Assembly (NCBI GenBank): GCA_027482185.1
Contig: JAIXWF010000013.1
Span: 682,001-746,000, forward strand
From: Opitutaceae bacterium
GTDB lineage: Bacteria; Verrucomicrobiota; Verrucomicrobiia; Opitutales; Opitutaceae
Direction: 5' to 3'
Length of the DNA stretch: 64,000 bases
The translations under genes and the position numbers were made by a program. A model generated the notes under the pieces. That model made no database searches, was not told the DNA's origin, and saw only the letters and a program-made list of their open reading frames with translations. Shown here in pieces: positions 1 through 64,000 of this stretch (its first letter is position 1; each line of letters opens with the position of its first letter).

Positions 1-2259
1 GAGGGCGAGGGCGGCGGCCTGCGGCGTGCTGCGCTGCTGCCAGGCGGCGGAGGTCATCAGGTGGCGGTGGAGGGCCTTGACCGACCAGCCGTGGTCCATG
101 AACCAGGCCGCGAGATAGTCGAGCAGCTCCGGATGCGAAGGCGGCTCGCCGGTGGCGCCGAAGTTGTCGGCGGTGGCGACGAGGCCGGTGCCGAAGTGCT
201 GCTGCCAGACCCGGTTCACGAGCACGCGGGCGGTGAGCGGATTGGCCGGCGAAGCCAGCGCCCGGGCGAGCTCGAGCCGGCCGTCGTGGGCGAAGCTCCG
301 CTGGTCGAGCCGGGCGAACAGCTGCGGCAGCCGGCGCGGCACGGCGGGCCCGGGCTTGAGCCGGTCGCCGCGGATCAGCACGCGCGGCGCGAAAGGTTGC
401 GGCGCGACGGCGAGCACCTGCGCGCGCTCGACCGGGGCGGAGGCCTCGAGGATCGTGAGCCGCTCGCGGATCTTGGCGGCGGCTTCGATGTCGCGGCGCG
501 GGACGATCTGCGCCTCGGTGATGAAGCGCATGAGATCCTCGGCCACGGCCGCGCGCGGGTATTGCAGCGGCGAGTCCGGGGCGTTGATGACGGCGGCGAG
601 TCCGGGCGCCGCGGGCTCCTGCAGGGCGGCGGCGATGATGCGGCCGAAGGTGTCGGCGACATCGGCCATCGCGGCCGGCGGGGCGGCGGCGAAGGCGGCG
701 AGCACCGGGGCGTAGTGCGATTCCGGATGCGCCGCGGCCGCCGCGAGCACGGCGGCGGCGCGGGCGGGGAAGTCCGCGGCGGGCAGCTGCAGGAGCTCGG
801 GCCAGAGCCGGAAGTACGGTTCGCCGCGCGCGACGCTGGCGGCGATGAGCTGCGCCCAGGCCGGGCCGCCGCCGAGCACGAGCAGGCCGCGCGGGGTGTC
901 GAGCGGCACGAAGCCCTCGACCGTGCGGTGCGCGGGCGACGAGGCGACGAGGTAGCGGAGGTACTCGGGCGCGAGTTCGCGGACGGTGCGGCGGGCGCGC
1001 TCGGTGCTGTCGTCGATCTGCTTTTCGTAGTCGGCGAACAGCGCGGCCCGGTCCGCGCGGTACTTCGCGACGGCGTCCGCCGGGGCGGCCGGGGGGCCGA
1101 CTTCCGGCAGATCGAGCGGCTCGTCGCTGCTCGCGAGGATGCCGTAGAGGGAATAGTAGTCGGCGGCGGAGACGGCGTCGAACTTGTGGTCGTGGCAGCG
1201 CGCGCAGGCGAGCGTGAGGCCGAGCACGCCGCGGCCGACGGTGTCGATGCGGTCGTCGACGATGAGTTGCGGCGCCTCGAGGTTGCCTTCGAACCGGCGG
1301 CCGACGGTGAGAAAGCCGAGGGCGCGGAGATCGGGCTGCTCCGCGGCGGGCAGGAGGTCGGCGGCAACCTGTTCCCGGATGAAGCGGTCGAAGGGCAGAT
1401 CGGCGTTGAAGGCGCCGACAACGTAGTCGCGGTAGGTATGCGCGAAGGGGATACGGCGCTCGCCGTCGGTCGATTTCTCGGTGGTGTCCGAGTAGCGCGC
1501 GACATCGAGCCAGTGCCGGCCCCAGCGCTGGCCGTATTCCGGGCGCGCGAGCAGCTGGTCCACGAGGGTCGCGAAGGCGCCGGGGTCGCGGGCGGCGGCC
1601 GCGACGAAGGCCTCGACGCGGTCGTACGAAGGCGGGAAGCCGAGCAGCGCGAGGTAGGCGCGGCGGATCAGCGTGCGCGGATCGGCCGGCGGATTCGGGG
1701 CCAGGCCGGCGGCGGCGAGGCGCGCGCGCAGGAAGCGGTCGACCGGATGCGCGGCCGGCGCGGCGGGAAGCGGCGGCGCGTGCACGGGCCGGAAGGCCCA
1801 GTGGTTTTCCGCCGCCGCCAGGGTCATCGCGGTGGCGCGCGCCGCGGCCGCGGCCGGCACGGCGGTGCGCGGGTCCGGGGCGCCGCGCCGGATCCACTCG
1901 GTGAGAATCGCGATTTCCGCGGCCGGCAGCGCCTGTTTCGGCGGCATTTGCAGGTCCTCGTTTCGGTAGCCGACAGCCTCGAGCAGGAGACTGCGCGCGG
2001 GATCGCCGGGCACGATAACGGCGCCGGAATCGCCGCCGGCCTGCCAGCCGGGAAGCGAGTCGAGCCGCAGGCCGCCCTTCTGCTTGTTGTCGGCGTGGCA
2101 TTCGTAGCAGCGCTCGATCAGCAGCGGCCGGACCTTGGCCTCGAAAAACGCGACGTCGTCCGCCGCCGGCGCGACCGGGGCGGGCGATGCGGCGGGAACT
2201 TGGGCGGAGAGCCGGCCGAAGGCCGCAGCCGCCAGAAGCGCGATGACGGGGCGGATCAT
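1..2259 (-). CDS. PSD1 / DUF1549-DUF1553 cytochrome c-like protein, partial
   Basis: This reading frame stays open from an ATG at 2259 to the left edge (753 codons), so the C-terminus is missing. After a signal-like N-terminus (MIRPVIALLAAAAFGRLSAQ) comes a CYECH haem c motif at residues 51-55 with the DNKQKGGLRLDS context typical of the planctomycete cytochrome C (PSCyt1) domain. DUF1549-like sequence follows (YGQRWGRHWLDVARYSDT), then a second CARCHDHKFD motif. The end of the visible part matches DUF1553 (LARALASPANPLTARVLVNR). In PVC bacteria such proteins usually accompany DUF1501 proteins and polysaccharide or sulfatase loci, and their electron-transfer role is unproven. The gene diverges from the sialidase-like gene across 129 bases that probably hold both promoters. 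Confidence 0.9.
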   Translation of the reverse strand, partial: MIRPVIALLAAAAFGRLSAQVPAASPAPVAPAADDVAFFEAKVRPLLIERCYECHADNKQKGGLRLDSLPGWQAGGDSGAVIVPGDPARSLLLEAVGYRNEDLQMPPKQALPAAEIAILTEWIRRGAPDPRTAVPAAAAARATAMTLAAAENHWAFRPVHAPPLPAAPAAHPVDRFLRARLAAAGLAPNPPADPRTLIRRAYLALLGFPPSYDRVEAFVAAAARDPGAFATLVDQLLARPEYGQRWGRHWLDVARYSDTTEKSTDGERRIPFAHTYRDYVVGAFNADLPFDRFIREQVAADLLPAAEQPDLRALGFLTVGRRFEGNLEAPQLIVDDRIDTVGRGVLGLTLACARCHDHKFDAVSAADYYSLYGILASSDEPLDLPEVGPPAAPADAVAKYRADRAALFADYEKQIDDSTERARRTVRELAPEYLRYLVASSPAHRTVEGFVPLDTPRGLLVLGGGPAWAQLIAASVARGEPYFRLWPELLQLPAADFPARAAAVLAAAAAHPESHYAPVLAAFAAAPPAAMADVADTFGRIIAAALQEPAAPGLAAVINAPDSPLQYPRAAVAEDLMRFITEAQIVPRRDIEAAAKIRERLTILEASAPVERAQVLAVAPQPFAPRVLIRGDRLKPGPAVPRRLPQLFARLDQRSFAHDGRLELARALASPANPLTARVLVNRVWQQHFGTGLVATADNFGATGEPPSHPELLDYLAAWFMDHGWSVKALHRHLMTSAAWQQRSTPQAAALAL

Positions 2260-2388
2260 CGGGAGGTTGCGGGAGCAAATACCGCGGCCGCGGGCAGCGA
2301 CAGCACAAATTTCGGCGGGGCCAATGCGGCGGAGAGCAGGCTGGCCTTGAGCAGGCGGGCGGACCGGCGCAGCGTACCGCCCGCCCCT

Positions 2389-3510
2389 ATGTGTGTTTCC
2401 CTCCCTTTCGTTCCCGCCGCCGGATCATGCCGACGGCGCGACGGAGTCGTTCGCGGCCTGCGGTTCCTCGGTTGCTGCCTGGTCCTGGGAGCCGGCGGTG
2501 CGGCCGCGGCGGATACGAAGCCAACGGCGGTCGCCGTCGCCGCGACCGTGATCAATCCCGGCGCGCCGTATCCGGAATGCCATGCCTCGACGCTTGTCGA
2601 GCTCGCGCCCGGGCAGCTGGCGGCGGCGTGGTTCGGCGGCACGAAGGAACGCCATCCCGACGTCGGCATCTGGTTCGCGCGGCACGAAGGGGGCCGCTGG
2701 CAGCCGGCGCGCGAGGTCGCAAACGGTGTCCAGCCCGACGGCTCGCGTTTGCCGACGTGGAATCCCGTGCTGTTCAAACCGCGCGGGGCGCCGCTGCAGC
2801 TTTTCTACAAAGTCGGCCCGTCGCCCAGCCGCTGGTGGGGGATGGTCGTGGTGTCGGCCGACGAAGGCGCGACCTGGAGCGCGCCGCGGCGTTTGCCCGA
2901 CGGCATTCTCGGTCCGGTGAAAAACAAGCCGTTGGAATTGGCGGACGGCGTCTGGCTCAGCGCCTCGAGCACCGAGGGCACGCCGGAGGGTTGGCGCACG
3001 CATTTCGAACTCACGCGCGATGCGGGCGCGACCTGGACGAAGCTCGGGCCGGTGGGGAAGGGGCCGGGGCTCGACGCGATCCAGCCGAGCCTGCTGCGGC
3101 ACCCGGGCGGCGTGCTGCAGGCGTTGGCGCGGACGAGACAGGGCGTGCTGGCGCAGACCTGGTCGCGCGACGGCGGCGCGACGTGGAGCGCGTTGACCGC
3201 GGCGGCGTTGCCGAATCCGAATTCGGGCACGGATGCGGTGACGTTGGCGGACGGCCGCCACCTACTGGTCTACAATCACAGCGGGCACCGCGCGGACGAG
3301 GCGAAGGGCGACCGTTTCCCGCTGGACGTCGCGATCTCGGCCGACGGCCTGAAATGGCGCCACGTGCTGGCGCTCGAGACCGAGCCCGTCGTCAGCGGCT
3401 ACGCCTACCCGGCGGTGATCCAGGCGGCCGACGGACGCATCCACATCACTTATACGGCAGCGCGCAAAGCCATCAAACATGTCGTCCTCGATCCCGCGAA
3501 ACTCGATTGA
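2389..3510 (+). CDS. Sialidase-like BNR-repeat protein
   Basis: This 373-residue protein has an N-terminal hydrophobic stretch (LRFLGCCLVLGAGGAAAAD) that looks like a signal peptide. Three Asp-box motifs (SADEGATW, TRDAGATW, SRDGGATW) mark a six-bladed beta-propeller. Conserved stretches such as YPECHASTLVEL, NPVLFKP, GILGPVKNKP and NPNSGTDAVTLADGRHLLVYNH match the BNR_2 family often annotated as exo-alpha-sialidase or neuraminidase-related. I do not see the classical GH33 RIP motif, so sialic acid as substrate is doubtful; another glycan hydrolase or lyase activity is possible. The start is the first ATG of the frame after the opposite-strand gene. The 3' end overlaps the GH127 gene by 32 bases, so the two are probably co-transcribed for exported carbohydrate breakdown. 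Confidence 0.85.
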   Translation: MCVSLPFVPAAGSCRRRDGVVRGLRFLGCCLVLGAGGAAAADTKPTAVAVAATVINPGAPYPECHASTLVELAPGQLAAAWFGGTKERHPDVGIWFARHEGGRWQPAREVANGVQPDGSRLPTWNPVLFKPRGAPLQLFYKVGPSPSRWWGMVVVSADEGATWSAPRRLPDGILGPVKNKPLELADGVWLSASSTEGTPEGWRTHFELTRDAGATWTKLGPVGKGPGLDAIQPSLLRHPGGVLQALARTRQGVLAQTWSRDGGATWSALTAAALPNPNSGTDAVTLADGRHLLVYNHSGHRADEAKGDRFPLDVAISADGLKWRHVLALETEPVVSGYAYPAVIQAADGRIHITYTAARKAIKHVVLDPAKLD

Positions 3511-5581
3511 AGCCCGGCGCGTCCGCCGGACCTGGGCCGCGCTGCTGGCGTGGGCGGCCGCGGCCGCGGCGCTGCCGGCGAACGAACGCGCCCTCGTCGA
3601 CACCTCGCGTTCGCCCGGGGCGAAAATGCACATGGTCGGGCTCGGCGAGACGCGCTGGACCGGCGGCCTCTGGGGCGAGCGGTTCGAGGCCTGCCGCGCG
3701 ACGATGGTCCCGCACCTGTGGACGATTTTCCAGGACGACCAGGCCAGCCATGCGTGGTCGAATTTCCTGATCGCCGCCGGCGAAGGGCGCGGCCGCGACG
3801 GCAAGTTCCACGGCCCGCCGTTCAACGACGGCGATTTCCTGAAGTGGCTGGAGGCCCTCGCGCAGGTCTATGCGGTGACGCGCCGGCCCGAGCTCGACGC
3901 GCAGATGGACCGGATCATCGCGGTGATCGCCAAGGCGCAGCGCGAGGACGGCTACCTGCACACGCAGAAGATCATCCCGCAGCGGCAGGGCGACCCGAAG
4001 GCGAAGGAGTTCGAGGAACGGGAGCATTTCGAGACCTACAACATGGGCCACCTGATGACGGCGGCCTGCGTGCATTACCGGGCCACGGGCAAGGACACGC
4101 TGCTCGTTCCGGCCCGCAAGGCGGCGGACTACCTCGAGCGCCTCGCCCGCGACGTGCCCGCCGATTTGGCGAAAAACGCGATCTGTCCCTCGCACTACAT
4201 GGGCGTGGCGGAGCTTTACCGGGTGACCCGCGAACCGCGTTACCTGGCGCTGGCGCGGCGCCTGATCGAGATCCGCGACCTCGTCCCGGGCACGCCCGTG
4301 GGCAGCGACCACAACCAGGACCGCGTGCCGCTCGCGCAGGCGACGGAGGCCGTCGGCCATGCGGTGCGCGCGAACTATCTCTACGCCGGCGTGGCCGACG
4401 TGCTGGCGGAAACGGAAGCGCCGGCCTGGCGGGCGGCGTTGGCGGCGATCTCGCGCGATGTCGCGACGCAGAAACTCTACCTCACCGGCATGACGGGGGC
4501 GCTGTACGACGGGGCGTCGCCGGACGGGGCGTCGAAACACGGCTCGATCAAGACGGTGCACCAGGCCTACGGCCGCGACTACCAGTTGCCCAACCTCACG
4601 GCCTACAACGAAACCTGCGCGACGATCGGGTACGCGCTCTGGCAGTGGCGGCAACTGCTGCTCACCGGCGATGCCGCCCACGCCGATCTCTTCGAGCAGG
4701 CGCTGTACAACGGCGTGCTGCCCGGCATCAGCCTCGACGGGAAGCATTATTTCTACGTCAACCCGCTGCGGAAACTGGCCGAGTTCAAATGGCCGCTGCG
4801 TTGGTCGCGCACGCGCACGCCGAACATCAAGTCGAGCTTCTGCTGTCCGCCCAATGTCGTGCGCACGATCGCGCAGGCGCACAACTACGTGTACACGCTT
4901 TCGCCCGGCGCGCTCTGGGTTCATCTCTACGGGGCCAGCCGTCTGGAGACGCGCGACGCGGCCGGGGCGCGGATCGCGGTGCGGCAGGAAACGGATTATC
5001 CGTGGCACGGCGCGGTAAAGCTCGTCATCGAGGCGGCGCCGGAGGAGCCGATGACCTTGAAAGTGCGCGTGCCGGGTTGGCTGCGCGCGGGGGCCGCGAC
5101 GCTGCGCGTCAACGGCGAAGCGGCGGGGGCGCCGCCGGTACCGGGCGCGTACGCGGAGGTGACGCGGCGCTGGCGCGCCGGGGACTCGGTGGATCTGCGG
5201 CTCGCGTTTGCGCCGGTGTTGTGGGAAGCGAATCCGCTGGTGGAAGAGACACTCGGGCAGGTGGCGGTGCGGAACGGACCGCTGGTTTATTGCCTCGAGG
5301 CGAACGATCTGCCGGAAGGCGTGAAGCTCACGGACGTTGCGCTCGCGGCCGCGGATTTGGCCCCGCGGTTCGAATCGCGGATGGAAACCGTGGCCGGCGT
5401 GACGGTGCAGACGCTCACCACGACGGCGACGGCGCTGCAGCGGCCGGCCTGGAAACCGGACGAACTGTACCGCGAGGCCGCGCCCGGCCAGCCGCGGCGT
5501 TTCCCGCTGAAGCTCGTGCCGTATTGGGCCTGGGGCAACCGCGGCGACACGGATATGACCGTGTGGCTGCCCGTGAGGTAG
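3479..5581 (+). CDS. GH127-family (DUF1680) beta-L-arabinofuranosidase homologue
   Basis: The 700-residue protein carries a signal-like segment (TWAALLAWAAAAAALPA) and an alpha/alpha-barrel domain of the DUF1680/GH127 type. The zinc-thiolate centre is visible: Glu378 and Cys380 in NETC, then Cys455-Cys456 in FCCPPN. This spacing matches Glu338, Cys340, Cys417 and Cys418 of bifidobacterial HypBA1 as I recall it, with Cys455 the predicted nucleophile. The position 16 residues before Glu378, which is the acid/base Glu in HypBA1, is Gln362 here (HQAYG). GH127 enzymes remove beta-L-arabinofuranose from plant glycans. The start lies inside the sialidase-like gene, and no later Met would keep the signal peptide. 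It is paired with the sialidase-like protein in one short operon. Confidence 0.88.
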   Translation: MSSSIPRNSIEARRVRRTWAALLAWAAAAAALPANERALVDTSRSPGAKMHMVGLGETRWTGGLWGERFEACRATMVPHLWTIFQDDQASHAWSNFLIAAGEGRGRDGKFHGPPFNDGDFLKWLEALAQVYAVTRRPELDAQMDRIIAVIAKAQREDGYLHTQKIIPQRQGDPKAKEFEEREHFETYNMGHLMTAACVHYRATGKDTLLVPARKAADYLERLARDVPADLAKNAICPSHYMGVAELYRVTREPRYLALARRLIEIRDLVPGTPVGSDHNQDRVPLAQATEAVGHAVRANYLYAGVADVLAETEAPAWRAALAAISRDVATQKLYLTGMTGALYDGASPDGASKHGSIKTVHQAYGRDYQLPNLTAYNETCATIGYALWQWRQLLLTGDAAHADLFEQALYNGVLPGISLDGKHYFYVNPLRKLAEFKWPLRWSRTRTPNIKSSFCCPPNVVRTIAQAHNYVYTLSPGALWVHLYGASRLETRDAAGARIAVRQETDYPWHGAVKLVIEAAPEEPMTLKVRVPGWLRAGAATLRVNGEAAGAPPVPGAYAEVTRRWRAGDSVDLRLAFAPVLWEANPLVEETLGQVAVRNGPLVYCLEANDLPEGVKLTDVALAAADLAPRFESRMETVAGVTVQTLTTTATALQRPAWKPDELYREAAPGQPRRFPLKLVPYWAWGNRGDTDMTVWLPVR

Positions 5582-5598
5582 CGCGCGGGCCGGATCTC

Positions 5599-5883
5599 TC
5601 AGGCCGGCGGGGCGGCGAGGGTTTGCTGGACCATCGTCTTCGTCACGGCGACACGGGGCCGCGTGAGTTTCCAGCGGCGCGTGCGGCCGGATTCGAAAAC
5701 GGCGATCACGGTTTCGACGAGCGGGCAGCCGGCATCGGCGCAGGCGCTTTCGAAAACGGAAACGACGGCGTCGTCCGGCAATTTCAGATACGCCTGCGTC
5801 CACCGCCGGATCGCGGCCGCGTGGGCCGGGTCGGGCGGCGGATTGCCGCCGGCGGAATCGGCGGCAGGGACGAAGCGGTGCAT
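5599..5883 (-). CDS. Small conserved hypothetical protein (94 aa)
   Basis: The 94-residue protein begins MHRFVPAADSAGG and has no signal peptide or membrane segment. Its core (LPDDAVVSVFESACADAGC, then PLVETVIAVFESG and RRWKLTRP) looks like a folded small domain with two cysteines five residues apart. I have a vague memory of similar short proteins near metal-homeostasis genes but cannot name the family. It starts 11 bases after the stop of the TonB receptor on the same strand, so it is probably the last gene of that transcript. It converges with the GH127 gene, whose stop is 17 bases away. Confidence 0.7.
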   Translation of the reverse strand: MHRFVPAADSAGGNPPPDPAHAAAIRRWTQAYLKLPDDAVVSVFESACADAGCPLVETVIAVFESGRTRRWKLTRPRVAVTKTMVQQTLAAPPA

Positions 5884-5894
5884 GCTCCCGGAGT

Positions 5895-8252
5895 TCAGAA
5901 ACGTCGGGTGACCTCGAAACCGAAACGGCGCGGCTGGCCGCGGACAAAGGTCGGGATGCCGAAGCTGGCCCCGATGTTGCCGGCGTCGACGAGGAAGCGG
6001 CGGTCGAGGAGATTCTCGGCGGAGACGGCGGCTTCCCAGGAACGGGCGGCGTCGCTCCAGGTCGCGCGCAGGTGGACGAGCGCGAAACCCGGTTGCCGCA
6101 GCGTGCCGCCCGCGGCGGTGTTGTCGTCGTCGAACCAGTGGGCGGATTTGTATTCCCAGCGCGGGGACAGGCCGAGCCGATAGCCGCGGGGCGTGCGAAA
6201 TTCCAACGCGGCGCCGAGTGCGGCGGTGTGCCGCGCGGTCAGCCGGAAGGTCGAACCGGCGAATTGCTGGGCGGCGCCGCCCGCGGCGCGGGCATCGAAC
6301 GTCGCAGCGGTGTAGCCGTAGGCGGCGAAAAGCGAAACGCCGTCGCGGACGGCGGCGCGCGCGGAGAGCTCGGCGCCGCTGCCGGTGGCGCGGCCGGCGT
6401 CGACGGGAATGAAGCGCGCGACGTTGGCCGGGTCCTGCACGAAGGTCTGGAAATGCGCGTAGCGGTAGCGGAACAGGCTCGCCGCGGCCTCGAAGCGGCC
6501 GTCGCGGGTGCGGGCCTTCAGGCCGAGCTCCGCGTTGACGATGCTTTCCTCGGCATTGCGGATCCGGTCGGTCGAGGTGAGCAGCAGCGTCGCGGGCCGG
6601 CGGCCGCGTGAGAGCCCGGCATAGACGCTGACACCGGGGCGGATCAGGACGCGCCCGAGCACGCGGCCGGCCCAGCCGGTATCCGAGACCGTGTCGGAGA
6701 TCGGGCCGGGCGTGGGGGCGTAGGCGAAATTGGGCGCGGCGTTGAGCAGGAAGCCGAGCGTGGAAGGCACGGGACTCGGTCGCGAATCGTAGCCCGCGAC
6801 CTGCCGTTCGAAGGCAAACCGGAGGCCGGCGGTGAGTTCGAACCGCTCCGTCAGGCGCCAGGTGCCGTCGGCGAACACGTCCGCGCCTTCGAATTCGGCG
6901 GTGTTGAAGTAGCGGTCGGTGTGGAACGGTTTGAGCGGCGCGCCCGCAAGACCGGCGAGCGGCGCAAGCGGCGGCACGGCGGCGAGGGCGGCGAAACCAG
7001 CGGGCAACGCCGGTTGCGGCGCGAACGGGAAGAGCGGCGGCACGACGACGTCCGCCAAGGCGGCGGGCACGCCGGCACCGAGCAGGCCGGTGCGGAAGCG
7101 GCCGGAGAGAAACGGCCAGGCGGTGCGCTCGTCGGTGCTGATATCGACGCGTTGCGCGGCGCGTTCCGTGACGGCGGACAGGCCGAAGAAGCCGGCCCAG
7201 CGTTCGCCGCGGTCGACGTTGAAACGAAGTTCCTGGCTGAAGGTGCGGCCGCGGTTGCGGTCGTTGGCCTCGAGGAGAAACAGGCGGGAGCCGTCGCCGT
7301 CGAATTCCTCGTGGGAAAGGAAGGAGCGCCACGCGGTGGAGCTGTGCACGGACCAGCCGCCGGCGAGGGCGCGGGTGGCGAGCAGTGTGGCGCCGCCCAC
7401 CGTGCGGTCGAGGCCGAGCCGGGCGCCGCGGTTGAGGTCGGCGGCGGCGAACGGATCGGTGTCGCCGGCGGAGGTCGGGATGACGCCGCTCTTGAAGCCG
7501 GTGCCGGCGGGCGTGTCGCGCTGGAAGTGGACGATCAGATCGACGACCGGACCGCCCGGGGGCAGCCAGCGCAGCGAGCCCCGCAGGGCGGAGCTTTCGC
7601 GGCTGTTGAGGTCGGATCCGTCGGCGAGATTGCGCCCGGTGCCGTCGCGCCGCTCGGATGTGAAGGCGAGGCGGCCGAGCAGATTTTCGGAGCCGAGCGG
7701 CTGATTGATGAAACCGGAGGCGGCGAGGCGGCCGCCGGTGCCGACCCCGAGCGTGAGGGCCGCGGCGGACGCGGCGACCGGCCGGCGCGAGACGAGGGCG
7801 ATGGCGCCGGCGCCGGCGTTGCGGCCGAAGAGCGTGCCCTGCGGGCCTTTCAGCACTTCGATGCGCTCGAGGTCGAAGAGTTCGCCGATGCTGCCGGAGG
7901 CGCGGCTGACGGCGACACCGTCGTGGAACACGGAAATGCGCGCCTCGTGCCGCGGATCGGTGGAATCGGAACCGATGCCGCGCAGATTGATGCTCGGGGC
8001 GCCGGGAGATTGGACCGAAAGGAAGAGGCCCGGCACGAGCGGGGCGAGGTCTTCGTAGCGGGAGATGCCGAGCGCCTCGAGGGACGCACCGGTGAAGGCG
8101 TTGAGGGCGATGGGAACGTCGCCGATGGCTTGGACGCGTTGCTGCGCGGTGACGGTGACCGGCTCGAGCACAGTCGGGCCCGCTTGGGCCGCGAGGAGCG
8201 GGTATCCGGCGGCGAGGACAAAGAGAGAAGCGGCGAATACGGCGCGAACCAT
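5895..8252 (-). CDS. TonB-dependent outer-membrane receptor (785 aa)
   Basis: A signal peptide (MVRAVFAASLFVLAAGYPLLAAQ) is followed by a TonB-box-like segment (VLEPVTVTAQQR) and a plug domain. The plug has the hallmarks LRGIGSDSTDPRHEARISVF and RIEVLKGPQGTLFGRNAGAG. The rest is a beta-barrel ending in the aromatic residue Phe (EVTRRF). The barrel contains a Pro/Ala/Leu-rich loop (about residues 380-450) with little recognisable pattern. These receptors import large or scarce ligands such as iron chelates, vitamins and glycans; the sequence does not reveal the substrate. The start is the ATG before the signal peptide, since the open frame upstream lies opposite or within the kinase gene. The kinase gene lies 53 bases upstream on the same strand. 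Confidence 0.92.
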   Translation of the reverse strand: MVRAVFAASLFVLAAGYPLLAAQAGPTVLEPVTVTAQQRVQAIGDVPIALNAFTGASLEALGISRYEDLAPLVPGLFLSVQSPGAPSINLRGIGSDSTDPRHEARISVFHDGVAVSRASGSIGELFDLERIEVLKGPQGTLFGRNAGAGAIALVSRRPVAASAAALTLGVGTGGRLAASGFINQPLGSENLLGRLAFTSERRDGTGRNLADGSDLNSRESSALRGSLRWLPPGGPVVDLIVHFQRDTPAGTGFKSGVIPTSAGDTDPFAAADLNRGARLGLDRTVGGATLLATRALAGGWSVHSSTAWRSFLSHEEFDGDGSRLFLLEANDRNRGRTFSQELRFNVDRGERWAGFFGLSAVTERAAQRVDISTDERTAWPFLSGRFRTGLLGAGVPAALADVVVPPLFPFAPQPALPAGFAALAAVPPLAPLAGLAGAPLKPFHTDRYFNTAEFEGADVFADGTWRLTERFELTAGLRFAFERQVAGYDSRPSPVPSTLGFLLNAAPNFAYAPTPGPISDTVSDTGWAGRVLGRVLIRPGVSVYAGLSRGRRPATLLLTSTDRIRNAEESIVNAELGLKARTRDGRFEAAASLFRYRYAHFQTFVQDPANVARFIPVDAGRATGSGAELSARAAVRDGVSLFAAYGYTAATFDARAAGGAAQQFAGSTFRLTARHTAALGAALEFRTPRGYRLGLSPRWEYKSAHWFDDDNTAAGGTLRQPGFALVHLRATWSDAARSWEAAVSAENLLDRRFLVDAGNIGASFGIPTFVRGQPRRFGFEVTRRF

Positions 8253-8305
8253 GGCGGAACCGCGCAGGGTGCTCGCGCCGCTACCGATGGCAAGGCGCGG
8301 TGGGG

Positions 8306-10171
8306 TCAGGTCGCGGGACGCGCGGGAGGCGTGCCGTCGGCGCGGGCGGGCAGGCGCAACGTCAACGTGACCCAACCCGCGGACGATTCGACGTTCAGGC
8401 CATGTTTGCCGCCGAACGCGTGCCCGAGCCGGGCGCGGATATTCTCGAGACCGACGCCGGTGGACGTGGGCGGGCGCGGGCCGGAGGATTCGACCCAGCG
8501 GCCGGTGTTGGCGATGATCAGGGTGACGGCGCCGTCGGGCTCGAGGCGGGTGGCGAGGCGGATGACGAGGATATCGGGACTCGTGGCGCCGCCGTGTTTG
8601 ACGGCGTTGTCGACGAGGGGGAGGAGGAGGAAGGGCGGGACGAGGTAGGCGCCGGCGGCGGGATCGAGATCGAACTCCACCTTCAGGCGATCGCGCCAGC
8701 GGGCCTGTTCGATGCGCAGGTAGTTGCCCAGCATGGTGAGCTCGTCGCCGAGGGGCTGCCAACGGCCGCCGGGCCGGGTGAGGGTGTCGCGGCAAAAATC
8801 CGCGAGGCGGCGCACGACGTCCCCGGCGGCGGGCGAATGCGGGTAGACGAGACCGTAGATGGAATTGAGGGCGTTGAAGAGGAAATGGGGATTCAGTTGG
8901 TAGCGCAGCGATTCGAGGCGCGCGCGTTCCTCGGCGAGCTGGGCGGCGTGGCGCTCGCGTTCGACCCGGGCGAAGCGGTCGGCGAGCGCGATCGAGAGGA
9001 GAAGCATCTCCAGGGCCGAACCCAGCATGAGGAAGAACATCGTCGAGCCGAGCGGCACCGCGGTGAGCCAGCGCGTGGCGTAGGGCAGGGCGCCGACCAG
9101 AAAGAAGCTGAAGCACAGCAGGAAAAAACGGGCGGGGCGGACGCCGGCGCGCCACGCCAAAGCGGCGGTGAGCAGGAGCAGAAACTGGGTGACGACGACG
9201 CCCGGGATGACGATGTGCATCCACAGGGATGTCTCGCTCCGGAGCAGGGTCGGGGCACCGGCGGCGAAGCCGAGACTCACCCAACCCAGCCACCGCGCGG
9301 CGCGGTCGAGGCGCGGGGCCGCGGTGCCGAGGGAGAGAAATTCGCGCGCGAACTGGACGACGAAGAAACTGCTCAGCGCGAGGGAGAGCGTGACGAGCGG
9401 TTCGAGGTACGGGGAGCCGAGCGGCCAGCCGACCAGCATCGGCACCGAACGGCTGAGGGCCATGAAGACCACCATGGAACCGAGATACCCGAGGTAGCGC
9501 CCGAGATCGCGGTGCCGCAGCCGGAGCCAGAGAAGACCGTTGTAAATGAACAGGGCGAGCAAGACGCCGAAGTACAGGGTCTCGGCCGCGAGCTCGCGCA
9601 GCTGCATGGCGTGGAAATCGCGCGCCTCGGGCCACCAAACGGCGCGGAACCAGGTGTTCAATCGGTCGTGGGTGCGGAAATAGGCGATGGTTTCGCCGCG
9701 GGCCGGAACGGTGATGTAGACGGCAGCGTCGCGGCCCCAGATCGGCTTGAGGGCGCCGGGCACGCGCTCGCCGGTGACCTGCCGCCGCCAGCCGCCGGGT
9801 TCCTGCGCGTCGGGAGTCCAGCACTCGAGTTGATCGAGAATGTGTTCTTCGTCGGCAAACACCCCCTGGTGCGGGCGGTCGGTGGGATTGCGGAGCGTGG
9901 CGCGGAGCCAGAGCGAACCGCCGTTTACGGCCTGCAAATAGTAGTCCGAGGTGCGCCGCTGCCAGGCCGAGGGGGGCTGCGCGAGCACGGCGGGCCAGGC
10001 GAGGTTTCGGCCGGGATCGGGCAGCACCTCGAGCGCGACGTCGGCCGACGGCAGGATCTGCATGCCCTCGCGGGTGCCCGCGAGTCCGTACAGGAGGACC
10101 CCGAGGCCGCCGGCCACGAGGACCAGCAGGCCCGCGAGTTGCAGCCGGTGAGTCGCGAAGAGACGGAGCAT
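8306..10171 (-). CDS. LytS-type sensor histidine kinase with 7TM-DISM module
   Basis: This 621-residue inner-membrane kinase has an N-terminal membrane segment and then an extracytoplasmic region with the SLWLRATLRNPTDRP pattern of 7TMR-DISMED2. About seven hydrophobic helices follow (residues about 195-390, 7TMR-DISM). A short coiled linker (FARVERERHAAQLAEERARL) leads to a His_kinase/HATPase_c module. The phospho-acceptor is His429 in LNPHFLFNALNS, the N-box Asn522 lies in LVDNAVKHGG, and the G-box is GVGLENIRARL. LytS-class kinases usually work with a LytTR response regulator, and none is present in the window. Its place between two ABC ATPase genes and a TonB receptor suggests that it senses the state of that uptake/export unit. 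Confidence 0.92.
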   Translation of the reverse strand: MLRLFATHRLQLAGLLVLVAGGLGVLLYGLAGTREGMQILPSADVALEVLPDPGRNLAWPAVLAQPPSAWQRRTSDYYLQAVNGGSLWLRATLRNPTDRPHQGVFADEEHILDQLECWTPDAQEPGGWRRQVTGERVPGALKPIWGRDAAVYITVPARGETIAYFRTHDRLNTWFRAVWWPEARDFHAMQLRELAAETLYFGVLLALFIYNGLLWLRLRHRDLGRYLGYLGSMVVFMALSRSVPMLVGWPLGSPYLEPLVTLSLALSSFFVVQFAREFLSLGTAAPRLDRAARWLGWVSLGFAAGAPTLLRSETSLWMHIVIPGVVVTQFLLLLTAALAWRAGVRPARFFLLCFSFFLVGALPYATRWLTAVPLGSTMFFLMLGSALEMLLLSIALADRFARVERERHAAQLAEERARLESLRYQLNPHFLFNALNSIYGLVYPHSPAAGDVVRRLADFCRDTLTRPGGRWQPLGDELTMLGNYLRIEQARWRDRLKVEFDLDPAAGAYLVPPFLLLPLVDNAVKHGGATSPDILVIRLATRLEPDGAVTLIIANTGRWVESSGPRPPTSTGVGLENIRARLGHAFGGKHGLNVESSAGWVTLTLRLPARADGTPPARPAT

Positions 10172-10255
10172 GGACGCCCTCCGGATTGCGGCCCGGCGGT
10201 AACCGGAGCAACACCGATTGCGGGGAGACCGGGCCGCGGGAACGCCGCGCCCGGT

Positions 10256-10963
10256 TCAGGCGGCCATCGTCTCGAGGTAGAGTTTCTCGAGGTCGGTGTG
10301 GGCGAGTTCGGCGGCGGTGAGGAGGTGGGCGAGGCGGCCGTGGCGCATGATGCCGACGCGGTCGGCGTCGGCCTTGGCGCGGAAGAGGTCGTGGGTGGCC
10401 ATCAGAATCGCGACGCCGCGCTCGCGGAGCCGGCGGAGGAGCCGGCTGAATTCGTGGCTGGCGCCGGGATCGAGGCCGCTCGTCGGTTCGTCGAGCAGCA
10501 GGACCTTCGCGTTCTTGGCCAGCGCGATGGCGATGCCGACCTTCTGGCGCATGCCCTTGGAGTAACCGCCGACACGGCGGCCATGGGCGTCGTCCTGCAG
10601 GCCGGCCTCGGCGAGGAAGCGGCGCAGCTCCGTATCCGGATACCGGTGGCCGGCGAGCTCGCTGAAGTAGGCGAGGTTCTCGAGGCCGCTGAAGTGGCCG
10701 TAGAGGTTCACCTGCTCCGGGATGTAGGCGAGGCGGCGCTTGGTCTCGAGGGGCGCGGCGACGACATCGAGGCCGTCGATGAGGGCGCGGCCGGAGTTGG
10801 GCGCGACGAAGCCGAGCAGGCAGTTGAGCGTGGTGGTCTTGCCGGCGCCGTTGGGACCGAGCAGGGCGAAGAGTTCGCCGGGAGCGACGGTGAGGGTTAG
10901 CCCGTCGACGGCAGGGGCGGCTGCGCCAGGGTATCGCTTGGTCAGGTTTTCGAGCGTGAGCAT
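10256..10963 (-). CDS. ABC transporter ATPase, canonical (NosF/CcmA-like)
   Basis: The 235-residue protein has every element of an active ABC ATPase: Walker A GPNGAGKT at 36-43, Q-loop Gln84, signature YSKGMRQK at 134-141, Walker B with catalytic Glu (LLLDEPTSGLD, Asp158-Glu159) and switch His191 in ATHD. The YSKGM signature is usual for ABC-2 exporters such as NosF. It probably pairs with the two DUF3526 permeases upstream on the same strand and with the degenerate ATPase at 11040-11741. It is separated from that gene by 76 bases that hold a tandem heptamer array. The substrate is unknown. Confidence 0.93.
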   Translation of the reverse strand: MLTLENLTKRYPGAAAPAVDGLTLTVAPGELFALLGPNGAGKTTTLNCLLGFVAPNSGRALIDGLDVVAAPLETKRRLAYIPEQVNLYGHFSGLENLAYFSELAGHRYPDTELRRFLAEAGLQDDAHGRRVGGYSKGMRQKVGIAIALAKNAKVLLLDEPTSGLDPGASHEFSRLLRRLRERGVAILMATHDLFRAKADADRVGIMRHGRLAHLLTAAELAHTDLEKLYLETMAA

Positions 10964-10986
10964 GGCCGGTGCCGGTGATGGAAGAA

Positions 10987-11035
10987 GTTGAGAGCTGTGA
11001 GCTGAGGACTGAAAGCTGACGGCCGAGAGGTCGGA
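10987..11035. repeat. Tandem heptamer array (GYTGARA type)
   Basis: Five clear and two decayed 7-base units run in register between two ABC ATPase genes: GTTGAGA, GCTGTGA, GCTGAGG, ACTGAAA, GCTGACG, GCCGAGA, GGTCGGA. The same heptamer family recurs at 21.4 and 26.8 kb. Function unknown. Confidence 0.65.
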
Positions 11036-11039
11036 GGCG

Positions 11040-11741
11040 TCAGCCGACGAGGGCGGCGAGGTAGGAGTCCGCGCGGTGGGCCGAGCGGGAAACGGTCAGC
11101 TCGGCGGCGACGGAGACGGCGCCGCGCTCGAGGACGATCAGCCGGGTGGCGACGCGGCGGGCGAAGGCTTCGTCGCCGGTCGCGAGCAAGATCGTGGCGC
11201 CGCGTTTGCGCAGGCGGCGGAGGCTTTCCGCCAAGTGATCGGTTTCCGGCGCGGCAAGGTCCGCGGTCGGATCGTCGAGCAGCAGGACGGGGGCATTTTT
11301 CAGGCTGGCTGCGGCGAGGGCCAGTTGGCGGCGGGCCGCAGGTGAGTACTCGCGGACGCGTTGCCCGTGCCAGAACGGGGCCAGGCCGCTGCGTTCGAGC
11401 GTGGCGCGCAGGACGGCGGCGGGGATCCGGCGGCCGAGCCGGGCGCAGACTTCCTCGAGGTGCCCGAGCCCGGAGACGGCCGGGGCGAAGATGGGCTGGG
11501 ACGGGACATAGGCGACGGCGGCAAAGGCCGCCGCGGGGTCGCGGAACAAATCGGCTCCGGCAACGAACGCGCGGCCCGATACGGCCGGCAGGCGGCCGGC
11601 AAACACTTCGAGGACGGCGGTCTTGCCGGCACCGGCGGGCCCGAGGAGGGCGACAGTTTCCCCGGGAAGTACGTGCAGGTCGATTTGGTCGAGGACGGCG
11701 CGGCCGCCGCGAAGGCAGGTCAGGTTTTCGGCGCGGAGCAT
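11040..11741 (-). CDS. ABC transporter ATPase with degenerate catalytic motifs
   Basis: The 233-residue protein is an ABC ATPase by fold: Walker A GPAGAGKT at 34-41, Q-loop Gln82 and a Walker B strand. Several catalytic elements are altered. The LSGGQ-type signature is YSPAARR (132-138), the Walker B catalytic Glu is Asp (LLLDDPTADL, Asp156-Asp157), and the switch His is Gly189 (LATGDEA). It can probably still bind ATP but should hydrolyse it poorly, as in the degenerate half of asymmetric ABC transporters. The start ATG at 11741 lies 2 bases after the stop of the DUF3526 permease, which implies translational coupling. Confidence 0.88.
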   Translation of the reverse strand: MLRAENLTCLRGGRAVLDQIDLHVLPGETVALLGPAGAGKTAVLEVFAGRLPAVSGRAFVAGADLFRDPAAAFAAVAYVPSQPIFAPAVSGLGHLEEVCARLGRRIPAAVLRATLERSGLAPFWHGQRVREYSPAARRQLALAAASLKNAPVLLLDDPTADLAAPETDHLAESLRRLRKRGATILLATGDEAFARRVATRLIVLERGAVSVAAELTVSRSAHRADSYLAALVG

Positions 11742-11743
11742 GG

Positions 11744-13126
11744 TCAGAGGAGGGGACGGAAGGGACGGCGCAGCGCCCGCACCGCGACGGCGAGGCCGAG
11801 GCCGAGCGGGATGAGCAGCGGCAGCCGTTCCGCGAAGGTGCCGGCGGCGGCGGGCGGAGCGGCGGGGACGAACCGGGGGAAATCGCGCCACGATGCGACG
11901 GGCAGCACGGTCTCGGCGAAGACCGGCGGATGGAAGTGGGCTTTCATCGTCCCGTGGAAAGCGCGGACGCGGTCGAGATAGGCGAGGTGGGCTTCGAGGT
12001 CGGTGCCGGCGCGGCGGCTGAGCAGCAACTGCGTCGCGACCGGCGGCGCGAGCCACGCCAGCCGGGCGGTGGCCGCGGCGCGGGCGCGCAGGTTGGCGCG
12101 GTAGCGGGCGGAGGCGTCCGCGACGCTGTCGTCGCCCGCCTGGTGCATGGCGTAGTACCATTTCCAAGCGAAGCGGCCCGCGACGGGCGCGGTGTCGCGC
12201 CATTCCGGATACGTGCGGAAGAAGCGCGCGAAGGTTTCCTCCTTGGGCCGGTCCCAGCCGGCGTGGATTTCCTGCCGCTGGCGGACCGTGAGCTCGAGGC
12301 CTTCCGGCACGGGATAGGCGGCGACGACGGCGAGATTGAGGGCGGCGGGCAGGACCACGGCGGCGGCGACCCAGGCCGTGCCGGCGGCGGCGAGGCTGGC
12401 GGCCACGCTGCGGCAGAGGGCGGCGATCGCGGCGGCGGCGGCGGTCCAGACGGCGAGGTGGAGCAGCATGTCCGCGAGCCAGCCGAACTCGGCGGGGCCG
12501 GGCAGAATGCCGGGCCACGCGAGCCCGACGGCGAACAGCGCCGTGCACACGGCGGCGACGGCCGCGGCCCGGACCGCGAGGCGGGCGGCGAAGAGCGGCC
12601 CGAGGCCGCCGGCCTGCGCGACGACGAGCGGCAGGACCCCCTGCTCGCGGTCGCGGCTGAGCACGTCGTGGGAGAGCACGAGGAGCACGAGCGGCGCGAG
12701 GGCGCACACGACGAAAGCGAGATCGAAGGTGCCGAGGGCTTGGACGGCGGGGTTGCCGAGACCGGATTCGTGGAGCTGGCCCTCGAGGCCGAGCAAGCGG
12801 ATCCAGAGAGCGCCGGGGACGACGTCGCGCAGCCCGAGCGAAAACGCGGCGAGCGGCGCGGCGGGCTGCCAGGTGGGCAGGAAACTGTAGTAGGCGACGT
12901 AGCCGGCGTGTTCGCCGGCGGGAAACTGTTTCGCGATCCGCGCGACCTGAGCCTCGTACTGGTCCGGGAGCGCGGCGATTTCGCGGGCCTGGCGGGCGAG
13001 CTCGCGGTCGGTGGCGGCGAGGGCGGCGAGCCCGGCGCAAAACAGGAAAGCGAGGGCCGCGCGGGCGGTGCCGGTCCGGAGCAGGCGGCGGAGTTCCCAG
13101 CGGAGCAGGGCGAGAAACGCGTTCAT
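11744..13126 (-). CDS. ABC-2 type permease with DUF3526 domain (second copy)
   Basis: The 460-residue membrane protein begins MNAFLALLRWELRRLLRTG. A first helix (ARAALAFLFCAGLAALAAT) is followed by a long extracytoplasmic region and then a cluster of helices (about residues 135-275: LAFVVCALAPLVLLVLSHDV and following). A second soluble part leads to one C-terminal helix. DREQGVLPLV is the usual motif of ABC-2/DUF3526 permeases. It is paralogous to the neighbouring permease at 13123-14562 in layout and size, so the two probably form a heterodimer. Its ATG overlaps the stop of that gene by 4 bases (ATGA). The transport direction is probably export by family, but this is inferred. Confidence 0.88.
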   Translation of the reverse strand: MNAFLALLRWELRRLLRTGTARAALAFLFCAGLAALAATDRELARQAREIAALPDQYEAQVARIAKQFPAGEHAGYVAYYSFLPTWQPAAPLAAFSLGLRDVVPGALWIRLLGLEGQLHESGLGNPAVQALGTFDLAFVVCALAPLVLLVLSHDVLSRDREQGVLPLVVAQAGGLGPLFAARLAVRAAAVAAVCTALFAVGLAWPGILPGPAEFGWLADMLLHLAVWTAAAAAIAALCRSVAASLAAAGTAWVAAAVVLPAALNLAVVAAYPVPEGLELTVRQRQEIHAGWDRPKEETFARFFRTYPEWRDTAPVAGRFAWKWYYAMHQAGDDSVADASARYRANLRARAAATARLAWLAPPVATQLLLSRRAGTDLEAHLAYLDRVRAFHGTMKAHFHPPVFAETVLPVASWRDFPRFVPAAPPAAAGTFAERLPLLIPLGLGLAVAVRALRRPFRPLL

Positions 13127-14562
13127 GGACGAAGCCCGGTGCGGGCGAGACCGATGCCGGCAACCCCGAGCCAAACCCCCAGTGCGGCCCAGCAGCCGGC
13201 GGTGCCGTCGAGGGCGCGGCCGAGCGGGGGGATATCGGCGCGGAAGTCGGGGAAATCGTCCCAGTGGTCCGCGGCGAGGCGTTGGCCGCGGTCGTTTGCG
13301 TAGCGGATGTGGTCGCGGTGCAGGCCGTTCAGCCGCTGGACGAAGTCGAAGCGGTAGACTTCGGCGGCGCGTTGGAATTCGGTCTGCGCGCGGAGGTCGG
13401 TGCCGCTGGCGGCGGCGGAAAGGGCGCGTACGCCGAGCACGGGCGCGAGCCAGGCGGCCCGTCGCAGCAGCGACTCCTGGCGCTCCTGCAGGGCGACGAG
13501 TTCGCCGAAGTGGCGGGCAAAGGTTTCCGCCGTCAGCTCCTCGCCGCGGGCCATGACGATGGCGCCGTAGTTGACGGGCAGGTCCTCGACGCGGGCGACG
13601 CCGTAGCGGGCGAGGGTCTCGGTGCGGAGCCGCGCGAAGACCGGGTCGTCGGGATTGTGGGCGTCGCCGAGGCGGTGGACCTCGTCGGCGAGGCGCGCGG
13701 TGAATTCGCTTTTGGTCGGCAGCGGATGGCGCGCGGCGGCAAAGGCCCCGGCGGCGCGCGGCAGGACAATGCAGGCGGCGGCCCACAGCGCGACGAGCGT
13801 GCCGAGGGCGCGGGCCGCGCTGCCGGCGCGGGCGGAAATCCAGAGCGCGAGCGCGACCCAGACGGCGGCATGGAGCGCGGCCGCGGCCGCGGCGACGGCG
13901 GCGCGGAGCCAAGGCGGGCCGGCCTCGGCCGGGGCGGCGAGAGCTCCGGCCACGAGGGCAGCGACGCCGAGCAAACCGGCGGGGGCGAGCGCGCCAACCA
14001 AGCCGAGGGCCTTGCCGGCGACCAGAACGCCGGGGGATGTGCCCTGGCTGAGCAGGAGCCGGGCGCGGCCGCTTTCGGCCTCGTCGGCGATCGCGCGGTG
14101 GCCGAGCACGACGACGAGCAGCGGGAGCAGCACGTGCAGGACGAAGGCGGGCGAGAGTTCGCCGAGCCGGAACGCCGAGGAAAGCGCGCCGGCTTCCGCG
14201 AAGTTGGCGCCGTTCTGGCGATGGGCCTCGAGGTACTGGATCCGGCCGGCAAAGCTGTCGACGCCCGGGTCGAAGGTCGCGAGCGGGCCGACCGGCTTGA
14301 ACGCGAAGGTCCCGTAGTGCGCGACGCGGTGCGGGTGGCGGTCGGGTTGGCTTTCCCACTGGGCGCGGACGAGCCGCTGGTAGTCCCGCTGCTGCGCGGC
14401 CTCGCGGCGCTGGCGCAGTCCGCCGAGCACGGCGGCAAACGCGAGCAGCAGCGCGAAGCCCACCATGAGCCAGGCGTACGAGCGGCGGCGGACGATCAGC
14501 CGCCACTCGGCGCGGGCGATGGCGGCGACGGAGGCGCCGGCGAGGGGAGCGGACGGATTCAA
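13123..14562 (-). CDS. ABC-2 type permease with DUF3526 domain (first copy), TTG start
   Basis: The 479-residue protein starts LNPSAPLAGASVAAIARAEW. It has one N-terminal helix (SYAWLMVGFALLLAFAAVLGG), a soluble loop, about five helices (residues 150-300) that include the DEAESGRARLLLSQGTSPG motif, a second soluble region and a C-terminal helix. I choose TTG at 14562 because a GAGGT sequence lies 8 bases before it, no ATG or GTG occurs nearby in frame, and the upstream TonB receptor stops 11 bases earlier. Longer versions of the frame would run into that receptor gene. It forms a pair with the next permease and the two downstream ATPases. Confidence 0.82.
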   Translation of the reverse strand: MNPSAPLAGASVAAIARAEWRLIVRRRSYAWLMVGFALLLAFAAVLGGLRQRREAAQQRDYQRLVRAQWESQPDRHPHRVAHYGTFAFKPVGPLATFDPGVDSFAGRIQYLEAHRQNGANFAEAGALSSAFRLGELSPAFVLHVLLPLLVVVLGHRAIADEAESGRARLLLSQGTSPGVLVAGKALGLVGALAPAGLLGVAALVAGALAAPAEAGPPWLRAAVAAAAAALHAAVWVALALWISARAGSAARALGTLVALWAAACIVLPRAAGAFAAARHPLPTKSEFTARLADEVHRLGDAHNPDDPVFARLRTETLARYGVARVEDLPVNYGAIVMARGEELTAETFARHFGELVALQERQESLLRRAAWLAPVLGVRALSAAASGTDLRAQTEFQRAAEVYRFDFVQRLNGLHRDHIRYANDRGQRLAADHWDDFPDFRADIPPLGRALDGTAGCWAALGVWLGVAGIGLARTGLRP

Positions 14563-14573
14563 GGCGGCGGACC

Positions 14574-16595
14574 TCAGAATTCGAGGCTCACGGTGCCGAG
14601 GACGGTGCTCGCGTCGCCCGGCGAGAACAGGTTCTGGGCGCCGTCGTTCCAGACGTAGCTGTGGCGGCGGTCGAACGCGTTCTTCACGTGCAGGCCGAAG
14701 GTCGTCCGCTGCCAGCGGTAGCGGAGATCGGCGTTGACGAGCGTGTAGTCGCCGAACTGCGCGGTGTTGTTCTGCGGCAGCAGGTGGTAGTCGCCCTGGC
14801 CGATGACGGAGACGGAAAACGCGAGGGCGTCCGTGAGCGTGGCCTCGGCGCCGGCTTTGAGCGTGAAGTCGGGGATGTGGTCGATTTCCTTGCCGCGAAG
14901 GACGGCGTCGGCTGGGCGGCTGCCGGGGTTGACGAATTCGCCGCGCTGGCGCGTGTAGGCGGCCCAGAGCGAGAGGCGGGCATGGGCGCGCCACGTGACC
15001 TCGAGGTCGAAGCCGTCGCGCTTGGTTTCGCCGATGTTCTCGGAGTCGCCGGAGTTGTCGGGTTTGAGGCGGACCTCATCGGTGGCGGTCTGGCGCCAGA
15101 GGGCGAGGCGAGCGGTGACGTCGCGGCCGGGGCTCCAGCGGACACCGGCCTCGTAACCGTCGTTCTTGGACGCTTCGAGCGGGCGGAGACCGTAGGCGGC
15201 GGCGCCGGCGCCGATCTGGAAGGCGCGGCCATAGCTGGTGTAGATTTGCAGCTCGCGCGTGGGTTGGACGGACGCGCTGATTTTCGGCTGCCAGATGTTG
15301 CCGTAGCCGATGAGAGGCGTGCGGGCGCCGTTGGCTTGGTTCAGGAAATCGCCGTCGAAACGATCCAGCCGCAGCGCGCCGACGAGGCGGAGCCAGGCGG
15401 CGGGGCGAACCTCGGCGCCGGCGTGGACGCCGGTGTTTTCCAGCGTGTAGCGGTGGTTGCGCGTGGTCGCGGAGCGGACGCGCGCGAGGGTGTTGAAGCG
15501 CTGGTTGACGGCGTCCTGCTCGTGGTACTCGGCGCCGGCGTCGACGATGACGGGCAGGCCCGCGACGGGTTTCCAGCGGGCGGAAAAGAGGACGCCGCGG
15601 TGGAGCTCGTCCTCGACGCGTTCCTGCTGGGAGACGGCGGCGGTGAAGCGCACGAAGCGGTGGCGGTCGACCTCGTGGCGGTAGACCTTGGCGGACCCGG
15701 TGAGGGTCGGGGAGAGCTGCGCGTCGGCGTGCAGCGAGAACTGCTGGTTGTCGATAGTGCCGCCGTCGGTGTTGGAAAACGCGGGGGAGGCGCGGGGCGT
15801 GGCGGCGGCTTCGGCGGCGGTGAGGTAGCCCGGGCCTTCGCCTTCGAACGCATGCACGCGGGCGCTGAGGCCGACGCGCCAACGTTCGTCCCGGCCGGCC
15901 AGGAACCATTTGCCGGCGAAGGTGTGCTTCTTCAGCTCGGAATGGTCGCGGTAGCCGTCCGATTGGCGGTAGCCGGCGAAGTAGGTCTGGGAGAAATTGC
16001 CGGAACGGTAACCGGCGAGGGCCTGGCCCTCGAAGGTGCCGTAGCCGCCGGCCATGAATTTCAGTTTTTGGCCGGTGAAGCGCTGGTGGGTGTGGACGTT
16101 GAGGCTGCCGGCGACGGCGTTGAGGCCGAAACGGGCGTCGGCCGTGCCTTTGACGACCTCGACGCGCTCGAACTCGAGCGGGAAGACCGCGCCGAGATCG
16201 TTGTAGCCGTTGTTAAGATTGTGGGGGATGCCGTCGACGAGCAGGCGGACGTGGGGGCTGGAGCCCTCGCCGTTGAAGCCGCGCATCGAGACATCGGCGG
16301 TGATGACGCCTTGGTTGAAGTCGGTGAGGTAGACCCCGGGGATCTTGTTGAGGAGCTCGAGCGGGTAATCGACGCTCTCGTTCTCAAGTTGGTCGGCGCC
16401 GATGACCGTAACCGAAGTCAGCAGGTCGGTGCTGCGCGCCCCGAGGGCGGAGGCGGCCACCTCGACTTTGCCGAGGGTGACAAAAGTGCCGGACTCCTTG
16501 GCGGGCGGTGCGGCGGGGGCGGTTTGGGCGCCGGCGGGCAGGGCCGCGCAGGCGCAGACGAACAAAGAAATGGGAAAAGAAAAACGGGAAGACAT
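14574..16595 (-). CDS. TonB-dependent outer-membrane receptor (673 aa)
   Basis: A signal peptide (MSSRFSFPISLFVCACAALPAGAQ) precedes a plug domain with SVTVIGADQLENESV, NKIPGVYLTDF, SMRGFNGEG and RVEVVKGTADARFGLNAVAG. A 22-strand barrel ends with VSLEF. The LLVDGIPHNLNNGYNDLG segment resembles receptors for metal chelates or small cofactors, but no ligand can be assigned. The chosen Met is the one directly before the signal peptide; an upstream Met at 16652 would add 19 charged residues. It sits between a His-rich exported protein and two ABC permeases on the same strand, which links outer-membrane uptake to an ABC system. Confidence 0.92.
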   Translation of the reverse strand: MSSRFSFPISLFVCACAALPAGAQTAPAAPPAKESGTFVTLGKVEVAASALGARSTDLLTSVTVIGADQLENESVDYPLELLNKIPGVYLTDFNQGVITADVSMRGFNGEGSSPHVRLLVDGIPHNLNNGYNDLGAVFPLEFERVEVVKGTADARFGLNAVAGSLNVHTHQRFTGQKLKFMAGGYGTFEGQALAGYRSGNFSQTYFAGYRQSDGYRDHSELKKHTFAGKWFLAGRDERWRVGLSARVHAFEGEGPGYLTAAEAAATPRASPAFSNTDGGTIDNQQFSLHADAQLSPTLTGSAKVYRHEVDRHRFVRFTAAVSQQERVEDELHRGVLFSARWKPVAGLPVIVDAGAEYHEQDAVNQRFNTLARVRSATTRNHRYTLENTGVHAGAEVRPAAWLRLVGALRLDRFDGDFLNQANGARTPLIGYGNIWQPKISASVQPTRELQIYTSYGRAFQIGAGAAAYGLRPLEASKNDGYEAGVRWSPGRDVTARLALWRQTATDEVRLKPDNSGDSENIGETKRDGFDLEVTWRAHARLSLWAAYTRQRGEFVNPGSRPADAVLRGKEIDHIPDFTLKAGAEATLTDALAFSVSVIGQGDYHLLPQNNTAQFGDYTLVNADLRYRWQRTTFGLHVKNAFDRRHSYVWNDGAQNLFSPGDASTVLGTVSLEF

Positions 16596-16694
16596 GGCGG
16601 ATCTGATTGCGGACGGACGGCACGGCTCCGCTCGGGAGGGTGCCAAGGGCAAGGCCGCGACCGCGCAGGGTCGGGCCGTTGACGTCGGGGCAAA

Positions 16695-17081
16695 TCAGAC
16701 CGCCGGCGGGCCGCAGCCGGGCGGGAGCAGAAACGCGGGCGCGGACAGCGCCACGGCGCCGGTGGGCGCGAGCGTGGCGAAAGCGATGAGGGCGACCGCG
16801 GGCAGCGCGAGGGGCGCGGTGCCGATTTCCGCATGGCCGTGGGCGAAGGCGGAGACGACGCAGTCGTGATCCGGCGCCGTGCTCGGGGCGGAATGCTCGT
16901 GGTTGCAGGCGCGGTGGCCGTGGTCGGACGCCGCCGGCGCGTGCAGCGCTTCGTGCAGGTCCGGAGCCGCGGCGAGAATGTTCAGCAACAGGACCAAGCC
17001 GATGCCCAGCAGCGCGGTGCAGCGCCGGAGGAGCGAACGGGGTTGGTCGAGACGGAGGAACATCGGCAACGTCCGCGGCAT
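16695..17081 (-). CDS. His-rich small exported protein (DUF2946-like)
   Basis: The 128-residue protein has a signal-anchor (ALLGIGLVLLLNILAAAP) followed by a His/Cys-rich stretch: LHEALH, SDHGHRACNHEHS, APDHDCVVSAFAHGHAE. A Pro-rich tail ends in GCGPPAV. The layout of a hydrophobic N-terminus, metal-ligand residues, a second hydrophobic stretch and a GPP-type tail resembles DUF2946 and the small His-rich proteins found next to TonB receptors for copper, zinc or cobalt. A metal-binding role is inferred from composition only. The start could also be the Met at 17063. It is the first gene of the minus-strand cluster and diverges from the VOC gene across 157 bases. Confidence 0.72.
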   Translation of the reverse strand: MPRTLPMFLRLDQPRSLLRRCTALLGIGLVLLLNILAAAPDLHEALHAPAASDHGHRACNHEHSAPSTAPDHDCVVSAFAHGHAEIGTAPLALPAVALIAFATLAPTGAVALSAPAFLLPPGCGPPAV

Positions 17082-17238
17082 TCGGTCGAAGTTCGCCGTT
17101 TCGTCAAGCGTCCGCGGCGAATTCCCGCGGATCCGGCATTGCCGCGCGGACCGGTTGCGGGCGCAATCGGCGGCACCGGGCGGCCGACGCCGTCGCGGCC
17201 TTGCCCCGTTTTTCCAACCCCCGCCCCTTGCTGCCGCC

Positions 17239-18213
17239 ATGATCCGATCCCCGCTCCGTCATCTCTTGGTGTCGTTGGTCTTGCTGCTGTCGGTCCTGCG
17301 GGCGGCCGACGCTCCGGCCGGGGCCGCGGCGCGGCCGAAGATTCTGGGCATCGCGCATGCGGCGTTCCGCGTTTCGGATGTCGTGCGGGCGCAGGAATTC
17401 TATGCGGGCTTTCTCGGCTACGCGCCGCTGCCGGGGCCCGCGGGGGCGCCGGCGGTTTCGCAGTGGGTGAAGTTCAACGATCGCCAGGCGGTCGAGCTGT
17501 GGCCGGGCGAACTCGGGGCGGAGCGGGACCGGCTGCACCATGTGGCGTTCGAAGTCGATGATGCGGACGCGATGCTCGCGTACCTGCGCAGCCGCGGCAC
17601 GGCGGGGTTGCCGCCGACGGCGACGGCGCCGCGGAGCCGCACGGGCGACAAGGCCTTCAGCATCCGCGATCCGAACGGGCACGAGATCGAATTCGTGCAG
17701 TACCTGCCGGACGGCGTGATGCGGCGGCACCAAGGAAAGCTGTTGCCGGACACGCGCATTGCGCCGCGGCTGAGCCACGTGGGCGTGATGGTGGGAGAGT
17801 TTGCGGCGTCGATGCGCTTCTACGGCGAACTGCTCGGCTTCCGGGAAACGTGGCGGGGCAGTTCCGGCGGCAAGGTCCTCAGCTGGGTCAACCTGCAGGT
17901 GCCGGATGGCGCGGACTACCTCGAGTTCATGCTCTACGATCGCTATCCGACCGCGGAACGGTTGCGGACGATGCACCATCTTTGCCTCGAGGTGCCCGAT
18001 GTGGTGCGCGCGGGTGCGACCTTGGAAGCAAGGGAACGGCCGCCGGGCAGCAAGGCGCCGTCGGCGATGCGTCCCGGCATCAACGGCAAGCGCCAGATCA
18101 ACTACTACGACCCCGACGGCACGCGGGTGGAGATCATGGAGCCGGGCACGCACGACGGCCAGCCGCGGCCGCCGTCGCCGGCGCCCGTGCCGGTCGCGGA
18201 GCCGAAGCCGTAG
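17239..18213 (+). CDS. VOC (glyoxalase/dioxygenase superfamily) protein, exported
   Basis: The 324-residue protein has a signal peptide (HLLVSLVLLLSVLRAADA) and two vicinal-oxygen-chelate modules. The first (residues about 35-155) runs from ILGIAHAAFRVSDVVRAQEFY to DPNGHEIEFVQY. The second (about 175-305) runs from RLSHVGVMVGEFAASMRFY to YYDPDGTRVEIME. His at the start of each module and the terminal Glu (EIEF, VEIM) are the usual metal ligands. VOC members include dioxygenases, isomerases and glyoxalases; the reaction here is unknown, and secretion to the periplasm is unusual for glyoxalases. It is followed after 94 bases by a TonB receptor on the same strand. Confidence 0.85.
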   Translation: MIRSPLRHLLVSLVLLLSVLRAADAPAGAAARPKILGIAHAAFRVSDVVRAQEFYAGFLGYAPLPGPAGAPAVSQWVKFNDRQAVELWPGELGAERDRLHHVAFEVDDADAMLAYLRSRGTAGLPPTATAPRSRTGDKAFSIRDPNGHEIEFVQYLPDGVMRRHQGKLLPDTRIAPRLSHVGVMVGEFAASMRFYGELLGFRETWRGSSGGKVLSWVNLQVPDGADYLEFMLYDRYPTAERLRTMHHLCLEVPDVVRAGATLEARERPPGSKAPSAMRPGINGKRQINYYDPDGTRVEIMEPGTHDGQPRPPSPAPVPVAEPKP

Positions 18214-18307
18214 ATCCGCGGGACGTGCAGGCGGACGGCGGGCGGATTGGCACTGGACGCGGACGCGGGGGATCGTTCGGCTCCAAGGCCAACTTCGAAT
18301 ACCCCCG

Positions 18308-21300
18308 ATGCAATTCCGTCCGCGTTTCCGTTCGCTGCCCTGGTTTTTCCGTTGGTTCGCTCTGGCCGTAATCGGCTGCGCGACCCTGCCGCTCCCGGCG
18401 GCTGAAGCCGGACGGAGCGTGTCCGGGCGCGTGAAGAGCGCGGCCGACGGTTCCTTTTTGCGCAACGCCCGCGTCGTCGTCGAGGGCACGGCGATCGACG
18501 TACTCACGAACGAAACCGGCGAATTCCAATTGGCGGATCTGCCGTCCGGCGCGACGACGCTGCGCGTGAGCTACACGGGATTGGTGCCGGTGTCGGTCGC
18601 GTTGCCCGCCGCCGGCGCGGCGCCTTTGGAAATCGCGCTGGCGGGCTTCGGCGACAAATCGACCGCGGCGGGCGAGGTGCTGAAGCTCGACGCTTTCCGC
18701 GTCACCACCAGCCGCGAGATGAGCGCGGCGGACATGGCGATCAACGAGAAGCGGATCGCGCGCAACATCAAGGACGTCGTCGCGACCGACGCCTTCGGCA
18801 ATATGTCGCGCGACAACCTCGGCGATTTCCTGCAGTACCTCCCGGGCGTGGAAGTCGAGGGCGACGGCACCGCGCCGCTGACCGTCGGCCTGCGCGGCAT
18901 GCCGGCCGAATATACAAACATCGAAATGGACGGCGCGGGCCTGAGCGTGCCGCAGACCGGCGGCTCGACGCGCGTCACGGCGCTGCGCGGGCTGACGATG
19001 TCGAACGTCGACCGCATCGAGATCACGAAGGGCCCGACGCCCGACACCGGCGCGGACAGCATCGGCGGCCGGATCAACATGATCCCGCGTTCCTCGTTCG
19101 AACGCAGCCGGCCGGAGCTGCGCTACCGCACGTTCGTCCTGATGAATTCCGAGTTTCTCAATTTCCGGCGCACGCCGGGCGGCCGCGAGGGCGGCGACGG
19201 GAAAGCGCTGAAGTGGTTTCCCGATTTCGAAGTGACGTACGTGAATCCGGTGAATGCGCGCTTCGGCTACGCGCTCAACGCCTCGCGCAACGACTACTTC
19301 TACACCGCGCGGGTGGCGCAGAAAACGTTCAGCACGGCGAATACGTCGGCGACGGAGCCGTACCTGACGACGTTCACGGGCCAGGTCGCGCATTCGTTTT
19401 CCCGGCGCAGCGCGCTCGGCGCGAAATTCGATTTCCGCGTCGGCCCGCGCGACACGCTCTCGGTCGCCTACAACTTCAACCGCTACTGGGTCGATTTCGG
19501 CAACCGGCAGATGACCTACGGAACCGGCACGCTGCTGGCGGCGCCGGCGACGGGGCGGAACGCGGCGTCGGGCGACTTCGGGCCGACGTTCACGCAGGGC
19601 CGCGCGGGGCAGGGCTCGGTCACGCAGCTGGTGACGCAGAACGCCTACCAGACGACGCAGACGCACCAGGGCCAGGTGACCTACCGCCACCGCGGGCCGC
19701 TTTGGGAATTCGACGGCACGTTGGCGAAGAGCAAAACGAAGCTGACCTACCGCCTCGATTCCTACGGCCAGCTCGGGCAGGCCCGGCTCGGGCTCACCGG
19801 GGTGACGGTGCGGTTCGACGACATCGACCCCGAGGGCGGCCCGGACCGCATCACCGTGACCAACGCCGCCGGCGCGGTGATCGACACCAACCGCCTGGAA
19901 AATCTGGGCGCGTACACGACGCCCGTGGTCGCGATGCGCGACATCAAAAACAATTTCAACAACGCCAAGTTCGACGCGACGCGGAAATTCCGGCCCGAGT
20001 CGTTCACCTGGTCCTTCAAGACCGGCGCCGCCTACCGGGCCGCGGCGAAGGATCGCGCGCAGCCGCAGAACACGCGCACCTATGCGGGCCCCGCCTTCAA
20101 CGCGTTGCCGGCGGGAATCCTGACCGACCAGGATTTCAACCTCGAGGGCCCGGGCGGCCGGTTCAAGACGCAGCAATGGCTGAGCCCCGGCCGGGCCTAC
20201 GATCTCTACCAGGCGAATCCCTCGTACTACACGACCAACGCCGCCGCGGACTACATCGCTTGGGCCACGAGCCTCGAGGAATCGTCGGAGGCGGTGTCGG
20301 CGGGTTACGCGATGGCGGATGCATCTTTCTGGCGCAACCGCGTGCGGTTGGCCGGCGGCTTCCGCTACGAGCACACGCACGTGATTGCGCGCGGCACGCT
20401 GACCAACCTGCAACTGCAGTTCCGGCGCGACGCGCAGGGCCGCATCCTCGACGGCAATCCCGCGCTGCCCGGTGTGCAGACCGTGCCGATCGCGACCGAT
20501 CCGCTCGAGGTGGCGAAACTCACGCGCTTGCCCCTGGCCAACGTCGTCGACACGACCTACGGCGACGTTTACCCCAGTATCAACGGCACGGTTACGCTGC
20601 GCGAAAACCTGCTCCTGCGGCTCGGCTACGCGCACACGATCGGCCGGCCGACGCTCGCGCAATTGATCCCGACGACCAGCGTTACCGAAGTGCTGGCCCC
20701 CGGGGAAAACGCCACCGGCTCGGGCCTGGGGACCATCTCGACGAGCAACCCCGGACTGAAGCCGTGGAGCGGGCGCAACCACGACGTCGCCGTCGAATAC
20801 TACACTCCCACGGGCGGGCTGTTTTCCGTCGGGGCGTACCGCCGCGATGTCACCGATTTCATTTCCACGATCAGCACGATCGCGACGCGCGAGATGCTCG
20901 AGGAGCTCGGCCTGCCCGACGACTACGAAGGCTACCTCCTGCAGCAACCGGAGAACACGGCGGGCGAAGTGCGGCAGACGGGTCTCGAGCTCTCGGGTCG
21001 CCAGCGCCTGCGGCCGTGGCTGTCTGTCTTTGCCAACTACACCCGCAGCCGCACCAAAGGCCTGCGCGCGGGCGATTTTGCGAACGCGCAGACGCGCCGT
21101 TTCAACACGGGCGTGCAGTTCGCGTTCAAGGCGTTCTCGGTCAGCGCGAATTACAATTGGACCGGCCAGCGCCGCGGAGCCGTGTCGGGCATCGCGCCCG
21201 GCGCGTTCGTCTACACGCGGCCGCGGAAACTCGTTTCCCTCAGCGTGGACTACCTCGTGCGCCGCAACCTGACGGTTTACTTCACGCTGAACAACCTGCT

Positions 21301-21415
21301 GCAGGACCCGTTGACCAACGAGACCTACGGGCCCGCCACGCCGGCTTACGCGCGCCTGACGAACGATCGCCGCGACGGGATGCAGGTGCAGTTCGGGCTC
21401 AAGGGTTCGTTCTGA
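18308..21415 (+). CDS. TonB-dependent receptor with carboxypeptidase-regulatory-like domain (1035 aa)
   Basis: A signal peptide (WFALAVIGCATLPLPAAEA) is followed by a CarboxypepD_reg-like beta-sandwich (residues about 35-110, VSGRVKSAADGSFLRNARV). The plug follows, with FLQYLPGVEVEGDG, VGLRGMPAEYTNIEMDG and RIEITKGPTPDTGADSIGG. The large barrel ends in GLKGSF. The TPDTGADSIGG form and the length are typical of Opitutaceae and Xanthomonas receptors for plant or algal carbohydrates, so a glycan ligand is plausible. The start ATG at 18308 begins the signal peptide. It lies 94 bases downstream of the VOC gene. Confidence 0.93.
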   Translation: MQFRPRFRSLPWFFRWFALAVIGCATLPLPAAEAGRSVSGRVKSAADGSFLRNARVVVEGTAIDVLTNETGEFQLADLPSGATTLRVSYTGLVPVSVALPAAGAAPLEIALAGFGDKSTAAGEVLKLDAFRVTTSREMSAADMAINEKRIARNIKDVVATDAFGNMSRDNLGDFLQYLPGVEVEGDGTAPLTVGLRGMPAEYTNIEMDGAGLSVPQTGGSTRVTALRGLTMSNVDRIEITKGPTPDTGADSIGGRINMIPRSSFERSRPELRYRTFVLMNSEFLNFRRTPGGREGGDGKALKWFPDFEVTYVNPVNARFGYALNASRNDYFYTARVAQKTFSTANTSATEPYLTTFTGQVAHSFSRRSALGAKFDFRVGPRDTLSVAYNFNRYWVDFGNRQMTYGTGTLLAAPATGRNAASGDFGPTFTQGRAGQGSVTQLVTQNAYQTTQTHQGQVTYRHRGPLWEFDGTLAKSKTKLTYRLDSYGQLGQARLGLTGVTVRFDDIDPEGGPDRITVTNAAGAVIDTNRLENLGAYTTPVVAMRDIKNNFNNAKFDATRKFRPESFTWSFKTGAAYRAAAKDRAQPQNTRTYAGPAFNALPAGILTDQDFNLEGPGGRFKTQQWLSPGRAYDLYQANPSYYTTNAAADYIAWATSLEESSEAVSAGYAMADASFWRNRVRLAGGFRYEHTHVIARGTLTNLQLQFRRDAQGRILDGNPALPGVQTVPIATDPLEVAKLTRLPLANVVDTTYGDVYPSINGTVTLRENLLLRLGYAHTIGRPTLAQLIPTTSVTEVLAPGENATGSGLGTISTSNPGLKPWSGRNHDVAVEYYTPTGGLFSVGAYRRDVTDFISTISTIATREMLEELGLPDDYEGYLLQQPENTAGEVRQTGLELSGRQRLRPWLSVFANYTRSRTKGLRAGDFANAQTRRFNTGVQFAFKAFSVSANYNWTGQRRGAVSGIAPGAFVYTRPRKLVSLSVDYLVRRNLTVYFTLNNLLQDPLTNETYGPATPAYARLTNDRRDGMQVQFGLKGSF

Positions 21416-21429
21416 ACCGGAATCATGCT

Positions 21430-21551
21430 GTTGAGAGATGAAAGGTGCGGGTTGAGAGATCGATCCGCCGAGCCGCGGAAAAGGTCGCCGCAGCCAGCAG
21501 CCTGACGAACCGAACGGTTTGGCCATCAACTCTCAGCCAAGCTCGCTCAAC
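21430..21551. repeat. Facing pair of heptamer arrays
   Basis: Forward units at 21430-21464 (GTTGAGA GATGAAA GGTGCGG GTTGAGA GATCGAT) face an inverted array at 21524-21551 whose complement reads GTTGAGC GAGCTTG GCTGAGA GTTGATG. Both keep a 7-base period. The locus separates the convergent TonB receptor and DUF1552 genes. Function unknown. Confidence 0.6.
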
Positions 21552-21638
21552 GGCATGAGTTCGGCTGAGCAGGGATTGTTGCGCATGGGTGGACCCCCTG
21601 GAAAACGCCGGCGGATGACCGCGCGGCTCCCGTGGTAG

Positions 21639-21659
21639 GGGCGCGCCTGGTGCGCGCCC
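21639..21659. terminator. GC-rich hairpin between convergent genes
   Basis: GGGCGCGC (21639-21646) and GCGCGCCC (21652-21659) form a perfect 8-bp stem with a CTGGT loop, 36 bases past the stop of the minus-strand DUF1552 gene. No U-tract follows on either strand, so it may be a bidirectional terminator or a dispersed REP-like hairpin. Confidence 0.45.
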
Positions 21660-21694
21660 GCGGCTCCGGCAAACCGATGGTTGCCGGTGGGACC

Positions 21695-23008
21695 TTAGCC
21701 CAGCGCGAGCGGGCCGCCGTCGCAGAGGGACGGTTTGCCGAAGGTCGGCAGGCGGTGGCCGACGCCGTGGGCGAGGGCGAGGTGCAGGCGGTTGTGCGCG
21801 ACCTTGTCGAATTTCAACGCGCGGCCCATGTCGAAACCCATGCCGCCGCCGATGAGGACGAAGGGAATGTTGTCGAGGGTGTGGCTGTTGCCTTTGCCGA
21901 GTTCGTTGGTCCAGACGATCATCGTGTGGTCGAGCATCGAGCCGGTGGCGCCGGGCTCGGGCGTGGCGGCGAGGCGTTCGGCGAGGTAGCGCACTTCGCC
22001 GGCGAACCACGTGTTGATTTTGATCAGCTTGCTTTGGGCGGATTCGTCGGTGTCCGGCTCGTGCGAGAGCCCGTGGTGGCCGTCGGTGATGTCGAGCCAG
22101 TTCATCCGCGCGCCGCCGACGGACTTCGTGTACTGCAACGTGGCGACGCGGGCCATGTCGTTGACGAACGAATTCACCAGCAGGTCGATCTGCATGCGGC
22201 TCAGGCGCGGCACGTTGTCGTTCTGGTCGGCGACGCCGGGTTCGAGTTCCGGCGGCCGGGCGCGGAGGGCGGATTCGTTTTCCGCGATCTCGCGTTCGAG
22301 CTGGCGCACCAACGTCTCGTGCGCCTCGAGCATGCGGCGGTCCTCGCTGCCGATGATCGTGCGGACTTTGGCGAGCTCGGTCTTGAGCGGATCGAGCACG
22401 CTGCGGAGGCTCTCGCGGTCGCGCAGCTGGCCGTAGAGCTTGCCGTGCATCTGGTACGGATCGGAGATCGGCGCGACGGGTTGGCCGGAGCCGGCGTACG
22501 ACATGCGCGTCCAGGGATCGGCGCGGTCCTGCACGCCGACGCCGAACTCCAGGGAGCCGAAACGCGTGCGCGTTTCCGGGCGGCTCTGGAAAAAGTTTTT
22601 GATTTCCTGGTCGATCGAGATGCCGCTGGCCCAACCCGCGGGGATCGATTTGCCGCCGCCCTGGATGTTGCCCGGAAGCAATTCGATGCCGGTCAGCAGG
22701 CAGCTCATGCCGCGCATGTGGCCGTCGCCGTCGCCGCGCACTTTGTTGGAGACACCTTGGAGCGTGAGCATCCGGTCCTTGAACGGCGCGAGCGGCGCGA
22801 GGATTTCCTTCAGCGCAAAGTCGCGGCCGGCGGCGTCGGGCCAGAACGCGGTCGGGATCGTGCCGTTGGGCGAAAAGACGACGACGAGGCGCTGGCGGGG
22901 CCGCGCGGGCGCCGCGAGCGCGAGGCTCGGCAGGCCGACGATGAAGGGGAGGACGGCGGCGGAGAGGCCGGCTTGGCGGAGAAATTCGCGGCGGCGGAGC
23001 GGGGTCAT
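21695..23008 (-). CDS. DUF1552 family exported protein
   Basis: The 437-residue protein starts [14 protein letters not shown], which resembles a twin-arginine signal, followed by [18 protein letters not shown]. Characteristic stretches are [67 protein letters not shown] and [25 protein letters not shown]. The last is like the alkaline-phosphatase-fold DUF1501/DUF1552 proteins of PVC bacteria. The function is unproven, and such proteins are nearly always encoded next to a DUF1592/1588 cytochrome protein, as here. Its ATG overlaps the stop of that upstream gene (ATGA). Confidence 0.9.
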
Positions 23009-25395
23009 GGGGCGGGGCGGGGGACGTGGGCGGCGAGGACCGGAGGCGGGGTTTCGCCGTGGCGGGCGGCCAGGACGGCGATTTCGGCGACGAGCTTCCG
23101 GATGTGGAAGCCGGAGGCGACAAAAGATTCGCGCAGCCGGCCGAGCGTGCCCGGGCCGTAGGCGCGCGGCGGCTGTTTCGCGAGGTATTGAAAGAGCTGT
23201 TCGATGAACGCTTCCTGGGCGCGGGCGTTGCCGAGGGCGAAGTCGGCGACGTCGCGCGCGCCGGCGAGGCGGACGGTGCGGTTGTCGTCGTCGTGGTAGT
23301 CGCTGGCGGCGTCGATCGGCCGGCCTTGGTCGGCGGTGCGGAATCGGCCGACGGCGTCGTACCATTCAAGACTGAACCCGAGGGGATTGATGACGGAGTG
23401 GCAGCCCATGCAGTTTTCCGCGCGGGTCAGCCGGACGACCTTTTCGCGCATCGTCATGCCCGGCGCGAACGTCGTCTCGTCGAACGTCTGTGCGACGGTG
23501 GGCGGCTTCAGGGCGCGGCCGACGATGCTGCGGGTGAGAAATACGCCGCGGTGGATCGGCGAACTGGCGGCCTTGTAGGAAAGTGCCGCGAGCAAATACG
23601 GATGCGTGAGCACGCCGGAGCGTTGGCCGGGCGGAGCGGCGACGCGGACGAAACCGTCGCTTTCGGGCGCGGGCAAATCGTAGAAACGGGCGAGCCGCGC
23701 GTTGGCGAAAAGGAATTCCGATCGGAGCAATTCGCGGAAGTCGGAGCGCTCGCCCCAGACGACGTCGTCGACGAAGAGCCCAAGCGAGGTCCGCAAATCG
23801 TCGATGAGCTCCGGATTGAAACCGGGGAACTGCTGCGGGTCTTTGCCGAGGTCCTCGAGGTAGCGCAGCTGCAGCCAGCCGGCGAAGAATTCCCGCAGTT
23901 TGGCGCGGGTCCGCGGATCCAAGACCATGCGGTCGGCCTGCGCGCGCAGCTCCGCGGGATCGGCCAGCCGGCCTTCGGCCGCGGCGCGCGCGAGGGCGGC
24001 GTCGGGAGCCGAATCCCACAGGGCGAAGGCGAGCCGTTGCGCGGTACGGTGCCCGACGGCGCCGCCGGGCAAGTCGACGTAGAGGAATTGAGGGGACTTG
24101 AGGGCGAGGAGGACGACGCGGCGCAGGCCGGTTTCGGCGTCGGGCGCGCCGGCGAGCGGCCCGGCGACGAAGCGGGCCTTTTCGTCTTCCGCCAAGGGAC
24201 GGCGGAAGGCGGCGGCGACGAATTTTTCCGCGAAGGCGGCGAGTTTGGCCGCGCGGGCCGGGTCGCCCGGGCGGGTGCCGGCGAAACGGTCGAGCCGGCG
24301 CACGACGTGGTTGGCGACTTCGAAGGCGGCGCCGGTGACGGCTTCGTCCCAGGCTTTGGATACGGAGAGGCTGCGTTCGTAGCCCTGGCTGCTGTCGTCG
24401 GCGGGAAACTTGGTCGCGAGCACAAACGTCGGCGCGGCGCGGCCCGGGGCGAGCAGCCGCGCGGGCACCGTCGTCTCGCTGCCGTGGGGCGGCTTCCAGC
24501 GTAGGGCGAGCGCGGGCACGGGCGAGGCGCCGGCCTTTTCGGGCAGGGCCCAGTAATCGATCGCGAGGGGATAGGCGCGGCCGCCGAGCAGGCGCACGGT
24601 GACGCGTTGGTCGGGGTTTTGGGGATTCGAGACGTTGACGTCGAGGGTGGCTTCGGCCGCCCCGCCGGCCGGATCGGCATTGATCCAGACGCGCACGCTG
24701 TTCGGCGTGCGGATGACGAATTCGTAGTCGCCGGTCTCTTCGGCGAAGACGGTGCCGCGCCATTGGCCCGAGAACTCATCGGTCGCGCCGAAACGCGCGC
24801 GGGCCGCGCTGCCCGGGGCAAAGACGAAATCGATGCCGGCTGCGTCGAAGCCGCGTTGCGCGACTTTGGCGGCGTCGAAGCGGCCGCGCAGCGCGTTGCC
24901 GTAGGCGGTGAAACGGAGGCCGACCTCGGCCGGATCCGGAGTTTCCGCGGCGGGCGGGGGCGCAGGCGGCGGGGTGAAACGCGCGACGAGATCGGCGACG
25001 GTGACGGCGAACTGGCGGTTCGTCAGGTGCGCGAGTTGGATGCGCGCCGGATTGAGACGCTCCTGCGCAGCGGGGGAATAGAAGGCGTGGTAGATGTAGG
25101 CGGAGACGGCGTCGGCGTCGCGCCGGGAGAGCGTTTCCGGCGCGTCTTCGGGCATGTTCTTCGCGACGTAGTGCGCGAGCTTGGGCAGGGCCCAGTCGCC
25201 GACGAGGGCCTCGCGGTACTTGCCCGCGACGCCTTCGCCGGCGGGCCCGTGGCAATCCGCGCATTGCCGGCGGTAAATCTGTTCGCCCGCAGCAACGGAG
25301 GCGGCCGGCGTGACCGAGCACGACAGGGCCGACAGAAGGATCGCGGCGGCGAGGCCGGCGAGCAGCAGAAGGGGTAGGCGGGGCGAAGCAGCCAC
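23005..25395 (-). CDS. DUF1592/DUF1588/DUF1585 cytochrome-like protein
   Basis: The 796-residue protein has an N-terminal membrane segment with a possible lipobox (ILLSALSC) and a CADCH haem c motif in [21 protein letters not shown]14-like part ([27 protein letters not shown]) precedes DUF1595/DUF1592-like sequence ([47 protein letters not shown]). Next come DUF1588 ([47 protein letters not shown]) and the C-terminal DUF1585 part. I choose GTG at 25395 because it opens the signal region and no ATG is available in frame before it. It probably passes electrons to or from the DUF1552 partner at the periplasmic face; this is inferred from recurrent pairing. Confidence 0.88.
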
Positions 25396-25487
25396 GGGAA
25401 GCGCGTCTAGCTCAACCGCAACGCCCGCCGGCGCGGAAGCGAAATCGCTTCGGCCGGATGCCGGATGCGCAGGAGGGCGAACGCGAA

Positions 25488-26759
25488 TCAGGCCGGCGGC
25501 GGACTGCCGGCGGCGGCCGATTTCGCGGCCGCGGCGCGGAGCTTGTCTTTCTTGTTCGGTCGTCGGCCCTTGATGCCGCCGCCGGGAGTGGCGGGCGTGG
25601 CGGCGGGGGAGGTTTCGAGGTGTTCGGGTTCGAAGCCGGCGAGTTGCTCCCGCGGGATCGAGAGCCCTTGGCGTTTTTCGATCAGGCGGAAATGGGCGTG
25701 GGTGTCGGCGCTGACGAAGCTGACCGCGATGCCGGCGCGGCCGGCGCGGCCCGTGCGGCCGACGCGGTGCGTGTAGTCGGCGGGCGACCGCGGCAGATCG
25801 TAGTTCACGACGGCGGGAAGGCCGGCGACGTCGAGGCCGCGCGCCGCGACATCGGTGGCGACAAGGAGCTGCGTTTTCCCGGCTTTGAAATCGGCGAGGG
25901 CGGCGAAGCGCGCGCCCTGACTGAGCTCGCCGTGCAGCGCATCGGCGGCGAGGCCGGCGCGGCGGAGTTTGTCGGCGACGTGCTCGGTGGCGTACTTCGT
26001 GGCGACGAAAACGAGGGCCTGGCCCCAGTTTTCCAAGAGGAACAAATTGCGCAGGAGCTGCGTGCGGCGGGGGGCGTCGGTCTCGAAGGCGCGGTGCACG
26101 ATTTCCGGCGCGGAGGCGGGCGTGGCGGCGACGGCGATGCGCTGCGGGTGGCGCAGGACGCCGCGGGCGAAGGCATCGACTTCGGGCGGAAAGGTCGCGG
26201 AGCAGAGCACGCTCTGGCGCGCGGCGGGCAGGAGGGCGCGGATGCGGTTGAGCTCCGCGGCGAAGCCGAGGGCGAGCAGGCGGTCGGCTTCGTCGAGGAC
26301 GAGCGCCGAAGTGGCGGCGAGGTCGAGCGCGCGTTGGTCGACCAAGTCGAGCAGACGGCCCGGCGTGGCCACGAGAATGTCGGCGCCGGCGGCGAGGGCC
26401 TGTTGTTGCGGGTTGATCGAGATGCCGCCGTAGACGACGAGGGTTTTGAGCGCGGGCTGCAGGTAGCGGCCGAGGCGGCGGCAGGTTTCGCCGACTTGGC
26501 CGGCGAGTTCGCGGGTGGGGACGAGAATCAGCGCGCGGCAGATCCGGCCGGGTGGCCGCGGGGCGGCGGCGAGGCGTTGCAACAACGGCAAAATGTAGGC
26601 GGCGGATTTGCCGGAGCCGGTCGGCGCGGAGAGCCACACATCGCTGCCGGCGAGGAGCGCGGGAATCGCCTGCACCTGGATCTCGGTCGGCGCGGCGAAG
26701 CCTTGGTCGGCGGCGGCGCGTTGCAACGGAGGCAAAAGACCAAGAGCGGAAAAAGGCAT
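25488..26759 (-). CDS. DEAD-box ATP-dependent RNA helicase
   Basis: The 423-residue protein shows the full motif set: Q-motif GFAAPTEIQVQAIP, motif I APTGSGKS, Ia PTRELA, GG, Ib TPGRL, II DEAD, III SAT, V ATDVAARGLDV and VI HRVGRTGRAGR. A short basic tail (GGGIKGRRPNKKDKLRAAA) probably adds RNA affinity. It belongs to the RhlE/RhlB-like group of cytoplasmic helicases used in ribosome assembly or mRNA turnover. The start Met begins MPFSALGLLPPLQRA, the usual beginning before the Q-motif. It is flanked by unrelated genes on the same strand and upstream by 180 bases that hold heptamer repeats. Confidence 0.95.
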   Translation of the reverse strand: MPFSALGLLPPLQRAAADQGFAAPTEIQVQAIPALLAGSDVWLSAPTGSGKSAAYILPLLQRLAAAPRPPGRICRALILVPTRELAGQVGETCRRLGRYLQPALKTLVVYGGISINPQQQALAAGADILVATPGRLLDLVDQRALDLAATSALVLDEADRLLALGFAAELNRIRALLPAARQSVLCSATFPPEVDAFARGVLRHPQRIAVAATPASAPEIVHRAFETDAPRRTQLLRNLFLLENWGQALVFVATKYATEHVADKLRRAGLAADALHGELSQGARFAALADFKAGKTQLLVATDVAARGLDVAGLPAVVNYDLPRSPADYTHRVGRTGRAGRAGIAVSFVSADTHAHFRLIEKRQGLSIPREQLAGFEPEHLETSPAATPATPGGGIKGRRPNKKDKLRAAAAKSAAAGSPPPA

Positions 26760-26833
26760 GAGCGGCCGGCGAGCAGAGCGGTGCGGCGGGTCAAACGCGA
26801 CGGCAGAATGGAAAACCCGCGAAGGCGCGGGCG

Positions 26834-26937
26834 GTTGAAAGTTGAAAGGTGAAAGTTGAAGGACCGGAATTCGGACGGAGCGGAGCAGACCGCGGGGCGC
26901 GGGCTTCCGATTTTCAATTTTCAAATTTCACCTTGGA
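26834..26937. repeat. Facing pair of heptamer arrays with strong inverted repeat
   Basis: Four tandem heptamers at 26834-26861 (GTTGAAA GTTGAAA GGTGAAA GTTGAAG) face an inverted array at about 26910-26937. The 15-base arms 26846-26860 and 26920-26934 are complementary at 14 positions. The spot is strikingly AT-rich for this genome and lies between the PQQ dehydrogenase stop and the helicase start. Confidence 0.65.
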
Positions 26938-26939
26938 AC

Positions 26940-29081
26940 TCATTTCACCGGCAGCGCGAAGGCGACGATCGAACCGCCGGCGGGGCGGCCGGATTTGCCG
27001 CCGCCGGCGGAGATGACGACGTACTGGCGGCCGCCGACCGAATAGACGCTGGGGGTGGCGTTGCCGCTGAAGGGCAGCGGCGCGGACCACAGGATCTTGC
27101 CAGTGTCCTTGTCGAAGGCGCGGATGGTTTCGTCGGCGCTCGCGGCGATGAAGATGAGGCCGCCGGCGGTGACGACGGGGCCGCCGTAGTTCTCGGTGCC
27201 GGTCGGCGGAATGCCTTTCGCCGTGAGCTCGGGGTATTCGCCGAGCGGCACTTTCCATTTCCATTCGCCGGTGTTGAGGTCGACGGCGTTGAGCGTGCCC
27301 CAGGGCGGATTGATCGCGGGGTAGCCGGCCTTGTCCTGCCAGCGGCGGAAACCGCCGAAGGTGTACGGCGGCGCGGCGGGTTCGGCGGCCTTCGCTTTGC
27401 CCGGAGCTTTGGCTTTCGCCGCGGCCTTGGAGTTGGCCGCGGCTTCATCGGGGCGGCCCGCGGCGGATCCGGGTGATTCGCCGAGCACGTAGGCGAGAAT
27501 CGCTTCGCGCAGCGATTCCTGGATTTTGTCGAAGGCGGGCATGCGGCCGAGGCCGTTGCGCGTGATCGTCGCGATCTCCTCGGGGGTGCGGCGCGTCTTC
27601 ACGTCGAGCAACGACGGAAAGCCGGCAAGCGGCGTGCCCTTGCGGTCAAGGCCGTGGCAGGCGGCGCAATGGACGAGGTAGCCGCGTTCGCCGAGGGGGA
27701 TCGGGGTGCCGTCGAGCCGGCGGGTTTCCACCATCTGCAAGATCCACGGGATTTCGTTCACGTTGACGTAGTAGATGCCGTCGGGATCCGCCGCGCCGCC
27801 GCCCCATTCCATACCGCCGTCGAAACCGGGAAACATGATCGTCTCCTTCAGGCTGGGCGCGGGAAACGGGCCGAAGTTCGGCGAGAGCCTGATGCGGTCG
27901 GTCGTCAACGCGAAGGCTTCGGGGGAGATGGTGGATACGTCCGCCTCCGTGTAGCGCTGGCGCATGAACGGCGCGGGCTTGGTGGGAAAAGGCTGGGTGG
28001 GCCAGGCCTGCTCGCCTTTGAGGTCGGACGCGGGGACGGGCTTTTCCTCGATCGGCCAGAGCGGTTCGCCGGTGACGCGGTCGAAGACGAAGAGGTAGCC
28101 GTGCTTCGTGCCCTGGGCGACGGCGTCGATTTTCCGGCCGCGATGCGTGACCGTGAGCAGCACGGGCGCGCAGGGCAGGTCTTTGTCGAGCAGATCGTGG
28201 TGGACGATTTGGAAATGCCAGAGCCGCTTGCCGGTGGCGGCGTCGAGGGCGACGAGGGAGTTGGCGAAGAGGTTTTTCCCGATGCGGTCGGCGCCGTAGA
28301 AATCGGGTTCGGCGGTCTTGGTCGCGACGTAGACGATGCCGCGCTTTTCGTCGAGGGCCTGGCCGGGCCACGGCATCACACCGGTGGCGGTTTTGTAGGC
28401 TTCGGGCGGCCAGGTGTCGTGGCCGAATTCGCCCGGGCGCGGGATGAGATGGAAGATCCAGCGCCGCTCGCCGGTGCGGACGTCGTAGGCGCGGACGGCG
28501 CCGGGGCCGCCGAAACCGCCGATGATCAGCAGGTCTTTGTAGATGACGCCCGGGGTGTTGAGGCCGACGCGCGGAATGTTTTCGGTGTCGAGACCGGCGC
28601 CGAGGTTGAGCGCGCCGTTTTCGCCGAAGCCCGGGATCACTTGGCCGGTGCGCGGATCGAGGGCGAAGAGGAAATTGCCGACGGCCGTGAACAGACGGCG
28701 ATCGGAGCCGTCCTCGTCTTGCCAATACACAAGGCCGCGCTGGCGGCGGCCGCCGGCGCCGGCGGGGGTAGAGGCGGGGTCCCAGACCCAGCGTTCGCGG
28801 CCGGTGGCGGCGTCGAGGGCGACGATGCGCCGGCTGGGCGTGGGGGAGTAGAGGACGCCGTCGACGACGAGATTGTTGGCCTGATACTCGCCCTTTTCGC
28901 CGGTGTCGTAGGTCCAGGCGACGGCGAGTTTCGCGACGTTGGTCCGGTCGATCTGGCGGAGCGGAGAATAGAGATTGCGCTGCGGTCCGCCGAGGTAGGT
29001 GCGCCAGTCGGTGTCGGCGGCGGGCAGGGCGGATGCGAATGCGAGCAGGGCGGGAACGGCGGCGCGGCGAAGCAGGCTCAT
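26940..29081 (-). CDS. PQQ-dependent dehydrogenase with inserted cytochrome c domain
   Basis: The 713-residue protein has a signal peptide (RRAAVPALLAFASALPAAD) and then an eight-bladed quinoprotein propeller of the membrane glucose-dehydrogenase type (TDWRTYLGGPQRNLYSPL, IVALDAATGRERWVWDP, GFGGPGAVRAYDVRTGERRW). A cytochrome c domain is inserted between late blades, with haem motif CAACH at Cys472, Cys475 and His476. An Ala/Lys-rich linker (about residues 545-580) precedes the final blades (FGGFRRWQDKAGYPAINPPW). Such enzymes oxidise sugars or alcohols in the periplasm and pass electrons to the haem; the substrate here is unknown. No PQQ synthesis genes are in the window, so the cofactor must come from elsewhere. 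Confidence 0.92.
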   Translation of the reverse strand: MSLLRRAAVPALLAFASALPAADTDWRTYLGGPQRNLYSPLRQIDRTNVAKLAVAWTYDTGEKGEYQANNLVVDGVLYSPTPSRRIVALDAATGRERWVWDPASTPAGAGGRRQRGLVYWQDEDGSDRRLFTAVGNFLFALDPRTGQVIPGFGENGALNLGAGLDTENIPRVGLNTPGVIYKDLLIIGGFGGPGAVRAYDVRTGERRWIFHLIPRPGEFGHDTWPPEAYKTATGVMPWPGQALDEKRGIVYVATKTAEPDFYGADRIGKNLFANSLVALDAATGKRLWHFQIVHHDLLDKDLPCAPVLLTVTHRGRKIDAVAQGTKHGYLFVFDRVTGEPLWPIEEKPVPASDLKGEQAWPTQPFPTKPAPFMRQRYTEADVSTISPEAFALTTDRIRLSPNFGPFPAPSLKETIMFPGFDGGMEWGGGAADPDGIYYVNVNEIPWILQMVETRRLDGTPIPLGERGYLVHCAACHGLDRKGTPLAGFPSLLDVKTRRTPEEIATITRNGLGRMPAFDKIQESLREAILAYVLGESPGSAAGRPDEAAANSKAAAKAKAPGKAKAAEPAAPPYTFGGFRRWQDKAGYPAINPPWGTLNAVDLNTGEWKWKVPLGEYPELTAKGIPPTGTENYGGPVVTAGGLIFIAASADETIRAFDKDTGKILWSAPLPFSGNATPSVYSVGGRQYVVISAGGGKSGRPAGGSIVAFALPVK

Positions 29082-29166
29082 GGGGCGGGGACCGCAGTGG
29101 AGCCGAGGGCCGCAGGGCCCGCGAGAAAAACGTGCGGTGGCGCGGCCGGCGCCGGCCTGATCCCGC

Positions 29167-30513
29167 TCAGGGCCGGACGGGGATCGTGAAGCGGTCGAAC
29201 TCCGCGCCGTCGGGATCGACGGCGGCGAACTCGGCGCGATCGAGGTGGAGGGTCACGACGAAGACGTGGTTCTTTTTCTCCGTGCGCGCGAGGTAGGGGG
29301 CTTTGTCCGCGGGTTGGGGATCGCGGACGGTGACGGACCAGGCGCCGTCGCCGAGATAGCGCGTGCCCGCGGGATCGGGTTTCCCGGCGCGGAGCGGGTG
29401 CGTGACTTTATAGAGGTGGTCGTGGTTCTCGAAGGCGAAGCGGATGCCGGCGGCGTCGAAGAGCGGCGTCCAGTTGGCGCGGATCGCGACGGACACGGCG
29501 CCGGCGAAGGAACGATGCGAGGGGTAGGCGGGCACGTGGTAGACCGGGACGATCCACGGCACGCGGGCGCGGGCGGCGAGGGTGGCGCGAAGCCAGTCGG
29601 TCTGCGGTCCGGGCACGGGATTGGTGTGGAACGAGTCGAGGGCGACGACGCTGAGGTAGTCGCCGAAATCGAGGACGTTGTAGCCGGGGAGGCCGGGAAA
29701 CGCGAAAAGGCTGTAGAACATGGCGGCGCGGCCGGGCGAGACGCCGCGGTCGGGGGCGCCGCCGCGGATATCGAAGGCGTCGCCGCTGACCTCGTGGTTG
29801 CCGATGGCGGGCACGAGGGGGATCAGGCGGCCGTCGGGCGCGACCATGGTCTCGCCCCAGAGCCGCAGGAAATCGAACCACTTGGCGGCGGCTTTGGGCT
29901 CGTTGTTGACGTAGGCGATGTCGCCGCCGAGCAGCGCGAATTCGGGGGCGCGCGCGGCGGCGGCGCGGTTCATCTGGGCGAAACGGTATTCGTTGACGAC
30001 GCCGTTGGCCGTGGTCTGGCCGACGTTGGCGTCGCCGCCGGAGACGAAGCGCACCGGCCGCGAGAGGGCGGCGGGGAGCGTCTGGAAACGGAATTCGCGG
30101 CCGTCGGTGACGACCCGCATGACGCCCTTCTCGCCGGTGCGCAGCGTGCCGAGGCGGAAGAGATACGCGGTGTCGGGTGCGAGCCCGGTGAGCTCGACGG
30201 TGTGCACGATGCGCGCCGTGTAAGGCATGGGTTGGGCGCGGCCGTCGGCGCGGAGCCACGGGCCGTTGCCGGCGGCGGGGCGGTATTCGAGGACGGTGTC
30301 GCGGTAGCCCTCGGACCAGATCGTGTGCCAGTGGACGGTCATGGTGCGCGCGGGATCGCGCTGCCAGGTGAGGTAGACGGCGGCGGCGGGGCCGGGCGGC
30401 GGCAGCGGCGCCGGGGTGGCGGTCGCGGCGGCCGGCGCCGATTCGGCGGCGCGGAGGAAACCGGCGGCGAGACAGGCGACGATGAAGACGAGACGGAAGG
30501 GGCGGGGCGACAT
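29167..30513 (-). CDS. Purple acid phosphatase-like metallophosphoesterase
   Basis: The 448-residue exported protein starts MSPRPFRLVFIVACLAAGFL. It has a fibronectin-III-like N-terminal domain (residues about 45-145, VYLTWQRDPARTMTVHWHT) and a metallophosphatase domain. The binuclear metal motifs are GGDANVG, LGGDIAYVN, GNHE, VYHVPAYPSH and the terminal ENHDH (the usual first Gly is Asn). It probably hydrolyses phosphate esters in the periplasm or at the cell surface. It follows a second phosphoesterase gene by 64 bases, and the pair is next to a TonB receptor, which points to scavenging of organic phosphate. Confidence 0.9.
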   Translation of the reverse strand: MSPRPFRLVFIVACLAAGFLRAAESAPAAATATPAPLPPPGPAAAVYLTWQRDPARTMTVHWHTIWSEGYRDTVLEYRPAAGNGPWLRADGRAQPMPYTARIVHTVELTGLAPDTAYLFRLGTLRTGEKGVMRVVTDGREFRFQTLPAALSRPVRFVSGGDANVGQTTANGVVNEYRFAQMNRAAAARAPEFALLGGDIAYVNNEPKAAAKWFDFLRLWGETMVAPDGRLIPLVPAIGNHEVSGDAFDIRGGAPDRGVSPGRAAMFYSLFAFPGLPGYNVLDFGDYLSVVALDSFHTNPVPGPQTDWLRATLAARARVPWIVPVYHVPAYPSHRSFAGAVSVAIRANWTPLFDAAGIRFAFENHDHLYKVTHPLRAGKPDPAGTRYLGDGAWSVTVRDPQPADKAPYLARTEKKNHVFVVTLHLDRAEFAAVDPDGAEFDRFTIPVRP

Positions 30514-30577
30514 GGGCGGAAAGGGAAGGGCGGCGGCTGCGGCGGCAAGCCCGGCCGGGCGAATTGCTCGCCTCCGA

Positions 30578-31654
30578 TCAGGGCCGTGCAGTCGGGCCGG
30601 CCATCGGATACTCGAGCTCGAAGTTGTGCCGCGCGGGATCGGCGACATGGGTCGAACGGGTGACGATTTCCTCCTTGGTCGTGTCGAAGGTGATGACGCG
30701 GACGCGGTTCTCCGCCGGGATGAAGCGGTAGAGCCGCAGAGGTCCGGAGGACGTGTAGTCGGACAGCAGGGCGCGCACCGTATGGCCGACGGAGCCCTGG
30801 CCGACGAGGGTGAGGGCGGAGATGCGGCTTTGGTCGCCGGAGAACACGAAGTGGACGTTGGGGTGCCGCGAGTAGAGTTTCTCCCACATTTGCTGCGGGC
30901 TGTTGCCGCGCTTGCCGTGGACCTTGACCCATTGCATGCGGCCGGTCGGGTCGTGCTTGAAGCCTTCCTCCGTCTGCGGCCGGGCGAGCACGCCGAGATC
31001 CATGTGCGTGCTGATGAGCGCGCGGCGGGAGGAGTGGCGGACAAGAAGGTCGCCGGCCCAGGCGAGAACGTCGTCGGGGGCGTTGCACTCGAGGGCGAGG
31101 TGGATGAAGTCGAGGCCGCCGGCGGAGAAGAGCTGGAAGCTGTTCACGTTGCCGGCGGACACGCGCTGGTCGGGCCGGTCGTGGCGGTAGGCGCCGCCGT
31201 ACCACGGAAAATCGGCGAAACGCTCCGGCGGGAAGAAGCGCTGGAAAAGAGAGGCGTCGCCCTGCGACGTCATGTCGTGGTTGCCGACGACGAGCGCGTA
31301 GGGCACGACGCCGTGCAGGCGGTCGAGGCATTCGCGGGCGAGGGTCCACTGCTCCGCGTTGTTGATGTCGACGATGTCGCCGACATGGGAAACGAAGACG
31401 ATGTTCTGGCGGCGGACGTTGTCCGCGAGCCAGCGCGTGTGGCGCTGGAACACGGCGTTCGTGAGCGGCTCCGTGCTCTGCGGCTCGGCCTTGGTGCGGG
31501 CGCCGCGGTAGCCCTGGGTGTCGGGGATGACGGCGACGGTGAATGCGCCCGGCGGGGCCGGGTCGAGCGGCGCCGCGGCGGCGCCGGCGAGCCAAATCAG
31601 GAAAATGGATACGGCGAGGCGGGCGGTCCGGGGGAGGCGGCGGGGAGAGGACAT
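30578..31654 (-). CDS. Calcineurin-like metallophosphoesterase, exported
   Basis: The 358-residue protein has a signal peptide (TARLAVSIFLIWLAGAAAAP) and the metallophosphoesterase motifs IPDTQGY, VGDIVD, VVGNHDM and ISTHMD. The last GHxH motif is replaced by SGDQSRIS. I recall the same CGDQSR-like form in other members of this subfamily, so it may be a family trait and not damage. The ATG at 31654 shares its A with the TGA of the TonB receptor gene (TGATG), which implies coupled translation. Its substrate is probably a phosphate ester brought to the cell surface or periplasm. Confidence 0.88.
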   Translation of the reverse strand: MSSPRRLPRTARLAVSIFLIWLAGAAAAPLDPAPPGAFTVAVIPDTQGYRGARTKAEPQSTEPLTNAVFQRHTRWLADNVRRQNIVFVSHVGDIVDINNAEQWTLARECLDRLHGVVPYALVVGNHDMTSQGDASLFQRFFPPERFADFPWYGGAYRHDRPDQRVSAGNVNSFQLFSAGGLDFIHLALECNAPDDVLAWAGDLLVRHSSRRALISTHMDLGVLARPQTEEGFKHDPTGRMQWVKVHGKRGNSPQQMWEKLYSRHPNVHFVFSGDQSRISALTLVGQGSVGHTVRALLSDYTSSGPLRLYRFIPAENRVRVITFDTTKEEIVTRSTHVADPARHNFELEYPMAGPTARP

Positions 31655-34431
31655 CAGAAATCGCGGGCGACGGAGACGCTGAGGGAGCCGTCGAAATAGC
31701 GCACCGACCGCGGATTGCCCCGATCGCCCTGCCAGGTGATGCGCGGATCGTTGCCGAGATTCTTCGCGCTCAGCTGCCAGGAGAAGCGTCCGCCCTTCGG
31801 TTTCCAGCGCGCGAGGAGGTCGACGGTCTTCCGCGTCTGTTCGTACACGTCGAGGCTGGGCCGGGCGCCGATGGTGGAAAGGAACGTGTCGCGGTAGTTG
31901 CAGAAGAGCCGGAGATCGAGGCCGCCGAGGGCGAAGCCGAGATTGAAGTTGCCGTTGCGCGGGGCCGTGCCGGTGAAGGTCAGGCCGGAGCCCGGCCGGT
32001 CCGGGTAGTCGCCGCGGGAGGAGATCCACGTGAAATTGCTGCCGAGGGTGAGCGCGCCGAGAGGGCCGGGCAGGAACGCCAGCCGCTGCTGCCATTCGAG
32101 CTCGAGGCCCTCCACCTGGCCGCCGCGGCCGAGGGAGCGGTTGTTCAGCGCGTAGCCGTCGTACACGCCGCCGACGACGGTGGCGGAATTGTCGTAGAAG
32201 AAGCCGTCGATGTCCTTCCGGAACGCGCCGACGGAAAGCACGCCGATGGGCCGGAGGTAGTATTCGAGGCTGACGTCCCAGTTCACGGAGTCCGTCACGC
32301 CGAGGGCCGGATTGCCCTCGGTGATGGTGCGGGCGGAGTCGTTTACGGTGGAGGCCGGCAAAAGGTCGGCGCCCGCCGGGCGCGCGAGCGTGCGGTAAAC
32401 GGCGGCGCGGGCGATGAGGCGGGGGGCGAGCGCGAGGTTGAAGTGGATCCCGGGCAGGACCTGGGAGTCGCGGAGCGTCGTGGTGGGACGTTGGATACCG
32501 GTGATGGCGGTCGTGCTCTGGTTCACGCGGTAGGCTTTCCCGGTGTAGTCGGTGTGCTCGAGCCGCGCGCCGGCAAGCACGCCGAGCCGGCCGAAGGTGA
32601 ACGAACCGAGGGCGTACGCGGCGCAGATTTGTTCCGCGAGACTCTGGGTCCGCTGCAGGATCAGCAGGTCGGAGGCCAGGGCCTGGCGGGTGAATTCGCC
32701 GGGCCGGCCGTAGAAGGCGCCGAGGAAGGCGTCGAGGTTGACGTTGACGGACGGCACCAGGAGGCGGCCGCGCGGAGCCTCGTCGAGGAACCGGGAATTC
32801 GCGTACGGCTCGAGGAAGGCGGCGGCGCGCTGCGGGCCGGTGTAGTTCCAATTGCCCAGAGTGCCGCCGGCCATCGACCACCAGCGCGCGCTGTAGCTCA
32901 GGCCGGTCTTGAGGTAAGATTTGCGAAACAGCTGCGGGAGTTCGCGGCGGGCGTTGAGCTGGAACGTCGCGCCGTCGTCGCTCGTCGGCGACTGCGTCCG
33001 CTGGACGACGTTGTGCTCGTAGATCGCGGGGTTGTTGAAATCGACCCCGGCGGGGCCGGCGAAGGCCGGGAAATCGCGGACGCTCCGGTCGTAGGAGAAA
33101 GCAAGGGCGGCGCTGCGCACCGCCGGATAGAAGGTCTCGTCGTAGTGGTTCGTCGCCCGCAGGTAGGTGAGCCGGTAGTCGACGTCCCAGAGGTCGAAGT
33201 CGTGCCGCGCGCCGAGGCCGACCTGGCGCGTGACGCTGACCGGCGTGCGGTAGCGGCGGTCGAGGCCGAGCCGTGCGCCGGCGAGGGTGCCGCGGTCGGC
33301 CGAGACAAAGGTGCGCGTGCCGCCGGAGACGATGACGCGGCGGTCCTCGAGGGAGCGCGAGTCGTTGGAGTAGAGCGAAGAGAACGACAGCACGGTCGCG
33401 GGCGAGAGGCGGTACTCGACGCTGCCGCTCAGCTTCAGTTTCCAGCTGTCGTCCTCGACGCGGTCCAGCAAGGTGAGATTGCTGATCGTGAAGCGGTCGG
33501 CGGCGTCGACGCCGTAGCTCAGCGTGGCCTCGTGGTAGCCGCGGTCGGTGCGGTAGTGGTTGACGGAAACAAAGACCCCGAGCCGGCCGTCGAGGAAGGT
33601 GCGGCCGTAGTCGACGTTGCCCTGGGTGTCCCAGTTGCGCTGCTGCTCGTTGTAGGTGCCGCCGAGGGTGACGCGGAAGAGCGGGCCCGACAGATCGAAG
33701 GCCCGGCGCGAGACGAGATTGATGGCGCCGCCGATGGCGTCGCCGGGCAGGTCGGGCGTGACCGACTTGAAAAGTTCGACGCGCTGGAGCGACTCGGCGG
33801 GAAAGGCGGAGACGGCGTCGGCGCGGTCGGCGTTGGTGTTGCCGGCGCGGACGCCATCGAAGGTGAGGGAATTGTACTGCGACTGGACGCCGCGGAGGAC
33901 GGCGCGGGCGGGCTGGTGCGTCGAGTATTCGAGGTAGACGCCGGGCAGGGTCTGGAGGGCTTCGCCGACCTCGCCGGCTCGCGCGACGGCGAGTGCGTCC
34001 TGGGAGACGATCTTGCGGATGCTGTCGCTGAAGCGCTGGAGGTTGAGGGCCTGGGCCTGGCCTTCGGCCTGGGCGGAGACGGTGACGGCATCGAGCTTGA
34101 TGGCGGGCGACTCGAGCCGGACGTCGAGCACGACGTCCGCGCCGGCGGCGAGATTCACGGTGCGGCTGTGTTCCTCGTAGCCCGCGGAGGTCACCACGAG
34201 CCGGTGCGTTCCCGGCGGCAGGCCGCCGATCTGGAAGGTGCCGTCGGCCTGCGTGAGCGTATCGCGGTTGACGCCGGCGACAGAGACGGCGGCGCTTTCG
34301 ACCAGATGCCCGGTGACGGCGCTGCGCACGGTGCCGCGTATGGCGGCAGTGGCGGCGGCGGCGGAGCCGGGCGCGGCCGCCAAGACGAAGGCCCAGAGGA
34401 GACGCAGGACCGGGGAGGGCAGGGAACGCAT
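31654..34431 (-). CDS. TonB-dependent receptor with carboxypeptidase-regulatory-like domain (925 aa)
   Basis: A signal peptide (LLWAFVLAAAPGSAAAA) leads to a CarboxypepD_reg-like domain (residues about 30-105, IRGTVRSAVTGHLVESAAVSV). The plug has ALQTLPGVYLEYSTHQPARA, LRGVQSQYNSLTFDGVRAG and VELFKSVTPDLPGDAIGG. The barrel ends in SVSVARDF. Translational coupling to a metallophosphoesterase and a neighbouring acid phosphatase suggests a phosphorylated ligand, for example nucleotides, phytate-like or phosphoglycan molecules; this is inference. It lies 102 bases downstream of the STN-type receptor. Confidence 0.93.
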   Translation of the reverse strand: MRSLPSPVLRLLWAFVLAAAPGSAAAATAAIRGTVRSAVTGHLVESAAVSVAGVNRDTLTQADGTFQIGGLPPGTHRLVVTSAGYEEHSRTVNLAAGADVVLDVRLESPAIKLDAVTVSAQAEGQAQALNLQRFSDSIRKIVSQDALAVARAGEVGEALQTLPGVYLEYSTHQPARAVLRGVQSQYNSLTFDGVRAGNTNADRADAVSAFPAESLQRVELFKSVTPDLPGDAIGGAINLVSRRAFDLSGPLFRVTLGGTYNEQQRNWDTQGNVDYGRTFLDGRLGVFVSVNHYRTDRGYHEATLSYGVDAADRFTISNLTLLDRVEDDSWKLKLSGSVEYRLSPATVLSFSSLYSNDSRSLEDRRVIVSGGTRTFVSADRGTLAGARLGLDRRYRTPVSVTRQVGLGARHDFDLWDVDYRLTYLRATNHYDETFYPAVRSAALAFSYDRSVRDFPAFAGPAGVDFNNPAIYEHNVVQRTQSPTSDDGATFQLNARRELPQLFRKSYLKTGLSYSARWWSMAGGTLGNWNYTGPQRAAAFLEPYANSRFLDEAPRGRLLVPSVNVNLDAFLGAFYGRPGEFTRQALASDLLILQRTQSLAEQICAAYALGSFTFGRLGVLAGARLEHTDYTGKAYRVNQSTTAITGIQRPTTTLRDSQVLPGIHFNLALAPRLIARAAVYRTLARPAGADLLPASTVNDSARTITEGNPALGVTDSVNWDVSLEYYLRPIGVLSVGAFRKDIDGFFYDNSATVVGGVYDGYALNNRSLGRGGQVEGLELEWQQRLAFLPGPLGALTLGSNFTWISSRGDYPDRPGSGLTFTGTAPRNGNFNLGFALGGLDLRLFCNYRDTFLSTIGARPSLDVYEQTRKTVDLLARWKPKGGRFSWQLSAKNLGNDPRITWQGDRGNPRSVRYFDGSLSVSVARDF

Positions 34432-34533
34432 GCGGGGTTTAAGTCACCTCGGGCGGGGCGGCATCAAGCGGCGGGAGTGCCATTGCGGTAACGATACGGT
34501 GTCGGCCCGGTCACGGCGCCGGCGGCGGGGAAA

Positions 34534-37332
34534 TCAGAGCTCGTAGCCGACGGTGAAGATGAAACTCCGCGGCACCGTGTAGTAGTACTGTTCGAAGGCG
34601 TAGGTGCGGGCGGCGGTGGGCTGCCAGCCGACGCCGAGGTCGCGGCCGAAGACGTTCTTCACGTTGAACTGGAAAGTCGTGCGCCGGCCGAAGAGCTGCG
34701 TGCGGTAGCCCAGCTTGAAATCGCCGTCGAGCGAGGCCTTGCCGTAGCGGGCGACGGGACTGACGAGCGTGGTGGTGCTGTCGACGGTGGCGTTGAGAGC
34801 GTCGCGGAAAATCTCGCTGCGCCAATTCAGGCCGGCGACGACGTCGAAACCCTTGAGCCAACCGCCTTCGAAGCGGTACTTCGCGAGGAAGACTGCGCGA
34901 TGGTAGTAGTTGTTCGGCAGCGGCCGGCCGGTCCAGGTCGCGGGCGAGGTGTTGAGATCGCGGGAAACGTGGCCGTCGAGGTAGGTGTAGCCGGCGAGCA
35001 GCTGGAATTCGCGGATCGGGCTCCAGATCAATTCGGCCTCGAAGCCGTCGCTGGTGGCCTCGCCGACGGCGACATTGGCGCCGCGCTGCTGGCCGGGGGT
35101 GTTGGGATTGTAGCGCGGATCGTTCGGGCCGGAGAGCGGCTGCGGCTGGCCGTTGGCGTCGAGGTAGAACGAGTTGGAATTGGGGGCGTTGGGATCGGAG
35201 ATGAGACGGTTGGACTCGACGGTGCGGAAGAGCGCGACGTTGGCGCTGAGGCGGCCGCCCCAGGGATCGAGCTTGGCGCCGAACTCGCGGCCGCGGCCCT
35301 GCTCGGGGGCGAGAGGATTGCCGAAGCCGTCGCGGGCGCTGGTGTTCGGATTGAAGGATTTCGAGGCCTGCGCGTAGAGGCTGACCCACGGCAGGGGCCG
35401 GACGACGGCGCCGGCGATGGGGCTGTTCTGGCGCGTGGAATTCACGAAGCCGGTGTTGGTGCGGCCCGTGGCGTCGAACTGCTGGCGCGACTGCGTGAAG
35501 AGCGAGCGGACGACGCCGGCGTTGAGCAGCAGGCGGCGGGAAAACGCGTCCGCGGACCACGCCGCAAAGCCGAGGCGGAAATCGTTGTCCTCGGCTTCGT
35601 TTTGGCTCGGGTCGCGGCGGAGCTCGCCGACCGGGAAATTCGCCGGCAGGCCGGTGAAGGCCGCGGGCGAAAGCGCGTAGTAGTGGTTGAGCCGTGTGGT
35701 CGTGCCGGCGCGGAATTCGCGGATCCGCCAGGCCTCGAAGTTCTCCTCGAGCTGGCTGACGCCGACGACGAGTTTCTGTTCCGAGGCGCCGACGACGGGC
35801 AGCTCGAGCGTGCGGCGCCAGATGGCGGTGAGGTTGACGTTGTCGAGTTCGTTGTAGCCGTCGCGGTACTCGTACTGTTTGCGCACGCGGGGCAGGGCGA
35901 CGGGGGTGTTGGCGGCGGCCGCGTCGGCGACGGTGCCGGTGAACTGAGCCGTCGGGGCGAAGACCTCGCGCAGGTTGTTGCGCCGGCTGCGGCTGACCTG
36001 GAGATTGGCGGAGAGGGAATCGCCGAAGCGCTGCGTGACGCTGGCGATGAGCGTGCGGTAGGGCACGCGGGTCGTGCTGCCGTAGCCGCGGAACGTGAAG
36101 TCCGGCGTGAGCCCGGGCGCGAGCTGCGGGTTGAGGGCGGCGACGGGATCGGCGGTGCCGGATGGAGAGACGAAGAACGGCACGGAGCTGCCGCGGAAGC
36201 CGGCGACGGGCCGCGTAAAGTAGTCGGTGCTGTTGGCCGGGAAACTGCGGTCGGTGTACTCGTACTGCACGATCACCTCGGTGCCGGCGAAGGGCTTCCA
36301 GGCGACGGAGGGTGCGACGGAAAGCTCGGTGCCCTTGGAAAAACGGAACCACGTCGCGAGGTCGTTGTAGGAGGCGCCGAGGCGGAGGGCGAGTTTGCCG
36401 CCGAGCAGGCCGCCGTAGTTGGCATCGAGCGTGGAGCGCGTGGTGCCGTACGACCCGTAGGAGAAAGAGCCGCGGGCGGCGGTTTTGCCGTACTGCGGCG
36501 TGCGCGTGATGTAGTTCACGATGCCGCCGGGCTTGGTGATGCCGTAGAGGACGGCGGCGGGACCTTTCACGACCTCGATGCGCTGCACGGTCACGGAGGA
36601 AGGTTCGCTGTAGGTGCGGAAGCCGTCGCGCATCGAGAAGAACGTGCCGCTGCCGCGCACCGTGGTGGTGCCGGTGTTGAACGGCGTGCCCTGGATGTTG
36701 CCGATCGAACCCGCATTGGTGAAATCGACGGAGGCCGAGTAGTTGAGCGCTTCGCTGGGCAGCGCTCCGGCGAGATCCTCGAGCAGATCGGAGGTGAGGA
36801 CGGAGATCGCGATCGGCAGATCGCGCAGCGCGGTCTTCGTCTTGGTGCCGGAAATGGCGTTGCCGGCGAGGTAGCCGCTTTCATCCGCGGCGGTCACGAC
36901 GAACGAATCGAGAGCGACGACCTCGGCGGGAGCGGCGGGCGGGGGCGTCGGGCGGACGTCGGCCGGGGCCGGCGCCGCCCGGGGGACGTTTGGGAGTTCG
37001 GCGCGACGGATCACAAAGGCTCCGGTCCGGGCGTCGGCGGTCGCGGCGAGCGCCGTGCCGGCGAGCAGGCGGTCGACGGCCTCCTGCGGCGACATCTCGC
37101 CGCGCACGGGGTTGGTCTGCACGCCGCGGAGGAGATCGCCGTCGGCGACGAAGGTGCGGGCGGACTGTTCGGAAAACAGTTTCAGCGCGCGGGCCGCGTC
37201 GGTCGCCGGGATCTCGTAGCGGCGGCGGTCGGTCGCGGCCGCGGCGCAGGCCGCCGCGGCGAGGGCGAGGCCGGCGAGGAAAACGGCGGCGGCGCGCAGG
37301 CGCCGCCGGACGGGCGAGGAGGGCGAAATCAT
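34534..37332 (-). CDS. TonB-dependent receptor with STN signalling domain (FecA/FpvA-like)
   Basis: The 932-residue receptor has a signal peptide (RLRAAAVFLAGLALAAAACA) and an N-terminal secretin/TonB short domain at about residues 38-110 (YEIPATDAARALKLFSEQSARTF, then ISPQEAVDRLLAGTAL-like sequence). This is the part that contacts FecR-type anti-sigma factors. The plug carries DLPIAISVLTSDLLEDL and RIEVVKGPAAVLYGITKPGG, a form common in siderophore receptors. The barrel ends in FTVGYEL. With the ECF sigma factor and FecR just upstream it makes a cell-surface signalling system, probably induced by its own ligand, most likely a ferric siderophore. Confidence 0.93.
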   Translation of the reverse strand: MISPSSPVRRRLRAAAVFLAGLALAAAACAAAATDRRRYEIPATDAARALKLFSEQSARTFVADGDLLRGVQTNPVRGEMSPQEAVDRLLAGTALAATADARTGAFVIRRAELPNVPRAAPAPADVRPTPPPAAPAEVVALDSFVVTAADESGYLAGNAISGTKTKTALRDLPIAISVLTSDLLEDLAGALPSEALNYSASVDFTNAGSIGNIQGTPFNTGTTTVRGSGTFFSMRDGFRTYSEPSSVTVQRIEVVKGPAAVLYGITKPGGIVNYITRTPQYGKTAARGSFSYGSYGTTRSTLDANYGGLLGGKLALRLGASYNDLATWFRFSKGTELSVAPSVAWKPFAGTEVIVQYEYTDRSFPANSTDYFTRPVAGFRGSSVPFFVSPSGTADPVAALNPQLAPGLTPDFTFRGYGSTTRVPYRTLIASVTQRFGDSLSANLQVSRSRRNNLREVFAPTAQFTGTVADAAAANTPVALPRVRKQYEYRDGYNELDNVNLTAIWRRTLELPVVGASEQKLVVGVSQLEENFEAWRIREFRAGTTTRLNHYYALSPAAFTGLPANFPVGELRRDPSQNEAEDNDFRLGFAAWSADAFSRRLLLNAGVVRSLFTQSRQQFDATGRTNTGFVNSTRQNSPIAGAVVRPLPWVSLYAQASKSFNPNTSARDGFGNPLAPEQGRGREFGAKLDPWGGRLSANVALFRTVESNRLISDPNAPNSNSFYLDANGQPQPLSGPNDPRYNPNTPGQQRGANVAVGEATSDGFEAELIWSPIREFQLLAGYTYLDGHVSRDLNTSPATWTGRPLPNNYYHRAVFLAKYRFEGGWLKGFDVVAGLNWRSEIFRDALNATVDSTTTLVSPVARYGKASLDGDFKLGYRTQLFGRRTTFQFNVKNVFGRDLGVGWQPTAARTYAFEQYYYTVPRSFIFTVGYEL

Positions 37333-37432
37333 GGGGTTGCGGGGTGCCCGGCCGGCCAAATGCTGCCGCGGGTGTCCCATGTAGACCATCGGCCCGCGGA
37401 ATTTGATTAACGCCGCGGCGAATTTTTCGCGC

Positions 37433-38395
37433 TCAGCGGCGGCGTTCGCGGAGCCGGAGGGCCGCGCCTTCGCGCTCGGCGACGAGATTGAAGCCGGCCT
37501 CAAGCAGCCGCACGAAGCCCTCGCTGTCGTCGGCCCAGAGCACGCCGGTGATGCGGCGCCGACCCAGTTCCGGGTCCGCCAGCACGAGCGGCACGGCGGC
37601 GCGGCGGTTCACGGCCGCGAGCGCCTCGGCCAAGGGCGTATCCGAAAACTCGAGGCGTTCGCCGCGCCACGCGAGCGCCGCCGCCACCGCGGAAGGGGCC
37701 ACGGGGGCCACGCGGGTGCCGCCGTCGCCGCGCGGCACCACCACGCGTTCGCCGGCTCCGGCCTGGACTTCGTCGCTCCCGCGGCCGACCGCGATGCGGC
37801 CTTCGGTGACGAGCACGGAGACGGCGTCGCGGCCGGACCCAACGAGAAACTCCGTGCCGACGGCCCGGACGGCGATGTCGCCGGCCTGGACAACGAAGGG
37901 CCGGGCCGGATCCTTCGCCACGGTAAAGAGCGCTTCGCCGGCGAGCAGCCGGACGCCGCGGCTGCCGGGCTGGAATTCGACCGCGATCTCGGCCCCGGGG
38001 CGGAGCGCGACTTTGGAACCGTCGGCCAATGTGCGAATCGTGGGGCGGGCGACGGCGGCGAGCGGGGCCGTATCCGCGGGCGCGGGACGGAACCGCAGGC
38101 CGGCCCAGAGGGCCACGACCGCGGCGGCGCCGAGCACGGCGCCCAAGGCGCGGCGCCTTTGCCGGCGGACGCGGCGGCGCACGGCGAGGGCGGCGAGGAG
38201 AGCGTCGGCCTCGCCGGCTGCGCGCGGGGCATTCAAGCGGCGCCAGGCGACTTCGGCCTCGGTCCAGGCCCGGCGATGGGAAGGATCGGCTTCGAGCCAG
38301 CGTGCGAAAGCGGTTTCGTCGGCGGGCGTCAGCCCGCCGTTGCGGCGCGCGAGCCAATCGGCCGCCGCGGCGGCCGGATCCTGCACCGTCCTCAT
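37433..38395 (-). CDS. FecR-family anti-sigma factor
   Basis: The 320-residue protein has an N-terminal DUF4880-type cytoplasmic domain (DWLARRNGGLTPADETAFARWL, then ADPSHRRAWTEAEVAWRRL) and a single membrane helix at about 82-100 (ALGAVLGAAAVVALWAGL). A periplasmic FecR domain follows (TLADGSKVALRPGAEIAVEF, GEALFTVAKDPARPFVVQAG, VRAVGTEFLVG). The C-terminal STN-like part (LEFSDTPLAEALAAVNRRAA) would meet the receptor signalling domain. The ATG overlaps the sigma factor stop by 4 bases (ATGA). It relays ligand occupancy of the adjacent receptor to the sigma factor. Confidence 0.93.
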   Translation of the reverse strand: MRTVQDPAAAAADWLARRNGGLTPADETAFARWLEADPSHRRAWTEAEVAWRRLNAPRAAGEADALLAALAVRRRVRRQRRRALGAVLGAAAVVALWAGLRFRPAPADTAPLAAVARPTIRTLADGSKVALRPGAEIAVEFQPGSRGVRLLAGEALFTVAKDPARPFVVQAGDIAVRAVGTEFLVGSGRDAVSVLVTEGRIAVGRGSDEVQAGAGERVVVPRGDGGTRVAPVAPSAVAAALAWRGERLEFSDTPLAEALAAVNRRAAVPLVLADPELGRRRITGVLWADDSEGFVRLLEAGFNLVAEREGAALRLRERRR

Positions 38396-38934
38396 CGGCC
38401 ACCTCCGTCCATGGTTCGCAGGTAGTCGGCGCATTTGCGGATGCCGCGCGCGAGGTGCACGCGCACCGTGTGCTCGGAGAGGCCGAGCACCGCGGCGATC
38501 TCGGCGTTGCCGCAGCCGCGGAGGACGGCGAGGGCCATCACCTCCTGGCAACGGTCCGGCAGGGAAGCGATCGCCGCCGCGATCAACGCGTGGCGCTCGC
38601 GGCCGGCGCAGGTTTCGGCGGCGTCGGGCGCATCGGCCACCACGCGCCACGCGGGCAGTTCGTTGAGCGGGGTGTCGGCATAGATGCGCCGGCGGCGGAA
38701 GAGGGTGAGCGCGGTGTTGCGTGCGATGGAGAAAAGGTAGGCCTTGGTCGACGCGATGCCGCCGGCGGCGCGGGCGCGGAGCAGCTTGAGGTAGGATTCC
38801 TGCACGACCTCGTCGGCATCGAGCGACGGAAAGCGGGCGCGCAGGTAACCGCGCAGGGCGGGCTCATGCTGCTGCACTTCGGCGGCGAACCATTCGGCGG
38901 CTTTGGATCGGGGCGAATCCACGGCGCGTGGCAA
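38392..38934 (-). CDS. ECF RNA polymerase sigma factor (FecI-like)
   Basis: The 180-residue protein has sigma region 2 (LRGYLRARFPSLDADEVVQESYLKLL, in the helix that binds the -10 element) and region 4 (LPDRCQEVMALAVLRGCGNAEI, then AAVLGLSEHTVRVHLARGI, a helix-turn-helix for the -35). Length and pattern fit FecI-type ECF factors. It heads an operon with FecR and an STN-type TonB receptor, so it should activate that receptor operon and possibly the downstream TonB/phosphatase genes. The gene diverges from the haem-binding protein gene across 102 bases. Confidence 0.95.
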   Translation of the reverse strand: MPRAVDSPRSKAAEWFAAEVQQHEPALRGYLRARFPSLDADEVVQESYLKLLRARAAGGIASTKAYLFSIARNTALTLFRRRRIYADTPLNELPAWRVVADAPDAAETCAGRERHALIAAAIASLPDRCQEVMALAVLRGCGNAEIAAVLGLSEHTVRVHLARGIRKCADYLRTMDGGGR

Positions 38935-39036
38935 TGGGTGCGCGGAGCCCGCGGCTCAAGCTCGAAGTCGCGGCGCGGCGCGGCGCGTTGACGCCGCGCC
39001 GGCCTCTGGCCCACGCTGCGCCACCCCCGCCGCCCC

Positions 39037-41562
39037 ATGCCCCGTATTCTTCCGTCCCTTTGCGCCGCGCTGTCCTTGTTCGCCGTTCCGGTCCGAGCCG
39101 CCGTACCCGCGGCGATCGCGCCGGCCGTGGTCGCGGATGCGCCGCCGGTGCAGTTCTTCGTGCCCGGTTTCACGGTCCGCGAGTTGCCGGTGCAATTGCG
39201 GAATCTCAACAACCTCGTGTACGCGCCCGACGGGCGGCTCTTCGCGCTGGGCTACGACGGCAACGTGTACCAGCTGCACGATTCCAACGGCGACGGCGAC
39301 GAGGACCGCGCGACGTTGTTTTACGACAATTCCGGCAACGCGATCCCGCCCAGCATCGGCATGACGTGGGGCCCCGGCGGACTCTACATCGCGAGCCGCG
39401 GTCGGATTATCCATCTGAAGGACAAAGGCGACGGCACCGCCGAATTGATCACGGTGACGGGCGGTTGGTTGCCGCCCACGGCGGCGGCGGGATCGAATCT
39501 CGACGCGATCGGCATCGCGACGGATGCGGCGGGCAATATCTATTTCGGTCTCGGCACCGATGCGTGGAACGGCGCGTACCGCGTCGACAAGCAGACGGGC
39601 GTCGCCGCCTACAACCTCTACAGCGAGCGCGGCACGATCATCCGGCTGTCGCCCGATTGGAAACGCCGCGACATCCTCGCGACGGGATTGAGATTTCCGG
39701 TGTCGCTCGCGTTCAACGCCCACGGCGATCTGTTCTGCAGCGACCAGGAAGGCGCGACGTGGTTGCCCAACGGCAACCCGTTCGACGAATTGCTGCACAT
39801 CCAGACCGGGCGGCACTACGGGTTCCCGCCGCGGCATCCGCGGCATTTGCCCGGCGTCATCGACGAACCGAGCGTCTTCGACTACGGCCCGCAGCACCAG
39901 TCGACCTGCGGCGTGCATTTCAACGAGCCGGTCGGCAGCGGGACGGCGACCTTCGGTCCGGCCTGGTGGCGCGGCGATGCGTTGGTGGCCGGCGAATCGC
40001 GCGGCAAACTCTGGCGCACCAAACTCGTGAGAACGGCGGCGGGCTACGTCGCGAAAAACGAATTGATCGCGGCAATCGCGATGCTCGCCATCGACGCCGT
40101 GCCGACGCCGCGCGGCGACCTCTTGATCGCCTGCCACAGCGGTGCACCGGACTGGGGCACGGGCCCGCAGGGCGCGGGCAAGATCTTCAAGGTGTCCTAT
40201 ACCGGGCGCAATGAGCCGCAGCCGGTGCTGGCGTACGCGGCGGGACCGGCGGAGATCCGCGTGATCTTCGACCGTCCGGTCGATCCGGTGCGGTGGCGCG
40301 GTTTGGCGGCCGCGAGCCGGGTGACGCGCGGGCCCTATGTCGCGGCGGGCGACCGTTTCGAGACTTTGGCGCCGGGCTACAAGGTCGTGAAGGAGCAGGC
40401 GCAGGTGGCGCGGCACGACGTGCCCGTGCTGTCGGCGGGACTGGCGCAGGACCTGACGTCGTTGGTGCTGCGCACGGCGCCGCGGATTCATCCCGAGCCC
40501 TATGCCGTGCAGTTGCCCGACGGACCGGAGGCGAAGCGGCCCGCCTCCGCGCCGGGCGAACGGCCCCAGCATGCGGCCATCGACCTGCTCACCGACCTCG
40601 CCGGCGTCGAGGCCGAGTGGCGCGATGCCGCGGGCCGGACCGAGTGGAAGGGCTGGCTGCCGCATCTCGATCTGGCGGTGGCGCGCGAGCTCACGGCGCC
40701 GAGTGCGGAGCACGCGCGGCTCTTCGCGCTGTTGCGGCAACCGGGGCGGCTGACCCTGCGCACGCAACTCGACCTGCACCTGATGCTGCGGCCGGCGATC
40801 CAGCCGGGGGCGAAAATCGATTTCGAGTATCCGGCCGAGACGGTGACGCTGGCGCTGCGCGCGCCGGCGCGGCTCGAGGTCCGCGCGGAAGCGCTGGCGC
40901 GGACGACGTGGGCCGGCGACGGCGAGGTGGCGGTGACGGCGGAGTCGCGGGCCGGCGGGTGGGTGCCGCTGGAAATCACGCTGCCGACGGGCGCGGGCGA
41001 GGCCGTCCTCGCCGCGACGTGGTCGACGGCGGAAGATACGCGGCCGCGGGCGTGGCCGTTGCGGCGTTTCCTTTTGCCTTGGGCCCGGCCGGCGACCGAG
41101 ACGGTTGCGGCGGCGGCGCCGGAGCGTCCGGAGTTGGCCGGCGGCGATTGGCGGCGCGGGCACCAGGTGTTCTTCGGCGCGGCGGCCGCGTGCTCGGCCT
41201 GCCATCAGGTGCGCGGCGAGGGCGGCGTGGTCGGTCCCGACCTCACCAATCTCGTGCACCGCGACTACGCCTCGGTGCTGAAAGACATCCTCGAGCCCAG
41301 CGCGGCGATCAACCCCGACCGGATCGCCTATGCCGTGACGCTGAAGTCCGGGGCCGAACTGACGGGCATGATTCTGGAGGAAGGGCCGGAGACGCTGGTG
41401 CTCGCGGATGCGGCGGGCGGGAAGCGCGCGATCCCGCGCGCCGAGATCGCGGGGCGGAAGGCGTCCGCCGTTTCGCTGATGCCGGCGGGGCTGTGGCAGA
41501 ACCTCGACGCGCAGCAGCAACGGGACCTGATGACGTTCCTGCTGACCGAGCGGAAAGAGTGA
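39037..41562 (+). CDS. PVC-type haem-binding dehydrogenase-like protein (841 aa)
   Basis: A signal peptide (MPRILPSLCAALSLFAVPVRA) is followed by a beta-propeller related to sorbosone/glucose dehydrogenases (residues about 40-400: LNNLVYAPDGRLFALGYDGNVY, GLRFPVSLAFNAHGDLFCSDQEG). A region of about 290 residues without clear motifs comes next. The C-terminal putative haem-binding domain (TIGR02603 type) has CSACH at Cys719, Cys722 and His723, then GVVGPDLTNL and the closing RAEIAGRKASAVSLMPAGL. Oxidation of a carbohydrate with haem c as acceptor is plausible but unproven. It is transcribed alone, convergent with the DUF1275 gene 6 bases away. Confidence 0.88.
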   Translation: MPRILPSLCAALSLFAVPVRAAVPAAIAPAVVADAPPVQFFVPGFTVRELPVQLRNLNNLVYAPDGRLFALGYDGNVYQLHDSNGDGDEDRATLFYDNSGNAIPPSIGMTWGPGGLYIASRGRIIHLKDKGDGTAELITVTGGWLPPTAAAGSNLDAIGIATDAAGNIYFGLGTDAWNGAYRVDKQTGVAAYNLYSERGTIIRLSPDWKRRDILATGLRFPVSLAFNAHGDLFCSDQEGATWLPNGNPFDELLHIQTGRHYGFPPRHPRHLPGVIDEPSVFDYGPQHQSTCGVHFNEPVGSGTATFGPAWWRGDALVAGESRGKLWRTKLVRTAAGYVAKNELIAAIAMLAIDAVPTPRGDLLIACHSGAPDWGTGPQGAGKIFKVSYTGRNEPQPVLAYAAGPAEIRVIFDRPVDPVRWRGLAAASRVTRGPYVAAGDRFETLAPGYKVVKEQAQVARHDVPVLSAGLAQDLTSLVLRTAPRIHPEPYAVQLPDGPEAKRPASAPGERPQHAAIDLLTDLAGVEAEWRDAAGRTEWKGWLPHLDLAVARELTAPSAEHARLFALLRQPGRLTLRTQLDLHLMLRPAIQPGAKIDFEYPAETVTLALRAPARLEVRAEALARTTWAGDGEVAVTAESRAGGWVPLEITLPTGAGEAVLAATWSTAEDTRPRAWPLRRFLLPWARPATETVAAAAPERPELAGGDWRRGHQVFFGAAAACSACHQVRGEGGVVGPDLTNLVHRDYASVLKDILEPSAAINPDRIAYAVTLKSGAELTGMILEEGPETLVLADAAGGKRAIPRAEIAGRKASAVSLMPAGLWQNLDAQQQRDLMTFLLTERKE

Positions 41563-41568
41563 GCGGAT

Positions 41569-42267
41569 TCAGCCCGGCGCCGGCGGCCGGGGTTTCCCGC
41601 CGCCGGTGACGTGCTGGTAAGTCTGATACAGCCCGTAACCGGCGCCGGCGCCCGCGGTGAGCAGGGCCGGGAGGTAGAGCGTGGCGTAGTTCAGATGGGC
41701 GAAGGCGATCGCGCCGACGGCGCCGCCGCCGGCGAAGGCGAGGAGCTGGGCGGTCCACAGGCGGAACCGGCGCCAGTCGACCTGCATCCGGCGCAGCAGA
41801 TGCCCGACAAAGATCCCGAGATCCGTGAAGATGCCGGAGACGTGCGTCGTGCGCACGACGGCCCCGCTGTAGGTGCTGGCCATGGCGTTCTGGAGCCCGC
41901 AGGCGGCGGAGGCGAGGTAGTCGCCGGCGGCGTTGCCCTCCTGCAGGAAGTGCACGGCGAGGACGAGCAGCGCGGATTCCGTCAGCAGGGCCGCACCGTA
42001 GCGCCGGCCCAGGCGGAGCGTGCTGTCGCGGATCAGGACACCGCTGACAGTCGCGCCGGCGACGAACGCGGCGATGAGCGCGAGGTAGTGCCAAGCCTCG
42101 TTGCGGCTGCCGAGGCCGACGGCGATGCCGAGGAGCGTGGTCGTGCCGGTGAGGTGCGTGACGCCCTGGTGCGTGAAACTGAGGAAGCCGACGGCGTTGA
42201 TCATGCCGGCGTTGAATGTGAGCACCGCGCCGCCGAACAGCACCCAGGTCGGCAGGCGGTTGATCAT
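41569..42267 (-). CDS. DUF1275 (YoaK-like) membrane protein
   Basis: The 232-residue inner-membrane protein has about six hydrophobic segments. It shows the DUF1275 signatures FNAGMINAVGFLSFTHQGVTHLTGTTT near the N-terminus and CGLQNAMASTYSGAVVRTTHVSGIFTDLG in the middle. The function of the family is not established. I chose the ATG at 42267 because the upstream extension (SRSRA) is charged and the hydrophobic segment begins soon after Met. The DUF2892 gene lies 96 bases upstream on the same strand. Confidence 0.9.
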   Translation of the reverse strand: MINRLPTWVLFGGAVLTFNAGMINAVGFLSFTHQGVTHLTGTTTLLGIAVGLGSRNEAWHYLALIAAFVAGATVSGVLIRDSTLRLGRRYGAALLTESALLVLAVHFLQEGNAAGDYLASAACGLQNAMASTYSGAVVRTTHVSGIFTDLGIFVGHLLRRMQVDWRRFRLWTAQLLAFAGGGAVGAIAFAHLNYATLYLPALLTAGAGAGYGLYQTYQHVTGGGKPRPPAPG

Positions 42268-42363
42268 GGCTCTGGAACGGGAAAGCGGGAACGGCCCATG
42301 GCGGAGCCGGAGCATTTCCCGCGCCGGCCGCCGGCGCAAGCCGGCGGGGAGGCGGAGGCCGGA

Positions 42364-42555
42364 TCAGGCCTGCGGCTTCTTCCCGCAGGTCGAGAGCCCG
42401 AAGGGCAGGTAGGCCGGGCAGAAACCGATGGCGGCCGTGAGCAAGGGCACGAGCCCGGCCAGGCCCCACCAGGATTTCAGGACGAGGCCGGCGGCGAGGA
42501 TGCCTAGACCGGCGACGAGACGGAGGATGCGATCGAGGGAGCCGACGTTTTTCAT
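42364..42555 (-). CDS. DUF2892 (YgaP-like) small membrane protein
   Basis: The 63-residue protein has two hydrophobic helices and the closing FCPAYLPFGLSTCG motif typical of DUF2892 proteins (start MKNVGSLDRILRLVAG). Such proteins appear alone or as the membrane part of rhodanese YgaP. Pairing with a Crp/Fnr regulator, as here (regulator gene 103 bases upstream), is common. A GTGAC-N3-GTCAC palindrome lies between the two genes and may control this one. Confidence 0.9.
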   Translation of the reverse strand: MKNVGSLDRILRLVAGLGILAAGLVLKSWWGLAGLVPLLTAAIGFCPAYLPFGLSTCGKKPQA

Positions 42556-42625
42556 GACGGGATGGATTGTTGGGTTCGGGTTGAAGTTGACCCCGTCATC
42601 CTAGCGCCTGCGTCCCGCGGTTTCC

Positions 42626-42638
42626 GTGACTTTGTCAC
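42626..42638. promoter_or_regulatory. Candidate Crp/Fnr operator
   Basis: GTGACTTTGTCAC is a perfect 5-bp inverted repeat about 71 bases upstream of the DUF2892 start and just downstream of the Crp/Fnr gene. The half-site GTGA/TCAC is the Crp-type half-site, although the spacing is one base shorter than in E. coli Crp sites. Confidence 0.5.
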
Positions 42639-42658
42639 CGAACCGCGATTTTTCCGGC

Positions 42659-43327
42659 TCAACCCGAGGCTGTCGCGGCCCGGCGCAGGGCGGCGGTATC
42701 CAGCAATCCGATGCGTCCGCGGCCCGGTTCGACCCAGCCGGCTTTTTCCCAGGCCGAGAGCGTGCGGGTCACCACTTCGCGCGCGGTGCCGAGTTCGTCC
42801 GCGAGCGACTGGTGGGTGGCGCGGACGGCGCCGTCGCGTGCCCGTTCCAGCAGGCAGCCGGCGAGCCGGGCGTCGATGCGGCGGAACGCGACGTCGTCCA
42901 TTTTGGCGAGGACTTGGCCGAGGCGCAGCGCAAGGAGCCCGAAGACATACCGGCGCCAGAAGGCGTGGCGGTCGACCCAGCCGCGGAAGACCGGCACCGG
43001 CACGGCCCACGCGGAGCCGGCGCGCTCAACCACGGCGATGGCGGGAAACGGTTGCTCGCCGATGGCGCACGACGCGGAGAGCACGCAGGACTCCGTTGGA
43101 TCGATCCGGTACAGTGTCACCTCGCGGCCCTCGGCGCCCGTCTGGTAGATGCGGATGGCCGCCTCGACCGGAAACAGCAGGGCCGGACACTCGGCGCCGG
43201 GGCGGAGGAGGATCCGGTCGCGGGCGAGCGGCACGAGGGCGGCGGCGGCCCGGAATTCGGCGACGAGGACGGCAGGGGCGGCGGCGAGGAACGGCGGCAG
43301 CGGCGCGACGGGCGGACGGGTCGGCAT
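42659..43327 (-). CDS. Crp/Fnr-family transcriptional regulator
   Basis: The 222-residue protein has a cyclic-nucleotide-binding-like beta-roll (residues about 30-125: LLRPGAECPALLFPVEAAIRI, GREVTLYRIDPTESCVLSASC) and a winged HTH (ATHQSLADELGTAREVVTRT, then LSAWEKAGWVEPGRGRIGL). The SCVLSASCAIG segment carries two cysteines as in the subgroup found next to DUF2892/YgaP genes. The [4Fe-4S] N-terminal cysteines of true FNR are absent. It probably regulates itself and the DUF2892 gene in response to redox or sulfur stress, inferred from context. Confidence 0.9.
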   Translation of the reverse strand: MPTRPPVAPLPPFLAAAPAVLVAEFRAAAALVPLARDRILLRPGAECPALLFPVEAAIRIYQTGAEGREVTLYRIDPTESCVLSASCAIGEQPFPAIAVVERAGSAWAVPVPVFRGWVDRHAFWRRYVFGLLALRLGQVLAKMDDVAFRRIDARLAGCLLERARDGAVRATHQSLADELGTAREVVTRTLSAWEKAGWVEPGRGRIGLLDTAALRRAATASG

Positions 43328-43374
43328 GGGGAGGCGGAAGCGTCCAAGGACGGCGCGACGGGGCAAGCGCGGTT

Positions 43375-43977
43375 TCAGCGCGGCGCGACGGTCGCGCGCA
43401 GCACGAACCACTCGATCACAAGCAGATTGGGCACCCAGCACAGCCAGGCCAGGAGCGGGTAAAACACGGGGAACGGCACGCCGGCCGCCATGAAGGTTCC
43501 AAGGTAGATCCGCAGCGTGACGGCGGCGAAGGTGAGCGCGAAGCTGCGGAGCGCCCAGACCTCGTGGCGGGCGAAATCGCCGGCCCGGGCGGCGCGCACG
43601 GCGAGAAAGGTGGAGAGCAGCCAGACGAGCGCGAGCAGGCCGAAGCCGGCGCGCGCGACCAGCCCGCCGTACGCGATGAACGCGGTCGCCAAGCCGGCGA
43701 GTCCCCCGACGGCCACCGCGACGAAATAGATGTAGCCGAGCGCGCGGTGCAGGTGGCGTTGGGCGCGGACCGCGGGGAAAAACTGCAGCGGGCCGACGAG
43801 CAGGGCGACGGCGGAGGCCACCACGTGAACGAGAATCCGGACGGGATGCGCCGCGTAGGCGGCCCGCATTTCCGGGGCGACGGTGCTGCCGGGCGGCAGG
43901 GCGAAGTAGGCGAACAGACCGTAGCCGGCGACCCCGAGGGAAAGCAGCAGCACAAGCCAGCGGGCGATGGCGTTCAT
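43375..43977 (-). CDS. DUF2306-like multi-pass membrane protein
   Basis: The 200-residue protein has about six hydrophobic segments, and its core (HVVASAVALLVGPLQFFPAVR, then RHLHRALGYIYFVAVAVGG) matches the DUF2306 pattern of two conserved His near a helix end. Family function is unknown; haem binding has been suggested for related membrane proteins but cannot be judged here. It lies 47 bases upstream of the Crp/Fnr gene on the same strand and diverges from a small exported protein gene. Confidence 0.82.
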   Translation of the reverse strand: MNAIARWLVLLLSLGVAGYGLFAYFALPPGSTVAPEMRAAYAAHPVRILVHVVASAVALLVGPLQFFPAVRAQRHLHRALGYIYFVAVAVGGLAGLATAFIAYGGLVARAGFGLLALVWLLSTFLAVRAARAGDFARHEVWALRSFALTFAAVTLRIYLGTFMAAGVPFPVFYPLLAWLCWVPNLLVIEWFVLRATVAPR

Positions 43978-44080
43978 GGCGTGGGGTCTGGAACGGGAGC
44001 GTGACACGCCCGCGCCGCGGTGCAAGCTGGCGGCAGCGGCGGCGCAAGTCCGCGTCCGCTCCCCGACCGCCCCAGCACCC

Positions 44081-44836
44081 ATGAACCTCCGACTCGCAGC
44101 CCTGCCCGGTTTGATTTTTGGCTTTGGCCTCCTGGCGCCGCTCGGCGCCGCCGAGACGACGCCCGGTCGCGAAGCCGTGCAGGCCCGGTACCGTGCCGCG
44201 CAGCAGGAAGCCCGCACGGGCAATCCGGAGCAGGCCCTGCGGGAACTGGTATGGTGTTTCGACGAAGGGATGGTGTCGGAGCCGGCGTTCCGCGGCGTAC
44301 GGCTCAGTTTCCTGATCCGCGATTTCGCCCAGTTGGCCCGGCGGCACCCGCCGGCGGCGGAGTTCATGCAGCGGCGCTGCGCGGAGGCGGAGGTGCGCAT
44401 GCTCGGCGGCGAACAGGAGGCGACGCAGGAATTCGCCGCCTGGTGCGAGTCGCTCGGGGAGGAAACGCGGTTGATGGAGGCGTTCGGCCGGATTCCGGCG
44501 GGAGATGCCCGGCGCCGGCTCTTCGGCCTGCGCGCGTTCCGGGTCCTGCTGCAGGCGCGGCGCTACGAGGAAGCGCTGGAGGTGTTTCCCTTCTCCTCCA
44601 TGCTGCGTTTGCTCGAAGCCGCGGCGGCCCGGCCGGCGACGACCCCCGTGGCGGCCGAGGCGGAACGGCGGTTCGCGGTGGGCAATTGCCTCGACTACAT
44701 CGAAGCGGTGGCGGGCGCGAAGCAACCGGAGTCGGCCCGGCAGCTGCGGGAAAAACTCAAGGCGATCGACGATTCCCCCGAGACCCGGAGCGAATTGGAA
44801 AAACGGCTGGCGCGCGCCGCGCTGCCCGCCTCCTGA
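44081..44836 (+). CDS. Exported hypothetical protein (251 aa)
   Basis: The protein starts with a signal peptide (MNLRLAALPGLIFGFGLLAPLGAAE) and continues as an all-helical, charged region with TPR-like spacing (AVQARYRAAQQEARTGNPEQ, then ALRELVWCFDEGM). A second helical part contains LFGLRAFRVLLQARRYEEALEVF. I do not recognise a family beyond possible TPR-like repeats. It diverges from the DUF2306 gene and converges with the S4-domain gene 10 bases away. No function is assigned. Confidence 0.8.
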   Translation: MNLRLAALPGLIFGFGLLAPLGAAETTPGREAVQARYRAAQQEARTGNPEQALRELVWCFDEGMVSEPAFRGVRLSFLIRDFAQLARRHPPAAEFMQRRCAEAEVRMLGGEQEATQEFAAWCESLGEETRLMEAFGRIPAGDARRRLFGLRAFRVLLQARRYEEALEVFPFSSMLRLLEAAAARPATTPVAAEAERRFAVGNCLDYIEAVAGAKQPESARQLREKLKAIDDSPETRSELEKRLARAALPAS

Positions 44837-44846
44837 CGCGCTTTGC

Positions 44847-45080
44847 TCAGCGCAGGTGCACGATGATCGTGCGACCTTCGTAGGTCACAGCGTCGCCGGC
44901 GGCCAATTGGCGGCGCTTGCGCGATTCCGGCGCGCCGTTGACCGTCACGCGGCCTTCGGCGACGGCCTGCTTCGCGGCGCCGCCGCTATCGGCGAGCCCG
45001 CCGAACTTGAGGAACTGGCACAGCTCGATCGGTACGGCGCGGACGGTAACCTGACGGGGCGCGGAAGCGGAGGACGACAT
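44847..45080 (-). CDS. S4-domain RNA-binding protein (YbcJ/YaaA-like)
   Basis: The 77-residue protein is essentially one S4 RNA-binding domain (VPIELCQFLKFGGLADSGGA, then AKQAVAEGRVTVNGAPESRKRRQL). The GRVTVNG turn and the following basic RKRR contact structured RNA in this family. Such small stand-alone S4 proteins are thought to act on ribosomal or tRNA structures. It is encoded 67 bases downstream of the DUF2293 gene on the same strand. Confidence 0.92.
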   Translation of the reverse strand: MSSSASAPRQVTVRAVPIELCQFLKFGGLADSGGAAKQAVAEGRVTVNGAPESRKRRQLAAGDAVTYEGRTIIVHLR

Positions 45081-45147
45081 CGGCCGAGCGTCGGCGGCGC
45101 GCGCGGCCGAGTCGAATCCGAATCCCGCGGGGCGCGGCGGGATTTCG

Positions 45148-45846
45148 TTAGCCGATCGTGCGGGTCGGGAGGTCGGCCTGCAGCGCGCGGTGCAGGGGGC
45201 ACTGGGCGCGGTCGATCGGCTGGCCGGCGCGGTAGCGGGCGAGCAATGCGACCGAGCGCTGGGCCAGGAGGCGGCGAACTTCCCGTCGTCGGCCCTTTTC
45301 CCGCGGGATGGCCATGGAATCGTAGCCGGTGGTTTGGTGCCGCAGCCAGGCGATGGTCGCGGCCTCGGCGCGGGCCGGGAGGGGAATGCGTTCGGTGCGC
45401 GCCACGGTGCCGCTGCCGACCGGCGTGGCGTGCGCCGCGATGAGCGTGCCGAGGGTCTCGGCTTCCGTGCGGTACGCAGGATGGAAGGCGAGGAAATGGA
45501 CGACCGCGGCCCGGAAATCGGCGGCGTAGGTTTCCTCTTCCGCGGCGCGGCGGGCGCGGCCGGCGTCCAGCCGGCGTTGATACGAAGGATCGGCCCGTTC
45601 GAGGGCGAGGTCGCGGCGCAGGGCGGCGAGACGGTCGGCGGGGGCCCAGATGCCGCGGGAGAAACGTTTGCGGCCTTTGACCTCGATCACCGTAAGGGTC
45701 GGGCTATCGGCCTTGATCCGGCGGCTGAGGGCGGCGTCGCCGGGCGGAAGGAGTTCCCAATCAGGGGGAACCGGCTCCAGGGCGCCGCGTTCGTTGAGCA
45801 CGTGGCGGGGCAGGGGAGCGGGACGGACTTCGCGGGCGGTCGGCAT
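45148..45846 (-). CDS. DUF2293-containing protein
   Basis: The 232-residue cytoplasmic protein ends with the DUF2293 signature (YDSMAIPREKGRRREVRRLL, then AQRSVALLARYR). Before this lie charged helices (ADRLAALRRDLALERADPSY, QRRLDAGRARRAAEEE). The function of DUF2293 is unknown. The ATG at 45846 is preferred over a TTG at 45885 because the extra 13 residues have no clear signal and an ATG is the simpler start. It precedes the S4-domain gene. Confidence 0.85.
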   Translation of the reverse strand: MPTAREVRPAPLPRHVLNERGALEPVPPDWELLPPGDAALSRRIKADSPTLTVIEVKGRKRFSRGIWAPADRLAALRRDLALERADPSYQRRLDAGRARRAAEEETYAADFRAAVVHFLAFHPAYRTEAETLGTLIAAHATPVGSGTVARTERIPLPARAEAATIAWLRHQTTGYDSMAIPREKGRRREVRRLLAQRSVALLARYRAGQPIDRAQCPLHRALQADLPTRTIG

Positions 45847-45909
45847 GGACCCCGCGACTGACGGCAAAAACAGCGGCCGGGACAAGCCGCGAAAGTGAGC
45901 GAGGCGCGT

Positions 45910-46116
45910 TCAGGTAGCGCGGCTGAGGCGGGCGGGACGGAGCGAGGCGGTGTGCTGGCGAGGACCGCGGCGGGGGGCGGCCGGGGGGGCGATCGTCGGG
46001 GTCGGCCCGAAGTGGAAGCCGTTTTCGTCCTCGTAGCCCTCGGGGGCGCGGCGGTTCAGGATTTCCACCAGGCTGTTGAGGGCCAGCGTGCAGGGAGTGA
46101 GGATCCAGGAGTGCAT
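45910..46116 (-). CDS. Small PEGYED-motif protein, copy 1 (68 aa)
   Basis: The 68-residue protein begins MHSWILTPCTLALNSLVEIL and has the core NRRAPEGYEDENGFHFGP, followed by a Pro/Arg-rich tail. The core is nearly repeated in the protein at 47562-47879, with different codons (for example GGC TAC against GGG TAC), which supports real coding. An AGGTAGG Shine-Dalgarno-like sequence lies 3 bases before the ATG. I know no function. A 12-base motif 66 bases upstream is shared with the paralogue. Confidence 0.72.
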   Translation of the reverse strand: MHSWILTPCTLALNSLVEILNRRAPEGYEDENGFHFGPTPTIAPPAAPRRGPRQHTASLRPARLSRAT

Positions 46117-46181
46117 GGGCCTACCTTAGCGATTTCCTTCGGCCGCGGTTATCCGGACTACTTGTCAAAGGCGCCTGAGTA

Positions 46182-46193
46182 GAACTACGCGCC
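46182..46193 (-). promoter_or_regulatory. Shared upstream motif, copy 1
   Basis: On the minus strand this reads GGCGCGTAGTTC. It lies 66 bases before the start of the small PEGYED-motif gene. An identical 12-mer lies 60 bases before the paralogous gene, so it may be part of a common promoter or operator. Confidence 0.45.
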
Positions 46194-46255
46194 CGGTTCG
46201 GCGCAAAATTCGAGGCTCAGTCCGTGGCCGCGCGGTTTATCCGTTGATCGCTTGT

Positions 46256-46600
46256 ATGCCAAAATTCTTCATCGCGATCCACCGCCCAGACGACTACAGT
46301 CCGGAGACGGCGGAGGACCAAGCCATGCACCGTGCGATTGACCTTCTGAATGAGGAGATGATCGCCGCGGGCGTCCGGGTTTTCGTCGGCGGGCTTCACC
46401 CGGCAAACAAAGCCAAATCACTCCTCCGCCACCAAGACGACACGGTCTGCGTTAGGGATGGCGCCTATTTGAATTCCACCGAGCACGTCGGCGGCTTTTG
46501 GGTGCTCGACGTCGCCAGCCTCGACGAGGCGCTGGTGTGGGGAAGAAAGGCTGTTCTCGCGTGCCGCGCTCCAGTGGAAGTGCGGCAGTTTCACCGATGA
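46256..46600 (+). CDS. YCII-related (DGPF-type) small protein
   Basis: The 114-residue protein starts MPKFFIAIHRPDDYSPE and has the YCII-related ferredoxin-like fold pattern. The central AIDLLNEEMIAAGVRVFVGGLHP is followed by a variant of the DGPF motif (VRDGAYLNSTEHVGGFWVLD) and the terminal EALVWGRKAVLACRAPVEVRQF. Members of this family often accompany sigma factors or act as small hydrolase-like or regulatory proteins; the role here is open. An attC-like element begins 23 bases after its stop codon, so it could be an integron cassette gene. Confidence 0.85.
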   Translation: MPKFFIAIHRPDDYSPETAEDQAMHRAIDLLNEEMIAAGVRVFVGGLHPANKAKSLLRHQDDTVCVRDGAYLNSTEHVGGFWVLDVASLDEALVWGRKAVLACRAPVEVRQFHR

Positions 46601-46622
46601 AAGCGTTCTTGAAAGCTTCCCG

Positions 46623-46721
46623 GCCGAACAAGGCGCTGGAGCCAACGATCACGTCCGTCACGCCTCCTGCTGACGCAGGAGGCGCGCCGGCCGCGCTTGT
46701 GGCTCATCTTTGACGTTGCCC
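46623..46721 (+). other. Integron attC-like element (solitary)
   Basis: The 99-base element begins GCCGAACAAGGCGCTGGAGC and ends GGCTCATCTTTGACGTTGCC. The left AACAA-N2-CG-N-T-N2-AGCC and right GGCT-N-A-N-CT-N5-CGTT layouts have the same spacing as class 1 cassette attC sites, for example that of aadA. GAGCC (46639-46643) pairs with GGCTC (46701-46705). Inside is a perfect 10-bp hairpin (46661-46670 with 46675-46684). The outer boxes match the consensus only at AAC/GTT. No integrase gene is present. Confidence 0.5.
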
Positions 46722-46789
46722 CACCGGGATTTTTTCCCGCGGCATTGGCTTTGACCCGGCGGAGATGCGCTCCTTGCTCGGCCGCCGAC

Positions 46790-47521
46790 ATGGCCACTTC
46801 GCCGGAACTCTCATTGCGGGCGGAACGCACCGGACGGCTCCTCTGGCTCATGGCCGGGGTGCTGGTCGCGCTCAATCTGGCGGTGCAGTTCCGGGCCCAC
46901 TTCACGGGCAACTACAAGGTGGAAGGCCTGTTCAAATTCCTGCACCTCGACGTCGAGAACAACCTGCCGACGTTCTTCGCGACCCTGCTGCTGCTGTTGG
47001 CCGCGGGGTTGCTGGCGACGATCGCCCGGTTGGAGCGGCGCCGCCGGGCCGTCGGGGCATGGAACTGGACGGTTTTGGCGGTCGGGTTCCTCGTGATGTC
47101 GGCCGACGAAGCGATCTCGTTGCACGAACGCCTCAACGAGCCGATCCGGCGCCTGCTGAGCGGGACCGGCGGGCGGCACGGTTGGCTGTATTTCGCGTGG
47201 ACGATTCCGGGTCTCGCGGTCGTGACGGCGGTCGGGCTCGTTTTCCTGCGTTTTCTGTTCCGGCTGCCCGGGCGCATCTCCCGGGCGTTCGTGCTCGGCG
47301 GGACGCTTTACGTTTCCGGCATCATCGGGATGGAATTGATCTGCGGCCGCTACGCCGAGCTCAACGGGGTTTTCAATCTGACCTATTCGCTGCTGGCCAC
47401 CGTCGAAGAGAGCCTGGAGATGGCGGGGGTGATTGTGTTTGTCCGCGCGTTGATCGGCTATCTGGCGGAAACGTACGGCGAACTGCGGATCGACTTCGGG
47501 GGCCGTCCGCCCGCCGGGTGA
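46790..47521 (+). CDS. Multi-pass membrane protein of unknown function (243 aa)
   Basis: About six hydrophobic helices are visible, the first at LLWLMAGVLVALNLAVQF. A conserved-looking VMSADEAISLHERL motif follows the third helix, and EESLEMAGVIVFVRALIGYL is near the end. I have seen the S-x-DE-x4-HE pattern in other uncharacterised membrane proteins but know no function. The acidic and His residues at a helix end could bind a metal or proton. It follows the attC-like element by 68 bases and converges with the second PEGYED-motif gene. Confidence 0.82.
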   Translation: MATSPELSLRAERTGRLLWLMAGVLVALNLAVQFRAHFTGNYKVEGLFKFLHLDVENNLPTFFATLLLLLAAGLLATIARLERRRRAVGAWNWTVLAVGFLVMSADEAISLHERLNEPIRRLLSGTGGRHGWLYFAWTIPGLAVVTAVGLVFLRFLFRLPGRISRAFVLGGTLYVSGIIGMELICGRYAELNGVFNLTYSLLATVEESLEMAGVIVFVRALIGYLAETYGELRIDFGGRPPAG

Positions 47522-47539
47522 ACGCCGCAGGCGGTTGCC

Positions 47540-47561
47540 GCCGCGGAATTCCGCCCGCGGC
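47540..47561. terminator. Candidate bidirectional hairpin terminator
   Basis: GCCGCGG and CCGCGGC form a 7-bp stem with an 8-base loop exactly between two convergent stop codons. There is no clear U-tract, so this is only a candidate. Confidence 0.3.
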
Positions 47562-47879
47562 TTAGTTGCGCGGATGGAAGTCGAAGGTCTGCTGGCATCC
47601 GTCCCACGGCAGCAGCCGCAGGTCGGGGGAGGAATGCGGGCGAATCGGTTCCCGCCTCGCCGACCCGACCGGTTGGCTGGATTCGAACGGGGCGGGCGGC
47701 GTATCCTTCGGATCGCGCAGGACTTGGCGCGGATCGCCGACGGCGGCCGCCGGCACGGGTTTGGGGCCGAAATGGAAGCCGGTCTCGTCCTCGTACCCCT
47801 CGGGGGAACGGCTCTCGAGGAACGCGATCAATCGCCGACGGACACCGACCTTGAGCTGGTGCAAACGACGGAAAGGCAT
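47562..47879 (-). CDS. Small PEGYED-motif protein, copy 2 (105 aa)
   Basis: The protein starts MPFRRLHQLKVGVRRRLIAF, then ESRSPEGYEDETGFHFGPKP, which matches the core of the protein at 45910-46116. A longer Pro-rich tail ends in QQTFDFHPRN. An AGGA sequence lies just before the ATG. Two paralogues of such a small family within 2 kb, on the same strand and with a common upstream 12-mer, suggest a local duplication. Function unknown. Confidence 0.72.
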   Translation of the reverse strand: MPFRRLHQLKVGVRRRLIAFLESRSPEGYEDETGFHFGPKPVPAAAVGDPRQVLRDPKDTPPAPFESSQPVGSARREPIRPHSSPDLRLLPWDGCQQTFDFHPRN

Positions 47880-47938
47880 GTTTCCTGAGGGGTGGACGCG
47901 AGAACGGCGCGGACGCCGGTGGGTTTTCGCTGCGGGGT

Positions 47939-47950
47939 GAACTACGCGCC
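47939..47950 (-). promoter_or_regulatory. Shared upstream motif, copy 2
   Basis: On the minus strand this reads GGCGCGTAGTTC, 60 bases before the start of the second PEGYED-motif gene. It is identical to the motif at 46182-46193. The rest of the interval 47880-48094 shows no convincing gene. Confidence 0.45.
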
Positions 47951-48094
47951 ACCCGGCCTGGCGGATGCGCGGGGAGCGAGGGGCTGCGGGGTATGGTCAG
48001 GCAGGAAGCGCGAGATGTTCCGTCTGGCAAGCCGCGGTTCTTGGCGGCCGCGCGATTCACCCGGGATTCACGCGGCGGGATACCGGAGCCGGAC

Positions 48095-48664
48095 TCAGGG
48101 CGCGCGCTTGCGCTGCAGCGGGCCGATAGCGGTATCGGAATCGAAGAGCCGGGCACGTCCTTCCGGAGTCGAGGCCACTTTGGCAAGGTGGTCCCAGATC
48201 TTCCGGCCGGGCATTCCCGCATACGGATGCGGGCCGTCGCCACCCGGGGGCAGGGATCGGTAATCCAGGAGCCGAAACACCACGGTGCCGTCCGCCTTCA
48301 CCTCGTAGCCCAAGGGCAGCCAAGGCTGGAGCTCGATTTCCTTGGGCGGCGGATCCTTGAGTTCGAGGGAGAGCAAGCGGATGCCGCCGGGCAAATCGGT
48401 GTGGTACCCGACAAACGTCATCTTGCCGGGACCGAGGTCCCGGTCGTTTTCCTCCTTGGCGCCGGTGTCGTGGACGATGCGGTAGCGGCGGTCGCCCTCG
48501 GCGGTGATCCGGAGGCTCGCGCCCGGCTGTTCCGGGTTGTGCCACTCGCCGAGCAGGCGCGGATCGCGGTCGGCGTTGGGCTCGGGCAGGAGCGGTTCGC
48601 CGAGGTGGCAGGCGGAGAGGGCAAGCAAGGCGAGCAAGGCAAGCAGGGCGAGCAGGCGTTTCAT
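48095..48664 (-). CDS. Lipoprotein of unknown function (189 aa)
   Basis: The protein begins MKRLLALLALLALLALSAC, a lipoprotein signal whose LSAC lipobox places the mature Cys at residue 19. The body has a beta-rich pattern (LLGEWHNPEQPGASLRITAE, DRRYRIVHDTG, KMTFVGYHTDLPGGIRLLSL), which is reminiscent of small exported proteins that bind a ligand in a lipocalin-like fold. The family is not recognised. The hydrophobic core of the signal is coded by near-identical 9-base units (Leu-Ala-Leu), a possible slippage site. It diverges from the sugar-binding protein gene. Confidence 0.82.
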   Translation of the reverse strand: MKRLLALLALLALLALSACHLGEPLLPEPNADRDPRLLGEWHNPEQPGASLRITAEGDRRYRIVHDTGAKEENDRDLGPGKMTFVGYHTDLPGGIRLLSLELKDPPPKEIELQPWLPLGYEVKADGTVVFRLLDYRSLPPGGDGPHPYAGMPGRKIWDHLAKVASTPEGRARLFDSDTAIGPLQRKRAP

Positions 48665-48845
48665 GGGCGGCGGGGTGATTGGGGCGAGCGCAACGTCGGA
48701 AGCGTGGCCGTGAAGCAAGGAAAACCGAGCCGGGGATGACCCGAAATTCGGGTCGACTCCCGGCTTGCCGTCGCCGCGGGTTTGGGAAAACGGCAATTCC
48801 GGGCTTTCGGTCCGCGGCGCGAGCCGCCACGGTGCCGGTACCCCT

Positions 48846-49802
48846 ATGCGTTTACCCCTGCATTGCGTGCGTGTGTGTTGGTTGGCCGCGGCGGCCGTCG
48901 GTTGGGCGGTTGCGGCGACGGCGGCGGAGCGGCCTTTGCGTTCGGTCGGCCTGACGGTCGGCGATCTGGGCAATCCGTTTTTCGTCCAGATTGCGAAGGG
49001 CGCCGAGGCCAAGGCCCGCGCTCTCGGCGGACCGGGCGTCAAGTTCACCGCGGTCTCTTCGGGCTACGACCTGAACCAGCAGACGAACCAACTGGAGGAT
49101 TTCATCGCCGCGAAGGTCGACCTGATTGTGCTCAACGCCGCGGACACCAAGGGCATCGCTCCGGCGGTGCGCAAGGCGCGCGCGGCCGGCATTGTCGTGG
49201 TCGCGGTGGACGTCGCGGCCGAGGGCGGCGTCCACGCCACGGTGATGTCCGACAACATCCAGGCCGGCCGCCTCGCCGCGGAGTACGTCGCGAACCGCCT
49301 CGGCGGCAAAGGGGCCGTCGCGATCATCAACGGCCCGCCGGTTTCGGCGGTGATGGACCGCGTGCGCGGCGCGGAGGAAGTTTTTGCGCGGCACCCCGGC
49401 ATCAAGGTTGTCTCGCGGGACCAAAACGCCGGCGGCCACCGCCAGGGCGGCATGAACACGATGACGGACCTGCTCACGGCGCACCCGGATTTGGCGGCCG
49501 TGTTCGCGATCAACGATCCCACGGGCCTCGGCGCCGCGTTGGCGATCCGGCAGGCGCGGAACGCGAAGATCTTCGTTGCCGGCGTCGACGGTGCGCCGGA
49601 GGCGGAGAAGGCCCTGCAGGATCCGAAAAACGCGTTCGCCGCGACGGCGGCGCAGGATCCGTTCACAATGGCGGCGAAGGCCGTCGAGGTCGGCTTCGAG
49701 GTGCTGCAGGGGCGAAAGCCCGCGGTCGATCCGCTGCTGGTGCCGGTGACCTTGGTCACGCGGGAAACGTTGCCGTCGTACCGGGGATGGACGGCGAAGT
49801 GA
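48846..49802 (+). CDS. Periplasmic sugar-binding protein (RbsB-like)
   Basis: The 318-residue protein has a signal peptide (VCWLAAAAVGWAVAATAA) and the type-1 periplasmic binding fold of the ribose/xylose group: VGLTVGDLGNPFFVQIAKGA, LIVLNAADTKGIAPAV, VVVAVDVAAEGG, VAIINGP, AVFAINDPTGLGAALAI and VAGVDGAPEAEKAL. It should deliver a pentose or similar monosaccharide to the permease encoded next, whose start overlaps its stop by 16 bases. The start Met begins the signal peptide. The sugar cannot be read from sequence. Confidence 0.92.
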   Translation: MRLPLHCVRVCWLAAAAVGWAVAATAAERPLRSVGLTVGDLGNPFFVQIAKGAEAKARALGGPGVKFTAVSSGYDLNQQTNQLEDFIAAKVDLIVLNAADTKGIAPAVRKARAAGIVVVAVDVAAEGGVHATVMSDNIQAGRLAAEYVANRLGGKGAVAIINGPPVSAVMDRVRGAEEVFARHPGIKVVSRDQNAGGHRQGGMNTMTDLLTAHPDLAAVFAINDPTGLGAALAIRQARNAKIFVAGVDGAPEAEKALQDPKNAFAATAAQDPFTMAAKAVEVGFEVLQGRKPAVDPLLVPVTLVTRETLPSYRGWTAK

Positions 49803-50776
49803 ACCTGCCGGGCCCGGGGACCGTGGCCCTTGGCGCGCGCTTGCGGGCCTGGTTTGCGGCGCTGGGCGTGCTGCCGATGCTGCTCGGCGTCGGGGCGCTG
49901 TTCGCGGTGCTGACGCCGAAGTTTCTCACCGCGGCGAATCTGACCAACGTCGCGCGCCAGGCCTCGATCAACGTCGTGCTCGCGACGGGTCTGACGTTCG
50001 TGATTCTCACGCGCGGGATCGACTTGGCCGTGGGCTCGGTGCTCGGGCTCACGGCGGTGATCGCGTTGCAGCTTTCGTTGCTGGAGGCGTGGTCGTGGAG
50101 CGCGGTGCCGGCGAGTTTGGCGGCGGGGGCGCTGATCGGCGGACTCACGGGCGCGGCGGTGGCGTACGGCGGTTTGCCGCCGTTTATCATCACGCTCGGC
50201 ACGTATACGGCGCTGCGGGGCGCGGCCTTTCTGCTCGCGGGCGGCACGTCGGTCACGAATCCCGATTTGGCGTTCGGCTGGATCGGCAACGACTACCTCG
50301 GCCCCGTGCCTTGGCTCGTCGTCATTGCCGCGGCGGTCGTGGTCGGCGGCGGCTTGCTGCTCCAGCGCACGGTCTTCGGCCGCGACGTGTACGCTGTCGG
50401 CGGCAATCCCGAGGCGGCCCGGCTGGCGGGCATTCCCGAGGCGCGCGTGCTGCTCGGGGTCTACGCGCTGAGCGGTTTGCTGGCGGCGCTCGGCGGCGTG
50501 ATGAGCGCGAGCCGTTTGTTCGGCGCGACGGGCCAGCTCGGCACGGGCTATGAACTCGACGCCATCGCGGCGGTGATCTTGGGCGGGACGAGTTTTGCCG
50601 GCGGGGTGGGCGGCGTGCTCGGCACGCTCTACGGCGCGCTCATCATCGCGGTCCTGAACAACGGACTCACGTTGCTCAACGTGTCCTACTTCTGGCAGCT
50701 CGTCGCGAAGGGCGGCGTCATCGTGCTCGCCGTCGGTTTGGACCGCGTGCGCCGCGGCCGGGCGACGGACTCGTGA
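49787..50776 (+). CDS. Sugar ABC transporter permease (RbsC-like)
   Basis: The 329-residue inner-membrane protein has about ten helices and the BPD_transp_2 signatures GLTFVILTRGIDLAVGSVLG, PPFIITLGTYTALRGAAFLL and GGNPEAARLAGI. DAIAAVILGGTSFAGGVGGV is near the C-terminus. It forms the channel of a ribose-type importer and overlaps the binding protein gene by 16 bases. No RbsA-type double ATPase is encoded in the window, and the next gene is unrelated, so energy must come from an ATPase encoded elsewhere. Confidence 0.92.
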   Translation: MDGEVNLPGPGTVALGARLRAWFAALGVLPMLLGVGALFAVLTPKFLTAANLTNVARQASINVVLATGLTFVILTRGIDLAVGSVLGLTAVIALQLSLLEAWSWSAVPASLAAGALIGGLTGAAVAYGGLPPFIITLGTYTALRGAAFLLAGGTSVTNPDLAFGWIGNDYLGPVPWLVVIAAAVVVGGGLLLQRTVFGRDVYAVGGNPEAARLAGIPEARVLLGVYALSGLLAALGGVMSASRLFGATGQLGTGYELDAIAAVILGGTSFAGGVGGVLGTLYGALIIAVLNNGLTLLNVSYFWQLVAKGGVIVLAVGLDRVRRGRATDS

Positions 50777-50865
50777 GCGGGTCGCGGGTGCCTTGCCGCG
50801 GCCGATGGATGAATTCAATTCCCCGCTCGCATCCGGCCGCGGTCCGCATTCTGTCTCGTTTTCCC

Positions 50866-53800
50866 ATGTGCGCTTCCCCCGCTCTTCGGTGCTGCCGGCT
50901 GCTCGGCGCGTCCTTTCTTTTCCTCGCCTCCACCGCGGTCTCCCCGGCGCAAACCCCCGCGCCCAAGGCCAAGGGCCCGACCCGCGGCCCCGTCGCGCCC
51001 GCCACCGGCGAACTCGTGCTGCACAAGTGGTCCGGCGCCCTGAACGTCCCCGATCCCGTCGCCTGCGCCGTCGATCCGCAGGGCCGCGTCTACGTCGCCG
51101 CGACCACGCGCCGCAAGGTCGGAGACCTCGATATCCGCGAGCACACGATGTGGATCCCCGACGACGTTGCCCTCCGCACCGTCGCCGACAAGCAGGCCTT
51201 CTTCCGCCGTGAAGCCGCCCCGGGCAAACTGCGCGGCCCGCGCGGCGGGTTCATGGATCACAACAAGGACGGCTCCGTCGATTGGAAGGACCTCACGTTC
51301 CATACGGAGCGGATCTACCAACTGCGCGATACGGACGGCGACGGCACCGCGGACAAGATGACCGTCTTTGCCGAGGGCTTCAACACGGAGGTCACCGGCA
51401 TCGCCGCCGGCGTGATGTACCATGACGGCTGGGTCTACGCGACGATCGCGCCCGACCTCTGGCGGTTCAAGGACACGGACGACGACGGTGTCGCCGACAT
51501 CCGCGAGGTCGTCGCGCATGGCTTCGGCGTGCACATCGCCTATGCGGGCCACGACATGCACGGCCCGATGGTCGGGCCCGACGGCCGCATCTATTGGAGC
51601 ATCGGCGACAAGGGCGGCCACGTGACTTCGAAGGAAGGGAAGGTCTTCGCGTTTTCCAACGAAGGCGCGGTGATGCGCGCGGACCCCGACGGTTCGAACT
51701 TCGAGCTCTACGCCCGCGGCAACCGCAACATCCAGGAACCGGCCTTCAACGAATTCGGCGACCTGATCGGCGTGGACAACGACGCCGACCAGCCGGGCGA
51801 GCGCGAGCGTTTCGTCTTCGTTCCCGAGGGCAGCGACAGCGGGTGGCGTTGCAATTTCCAATACATGCGCGAGGACAGTCCGTGGATGCGCGAGGGGCTG
51901 TGGAAGCCCGCCTTCCCCGGCCAACCGGCCTATTTCCTGCCGCCGATCCTGAGCTATTCGGACGGTCCCGCCGGCTTCAAACACGACCCGGGCACGGCGC
52001 TCGGCGACGGCCAACGCGGACTGTTTCTCCTCAACGAATTCCCTTCCGGCAAGATGAAGGGCTTCCGGGCCGAGCCCGACGGCGCCACCTACAAGATGGT
52101 CGACGCGCGGGTGCTCAACGACGGCGTCATGGGCATCGGCGCCGCCTGGCATCCGGACGGTTCGTTGTTCATCGCAGACTGGATGGGCGGCTATCCGCTC
52201 GACGAACTCGGCGCCATCTGGCGCGTCGACGCGAAAGTCGGCGCGGACAATCCGGCCCGCCGGGAAACGCAGGCGTTGCTCCGCGCCGGCTTCGCGCCGC
52301 GCGCCGACGACGAACTCGTCCGCCTGCTCGCGCACCGCGACCAGCGCGTGCGGCAGGGCGCGCAATTGGAACTGGCGAAACGCGGCCGCGCGGCGGCGTT
52401 CGCCGGCGTGGCGGCCGACGCCAAGGCGGACCGGCTCGCCCGGATCCACGCGCTGTGGGGCTTCGGCCAGCTGTTGCGTCAGGGCAAAGCGGATACGGCG
52501 CCGGTCGCCGCGCTGCTGCGCGACGCCGATCCGGAAATCCGGCGGCAGGTCGCGAAGATTTTCGGCGACGCCGCCGCGACCGGGGCGAAGGCCGCCGGGG
52601 CCTTGCTGCTTCCGTTGCTGGCCGACGCCTCGCCCCGCGTCCGTTCGCTCGCGGCGATCGCGCTCGGCAAATTCGCGCTGCCGGAGGCGGTCGCGCCGTT
52701 GCTCGCGCAGGCCGCGAAGGACGGCGCCGATCCGGCGCTGCGCCAGGCGCTGGTCGTCGGCCTTGCCGGCTGCGCGACGCCGGCCCAGCTGGCGGCCCAG
52801 ACGACGAATCCGTCGCTGCCGGCCCGGCTCGTAAGCATCGTCGCGCTGCGCCGCCAGGGCGCGCCCGAAGTAGCGGCCTTTCTGTCCGACCCTGAGACCG
52901 CGGCGGCCGGCGAAGCGGCCCGCGCGATCCATGACGACGACGGCATCGGGGCGGCGTTGCCCGCGTTGGCCCGACTGTCGACCGCGTCGCTCCGCGATCC
53001 GGCGATCGCGCGACGGGTGTTGAACGCCGGCCTGCGCGTCGGCACCGCGGCCGCCGCGGAGCGCGTGCTCGCGTTTGCCTTGGACGCTTCGAATCCGGCG
53101 GAACTGCGGCTCGAGGCGCTCGGCACGCTGCGGGTCTGGAACCAGCCGCCGCGGCTCGATCTCGTCGACGGCCACGCGCGTACCTTCAAACCCGAATCGA
53201 TCCAGGCGGTGCTGACGGCGAAGCTCGACGCGCTCCTCGGCCTGACCGACGCCGCGCTGAAGACGGCGGCGATCGAAATCATGATCACGCATGCGCTCCC
53301 CGCGAAGCCGAAGCAGATCGCCGCCATCGTCGCGGACGCCAACGCCGCGGGCGAACTGCGCGCGCAGGCGCTGCGGTTGATGGGCGGCGAAGCGAAGCAG
53401 GATCCCGCTTTCAAACAGGCGCTCGACGCGGCGTTGGCCGCGACGTCCCCGGCGCCCCTGCACCGCGCGGCCCTCGCGCTGTTGCTGCCGGGCGACGCCG
53501 ACCGCCTGGTGCGCGAGGCCAAGGTCGTGTTGCAAACGCGTTCGTTGCCGGAACAGCAAAACGCCTACGCGCTGCTCGCCCGGGCGGGCACGCCGGCGGC
53601 CGACGAGATCCTTGCCGCCGCGGGCAAGACGCTGGTTGCGGGTACCTGCCCGCCGAATCTGAAACTCGATGTGCTCGAGGCCCTGAAGGCGCGCGCGGGT
53701 GCGAATCCGGCTTTGGCCGCGCAGGTCACGGCCTATGGCGCGACGGCGCCGGCGCAGGCGCTCGCCGAATTGCTCGCCGGCGGCGACGCGGCCCGCGGGC

Positions 53801-54240
53801 GCGACCTCGTGGCCAACCACCTCGCGGCCAATTGCACGGCTTGCCATTCCGTGGAGTCCGCCGGCAGCGAGGTCGGACCCAATCTGCGCGCGATCGGCAA
53901 CCAGCGCGACGCGGCTTACCTGCTCGAATCGCTCGTCAATCCCGCGGCCAGGATCGCCACCGGTTACGGCATCGTGGCCGTGACGTTGAAGAACAAGACC
54001 GAGGTCACGGGCACGTTGGCCAAGGAGACGCCGGAGGCCGTCACCGTCCGTCTCTTCGACGGCAAGATGCAGACGATCTCGCGGTCCGAGATCGCGGCGC
54101 AGACTCCGCCGGCGTCGATCATGCCGCCGATGCTCGGCATTTTGCAGCCGTCGGAAATCCGCGACGTCGTTACCTACTTGGCCGGTTTGAAGGGCGGCCG
54201 GGGCAACCGGCCCGCGCCTAAATCCGAAGGCGGGCAGTAA
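50866..54240 (+). CDS. PVC-type haem-binding protein with HEAT-like repeats (1124 aa)
   Basis: A signal peptide (CRLLGASFLFLASTAVSPAQ) is followed by a seven-blade-like dehydrogenase propeller (residues about 40-460). Calcium-type Asp-rich loops are present (DHNKDGSVDWKDL, DTDGDGTADKM, DTDDDGVADIREV). An alpha-helical HEAT-like array spans about 470-950 (DDELVRLLAHRDQRVRQGAQ, RSLAAIALGKFALPEAV). The C-terminal haem domain has CTACH at Cys990, Cys993 and His994, with EVGPNLRAIG. It is probably a periplasmic carbohydrate dehydrogenase. It is not obviously tied to the upstream sugar importer, whose stop is 90 bases away. Confidence 0.88.
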   Translation: MCASPALRCCRLLGASFLFLASTAVSPAQTPAPKAKGPTRGPVAPATGELVLHKWSGALNVPDPVACAVDPQGRVYVAATTRRKVGDLDIREHTMWIPDDVALRTVADKQAFFRREAAPGKLRGPRGGFMDHNKDGSVDWKDLTFHTERIYQLRDTDGDGTADKMTVFAEGFNTEVTGIAAGVMYHDGWVYATIAPDLWRFKDTDDDGVADIREVVAHGFGVHIAYAGHDMHGPMVGPDGRIYWSIGDKGGHVTSKEGKVFAFSNEGAVMRADPDGSNFELYARGNRNIQEPAFNEFGDLIGVDNDADQPGERERFVFVPEGSDSGWRCNFQYMREDSPWMREGLWKPAFPGQPAYFLPPILSYSDGPAGFKHDPGTALGDGQRGLFLLNEFPSGKMKGFRAEPDGATYKMVDARVLNDGVMGIGAAWHPDGSLFIADWMGGYPLDELGAIWRVDAKVGADNPARRETQALLRAGFAPRADDELVRLLAHRDQRVRQGAQLELAKRGRAAAFAGVAADAKADRLARIHALWGFGQLLRQGKADTAPVAALLRDADPEIRRQVAKIFGDAAATGAKAAGALLLPLLADASPRVRSLAAIALGKFALPEAVAPLLAQAAKDGADPALRQALVVGLAGCATPAQLAAQTTNPSLPARLVSIVALRRQGAPEVAAFLSDPETAAAGEAARAIHDDDGIGAALPALARLSTASLRDPAIARRVLNAGLRVGTAAAAERVLAFALDASNPAELRLEALGTLRVWNQPPRLDLVDGHARTFKPESIQAVLTAKLDALLGLTDAALKTAAIEIMITHALPAKPKQIAAIVADANAAGELRAQALRLMGGEAKQDPAFKQALDAALAATSPAPLHRAALALLLPGDADRLVREAKVVLQTRSLPEQQNAYALLARAGTPAADEILAAAGKTLVAGTCPPNLKLDVLEALKARAGANPALAAQVTAYGATAPAQALAELLAGGDAARGRDLVANHLAANCTACHSVESAGSEVGPNLRAIGNQRDAAYLLESLVNPAARIATGYGIVAVTLKNKTEVTGTLAKETPEAVTVRLFDGKMQTISRSEIAAQTPPASIMPPMLGILQPSEIRDVVTYLAGLKGGRGNRPAPKSEGGQ

Positions 54241-54261
54241 ACGTCGCCGCTGCGCTTGGAA

Positions 54262-55677
54262 CTAGATCGTTTCCGCCGGCAGGGCGGAGAGATCCGGTTC
54301 GCCGCCGACGCCGAAGGGCGCGGCGTTGACGGAGCCGAGGGCGATGCGGCCGGCTTGCACGTTGACGCGGGGCCAGCCGGCAGCGTCGCGGACAAAGAGA
54401 TCGGCGTGGTGCGCGAGGGCGTGGGCCTGGAGAGCCGGCGGGAACTGCGAGAGGCCGGCGAAGTAGTGGTGGCCGTTGCGTTCGATCGAGGTGATCCCGA
54501 GGGCCGCGGCGGCGGCGAGGTCCTGCGTGAGGGCGATGGGACCGACGTTGGTCAGGTCTTCGCCGCTGAGCACGACCTGCGCGCCGGCGGCGGCGCGCTG
54601 CGCGAGCAGGCAGGCATTGGCCGCGCTCTTGAAAATGCCTTTGCAATTCTTGTGGCTGGTGCCGGCGTAGCCGAGGGCGAGGGCGGCGGCGAGGCTGCCG
54701 GGTTCGGCGTCGCTCTCGTCGATGATGATCGGCGGCCGGTCCGGCCAGGTGCGGGCCAGGTCGCCGATGGCCGGGCTGAGGGCGACGTCGCGGTGCCACG
54801 GTTGCTCGATGAAGAGCAGGTGGGGCCACAGCGCGCGGAGGTCGGGCGCCGCCATCAGGTCGCGCATCGTGGCGGCGAAGGCGGCGACGTCGCGGAAGCT
54901 TTCGTTGCCGTCGAGGGAAAACGCGAAGCCCTCGCGGCACTCGGCGGCGAAGACGCCCGCCATGCGGCGGAGCCGGTCGCGGTCGCGCTCGGCCTCGCCG
55001 TTGATCTTGATCTTGAAGTGGCGGAGGCCGTTGGCGCGGATGCAGGCGACGAGCGATTGCGGCAGGCCGTCGGCCACGCGTTCCGCGGGCGGAATATCGC
55101 TCTCGAGAATCGGATCCGAAAGACCGACGGTGTGGCGCGCGAACGCGGACGCCGTCGGCGCGGCCGGGAGCCAGTCGCGCGGCGCCGAGCTGGCCAGCGA
55201 AGGGTGAATGGCGCCGAGCTCGAGCCCGAGCGAACCGGAACGCAGCAGGGCGGCAAACGGCTGCCCGTGCGCCCGGCACCAGGCGTCGAGCAGCGCGCGT
55301 TCCACGAAGCTCGTGCCGTGGTGCGCAAGCAGGGGCGGGAGCCCGGCGGCGGCGGCCCAGGCGGCCTGCCGCGTGAAGAGTTCCTGCCAGAACGCGAACG
55401 GCGTCGCGGCCTTGATCCCGCGGGCGTGCCGGAAGGCGGCGCGGATGACGTCGAACAACTCCGCGATTTCGTCGGCCGGGGCGCGCGCCGCATTCTTCGT
55501 GAACCATTTCGGCGGCAGGTTGTCGGCCGCGAGGCCGGTGGCGCGGCGGCCGCCGATTTCGAACGTGGCGGCGACGATGGCATGGGGCAGTTCCGTCAGC
55601 GTCGCGATGCCGTAGCGGAACGGCATGCGCAGACGCAGCGGGACGGAACGGAGCTCGGCGTGGACGAGGGAAATCAT
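54262..55677 (-). CDS. Enolase-superfamily enzyme (mandelate racemase/muconate lactonizing type)
   Basis: The 471-residue cytoplasmic protein has the capping domain (residues about 1-150) and TIM barrel of the enolase superfamily. Metal ligands are probably Asp256 (FSLDGNES), Glu291 (FIEQPW) and Asp320 or Glu321 (IIDESD). Lysines in the FKIKIN motif (222-224) and in SHKNCKGIFK (343 or 346) are the expected acid/base residues of the muconate lactonizing and dipeptide epimerase subgroups. The reaction (racemisation, epimerisation, dehydration or cycloisomerisation) cannot be told from this. It is transcribed alone. Confidence 0.88.
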   Translation of the reverse strand: MISLVHAELRSVPLRLRMPFRYGIATLTELPHAIVAATFEIGGRRATGLAADNLPPKWFTKNAARAPADEIAELFDVIRAAFRHARGIKAATPFAFWQELFTRQAAWAAAAGLPPLLAHHGTSFVERALLDAWCRAHGQPFAALLRSGSLGLELGAIHPSLASSAPRDWLPAAPTASAFARHTVGLSDPILESDIPPAERVADGLPQSLVACIRANGLRHFKIKINGEAERDRDRLRRMAGVFAAECREGFAFSLDGNESFRDVAAFAATMRDLMAAPDLRALWPHLLFIEQPWHRDVALSPAIGDLARTWPDRPPIIIDESDAEPGSLAAALALGYAGTSHKNCKGIFKSAANACLLAQRAAAGAQVVLSGEDLTNVGPIALTQDLAAAAALGITSIERNGHHYFAGLSQFPPALQAHALAHHADLFVRDAAGWPRVNVQAGRIALGSVNAAPFGVGGEPDLSALPAETI

Positions 55678-55805
55678 GCGGGCGGCGCGGGGACGCGGGA
55701 CGAGACCACGCCCGCGGAGTTTCGGCGAGCCGAAGATGTTGGGGCCGCGGGATTGTGGCGGAAAAATGCGGTCGCGCCCGGCGCGGCGGCGGGCAGGTTG
55801 GGAAA

Positions 55806-56978
55806 ATGAGAACGTTGCTGTTCGCCGGTCTGGTCTGGGCTTCCGGGGTGGCGGCCGCGGCCGGCCTGCGCGCGGCGGAGGTGCTGGTGCGCGACGCGGC
55901 GGAGCTGCGGGCCGCGGTGGCGGCGGCGGTCCCCGGCACGCGGGTGCTTTTGGCCGGCGGGGACTACGGCGCGGGTTTCCACTTTTCCAACCTGCGGGGT
56001 GCGCCGGGCCGGCCGATCGTGCTGGCCGCGGCGGATCCGGCGCAGCCGCCGGTTTTCCGCGGCGGCAACACGGGGCTCCATCTGTCGGCGCCGGCCCATG
56101 TGGAGATCGAAGGACTGGTTTTCACCGGCCACGCGGCCAACGGCGTGAACATCGACGACACCGGGGGCGAGGCGGCGGGCGGGGCGCACCACCTGGCGCT
56201 GCGCGGCCTGCGGGTGGCCGACATCGGCGGCGACGGGAACCACGACGGGATCAAGCTTTCCGGCGTATCCGATTTCCAAGTATCCGGCTGCACGATCGAG
56301 CGCTGGGGCACGCGGGGCGGCTCGGCGATCGATCTGGTCGGCTGCCGCCGCGGCCTGATCGCCGGCAACACGATCCGGCACACGGTGCCGGCGCCGGGCA
56401 ATTGCACGGGCGTACAGGCGAAGGGAGGCTCGGAGCAGATCACGATCCGGCGGAATCGTTTCGAAAGCGCCGGCGGCCGGGCGGTGAACATCGGCGGGAG
56501 CACGGGCCGGCCGTACTTCCGGCCGCCGCTCGGGCCCGGCGGCGGGCACGCCGAGGCGCGGGCGATCCGCGTCGAGGGCAACACGTTTGTCGGCGGGGTG
56601 GCCGCGATGGCCTTTGTCGGCGTCGACGGCGCCGTCGTGCGTTTCAACACGATCCTGCGGCCGGAACGTTGGGTCTTCCGGATTCTGCAGGAGACGCGTG
56701 CGCCGGATTTCGTGCCGTGCCGCGGCGGCGAATTTTCCGACAACGTCGTCGTGTTCGCCTCGGCGCAGGGCGCGGCGACGGCGGTGAACGTCGGCCCGGG
56801 CACGGCGCCGGAAACGTTCACGCTGGCGCGCAACTGGTGGTACGCGCCGGAGGCGCCGGCCCGCAGCGCGCCGGTGTTGCCGGTGCCGGAGCGCGACGGC
56901 GTCGTCGGCCGCGATCCGGCTGCGGCAACGGCCGTGGCCGGCGCGGAAGCGTTCCGCTTGCCGGAACCGCAGCGCTAG
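55806..56978 (+). CDS. Exported right-handed parallel beta-helix protein
   Basis: The 390-residue protein has a signal peptide (MRTLLFAGLVWASGVAAAAG) and repeated beta-helix coils with the spacing of pectate-lyase-like folds: HVEIEGLVFTGHAANGVNID, HHLALRGLRVADIG, FQVSGCTIERWG, GLIAGNTIRHT, ITIRRNRFESAGG and IRVEGNTFVGGV. A role in polysaccharide cleavage or binding is likely, but no catalytic residues can be assigned. The HDGIKLSG segment resembles polysaccharide lyase and glycosidase coils. It diverges from the enolase-superfamily gene. Confidence 0.85.
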   Translation: MRTLLFAGLVWASGVAAAAGLRAAEVLVRDAAELRAAVAAAVPGTRVLLAGGDYGAGFHFSNLRGAPGRPIVLAAADPAQPPVFRGGNTGLHLSAPAHVEIEGLVFTGHAANGVNIDDTGGEAAGGAHHLALRGLRVADIGGDGNHDGIKLSGVSDFQVSGCTIERWGTRGGSAIDLVGCRRGLIAGNTIRHTVPAPGNCTGVQAKGGSEQITIRRNRFESAGGRAVNIGGSTGRPYFRPPLGPGGGHAEARAIRVEGNTFVGGVAAMAFVGVDGAVVRFNTILRPERWVFRILQETRAPDFVPCRGGEFSDNVVVFASAQGAATAVNVGPGTAPETFTLARNWWYAPEAPARSAPVLPVPERDGVVGRDPAAATAVAGAEAFRLPEPQR

Positions 56979-57261
56979 CGGAGGCGATTGCCGGTGAAGA
57001 GAGGGGGCTTGCCGGTCCGGGCGTTGGGCGGGGAACCGTTCGCATCCGCACCTTGCCCGGGGTTTGGCCGGCGGCGAGGGCGGCGACGCCGGAGGCGAGC
57101 GGGCCCAAAGCGGAGCGGCGGGGAAGCGGGGCGGAGGCCTTGCGGGCTGTAAAGGGACGGCGAGCTGCAGCGTAACAGTCGGTCGGACGGAAGTTTCCAG
57201 ATGAACGACCTTTCATTTCCCGTTCAAGTGGGGTTCATCATTCGGGCTTAGTCTTGAGCCC
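56979..57261. other. Gap of 283 bases before the redox gene cluster
   Basis: No gene is seen. The last 60 bases are less GC-rich (TTTCATTTCCCGTTCAAG, then TTCATCATTCGGG) and probably carry the promoter of the cluster that starts at 57262. A GGGCT/AGCCC inverted repeat (57244-57261) abuts the YceI start codon. Confidence 0.5.
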
Positions 57262-57819
57262 ATGATCGCACGCCTTCTGTTTTCGCTCGCCCTCGGTTTG
57301 GCCGCGGCGGGCAGCGCGCCCGCCGCCGAGCGGCCGCTCGCCATTGATACCGCCCAGTCGCGGGTCGATATCGTCGTCAAAGCCTCGATGGATTCGTTCA
57401 CGGGCCAGCTCAACCGCTACGACGCCGTGTTGACCGCGGATGCAGAGGGCAAGATCGCCGGTTTCCGGCTCAATTTCCGTTTCCTCGATGTCGTCACCGG
57501 CAAGGAAGGCCGCGACAAGGCCATGCACAAATGGCAGGAGACGGACAAGTTTCCCGACGGTTCCTTTGTGCTGGTCACGCTGAAGCCCATCGAGGGCGGC
57601 GGGTACACCGCGATCGGCCGGCTGACGTTTCACGGCGTGACGCGCGACCTGCAGTTTCCGGTCACGATCGCGCGCGACGGTGCCCGCTACGCGATCGACG
57701 GCGATGCCGCCCTCGACACGCGGGAGTTCGGGCTGCCGGTCATCCGCATGCTCGCGCTGCTGAAGGTCGATCCGATCGTCCACGTGCGTTTCCACCTCCA
57801 GGCCCAGCCGGCTTCCTGA
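57262..57819 (+). CDS. YceI-family isoprenoid-binding protein
   Basis: The 185-residue periplasmic protein has a signal peptide (ARLLFSLALGLAAAGSAPAA) and the lipocalin-like YceI barrel (LAIDTAQSRVDIVVKASMDS, FRFLDVVTGKEGRDKAMHKW, GRLTFHGVTRDLQFPVTI). YceI proteins bind polyprenyl chains or quinone-like isoprenoids. It opens a run of seven packed genes and is followed after 1 base by a polyprenyl diphosphate synthase gene, which makes an isoprenoid ligand likely in this case. Confidence 0.93.
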   Translation: MIARLLFSLALGLAAAGSAPAAERPLAIDTAQSRVDIVVKASMDSFTGQLNRYDAVLTADAEGKIAGFRLNFRFLDVVTGKEGRDKAMHKWQETDKFPDGSFVLVTLKPIEGGGYTAIGRLTFHGVTRDLQFPVTIARDGARYAIDGDAALDTREFGLPVIRMLALLKVDPIVHVRFHLQAQPAS

Positions 57820-57820
57820 C

Positions 57821-58738
57821 ATGGCCGCCTCCGCCTATCTCCACACCCGGCTGGCGTCCGCGTTGGTCCGGTATGCGCCGCGCGGCGCCGCGTTGGAACC
57901 GCACCTGCATGCGGCGCTCGCCCAAGTGGCGGCGCACCCGGGCAAATTGCTGCGGGCGCAACTGGTGCTGGTCGCTGCGGAACAGCACGGCTTGTCCGGT
58001 CCGGCCGCCGAGAAACTGGCCTGCGCGGTGGAGTTCTACCACGCGGCCTCGCTGGTCATCGACGACCTGCCGTGCATGGACGACGCGGTGACGCGGCGCG
58101 GCATGGTCTGCGTGCACCGCCAGCACGGCGATGCGACCGCGATCCTCGCGGCCCTCGGCTACATCAACCGCGCCTACGCCCTCGTCGGCGAGGCCCTGCA
58201 GCGGCAGCCGCAGCGCGTGCGCCGCGAGGCGACCGCGATTCTCGAACGCACCCTCGGCGCCGCCGGCCTCGTCGGCGGCCAGGCCTGGGATCTCGGCTTT
58301 GCGGATACGGACCAATCCGCCCGCACCGTGGGGCGGATCGCCGCGGCCAAGACCGGCGCGCTATTCCAGCTGGCGATTCTTTTGCCCGCCGAGCTGGCGC
58401 GACCCAGCGCGGCCGAACGCCGCGCCCTCATGGCGGTGTGCGTCTACTGGGGACTCCAGTTCCAGATCGCCGACGACCTGCGCGACGTGCTGTGCACGAG
58501 TGTGCAGGAGGGCAAGACGACGGGGCGCGACCGGCTGCTGGCGCGGCCGAATTTCGCGCTCGCCGCCGGCGTGCCCGCCGCGCGTTCGCGGCTCGAACGG
58601 CTCGCCCGCCAGTCGGCCCGTGCGCTCGACGTTTTGGCGGCGAGCGGCGCCGGCCGCTGGGATTACCTGCAGGCTTTCCATGCCGCGATTTCGCCGGCGT
58701 TGACGATTCCGGCCGACGCCGTCAGCGCGGCCGCCTGA
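57821..58738 (+). CDS. Polyprenyl (trans-isoprenyl) diphosphate synthase
   Basis: The 305-residue protein has the first aspartate-rich motif DDLPCMDD (81-88), the second aspartate-rich motif DDLRD (218-222), AAKTGALFQLA (Lys177) and VHRQHGDATAILAALGY. The usual GKxxRP site for the diphosphate is GKLLRA (41-46). The length fits a farnesyl/geranylgeranyl-type enzyme that condenses isopentenyl diphosphate in the cytoplasm. It lies 1 base after the YceI stop and 19 bases before the ABC permease, so it probably supplies an isoprenoid used by this cluster. Confidence 0.93.
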   Translation: MAASAYLHTRLASALVRYAPRGAALEPHLHAALAQVAAHPGKLLRAQLVLVAAEQHGLSGPAAEKLACAVEFYHAASLVIDDLPCMDDAVTRRGMVCVHRQHGDATAILAALGYINRAYALVGEALQRQPQRVRREATAILERTLGAAGLVGGQAWDLGFADTDQSARTVGRIAAAKTGALFQLAILLPAELARPSAAERRALMAVCVYWGLQFQIADDLRDVLCTSVQEGKTTGRDRLLARPNFALAAGVPAARSRLERLARQSARALDVLAASGAGRWDYLQAFHAAISPALTIPADAVSAAA

Positions 58739-58757
58739 CCGGGCGCCGACTTCGCGC

Positions 58758-59870
58758 ATGCAAATCCTCTCCTTGGTTTTCACGAACCTGCGCCGGCACC
58801 GTTGGCGGGCCCTGATCGGGACCGCCGGCATCAGTTTCGGCGTGGCAGCGATGCTGACGATTCTGGCGATCGTGACAGGCGCCATCGGCATGTTCCAACG
58901 CATCCTGTCGAGCGACAGCCACTACCTGGTCTTCGAGCGCAACGTCTCGGACCTGTTCTTCAGTTCCGTCACCCGCGACCAGGTCGAGGCGATCCGGGCA
59001 CGGCCGGAAGTCGAATCGGCGAACCCGGTGCTGTTCGGCATCGTGTCCGCGCCGGACCATCCGGTGATCACGTGCTTCGGCATCGAAAAAACGGATCCGC
59101 GGCTGGCGAAAGCGGATTGGCGCGCCGGCAAGCCCGCGGACTTCGGGGCGCGGGAAGGGGAAATCTTCCTTGGGTCGCGCGCGGCGGAATTCCTCAAGGC
59201 GGCGGCCGGCGACACGGTCGAGATCGGCCGCGGCAAATTCAAAGTCGGCGGCATCTTCAAAACGGAAAACGGCTTCGAGGACGGCGGCGTTTTCCTGCCG
59301 CTCGCGGTCGCGCAGGAGTTTTTCCACCGCGGCAACGCGGCGTCGGTGGTGACGGTGAAGTTGAAAAACCAGAACGACGGCCCTGCGTTCAAGGGCGGCA
59401 TCGAGGGCGCGCAGCCCGGCGTGATCGCGTTGGAAAACCGGGAATTCAATTCGACCTACAACAGCTTCAAGATTCTCAACTTCACCGCGTGGGCCGTCGG
59501 TATCTGCGCTTTCTGCCTCGGCGGCCTGGGCGTCGCCAACACGATGCTGCTCTCCGTCTTCACGCGCATCCGCGAGATCGCGGTGCTGCGCGTCTGCGGA
59601 TTCTCGCGGCCGCAGGTGGCGGCGTTGATTTTCGGCGAAGCCGCGGCGGTGGCGGCGGTCGGCGTGGTCGTCGGCCTCGCGATCGGCTACGCGCTGCTCG
59701 CGGTGCTGCAGCAGGTGCCGCAGTTCCAGGGTTACGTGCAGGCGGTGGTCGAGCCGCTCGTGCTGGCCGGCATCGTCGTGACGGCCTTCGTGACGGCGGC
59801 GGCGGGCGCGATTTATCCGGCGCGGTTTGCGTCGCGGATCGAACCGGCGGAGGCGCTGCGCTATGAGTGA
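58758..59870 (+). CDS. ABC transporter permease of FtsX/MacB/LolC type
   Basis: The 370-residue protein has one N-terminal helix (GTAGISFGVAAMLTILAIVT), a periplasmic domain (about 50-235) and three C-terminal helices (ILNFTAWAVGICAFCLGGLG and following), as in MacB and LolC/E. The EIAVLRVCGFSRPQVAALIF coupling helix contacts the ATPase. Such transporters move lipids or lipoproteins, or drive envelope machines, instead of pulling substrate through the membrane. Its stop overlaps the ATPase start by 8 bases. Confidence 0.92.
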   Translation: MQILSLVFTNLRRHRWRALIGTAGISFGVAAMLTILAIVTGAIGMFQRILSSDSHYLVFERNVSDLFFSSVTRDQVEAIRARPEVESANPVLFGIVSAPDHPVITCFGIEKTDPRLAKADWRAGKPADFGAREGEIFLGSRAAEFLKAAAGDTVEIGRGKFKVGGIFKTENGFEDGGVFLPLAVAQEFFHRGNAASVVTVKLKNQNDGPAFKGGIEGAQPGVIALENREFNSTYNSFKILNFTAWAVGICAFCLGGLGVANTMLLSVFTRIREIAVLRVCGFSRPQVAALIFGEAAAVAAVGVVVGLAIGYALLAVLQQVPQFQGYVQAVVEPLVLAGIVVTAFVTAAAGAIYPARFASRIEPAEALRYE

Positions 59871-60546
59871 TCCGCGCGCGATTCTGGCGACGGCCACCGG
59901 GGTGACGAAGAGCTTCGACGGGGGCCGCATCACGGTGCTGCGCGACGTGAGTTTCTCGGTGCGCGCCGGCGAACTGGTGGCGCTGTGGGGTGCGTCCGGT
60001 TCCGGCAAGAGCACGCTGTTGCACCTGCTCGGCGGGCTCGACGTGCCGGACCGCGGCGAGCTGAAGGTGTGCGATCTCGATCCGCGGCAGGAGGCGGACC
60101 GGCTCACGCTGCGGCGGCACCGGCTCGGGTTCATTTTCCAGCTGCACAATCTGATTCCCGACCTGACGGTGGAGGAAAACCTGCGCATTCCGGCGCTCGC
60201 GGTCGGCCGGCCGGCGCCGGAGACGGCGGCGCGCGTGCGCGAGCTGGCGGCCAAGGTCGGCCTCGGGCACCGGCTGGCGCACCGCATCCAGGATTTGTCC
60301 GGCGGCGAACGGCAGCGCACCGCGATTTGCCGCGCGCTGATGAATTCCCCGCAGCTGCTGCTGGCCGACGAACCGACGGGCTCGCTCGACGAGACGACGG
60401 GCCAGACCGTTTTCAACCTGCTCAAGGAATTGGCCGAGCGCGAAAAGATCGCGGTGGTGCTGGCGACCCACGAGCGGCGTTTCGCGGAAGCCTGCCACCG
60501 GATCGTGCGCGTGCGCGACGGCCGGCTCGACGAGATCGCGGAATGA
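59863..60546 (+). CDS. ABC transporter ATPase of LolD/MacB type
   Basis: The 227-residue protein has Walker A GASGSGKST, Q-loop FIFQLHNLIPDL, signature LSGGERQR, Walker B LLLADEPTGSLD and H-loop ATHE, so all catalytic parts are present. The FQxxNLIPxLTVEEN stretch is typical of LolD/FtsE-like ATPases. It pairs with the permease just upstream. The ATG overlaps the permease stop (8 bases), and its own stop overlaps the next gene (ATGA). Confidence 0.95.
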   Translation: MSDPRAILATATGVTKSFDGGRITVLRDVSFSVRAGELVALWGASGSGKSTLLHLLGGLDVPDRGELKVCDLDPRQEADRLTLRRHRLGFIFQLHNLIPDLTVEENLRIPALAVGRPAPETAARVRELAAKVGLGHRLAHRIQDLSGGERQRTAICRALMNSPQLLLADEPTGSLDETTGQTVFNLLKELAEREKIAVVLATHERRFAEACHRIVRVRDGRLDEIAE

Positions 60547-61784
60547 ACGGGCGGGCACCGGACGGCGCGGTCCCGTATGCGCGGGTCGTGACGGGGTACT
60601 GCCTCGGCTGGTTGGTCGCGGCCAACGCCGTCGGTCTTTGGCTCGGCGTCGTGCTGCTGTGGCCGGCGGCGGGCGACGCGCTCGCGCCGTTCACCTTCGG
60701 GCGCTGGGCGCCGCTGCACCTGAATTGGCAATTGTACGGCTGGTGCGCGCTGCCGTTGGTCGGCGCGCTGCTGGCGTGGTGCTTCGATCCGCGGCATCCG
60801 CAGGTGCGGTGGCACGCGCACGCGGCGTTCGGCGCCTGGTCGCTCGCGCTGCTGCTGGGCGGCGCCGGTTGGCTCGGCGGCACGACGAGCGGGAAACTGT
60901 TTCTCGACTGGCACGGCTGGACGCGGCCGCTGCTGCCCGGCGCGATGCACGTGCTGTGGGCGTTGCTCGCGGCGCACACGTGGTGGCGTTGGCGCGGGCT
61001 CGGCAACGGGGGCCGCGCGGCGCGGGTGGCGGCGCTGGCGATGCTGCTCGCGGTGCCGACGGTGCTGCATTGGTCGGCGGGCCGCGAAGTCTACCCGGCG
61101 GTGAATCCCGACAGCGGCGGGGCGACGGGTGCGGCCTTGCTCGGATCGACGCTCGGCCTGGTGACGATTTTTCTCCTGCTGCCGGCGTTTCTCGGCGTCG
61201 GCGGGCACCGCGCGTGGCGAACGACGGCCGCGGCGCTGGCGGCATCGTGGGGCGTGTTTGCCGCGATCGACCACGGCCATGCCTCGCACCATGCGTGGGG
61301 CCAGATTGCCGGGCTGGGATCGTTGCTGGTCTGGACGGTGTGGCTGCCCTGGTTCTGGCTCGGGCATGCGTGGCCCGACGGCGTGCGTCCGTGGCTGCGG
61401 GCGGCGATCGTCTGGTGGGCGTTGCTGGTGGCGTCGGGGTGGGTGACGTTTCTGCCCGGCGTGTCGGAAGCGTGGAAGTTCACGCACTCGCTGGTCGGTC
61501 ATGCGCACCTGGCGATGGCCGGCTTGGTGACGAGTTTGAACGCGGTGATTTTGATCGTGCTGTCGCGTCGGCCGGCGCCCCGCGGCGTGTGGGCCGGTTG
61601 GCAGGCGGGCTGCGCGGTCTTCGTGGCGGCGATGCTCGGGCTCGGGGCCGCGGAGGCGGAGCGGGCCGGGGAGCTGTTCCGCAGCGCACCGTGGACGCAG
61701 GCGTTGCTGGCCCTGCGGCTCGCCGGCGGGGCGGCGATGGCGTTGGCTTCTTTCCATTGGTGGAACGAGAATCGCAAAGCATGA
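60543..61784 (+). CDS. CcoN-like heme-copper oxidase subunit I homologue lacking CuB ligands
   Basis: The 413-residue membrane protein has about twelve helices. It shows a CcoN-like outline: helix II LHLNWQLYGWCALPLVG with His59, a helix VI counterpart SGGATGAALLGSTLGLV, a helix VII counterpart IDHGHASHHAWGQ with VWLPWFW, and helix X FTHSLVGHAHLAMAG with His320 and His322. Low-spin haem ligands therefore appear kept. The helix VI GHN becomes GGA and the HH pair becomes Asp243-His244, so the CuB site looks incomplete. It probably binds haem b and moves electrons without reducing oxygen. The next gene overlaps it by 4 bases. Confidence 0.7.
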   Translation: MNGRAPDGAVPYARVVTGYCLGWLVAANAVGLWLGVVLLWPAAGDALAPFTFGRWAPLHLNWQLYGWCALPLVGALLAWCFDPRHPQVRWHAHAAFGAWSLALLLGGAGWLGGTTSGKLFLDWHGWTRPLLPGAMHVLWALLAAHTWWRWRGLGNGGRAARVAALAMLLAVPTVLHWSAGREVYPAVNPDSGGATGAALLGSTLGLVTIFLLLPAFLGVGGHRAWRTTAAALAASWGVFAAIDHGHASHHAWGQIAGLGSLLVWTVWLPWFWLGHAWPDGVRPWLRAAIVWWALLVASGWVTFLPGVSEAWKFTHSLVGHAHLAMAGLVTSLNAVILIVLSRRPAPRGVWAGWQAGCAVFVAAMLGLGAAEAERAGELFRSAPWTQALLALRLAGGAAMALASFHWWNENRKA

Positions 61785-62185
61785 AAACGGAGACGACGGA
61801 CCGGTGGGCGCGATGGCTGGCGTTGGGCGCCGGCGCGATGGATTTTTCGACGGGGCTCGGCTTGGTGCTGCTGCCGGCGTTCGCGCTCGGGCTGATGCAG
61901 GTCCCGGTGCCGGGCGCGGAGGCGCTGGCCTACGTGCGGTTCACCGGGGTGTTTGTCGGCGCGGTGGGGGCGAGCTACCTGTGGGCCCTGCGGGCGGGCA
62001 CGGCTACGCTGCGGACGGTGTTTCAGGTGACGCTGATTTTCCGCGGCGGGGCCGGCACGTTCACGGGGGTCGGGGTGGCGGCGGGAATGTTCCATCCCAT
62101 GTGGCTGGCGGTGACGTTCACCGACCTGGGCCTGGTGGCGGCGCAGAGCTGGCTGTTGCGGAAAGGATTCGGACGCGATGCGTGA
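61781..62185 (+). CDS. Small four-helix membrane protein (134 aa)
   Basis: The protein starts MKTETTDRWARWLALGAGAM and has four hydrophobic helices, among them FSTGLGLVLLPAFALGLMQV and VGAVGASYLWAL. The family is not recognised. It overlaps its upstream neighbour (ATGA) and its downstream neighbour (8 bases), so it is probably a subunit of the same membrane complex. No haem ligand pattern is obvious. Confidence 0.85.
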   Translation: MKTETTDRWARWLALGAGAMDFSTGLGLVLLPAFALGLMQVPVPGAEALAYVRFTGVFVGAVGASYLWALRAGTATLRTVFQVTLIFRGGAGTFTGVGVAAGMFHPMWLAVTFTDLGLVAAQSWLLRKGFGRDA

Positions 62186-64000
62186 GGCGGATCCGCAAGC
62201 GTCGGTCGGTTCGTGGTGGAGTGCGGTCGCGGCCATCGCGGCGACGTACGTCTATTTTCTGATTTTTGCGGAGTTCGCGTTCATCGAATTGGCGCGCACG
62301 GCGGCGCCGACGACGCCGGAACTGCGGCAACTCATGACCGGCCTCGGGGCCGGCGGCGTGGTGGGCGCGGCGGGGGCGGTGTGGTGGCTGCGGCGGATCG
62401 AACGCCGTCGGCTGCTGGCGATCTGCTTCGGCGGCTGCGCGGCGGCGGCGGGGCTGGCGGCCGCGGTCGGCGCGAAAGCCGGCTACGCGGCGGCGGCGGC
62501 GGCGGTGGGGTTGGCCCTCGGCGGACTGACCGTGACGCTGAGCACGTGCCTGCGGGCCGCGACGGCCGGGCGCGGCCTCGGGCTGGCGATCGGGCTCGGC
62601 ACGGGCGCGGCGTACGCGTTGTGCAACGTGCCCGCGGTGTTTGCGGCGAGCCCGCGGGCGCAGACCCTCGGCGCGGCGGTCGTGGCTTTGGCGGCGATGG
62701 TGCTGCCGCGCGGGCTGCGGACCGAAACGGCGCCGGCGACGGCGTCTCCGGATTCCGAGTACACCCGGGCCGGCACGATCCGTTGGGTCGCGGTGCTGCT
62801 GGCGCTCGTGTGGATGGACTCGGCGGCATTCTACATCATCCAGCATGCGCCGGACCTGAAGTCGGCGACGTGGGCGGGGGCGACGGCGCTCTGGGGCAAC
62901 GCCGGGATGCACCTCGGTGCGGCGGTGGCGGCGGGATGGTTGCTGGATCGAGGCGGCCGCGGGGCCTTGGCGGGCGCGGCCGTGGTCGCGTTGGCGTTGG
63001 CCTGCCTGACGCTGGGCGGGCATTTGCCGGGGACGGTGCCGGCGCGCTGGTTCTACACCGCGGGAGTTTCGTTTTATTCGGTGGTGCTGGTCGAGTATCC
63101 GGCGCGGCGGGCGCGGGCCGGATTGGCGGCGCTGGTGTTTGCGGTCGCGGGTTGGATCGGATCCGCGCTGGGCATCGGCATGGCGCAGGATCTGGCGCAG
63201 GTGCCGCCGGCGTTCGTGGCGATCGCGGTCGCGGCGGTGGCGGCGGCCTTGGGGTGGCGCGGGCGGGTGCGGCCCGCGGCGGCGGGGCTGGCGGCGGCGC
63301 TGCTGTTCGCCGGCGACAGCCGCGGGGCGGAGGCCGATCCGCTCGTCGCGCGGGGGCGCGAAGTCTACATCGCGGAGGGCTGCATCCATTGCCATTCGCA
63401 GTACGTGCGGCCGAAGGTCGCGGCGGACGTCGTGAACTGGGGGCCGGCGCCGACGTTTGCGGCCGGTACGGGCGGCTTGCCGCCGTTGCTGGGCAACCGG
63501 CGGCAGGGACCGGACCTGACCAACGTCGGCAACCGGCGTTCGCCCGAGTGGAACCGGCTCCATCTCATCACGCCGCGGGCCGTTTCCCCCGGATCGCGGA
63601 TGCCGGCCTACGCGCACCTGTTCCGCGAAGGCGACGGCCGCGGCGAGGCGTTGGTCGCCTACTTGGCCTCGCTGGGGGCGGAGACCCAGGCGGAGCGGCA
63701 GACGCAGATCGCCGCGTGGCGGCCGGCGGCGCGGGAAGCGCTGGCGGCGCCCGCGGCGGCGGCGTTGTTCCGGCAGCTTTGCGCGCCCTGCCACGGGCCG
63801 GACGGGCGCGGCGACGGGCCGGTCGCGGGGCGGCTCAGTCTGCGGCCCGGCGATTGGCGAACCGGGCCGTGGCGCCATGTGCCGGCCGGGGCGGAGCCGG
63901 AGCCGGTGCTCGCGCGGATCATCAAGTTCGGTCTGACCGGCCTGCCGATGGCGGGGCACGAGTATTTGCGCGACGCGGAGATCGTTGGGCTCGCGCGGCA
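62178..64000 (+). CDS. MFS-like membrane domain fused to CcoO-like cytochrome c and a second haem c domain, partial
   Basis: The frame is open for 607 codons to the right edge. Residues about 14-360 form roughly twelve hydrophobic helices in an MFS-like layout (AVAAIAATYVYFLIFAEFAF, IRWVAVLLALVWMDSAAFYI, DSAAFYIIQHAPDLK). A further helix at about 378-392 anchors a periplasmic CcoO-like domain: YIAEGCIHCHSQYVRP with haem Cys402, Cys405 and His406, and GPDLTNVGNRRSPEWNRLHL followed by RMPAYAHL. A second CAPCH haem site is at Cys535, Cys538 and His539 (CHGPDGRGDGP). The normal CcoO has a single anchor, so this fusion is unusual. It overlaps the preceding gene by 8 bases. Confidence 0.88.
   Translation, partial: MREADPQASVGSWWSAVAAIAATYVYFLIFAEFAFIELARTAAPTTPELRQLMTGLGAGGVVGAAGAVWWLRRIERRRLLAICFGGCAAAAGLAAAVGAKAGYAAAAAAVGLALGGLTVTLSTCLRAATAGRGLGLAIGLGTGAAYALCNVPAVFAASPRAQTLGAAVVALAAMVLPRGLRTETAPATASPDSEYTRAGTIRWVAVLLALVWMDSAAFYIIQHAPDLKSATWAGATALWGNAGMHLGAAVAAGWLLDRGGRGALAGAAVVALALACLTLGGHLPGTVPARWFYTAGVSFYSVVLVEYPARRARAGLAALVFAVAGWIGSALGIGMAQDLAQVPPAFVAIAVAAVAAALGWRGRVRPAAAGLAAALLFAGDSRGAEADPLVARGREVYIAEGCIHCHSQYVRPKVAADVVNWGPAPTFAAGTGGLPPLLGNRRQGPDLTNVGNRRSPEWNRLHLITPRAVSPGSRMPAYAHLFREGDGRGEALVAYLASLGAETQAERQTQIAAWRPAAREALAAPAAAALFRQLCAPCHGPDGRGDGPVAGRLSLRPGDWRTGPWRHVPAGAEPEPVLARIIKFGLTGLPMAGHEYLRDAEIVGLAR

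Follow-up and report, generated by a model that had tools for sequence, protein, structure and literature searches.

What could bring together, in one run of closely packed genes, a lipocalin, an enzyme of isoprenoid synthesis, a lipid-type pump and proteins resembling parts of a cbb3 oxidase is the question raised by the end of the window, viz. the whole stretch of 64,000 nucleotides that was analysed (G000:C3:682001-746000, from a 6.4-Mb genome in 24 contigs). The first-pass annotation had described a cluster of seven genes at this site, and both the coordinates and the family profiles place these genes where it had put them and in the order claimed, with gaps of 1 and 19 bases followed by overlaps. 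However, the run does not end with them: the seventh gene extends past the window, and the genes for a response regulator and then a histidine kinase follow, each overlapping its upstream neighbour by 4 bases, so that the cluster comprises nine genes with eight junctions, six of which are overlaps (Table 1). The two-component system and the promoter had been missed due to their location outside the window or between genes. As described below, the conserved cluster suggests a redox system of the cell envelope that is as yet undescribed; no account of it was found in a literature search covering few subscription journals.

Table 1. Features of the gene cluster and of its upstream region (coordinates are those of the window, except for the last two rows)
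Feature	Position	Strand	Basis or remark
Regulator-type box, four half-sites spaced 11 bp	57201..57238	+	only match in the window at <=2 mismatches
-10-like element TAnnnT	57249..57254	+	10 bp 3' of the box and 7 bases 5' of the YceI start codon
YceI-family lipocalin, exported	57262..57819	+	PF04264, 66 bits (cut-off 23.7)
Short-chain polyprenyl diphosphate synthase, extra copy	57821..58738, gap 1	+	PF00348, 132 bits; both Asp-rich motifs
MacB/LolCE-type (FtsX) ABC permease	58758..59870, gap 19	+	MacB_PCD and FtsX domains
LolD-like ABC ATPase	59863..60546	+	TIGR02211, 220 bits, below cut-off of 308
CcoN-like protein lacking CuB ligands, probably a carrier of haem b	60543..61784	+	alignment, relatives, fold
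Small conserved membrane protein (134 aa) without family assignment	61781..62185	+	family-profile searches
MFS transporter with fused haem c domains of CcoO-like and CcoP-like type	62178..64000, stop 52 bases past the window	+	
OmpR-type response regulator, wholly beyond the window	L009:10049-10717		
Sensor histidine kinase, wholly beyond the window	L009:10714-12066		

In a protein search set of 95 genomes, which includes the genome of the window itself, the gene for the CcoN-like protein is present in 21, one of them with a weak match (G083, E 2.9e-4), and a search for the permease at E 1e-60 picks out 20 genomes, precisely the 20 strong carriers of the CcoN-like gene. Among 387 sampled genomes of the phylum, the alignment of the CcoN-like protein matches 20 at 1e-10, of which 13 belong to the same family, 6 to another family of the class and 1 to a further family. 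A scan of 84,980 species, for which six short peptides from one sequence served as the query, yielded 15 named loci, and their titles (Opitutaceae, other Verrucomicrobia, Chthoniobacteraceae, Methylacidiphilaceae and Methylacidimicrobium) are all those of Verrucomicrobia groups. Based on family profiles, with the MFS and c-haem parts counted apart, all ten features occur in the order of the window at 14 of 42 loci, several of which are cut by contig ends, and the genes for the permease, ATPase and CcoN-like protein are consecutive at 36 of them. One of the 14 loci (L057) keeps this order with a gene for IPP isomerase inserted. It is clear that the arrangement is not due to chance, and as the genes form one conserved, co-occurring unit, the lack of a conserved order that the first-pass annotation had set against its own reading is not what the relatives exhibit. 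The unit also varies: the gene order differs at L043, the MFS and c-haem parts are separate matches at L054-L057, the pump is absent at L087, and at L092 and L093 the pump, the small protein and the MFS domain are all absent. No permease was detected at E 1e-40 in the genomes behind L087, L092 and L093; in that of L086 it lies on another contig. At the locus itself, the synthase is missing from L050, L089 and L091, and YceI from L091 and L086. No plasmid record was found to encode the CcoN-like protein at E 1e-5. Among plasmids, the permease has its closest counterpart in Granulicella (29.6%), where an ABC ATPase and a lipoprotein-sorting protein are annotated nearby and where the 13 features displayed around it include neither YceI nor a prenyl synthase or cytochrome. 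When other genes were clustered automatically, antisense frames of high-GC genes overwhelmed the output, and the results serve as leads only.

The identity of the CcoN-like protein is inferred from its relatives and its predicted fold. The window protein taken alone gave no Pfam match over the cut-off and no NCBIfam match, and COX1 was detected in 13 of the 26 members of its family, at E values that range up to 10, the best being 1e-10. The fold of subunit I is present and is of the cbb3/NOR type, with CcoN and NorB tied. Haem-copper oxidases are reductases of O2 and NO, and the first-pass annotation had read the proteins encoded here as a cbb3-like complex. The cluster does share with a cbb3 oxidase (CcoNOP) the CcoN fold, a CcoO-like domain, one CcoP-like haem domain and the haem ligands of CcoN; the three histidines assigned to haem b by alignment to CcoN (H59, H320 and H322) are kept in all 39 aligned sequences. 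However, the three histidine ligands of CuB were not found: no further histidine is invariant across the 39 sequences, and the residues that bind CuB in the CcoN of the same genome align opposite gaps. A profile alignment with this CcoN as a single sequence gave the first two helices only, and hence the matching of ligands rests on the other alignments. Since the CuB ligands have been lost, an oxygen-reducing complex of the cbb3 kind is unsupported and a standard cbb3 oxidase was rejected. It further differs from CcoNOP, with its mono-haem CcoO and di-haem CcoP, in that the CcoO and CcoP parts are fused behind an MFS domain and hold two CXXCH motifs in total, and in having isoprenoid, pump and regulator genes inside the cluster. 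As other COX1 genes occur elsewhere in the genome, one of them by eye a CcoN-CcoO fusion, the oxidase-like complex of the cluster is an addition. To our knowledge, proteins of the oxidase family without CuB are rare.

Two other readings of this protein retain a catalytic role for it. It could be a genuine, if atypical, oxidase or NO reductase using other metal ligands, with which the tie between CcoN and NorB and the presence of a histidine at the aligned helix VI position in 4 of the 39 sequences are consistent; however, neither the CuB nor the FeB ligand set is conserved, and we regard this as very improbable. Alternatively, the b haem beside the lost CuB site could bind a small molecule such as peroxide or NO and reduce it, the c haems supplying the electrons. 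In favour of this, the would-be ligand of a high-spin haem (H320) is invariant, and His249, which is kept in 35 of 39 sequences, could take part, but the metal ligands form no conserved set and the sequences of L081-L086 diverge strongly in the helix VII stretch, which makes such a reductase quite unlikely.

In the fusion protein, the MFS fold is present, and a CcoO-like domain and two CXXCH motifs in total per protein are found in 18 of 18 fusions. An MFS protein tied to cbb3-type proteins recalls the copper importers CcoA and CalT, whose motifs, in the available part of one report, are MxxxM and HxxxM (PMC6362234). However, MxxxM occurs in only 1 of the 18 fusions and HxxxM in none, and the MFS part is here fused to cytochrome domains; an importer of the CcoA type was thus rejected. 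A broader role in metal handling, in which the MFS domain would move copper or iron, the haems would give redox help and control would be exerted by a copper-type two-component system, can be supported by the accessible text of a study on E. coli in which MFS proteins contribute to the assembly of the oxidase (PMC10588857), and by the regulator and the kinase, whose best matches are heavy-metal types (CopR-type, 204 of 279 bits; CopS-type, 236 of 293 bits). Both of these scores are below the cut-offs, however, and QseB (197 bits) and PmrA (186 bits) match the regulator almost as well; with the copper motifs lacking and the isoprenoid genes left unexplained, metal handling is an improbable account of the cluster.

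The link to isoprenoids drawn by the first-pass annotation has held up. The cluster synthase is one of three copies in its genome, of which it is the lowest-scoring, and its Asp-rich motifs are intact: D81, D82, D87, D218, D219 and D222 are invariant where sequence is present in 26 rows, one of them a fragment. Its nearest solved structures are GGPP and FPP synthases. A gene for IPP isomerase is present at two relatives' loci: at L057 it lies between YceI and the synthase (206 bits versus a curated cut-off of 127), and at L051 a protein that is 52% identical is encoded beyond the kinase, behind a box of its own. The gene 3' of the cluster at L081 is one that we take to be ispG-like. In contrast, the more specific suggestion that a special quinone or haem side chain is made here would be hypothetical; no prenyltransferase of the UbiA/CtaB kind was recognised among the nine genes. 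Exporters that combine a MacB/LolCE-type permease with a LolD-like ATPase extract lipoproteins or lipids from the inner membrane, and the cluster resembles LolCDE and MacB exporters in pairing these two components. Unlike them, it has only one permease gene, rather than a LolC/LolE pair, and its scores lie under the curated cut-offs for LolD (Table 1) and LolCE (83 of 362 bits), so that a true LolCDE system was rejected on scores and subunits; no gene for MacA or LolA was recognised in the cluster. As for a possible cargo, YceI proteins have been crystallised with octaprenyl diphosphate, and ubiquinone-8 is reportedly bound by one of them, according to the part of the source that was available (PMC5350466).

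The region upstream of YceI contains a box of the pattern ATKAA-N6-TTMAT-N6-TTMA-N7-TTMAT, of which no match was expected in the window. This pattern has 34 matches in 27 of the 42 loci, as against a total of one after the scanned loci had been shuffled base by base three times. A TAnnnT element, which formed no part of the search pattern, follows the boxes at 10 bp, its A being present in 33, its first T in 28 and its last T in 30 of the 34 cases. As the start codon of YceI usually lies 21-24 bases after the box, with the -10-like element in between, the transcript is predicted from sequence to be probably leaderless. All 18 loci that have the regulator pair also have the box, versus 4 of the 17 that lack the pair (viz. 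L035, L047, L054 and L090), which gives a Fisher p of 1.6e-6 if relatedness is ignored, the genomes not being independent; 7 loci cut by contig ends, 5 of them with the box, were left out of this tally. None of the six f29 loci has a close regulator pair next to the cluster, and none yielded a box; one of them, L081, has a more distant pair 6-7 kb away.

The genes behind the 34 boxes are YceI in 25 cases, sulfatase-family genes in 4 (L053 and L088 by Pfam, L049 and L051 by similarity) and, in one case each, PAP2 (L040), IPP isomerase (L051), prenyl synthase (L054) and a pair of ArnC-like and ArnT-like genes (L056), one box (L056:5867) being without an assigned target; each kind of target other than YceI is thus seen at one to four loci. 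The best scores of the L088 sulfatase-family protein, which are weak, are with phosphoglycerol transferases, those of the PAP2 protein of L088 with lipid A phosphatase models and those of the Arn-like pair with ArnC and ArnT, all of them below curated cut-offs. The two-component system and the promoter point to envelope lipids. It could be argued from these targets that the synthase, with or without IPP isomerase, feeds undecaprenyl phosphate for remodelling of the envelope by the PAP2, Arn-like and sulfatase-family enzymes, and that the cytochromes belong to the same regulon but have a stress function of their own. The occurrence of the box before all of these genes in relatives accords with such a supply of carrier lipid, as does the synthase being of a short-chain type that feeds longer chains. 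However, the pairing of the pump and the CcoN-like protein in 20 of 20 carriers among the 95 genomes is left unexplained, as is the presence of YceI and the cytochromes in the same operon, and we consider this account unlikely.

The closest described arrangement is BcnA-LcoA of Burkholderia. In the portion of the report that was available, a YceI lipocalin, together with a cytochrome b561, holds down lipid peroxidation during antibiotic stress, the lipocalin gene lies beside that of the membrane b-type cytochrome in a context of envelope stress, and the cytochrome is proposed to re-reduce the isoprenoid quinone bound by the lipocalin (PMC9113575). The cluster likewise encodes a YceI-family lipocalin beside a membrane b-type cytochrome, and may follow the same logic with other parts. 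However, its cytochrome is derived from cbb3 rather than b561, and it adds the ABC pump, the prenyl synthase, the MFS-c-haem fusion and the two-component system. As no cytochrome b561 domain was recognised among the nine genes, the likeness to BcnA and LcoA is functional only. Although each family is known, none of the cbb3 oxidase, BcnA-LcoA, LolCDE and CalT matches the cluster in every defining feature that was compared.

The gene content, its conservation and co-occurrence, the loss of the CuB ligands and the promoter, as read from the sequences, are best accounted for, in our tentative view, by a self-regulated redox module of the envelope that combines the synthase, the pump, the lipocalin, a haem b relay and c haems. 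Envelope stress would activate the kinase, whose regulator would bind the four-site box and start the leaderless transcript. The extra prenyl synthase would raise the supply of isoprenoid, and the MacB/LolD-type pump would shift an isoprenoid lipid (a quinone or a polyprenyl compound) from the inner membrane to YceI, its carrier in the periplasm. The CcoN-like protein would be a cbb3 core pared down to a haem b relay, through which electrons pass between this lipid and the c haems that are fused to the MFS domain; this would keep the lipid in a useful redox state and protect the lipids of the envelope, as in the cytochrome b561 proposal for BcnA. In favour of this redox module are the regulator pair in many carriers and the lipid-modifying genes behind the same box in some; against it are L092 and L093, with their reduced gene content, the several loci from which the synthase or YceI is missing, and the six f29 loci, which have neither a close regulator pair nor a recognised box. 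A further proposal, possible but on balance doubtful, is that the CuB-stripped core is a haem b relay that exchanges electrons with a dedicated isoprenoid carried by the periplasmic lipocalin and, through the fused c haems, drives or gates the MFS transporter, inside a lipid-remodelling stress regulon. If the redox module is real, a conserved branch that has kept its haem ligands and lost CuB, and is encoded beside genes for isoprenoid synthesis, lipid-type export and a lipocalin, would represent an oxidase core reused for envelope chemistry. In addition, the unsettled role of YceI proteins would be made testable, as one cluster with a defined promoter brings together a possible maker of the ligand, a pump, a carrier, a cytochrome and a regulator.

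Around the cluster, two protein families recur, viz. a hydrolase of the metallo-beta-lactamase fold, which is repeatedly found near it (loci L035, L043, L045, L046, L057, L081, L082, L084, L085, L087 and L088), and a family of about 160 aa (L051, L054, L057, L081, L082, L083, L085 and L087). Members of the latter family look redoxin-like upon visual inspection and their genes are often divergent from that for YceI; none of the three members tested showed a Pfam match. In the source genome, the frame that lies past the histidine kinase (see table) appears by eye to encode a fusion of an alpha/beta hydrolase with a sulfatase.

Positions of individual features in the source genome (G000, loci L009 and L105) and in one compared locus (L056)
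Feature	Position	Strand	Remark
751 aa frame	L009:12763-15018	-	downstream of kinase; single frame
CcoN-type paralog (L105)	G000:C16:101667-102797		additional copy
Promoter box match	L056:5867		one match, between regulator and c-haem genes; no target gene assigned to it

In the additional CcoN-type paralog, other residues, as judged by eye, take the place of the histidines that usually bind haem and CuB, and COX1 matches about as strong as that of this paralog are listed for other genomes of the genus. Further, haem-copper-oxidase-like genes occur in adjacent pairs at L100 (G018:C214), L101 (G002:C43) and L102 (G012:C304), with a strong COX1 match in one gene of each pair and a weak one in its partner.

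The clusters at L092 and L093 are lacking the pump (permease and LolD-like ATPase), the small protein and the MFS domain, and they retain YceI, the polyprenyl synthase, the CcoN-like protein, the c-haem protein and the regulators. This gene loss is a natural deletion, which marks the core of the cluster.
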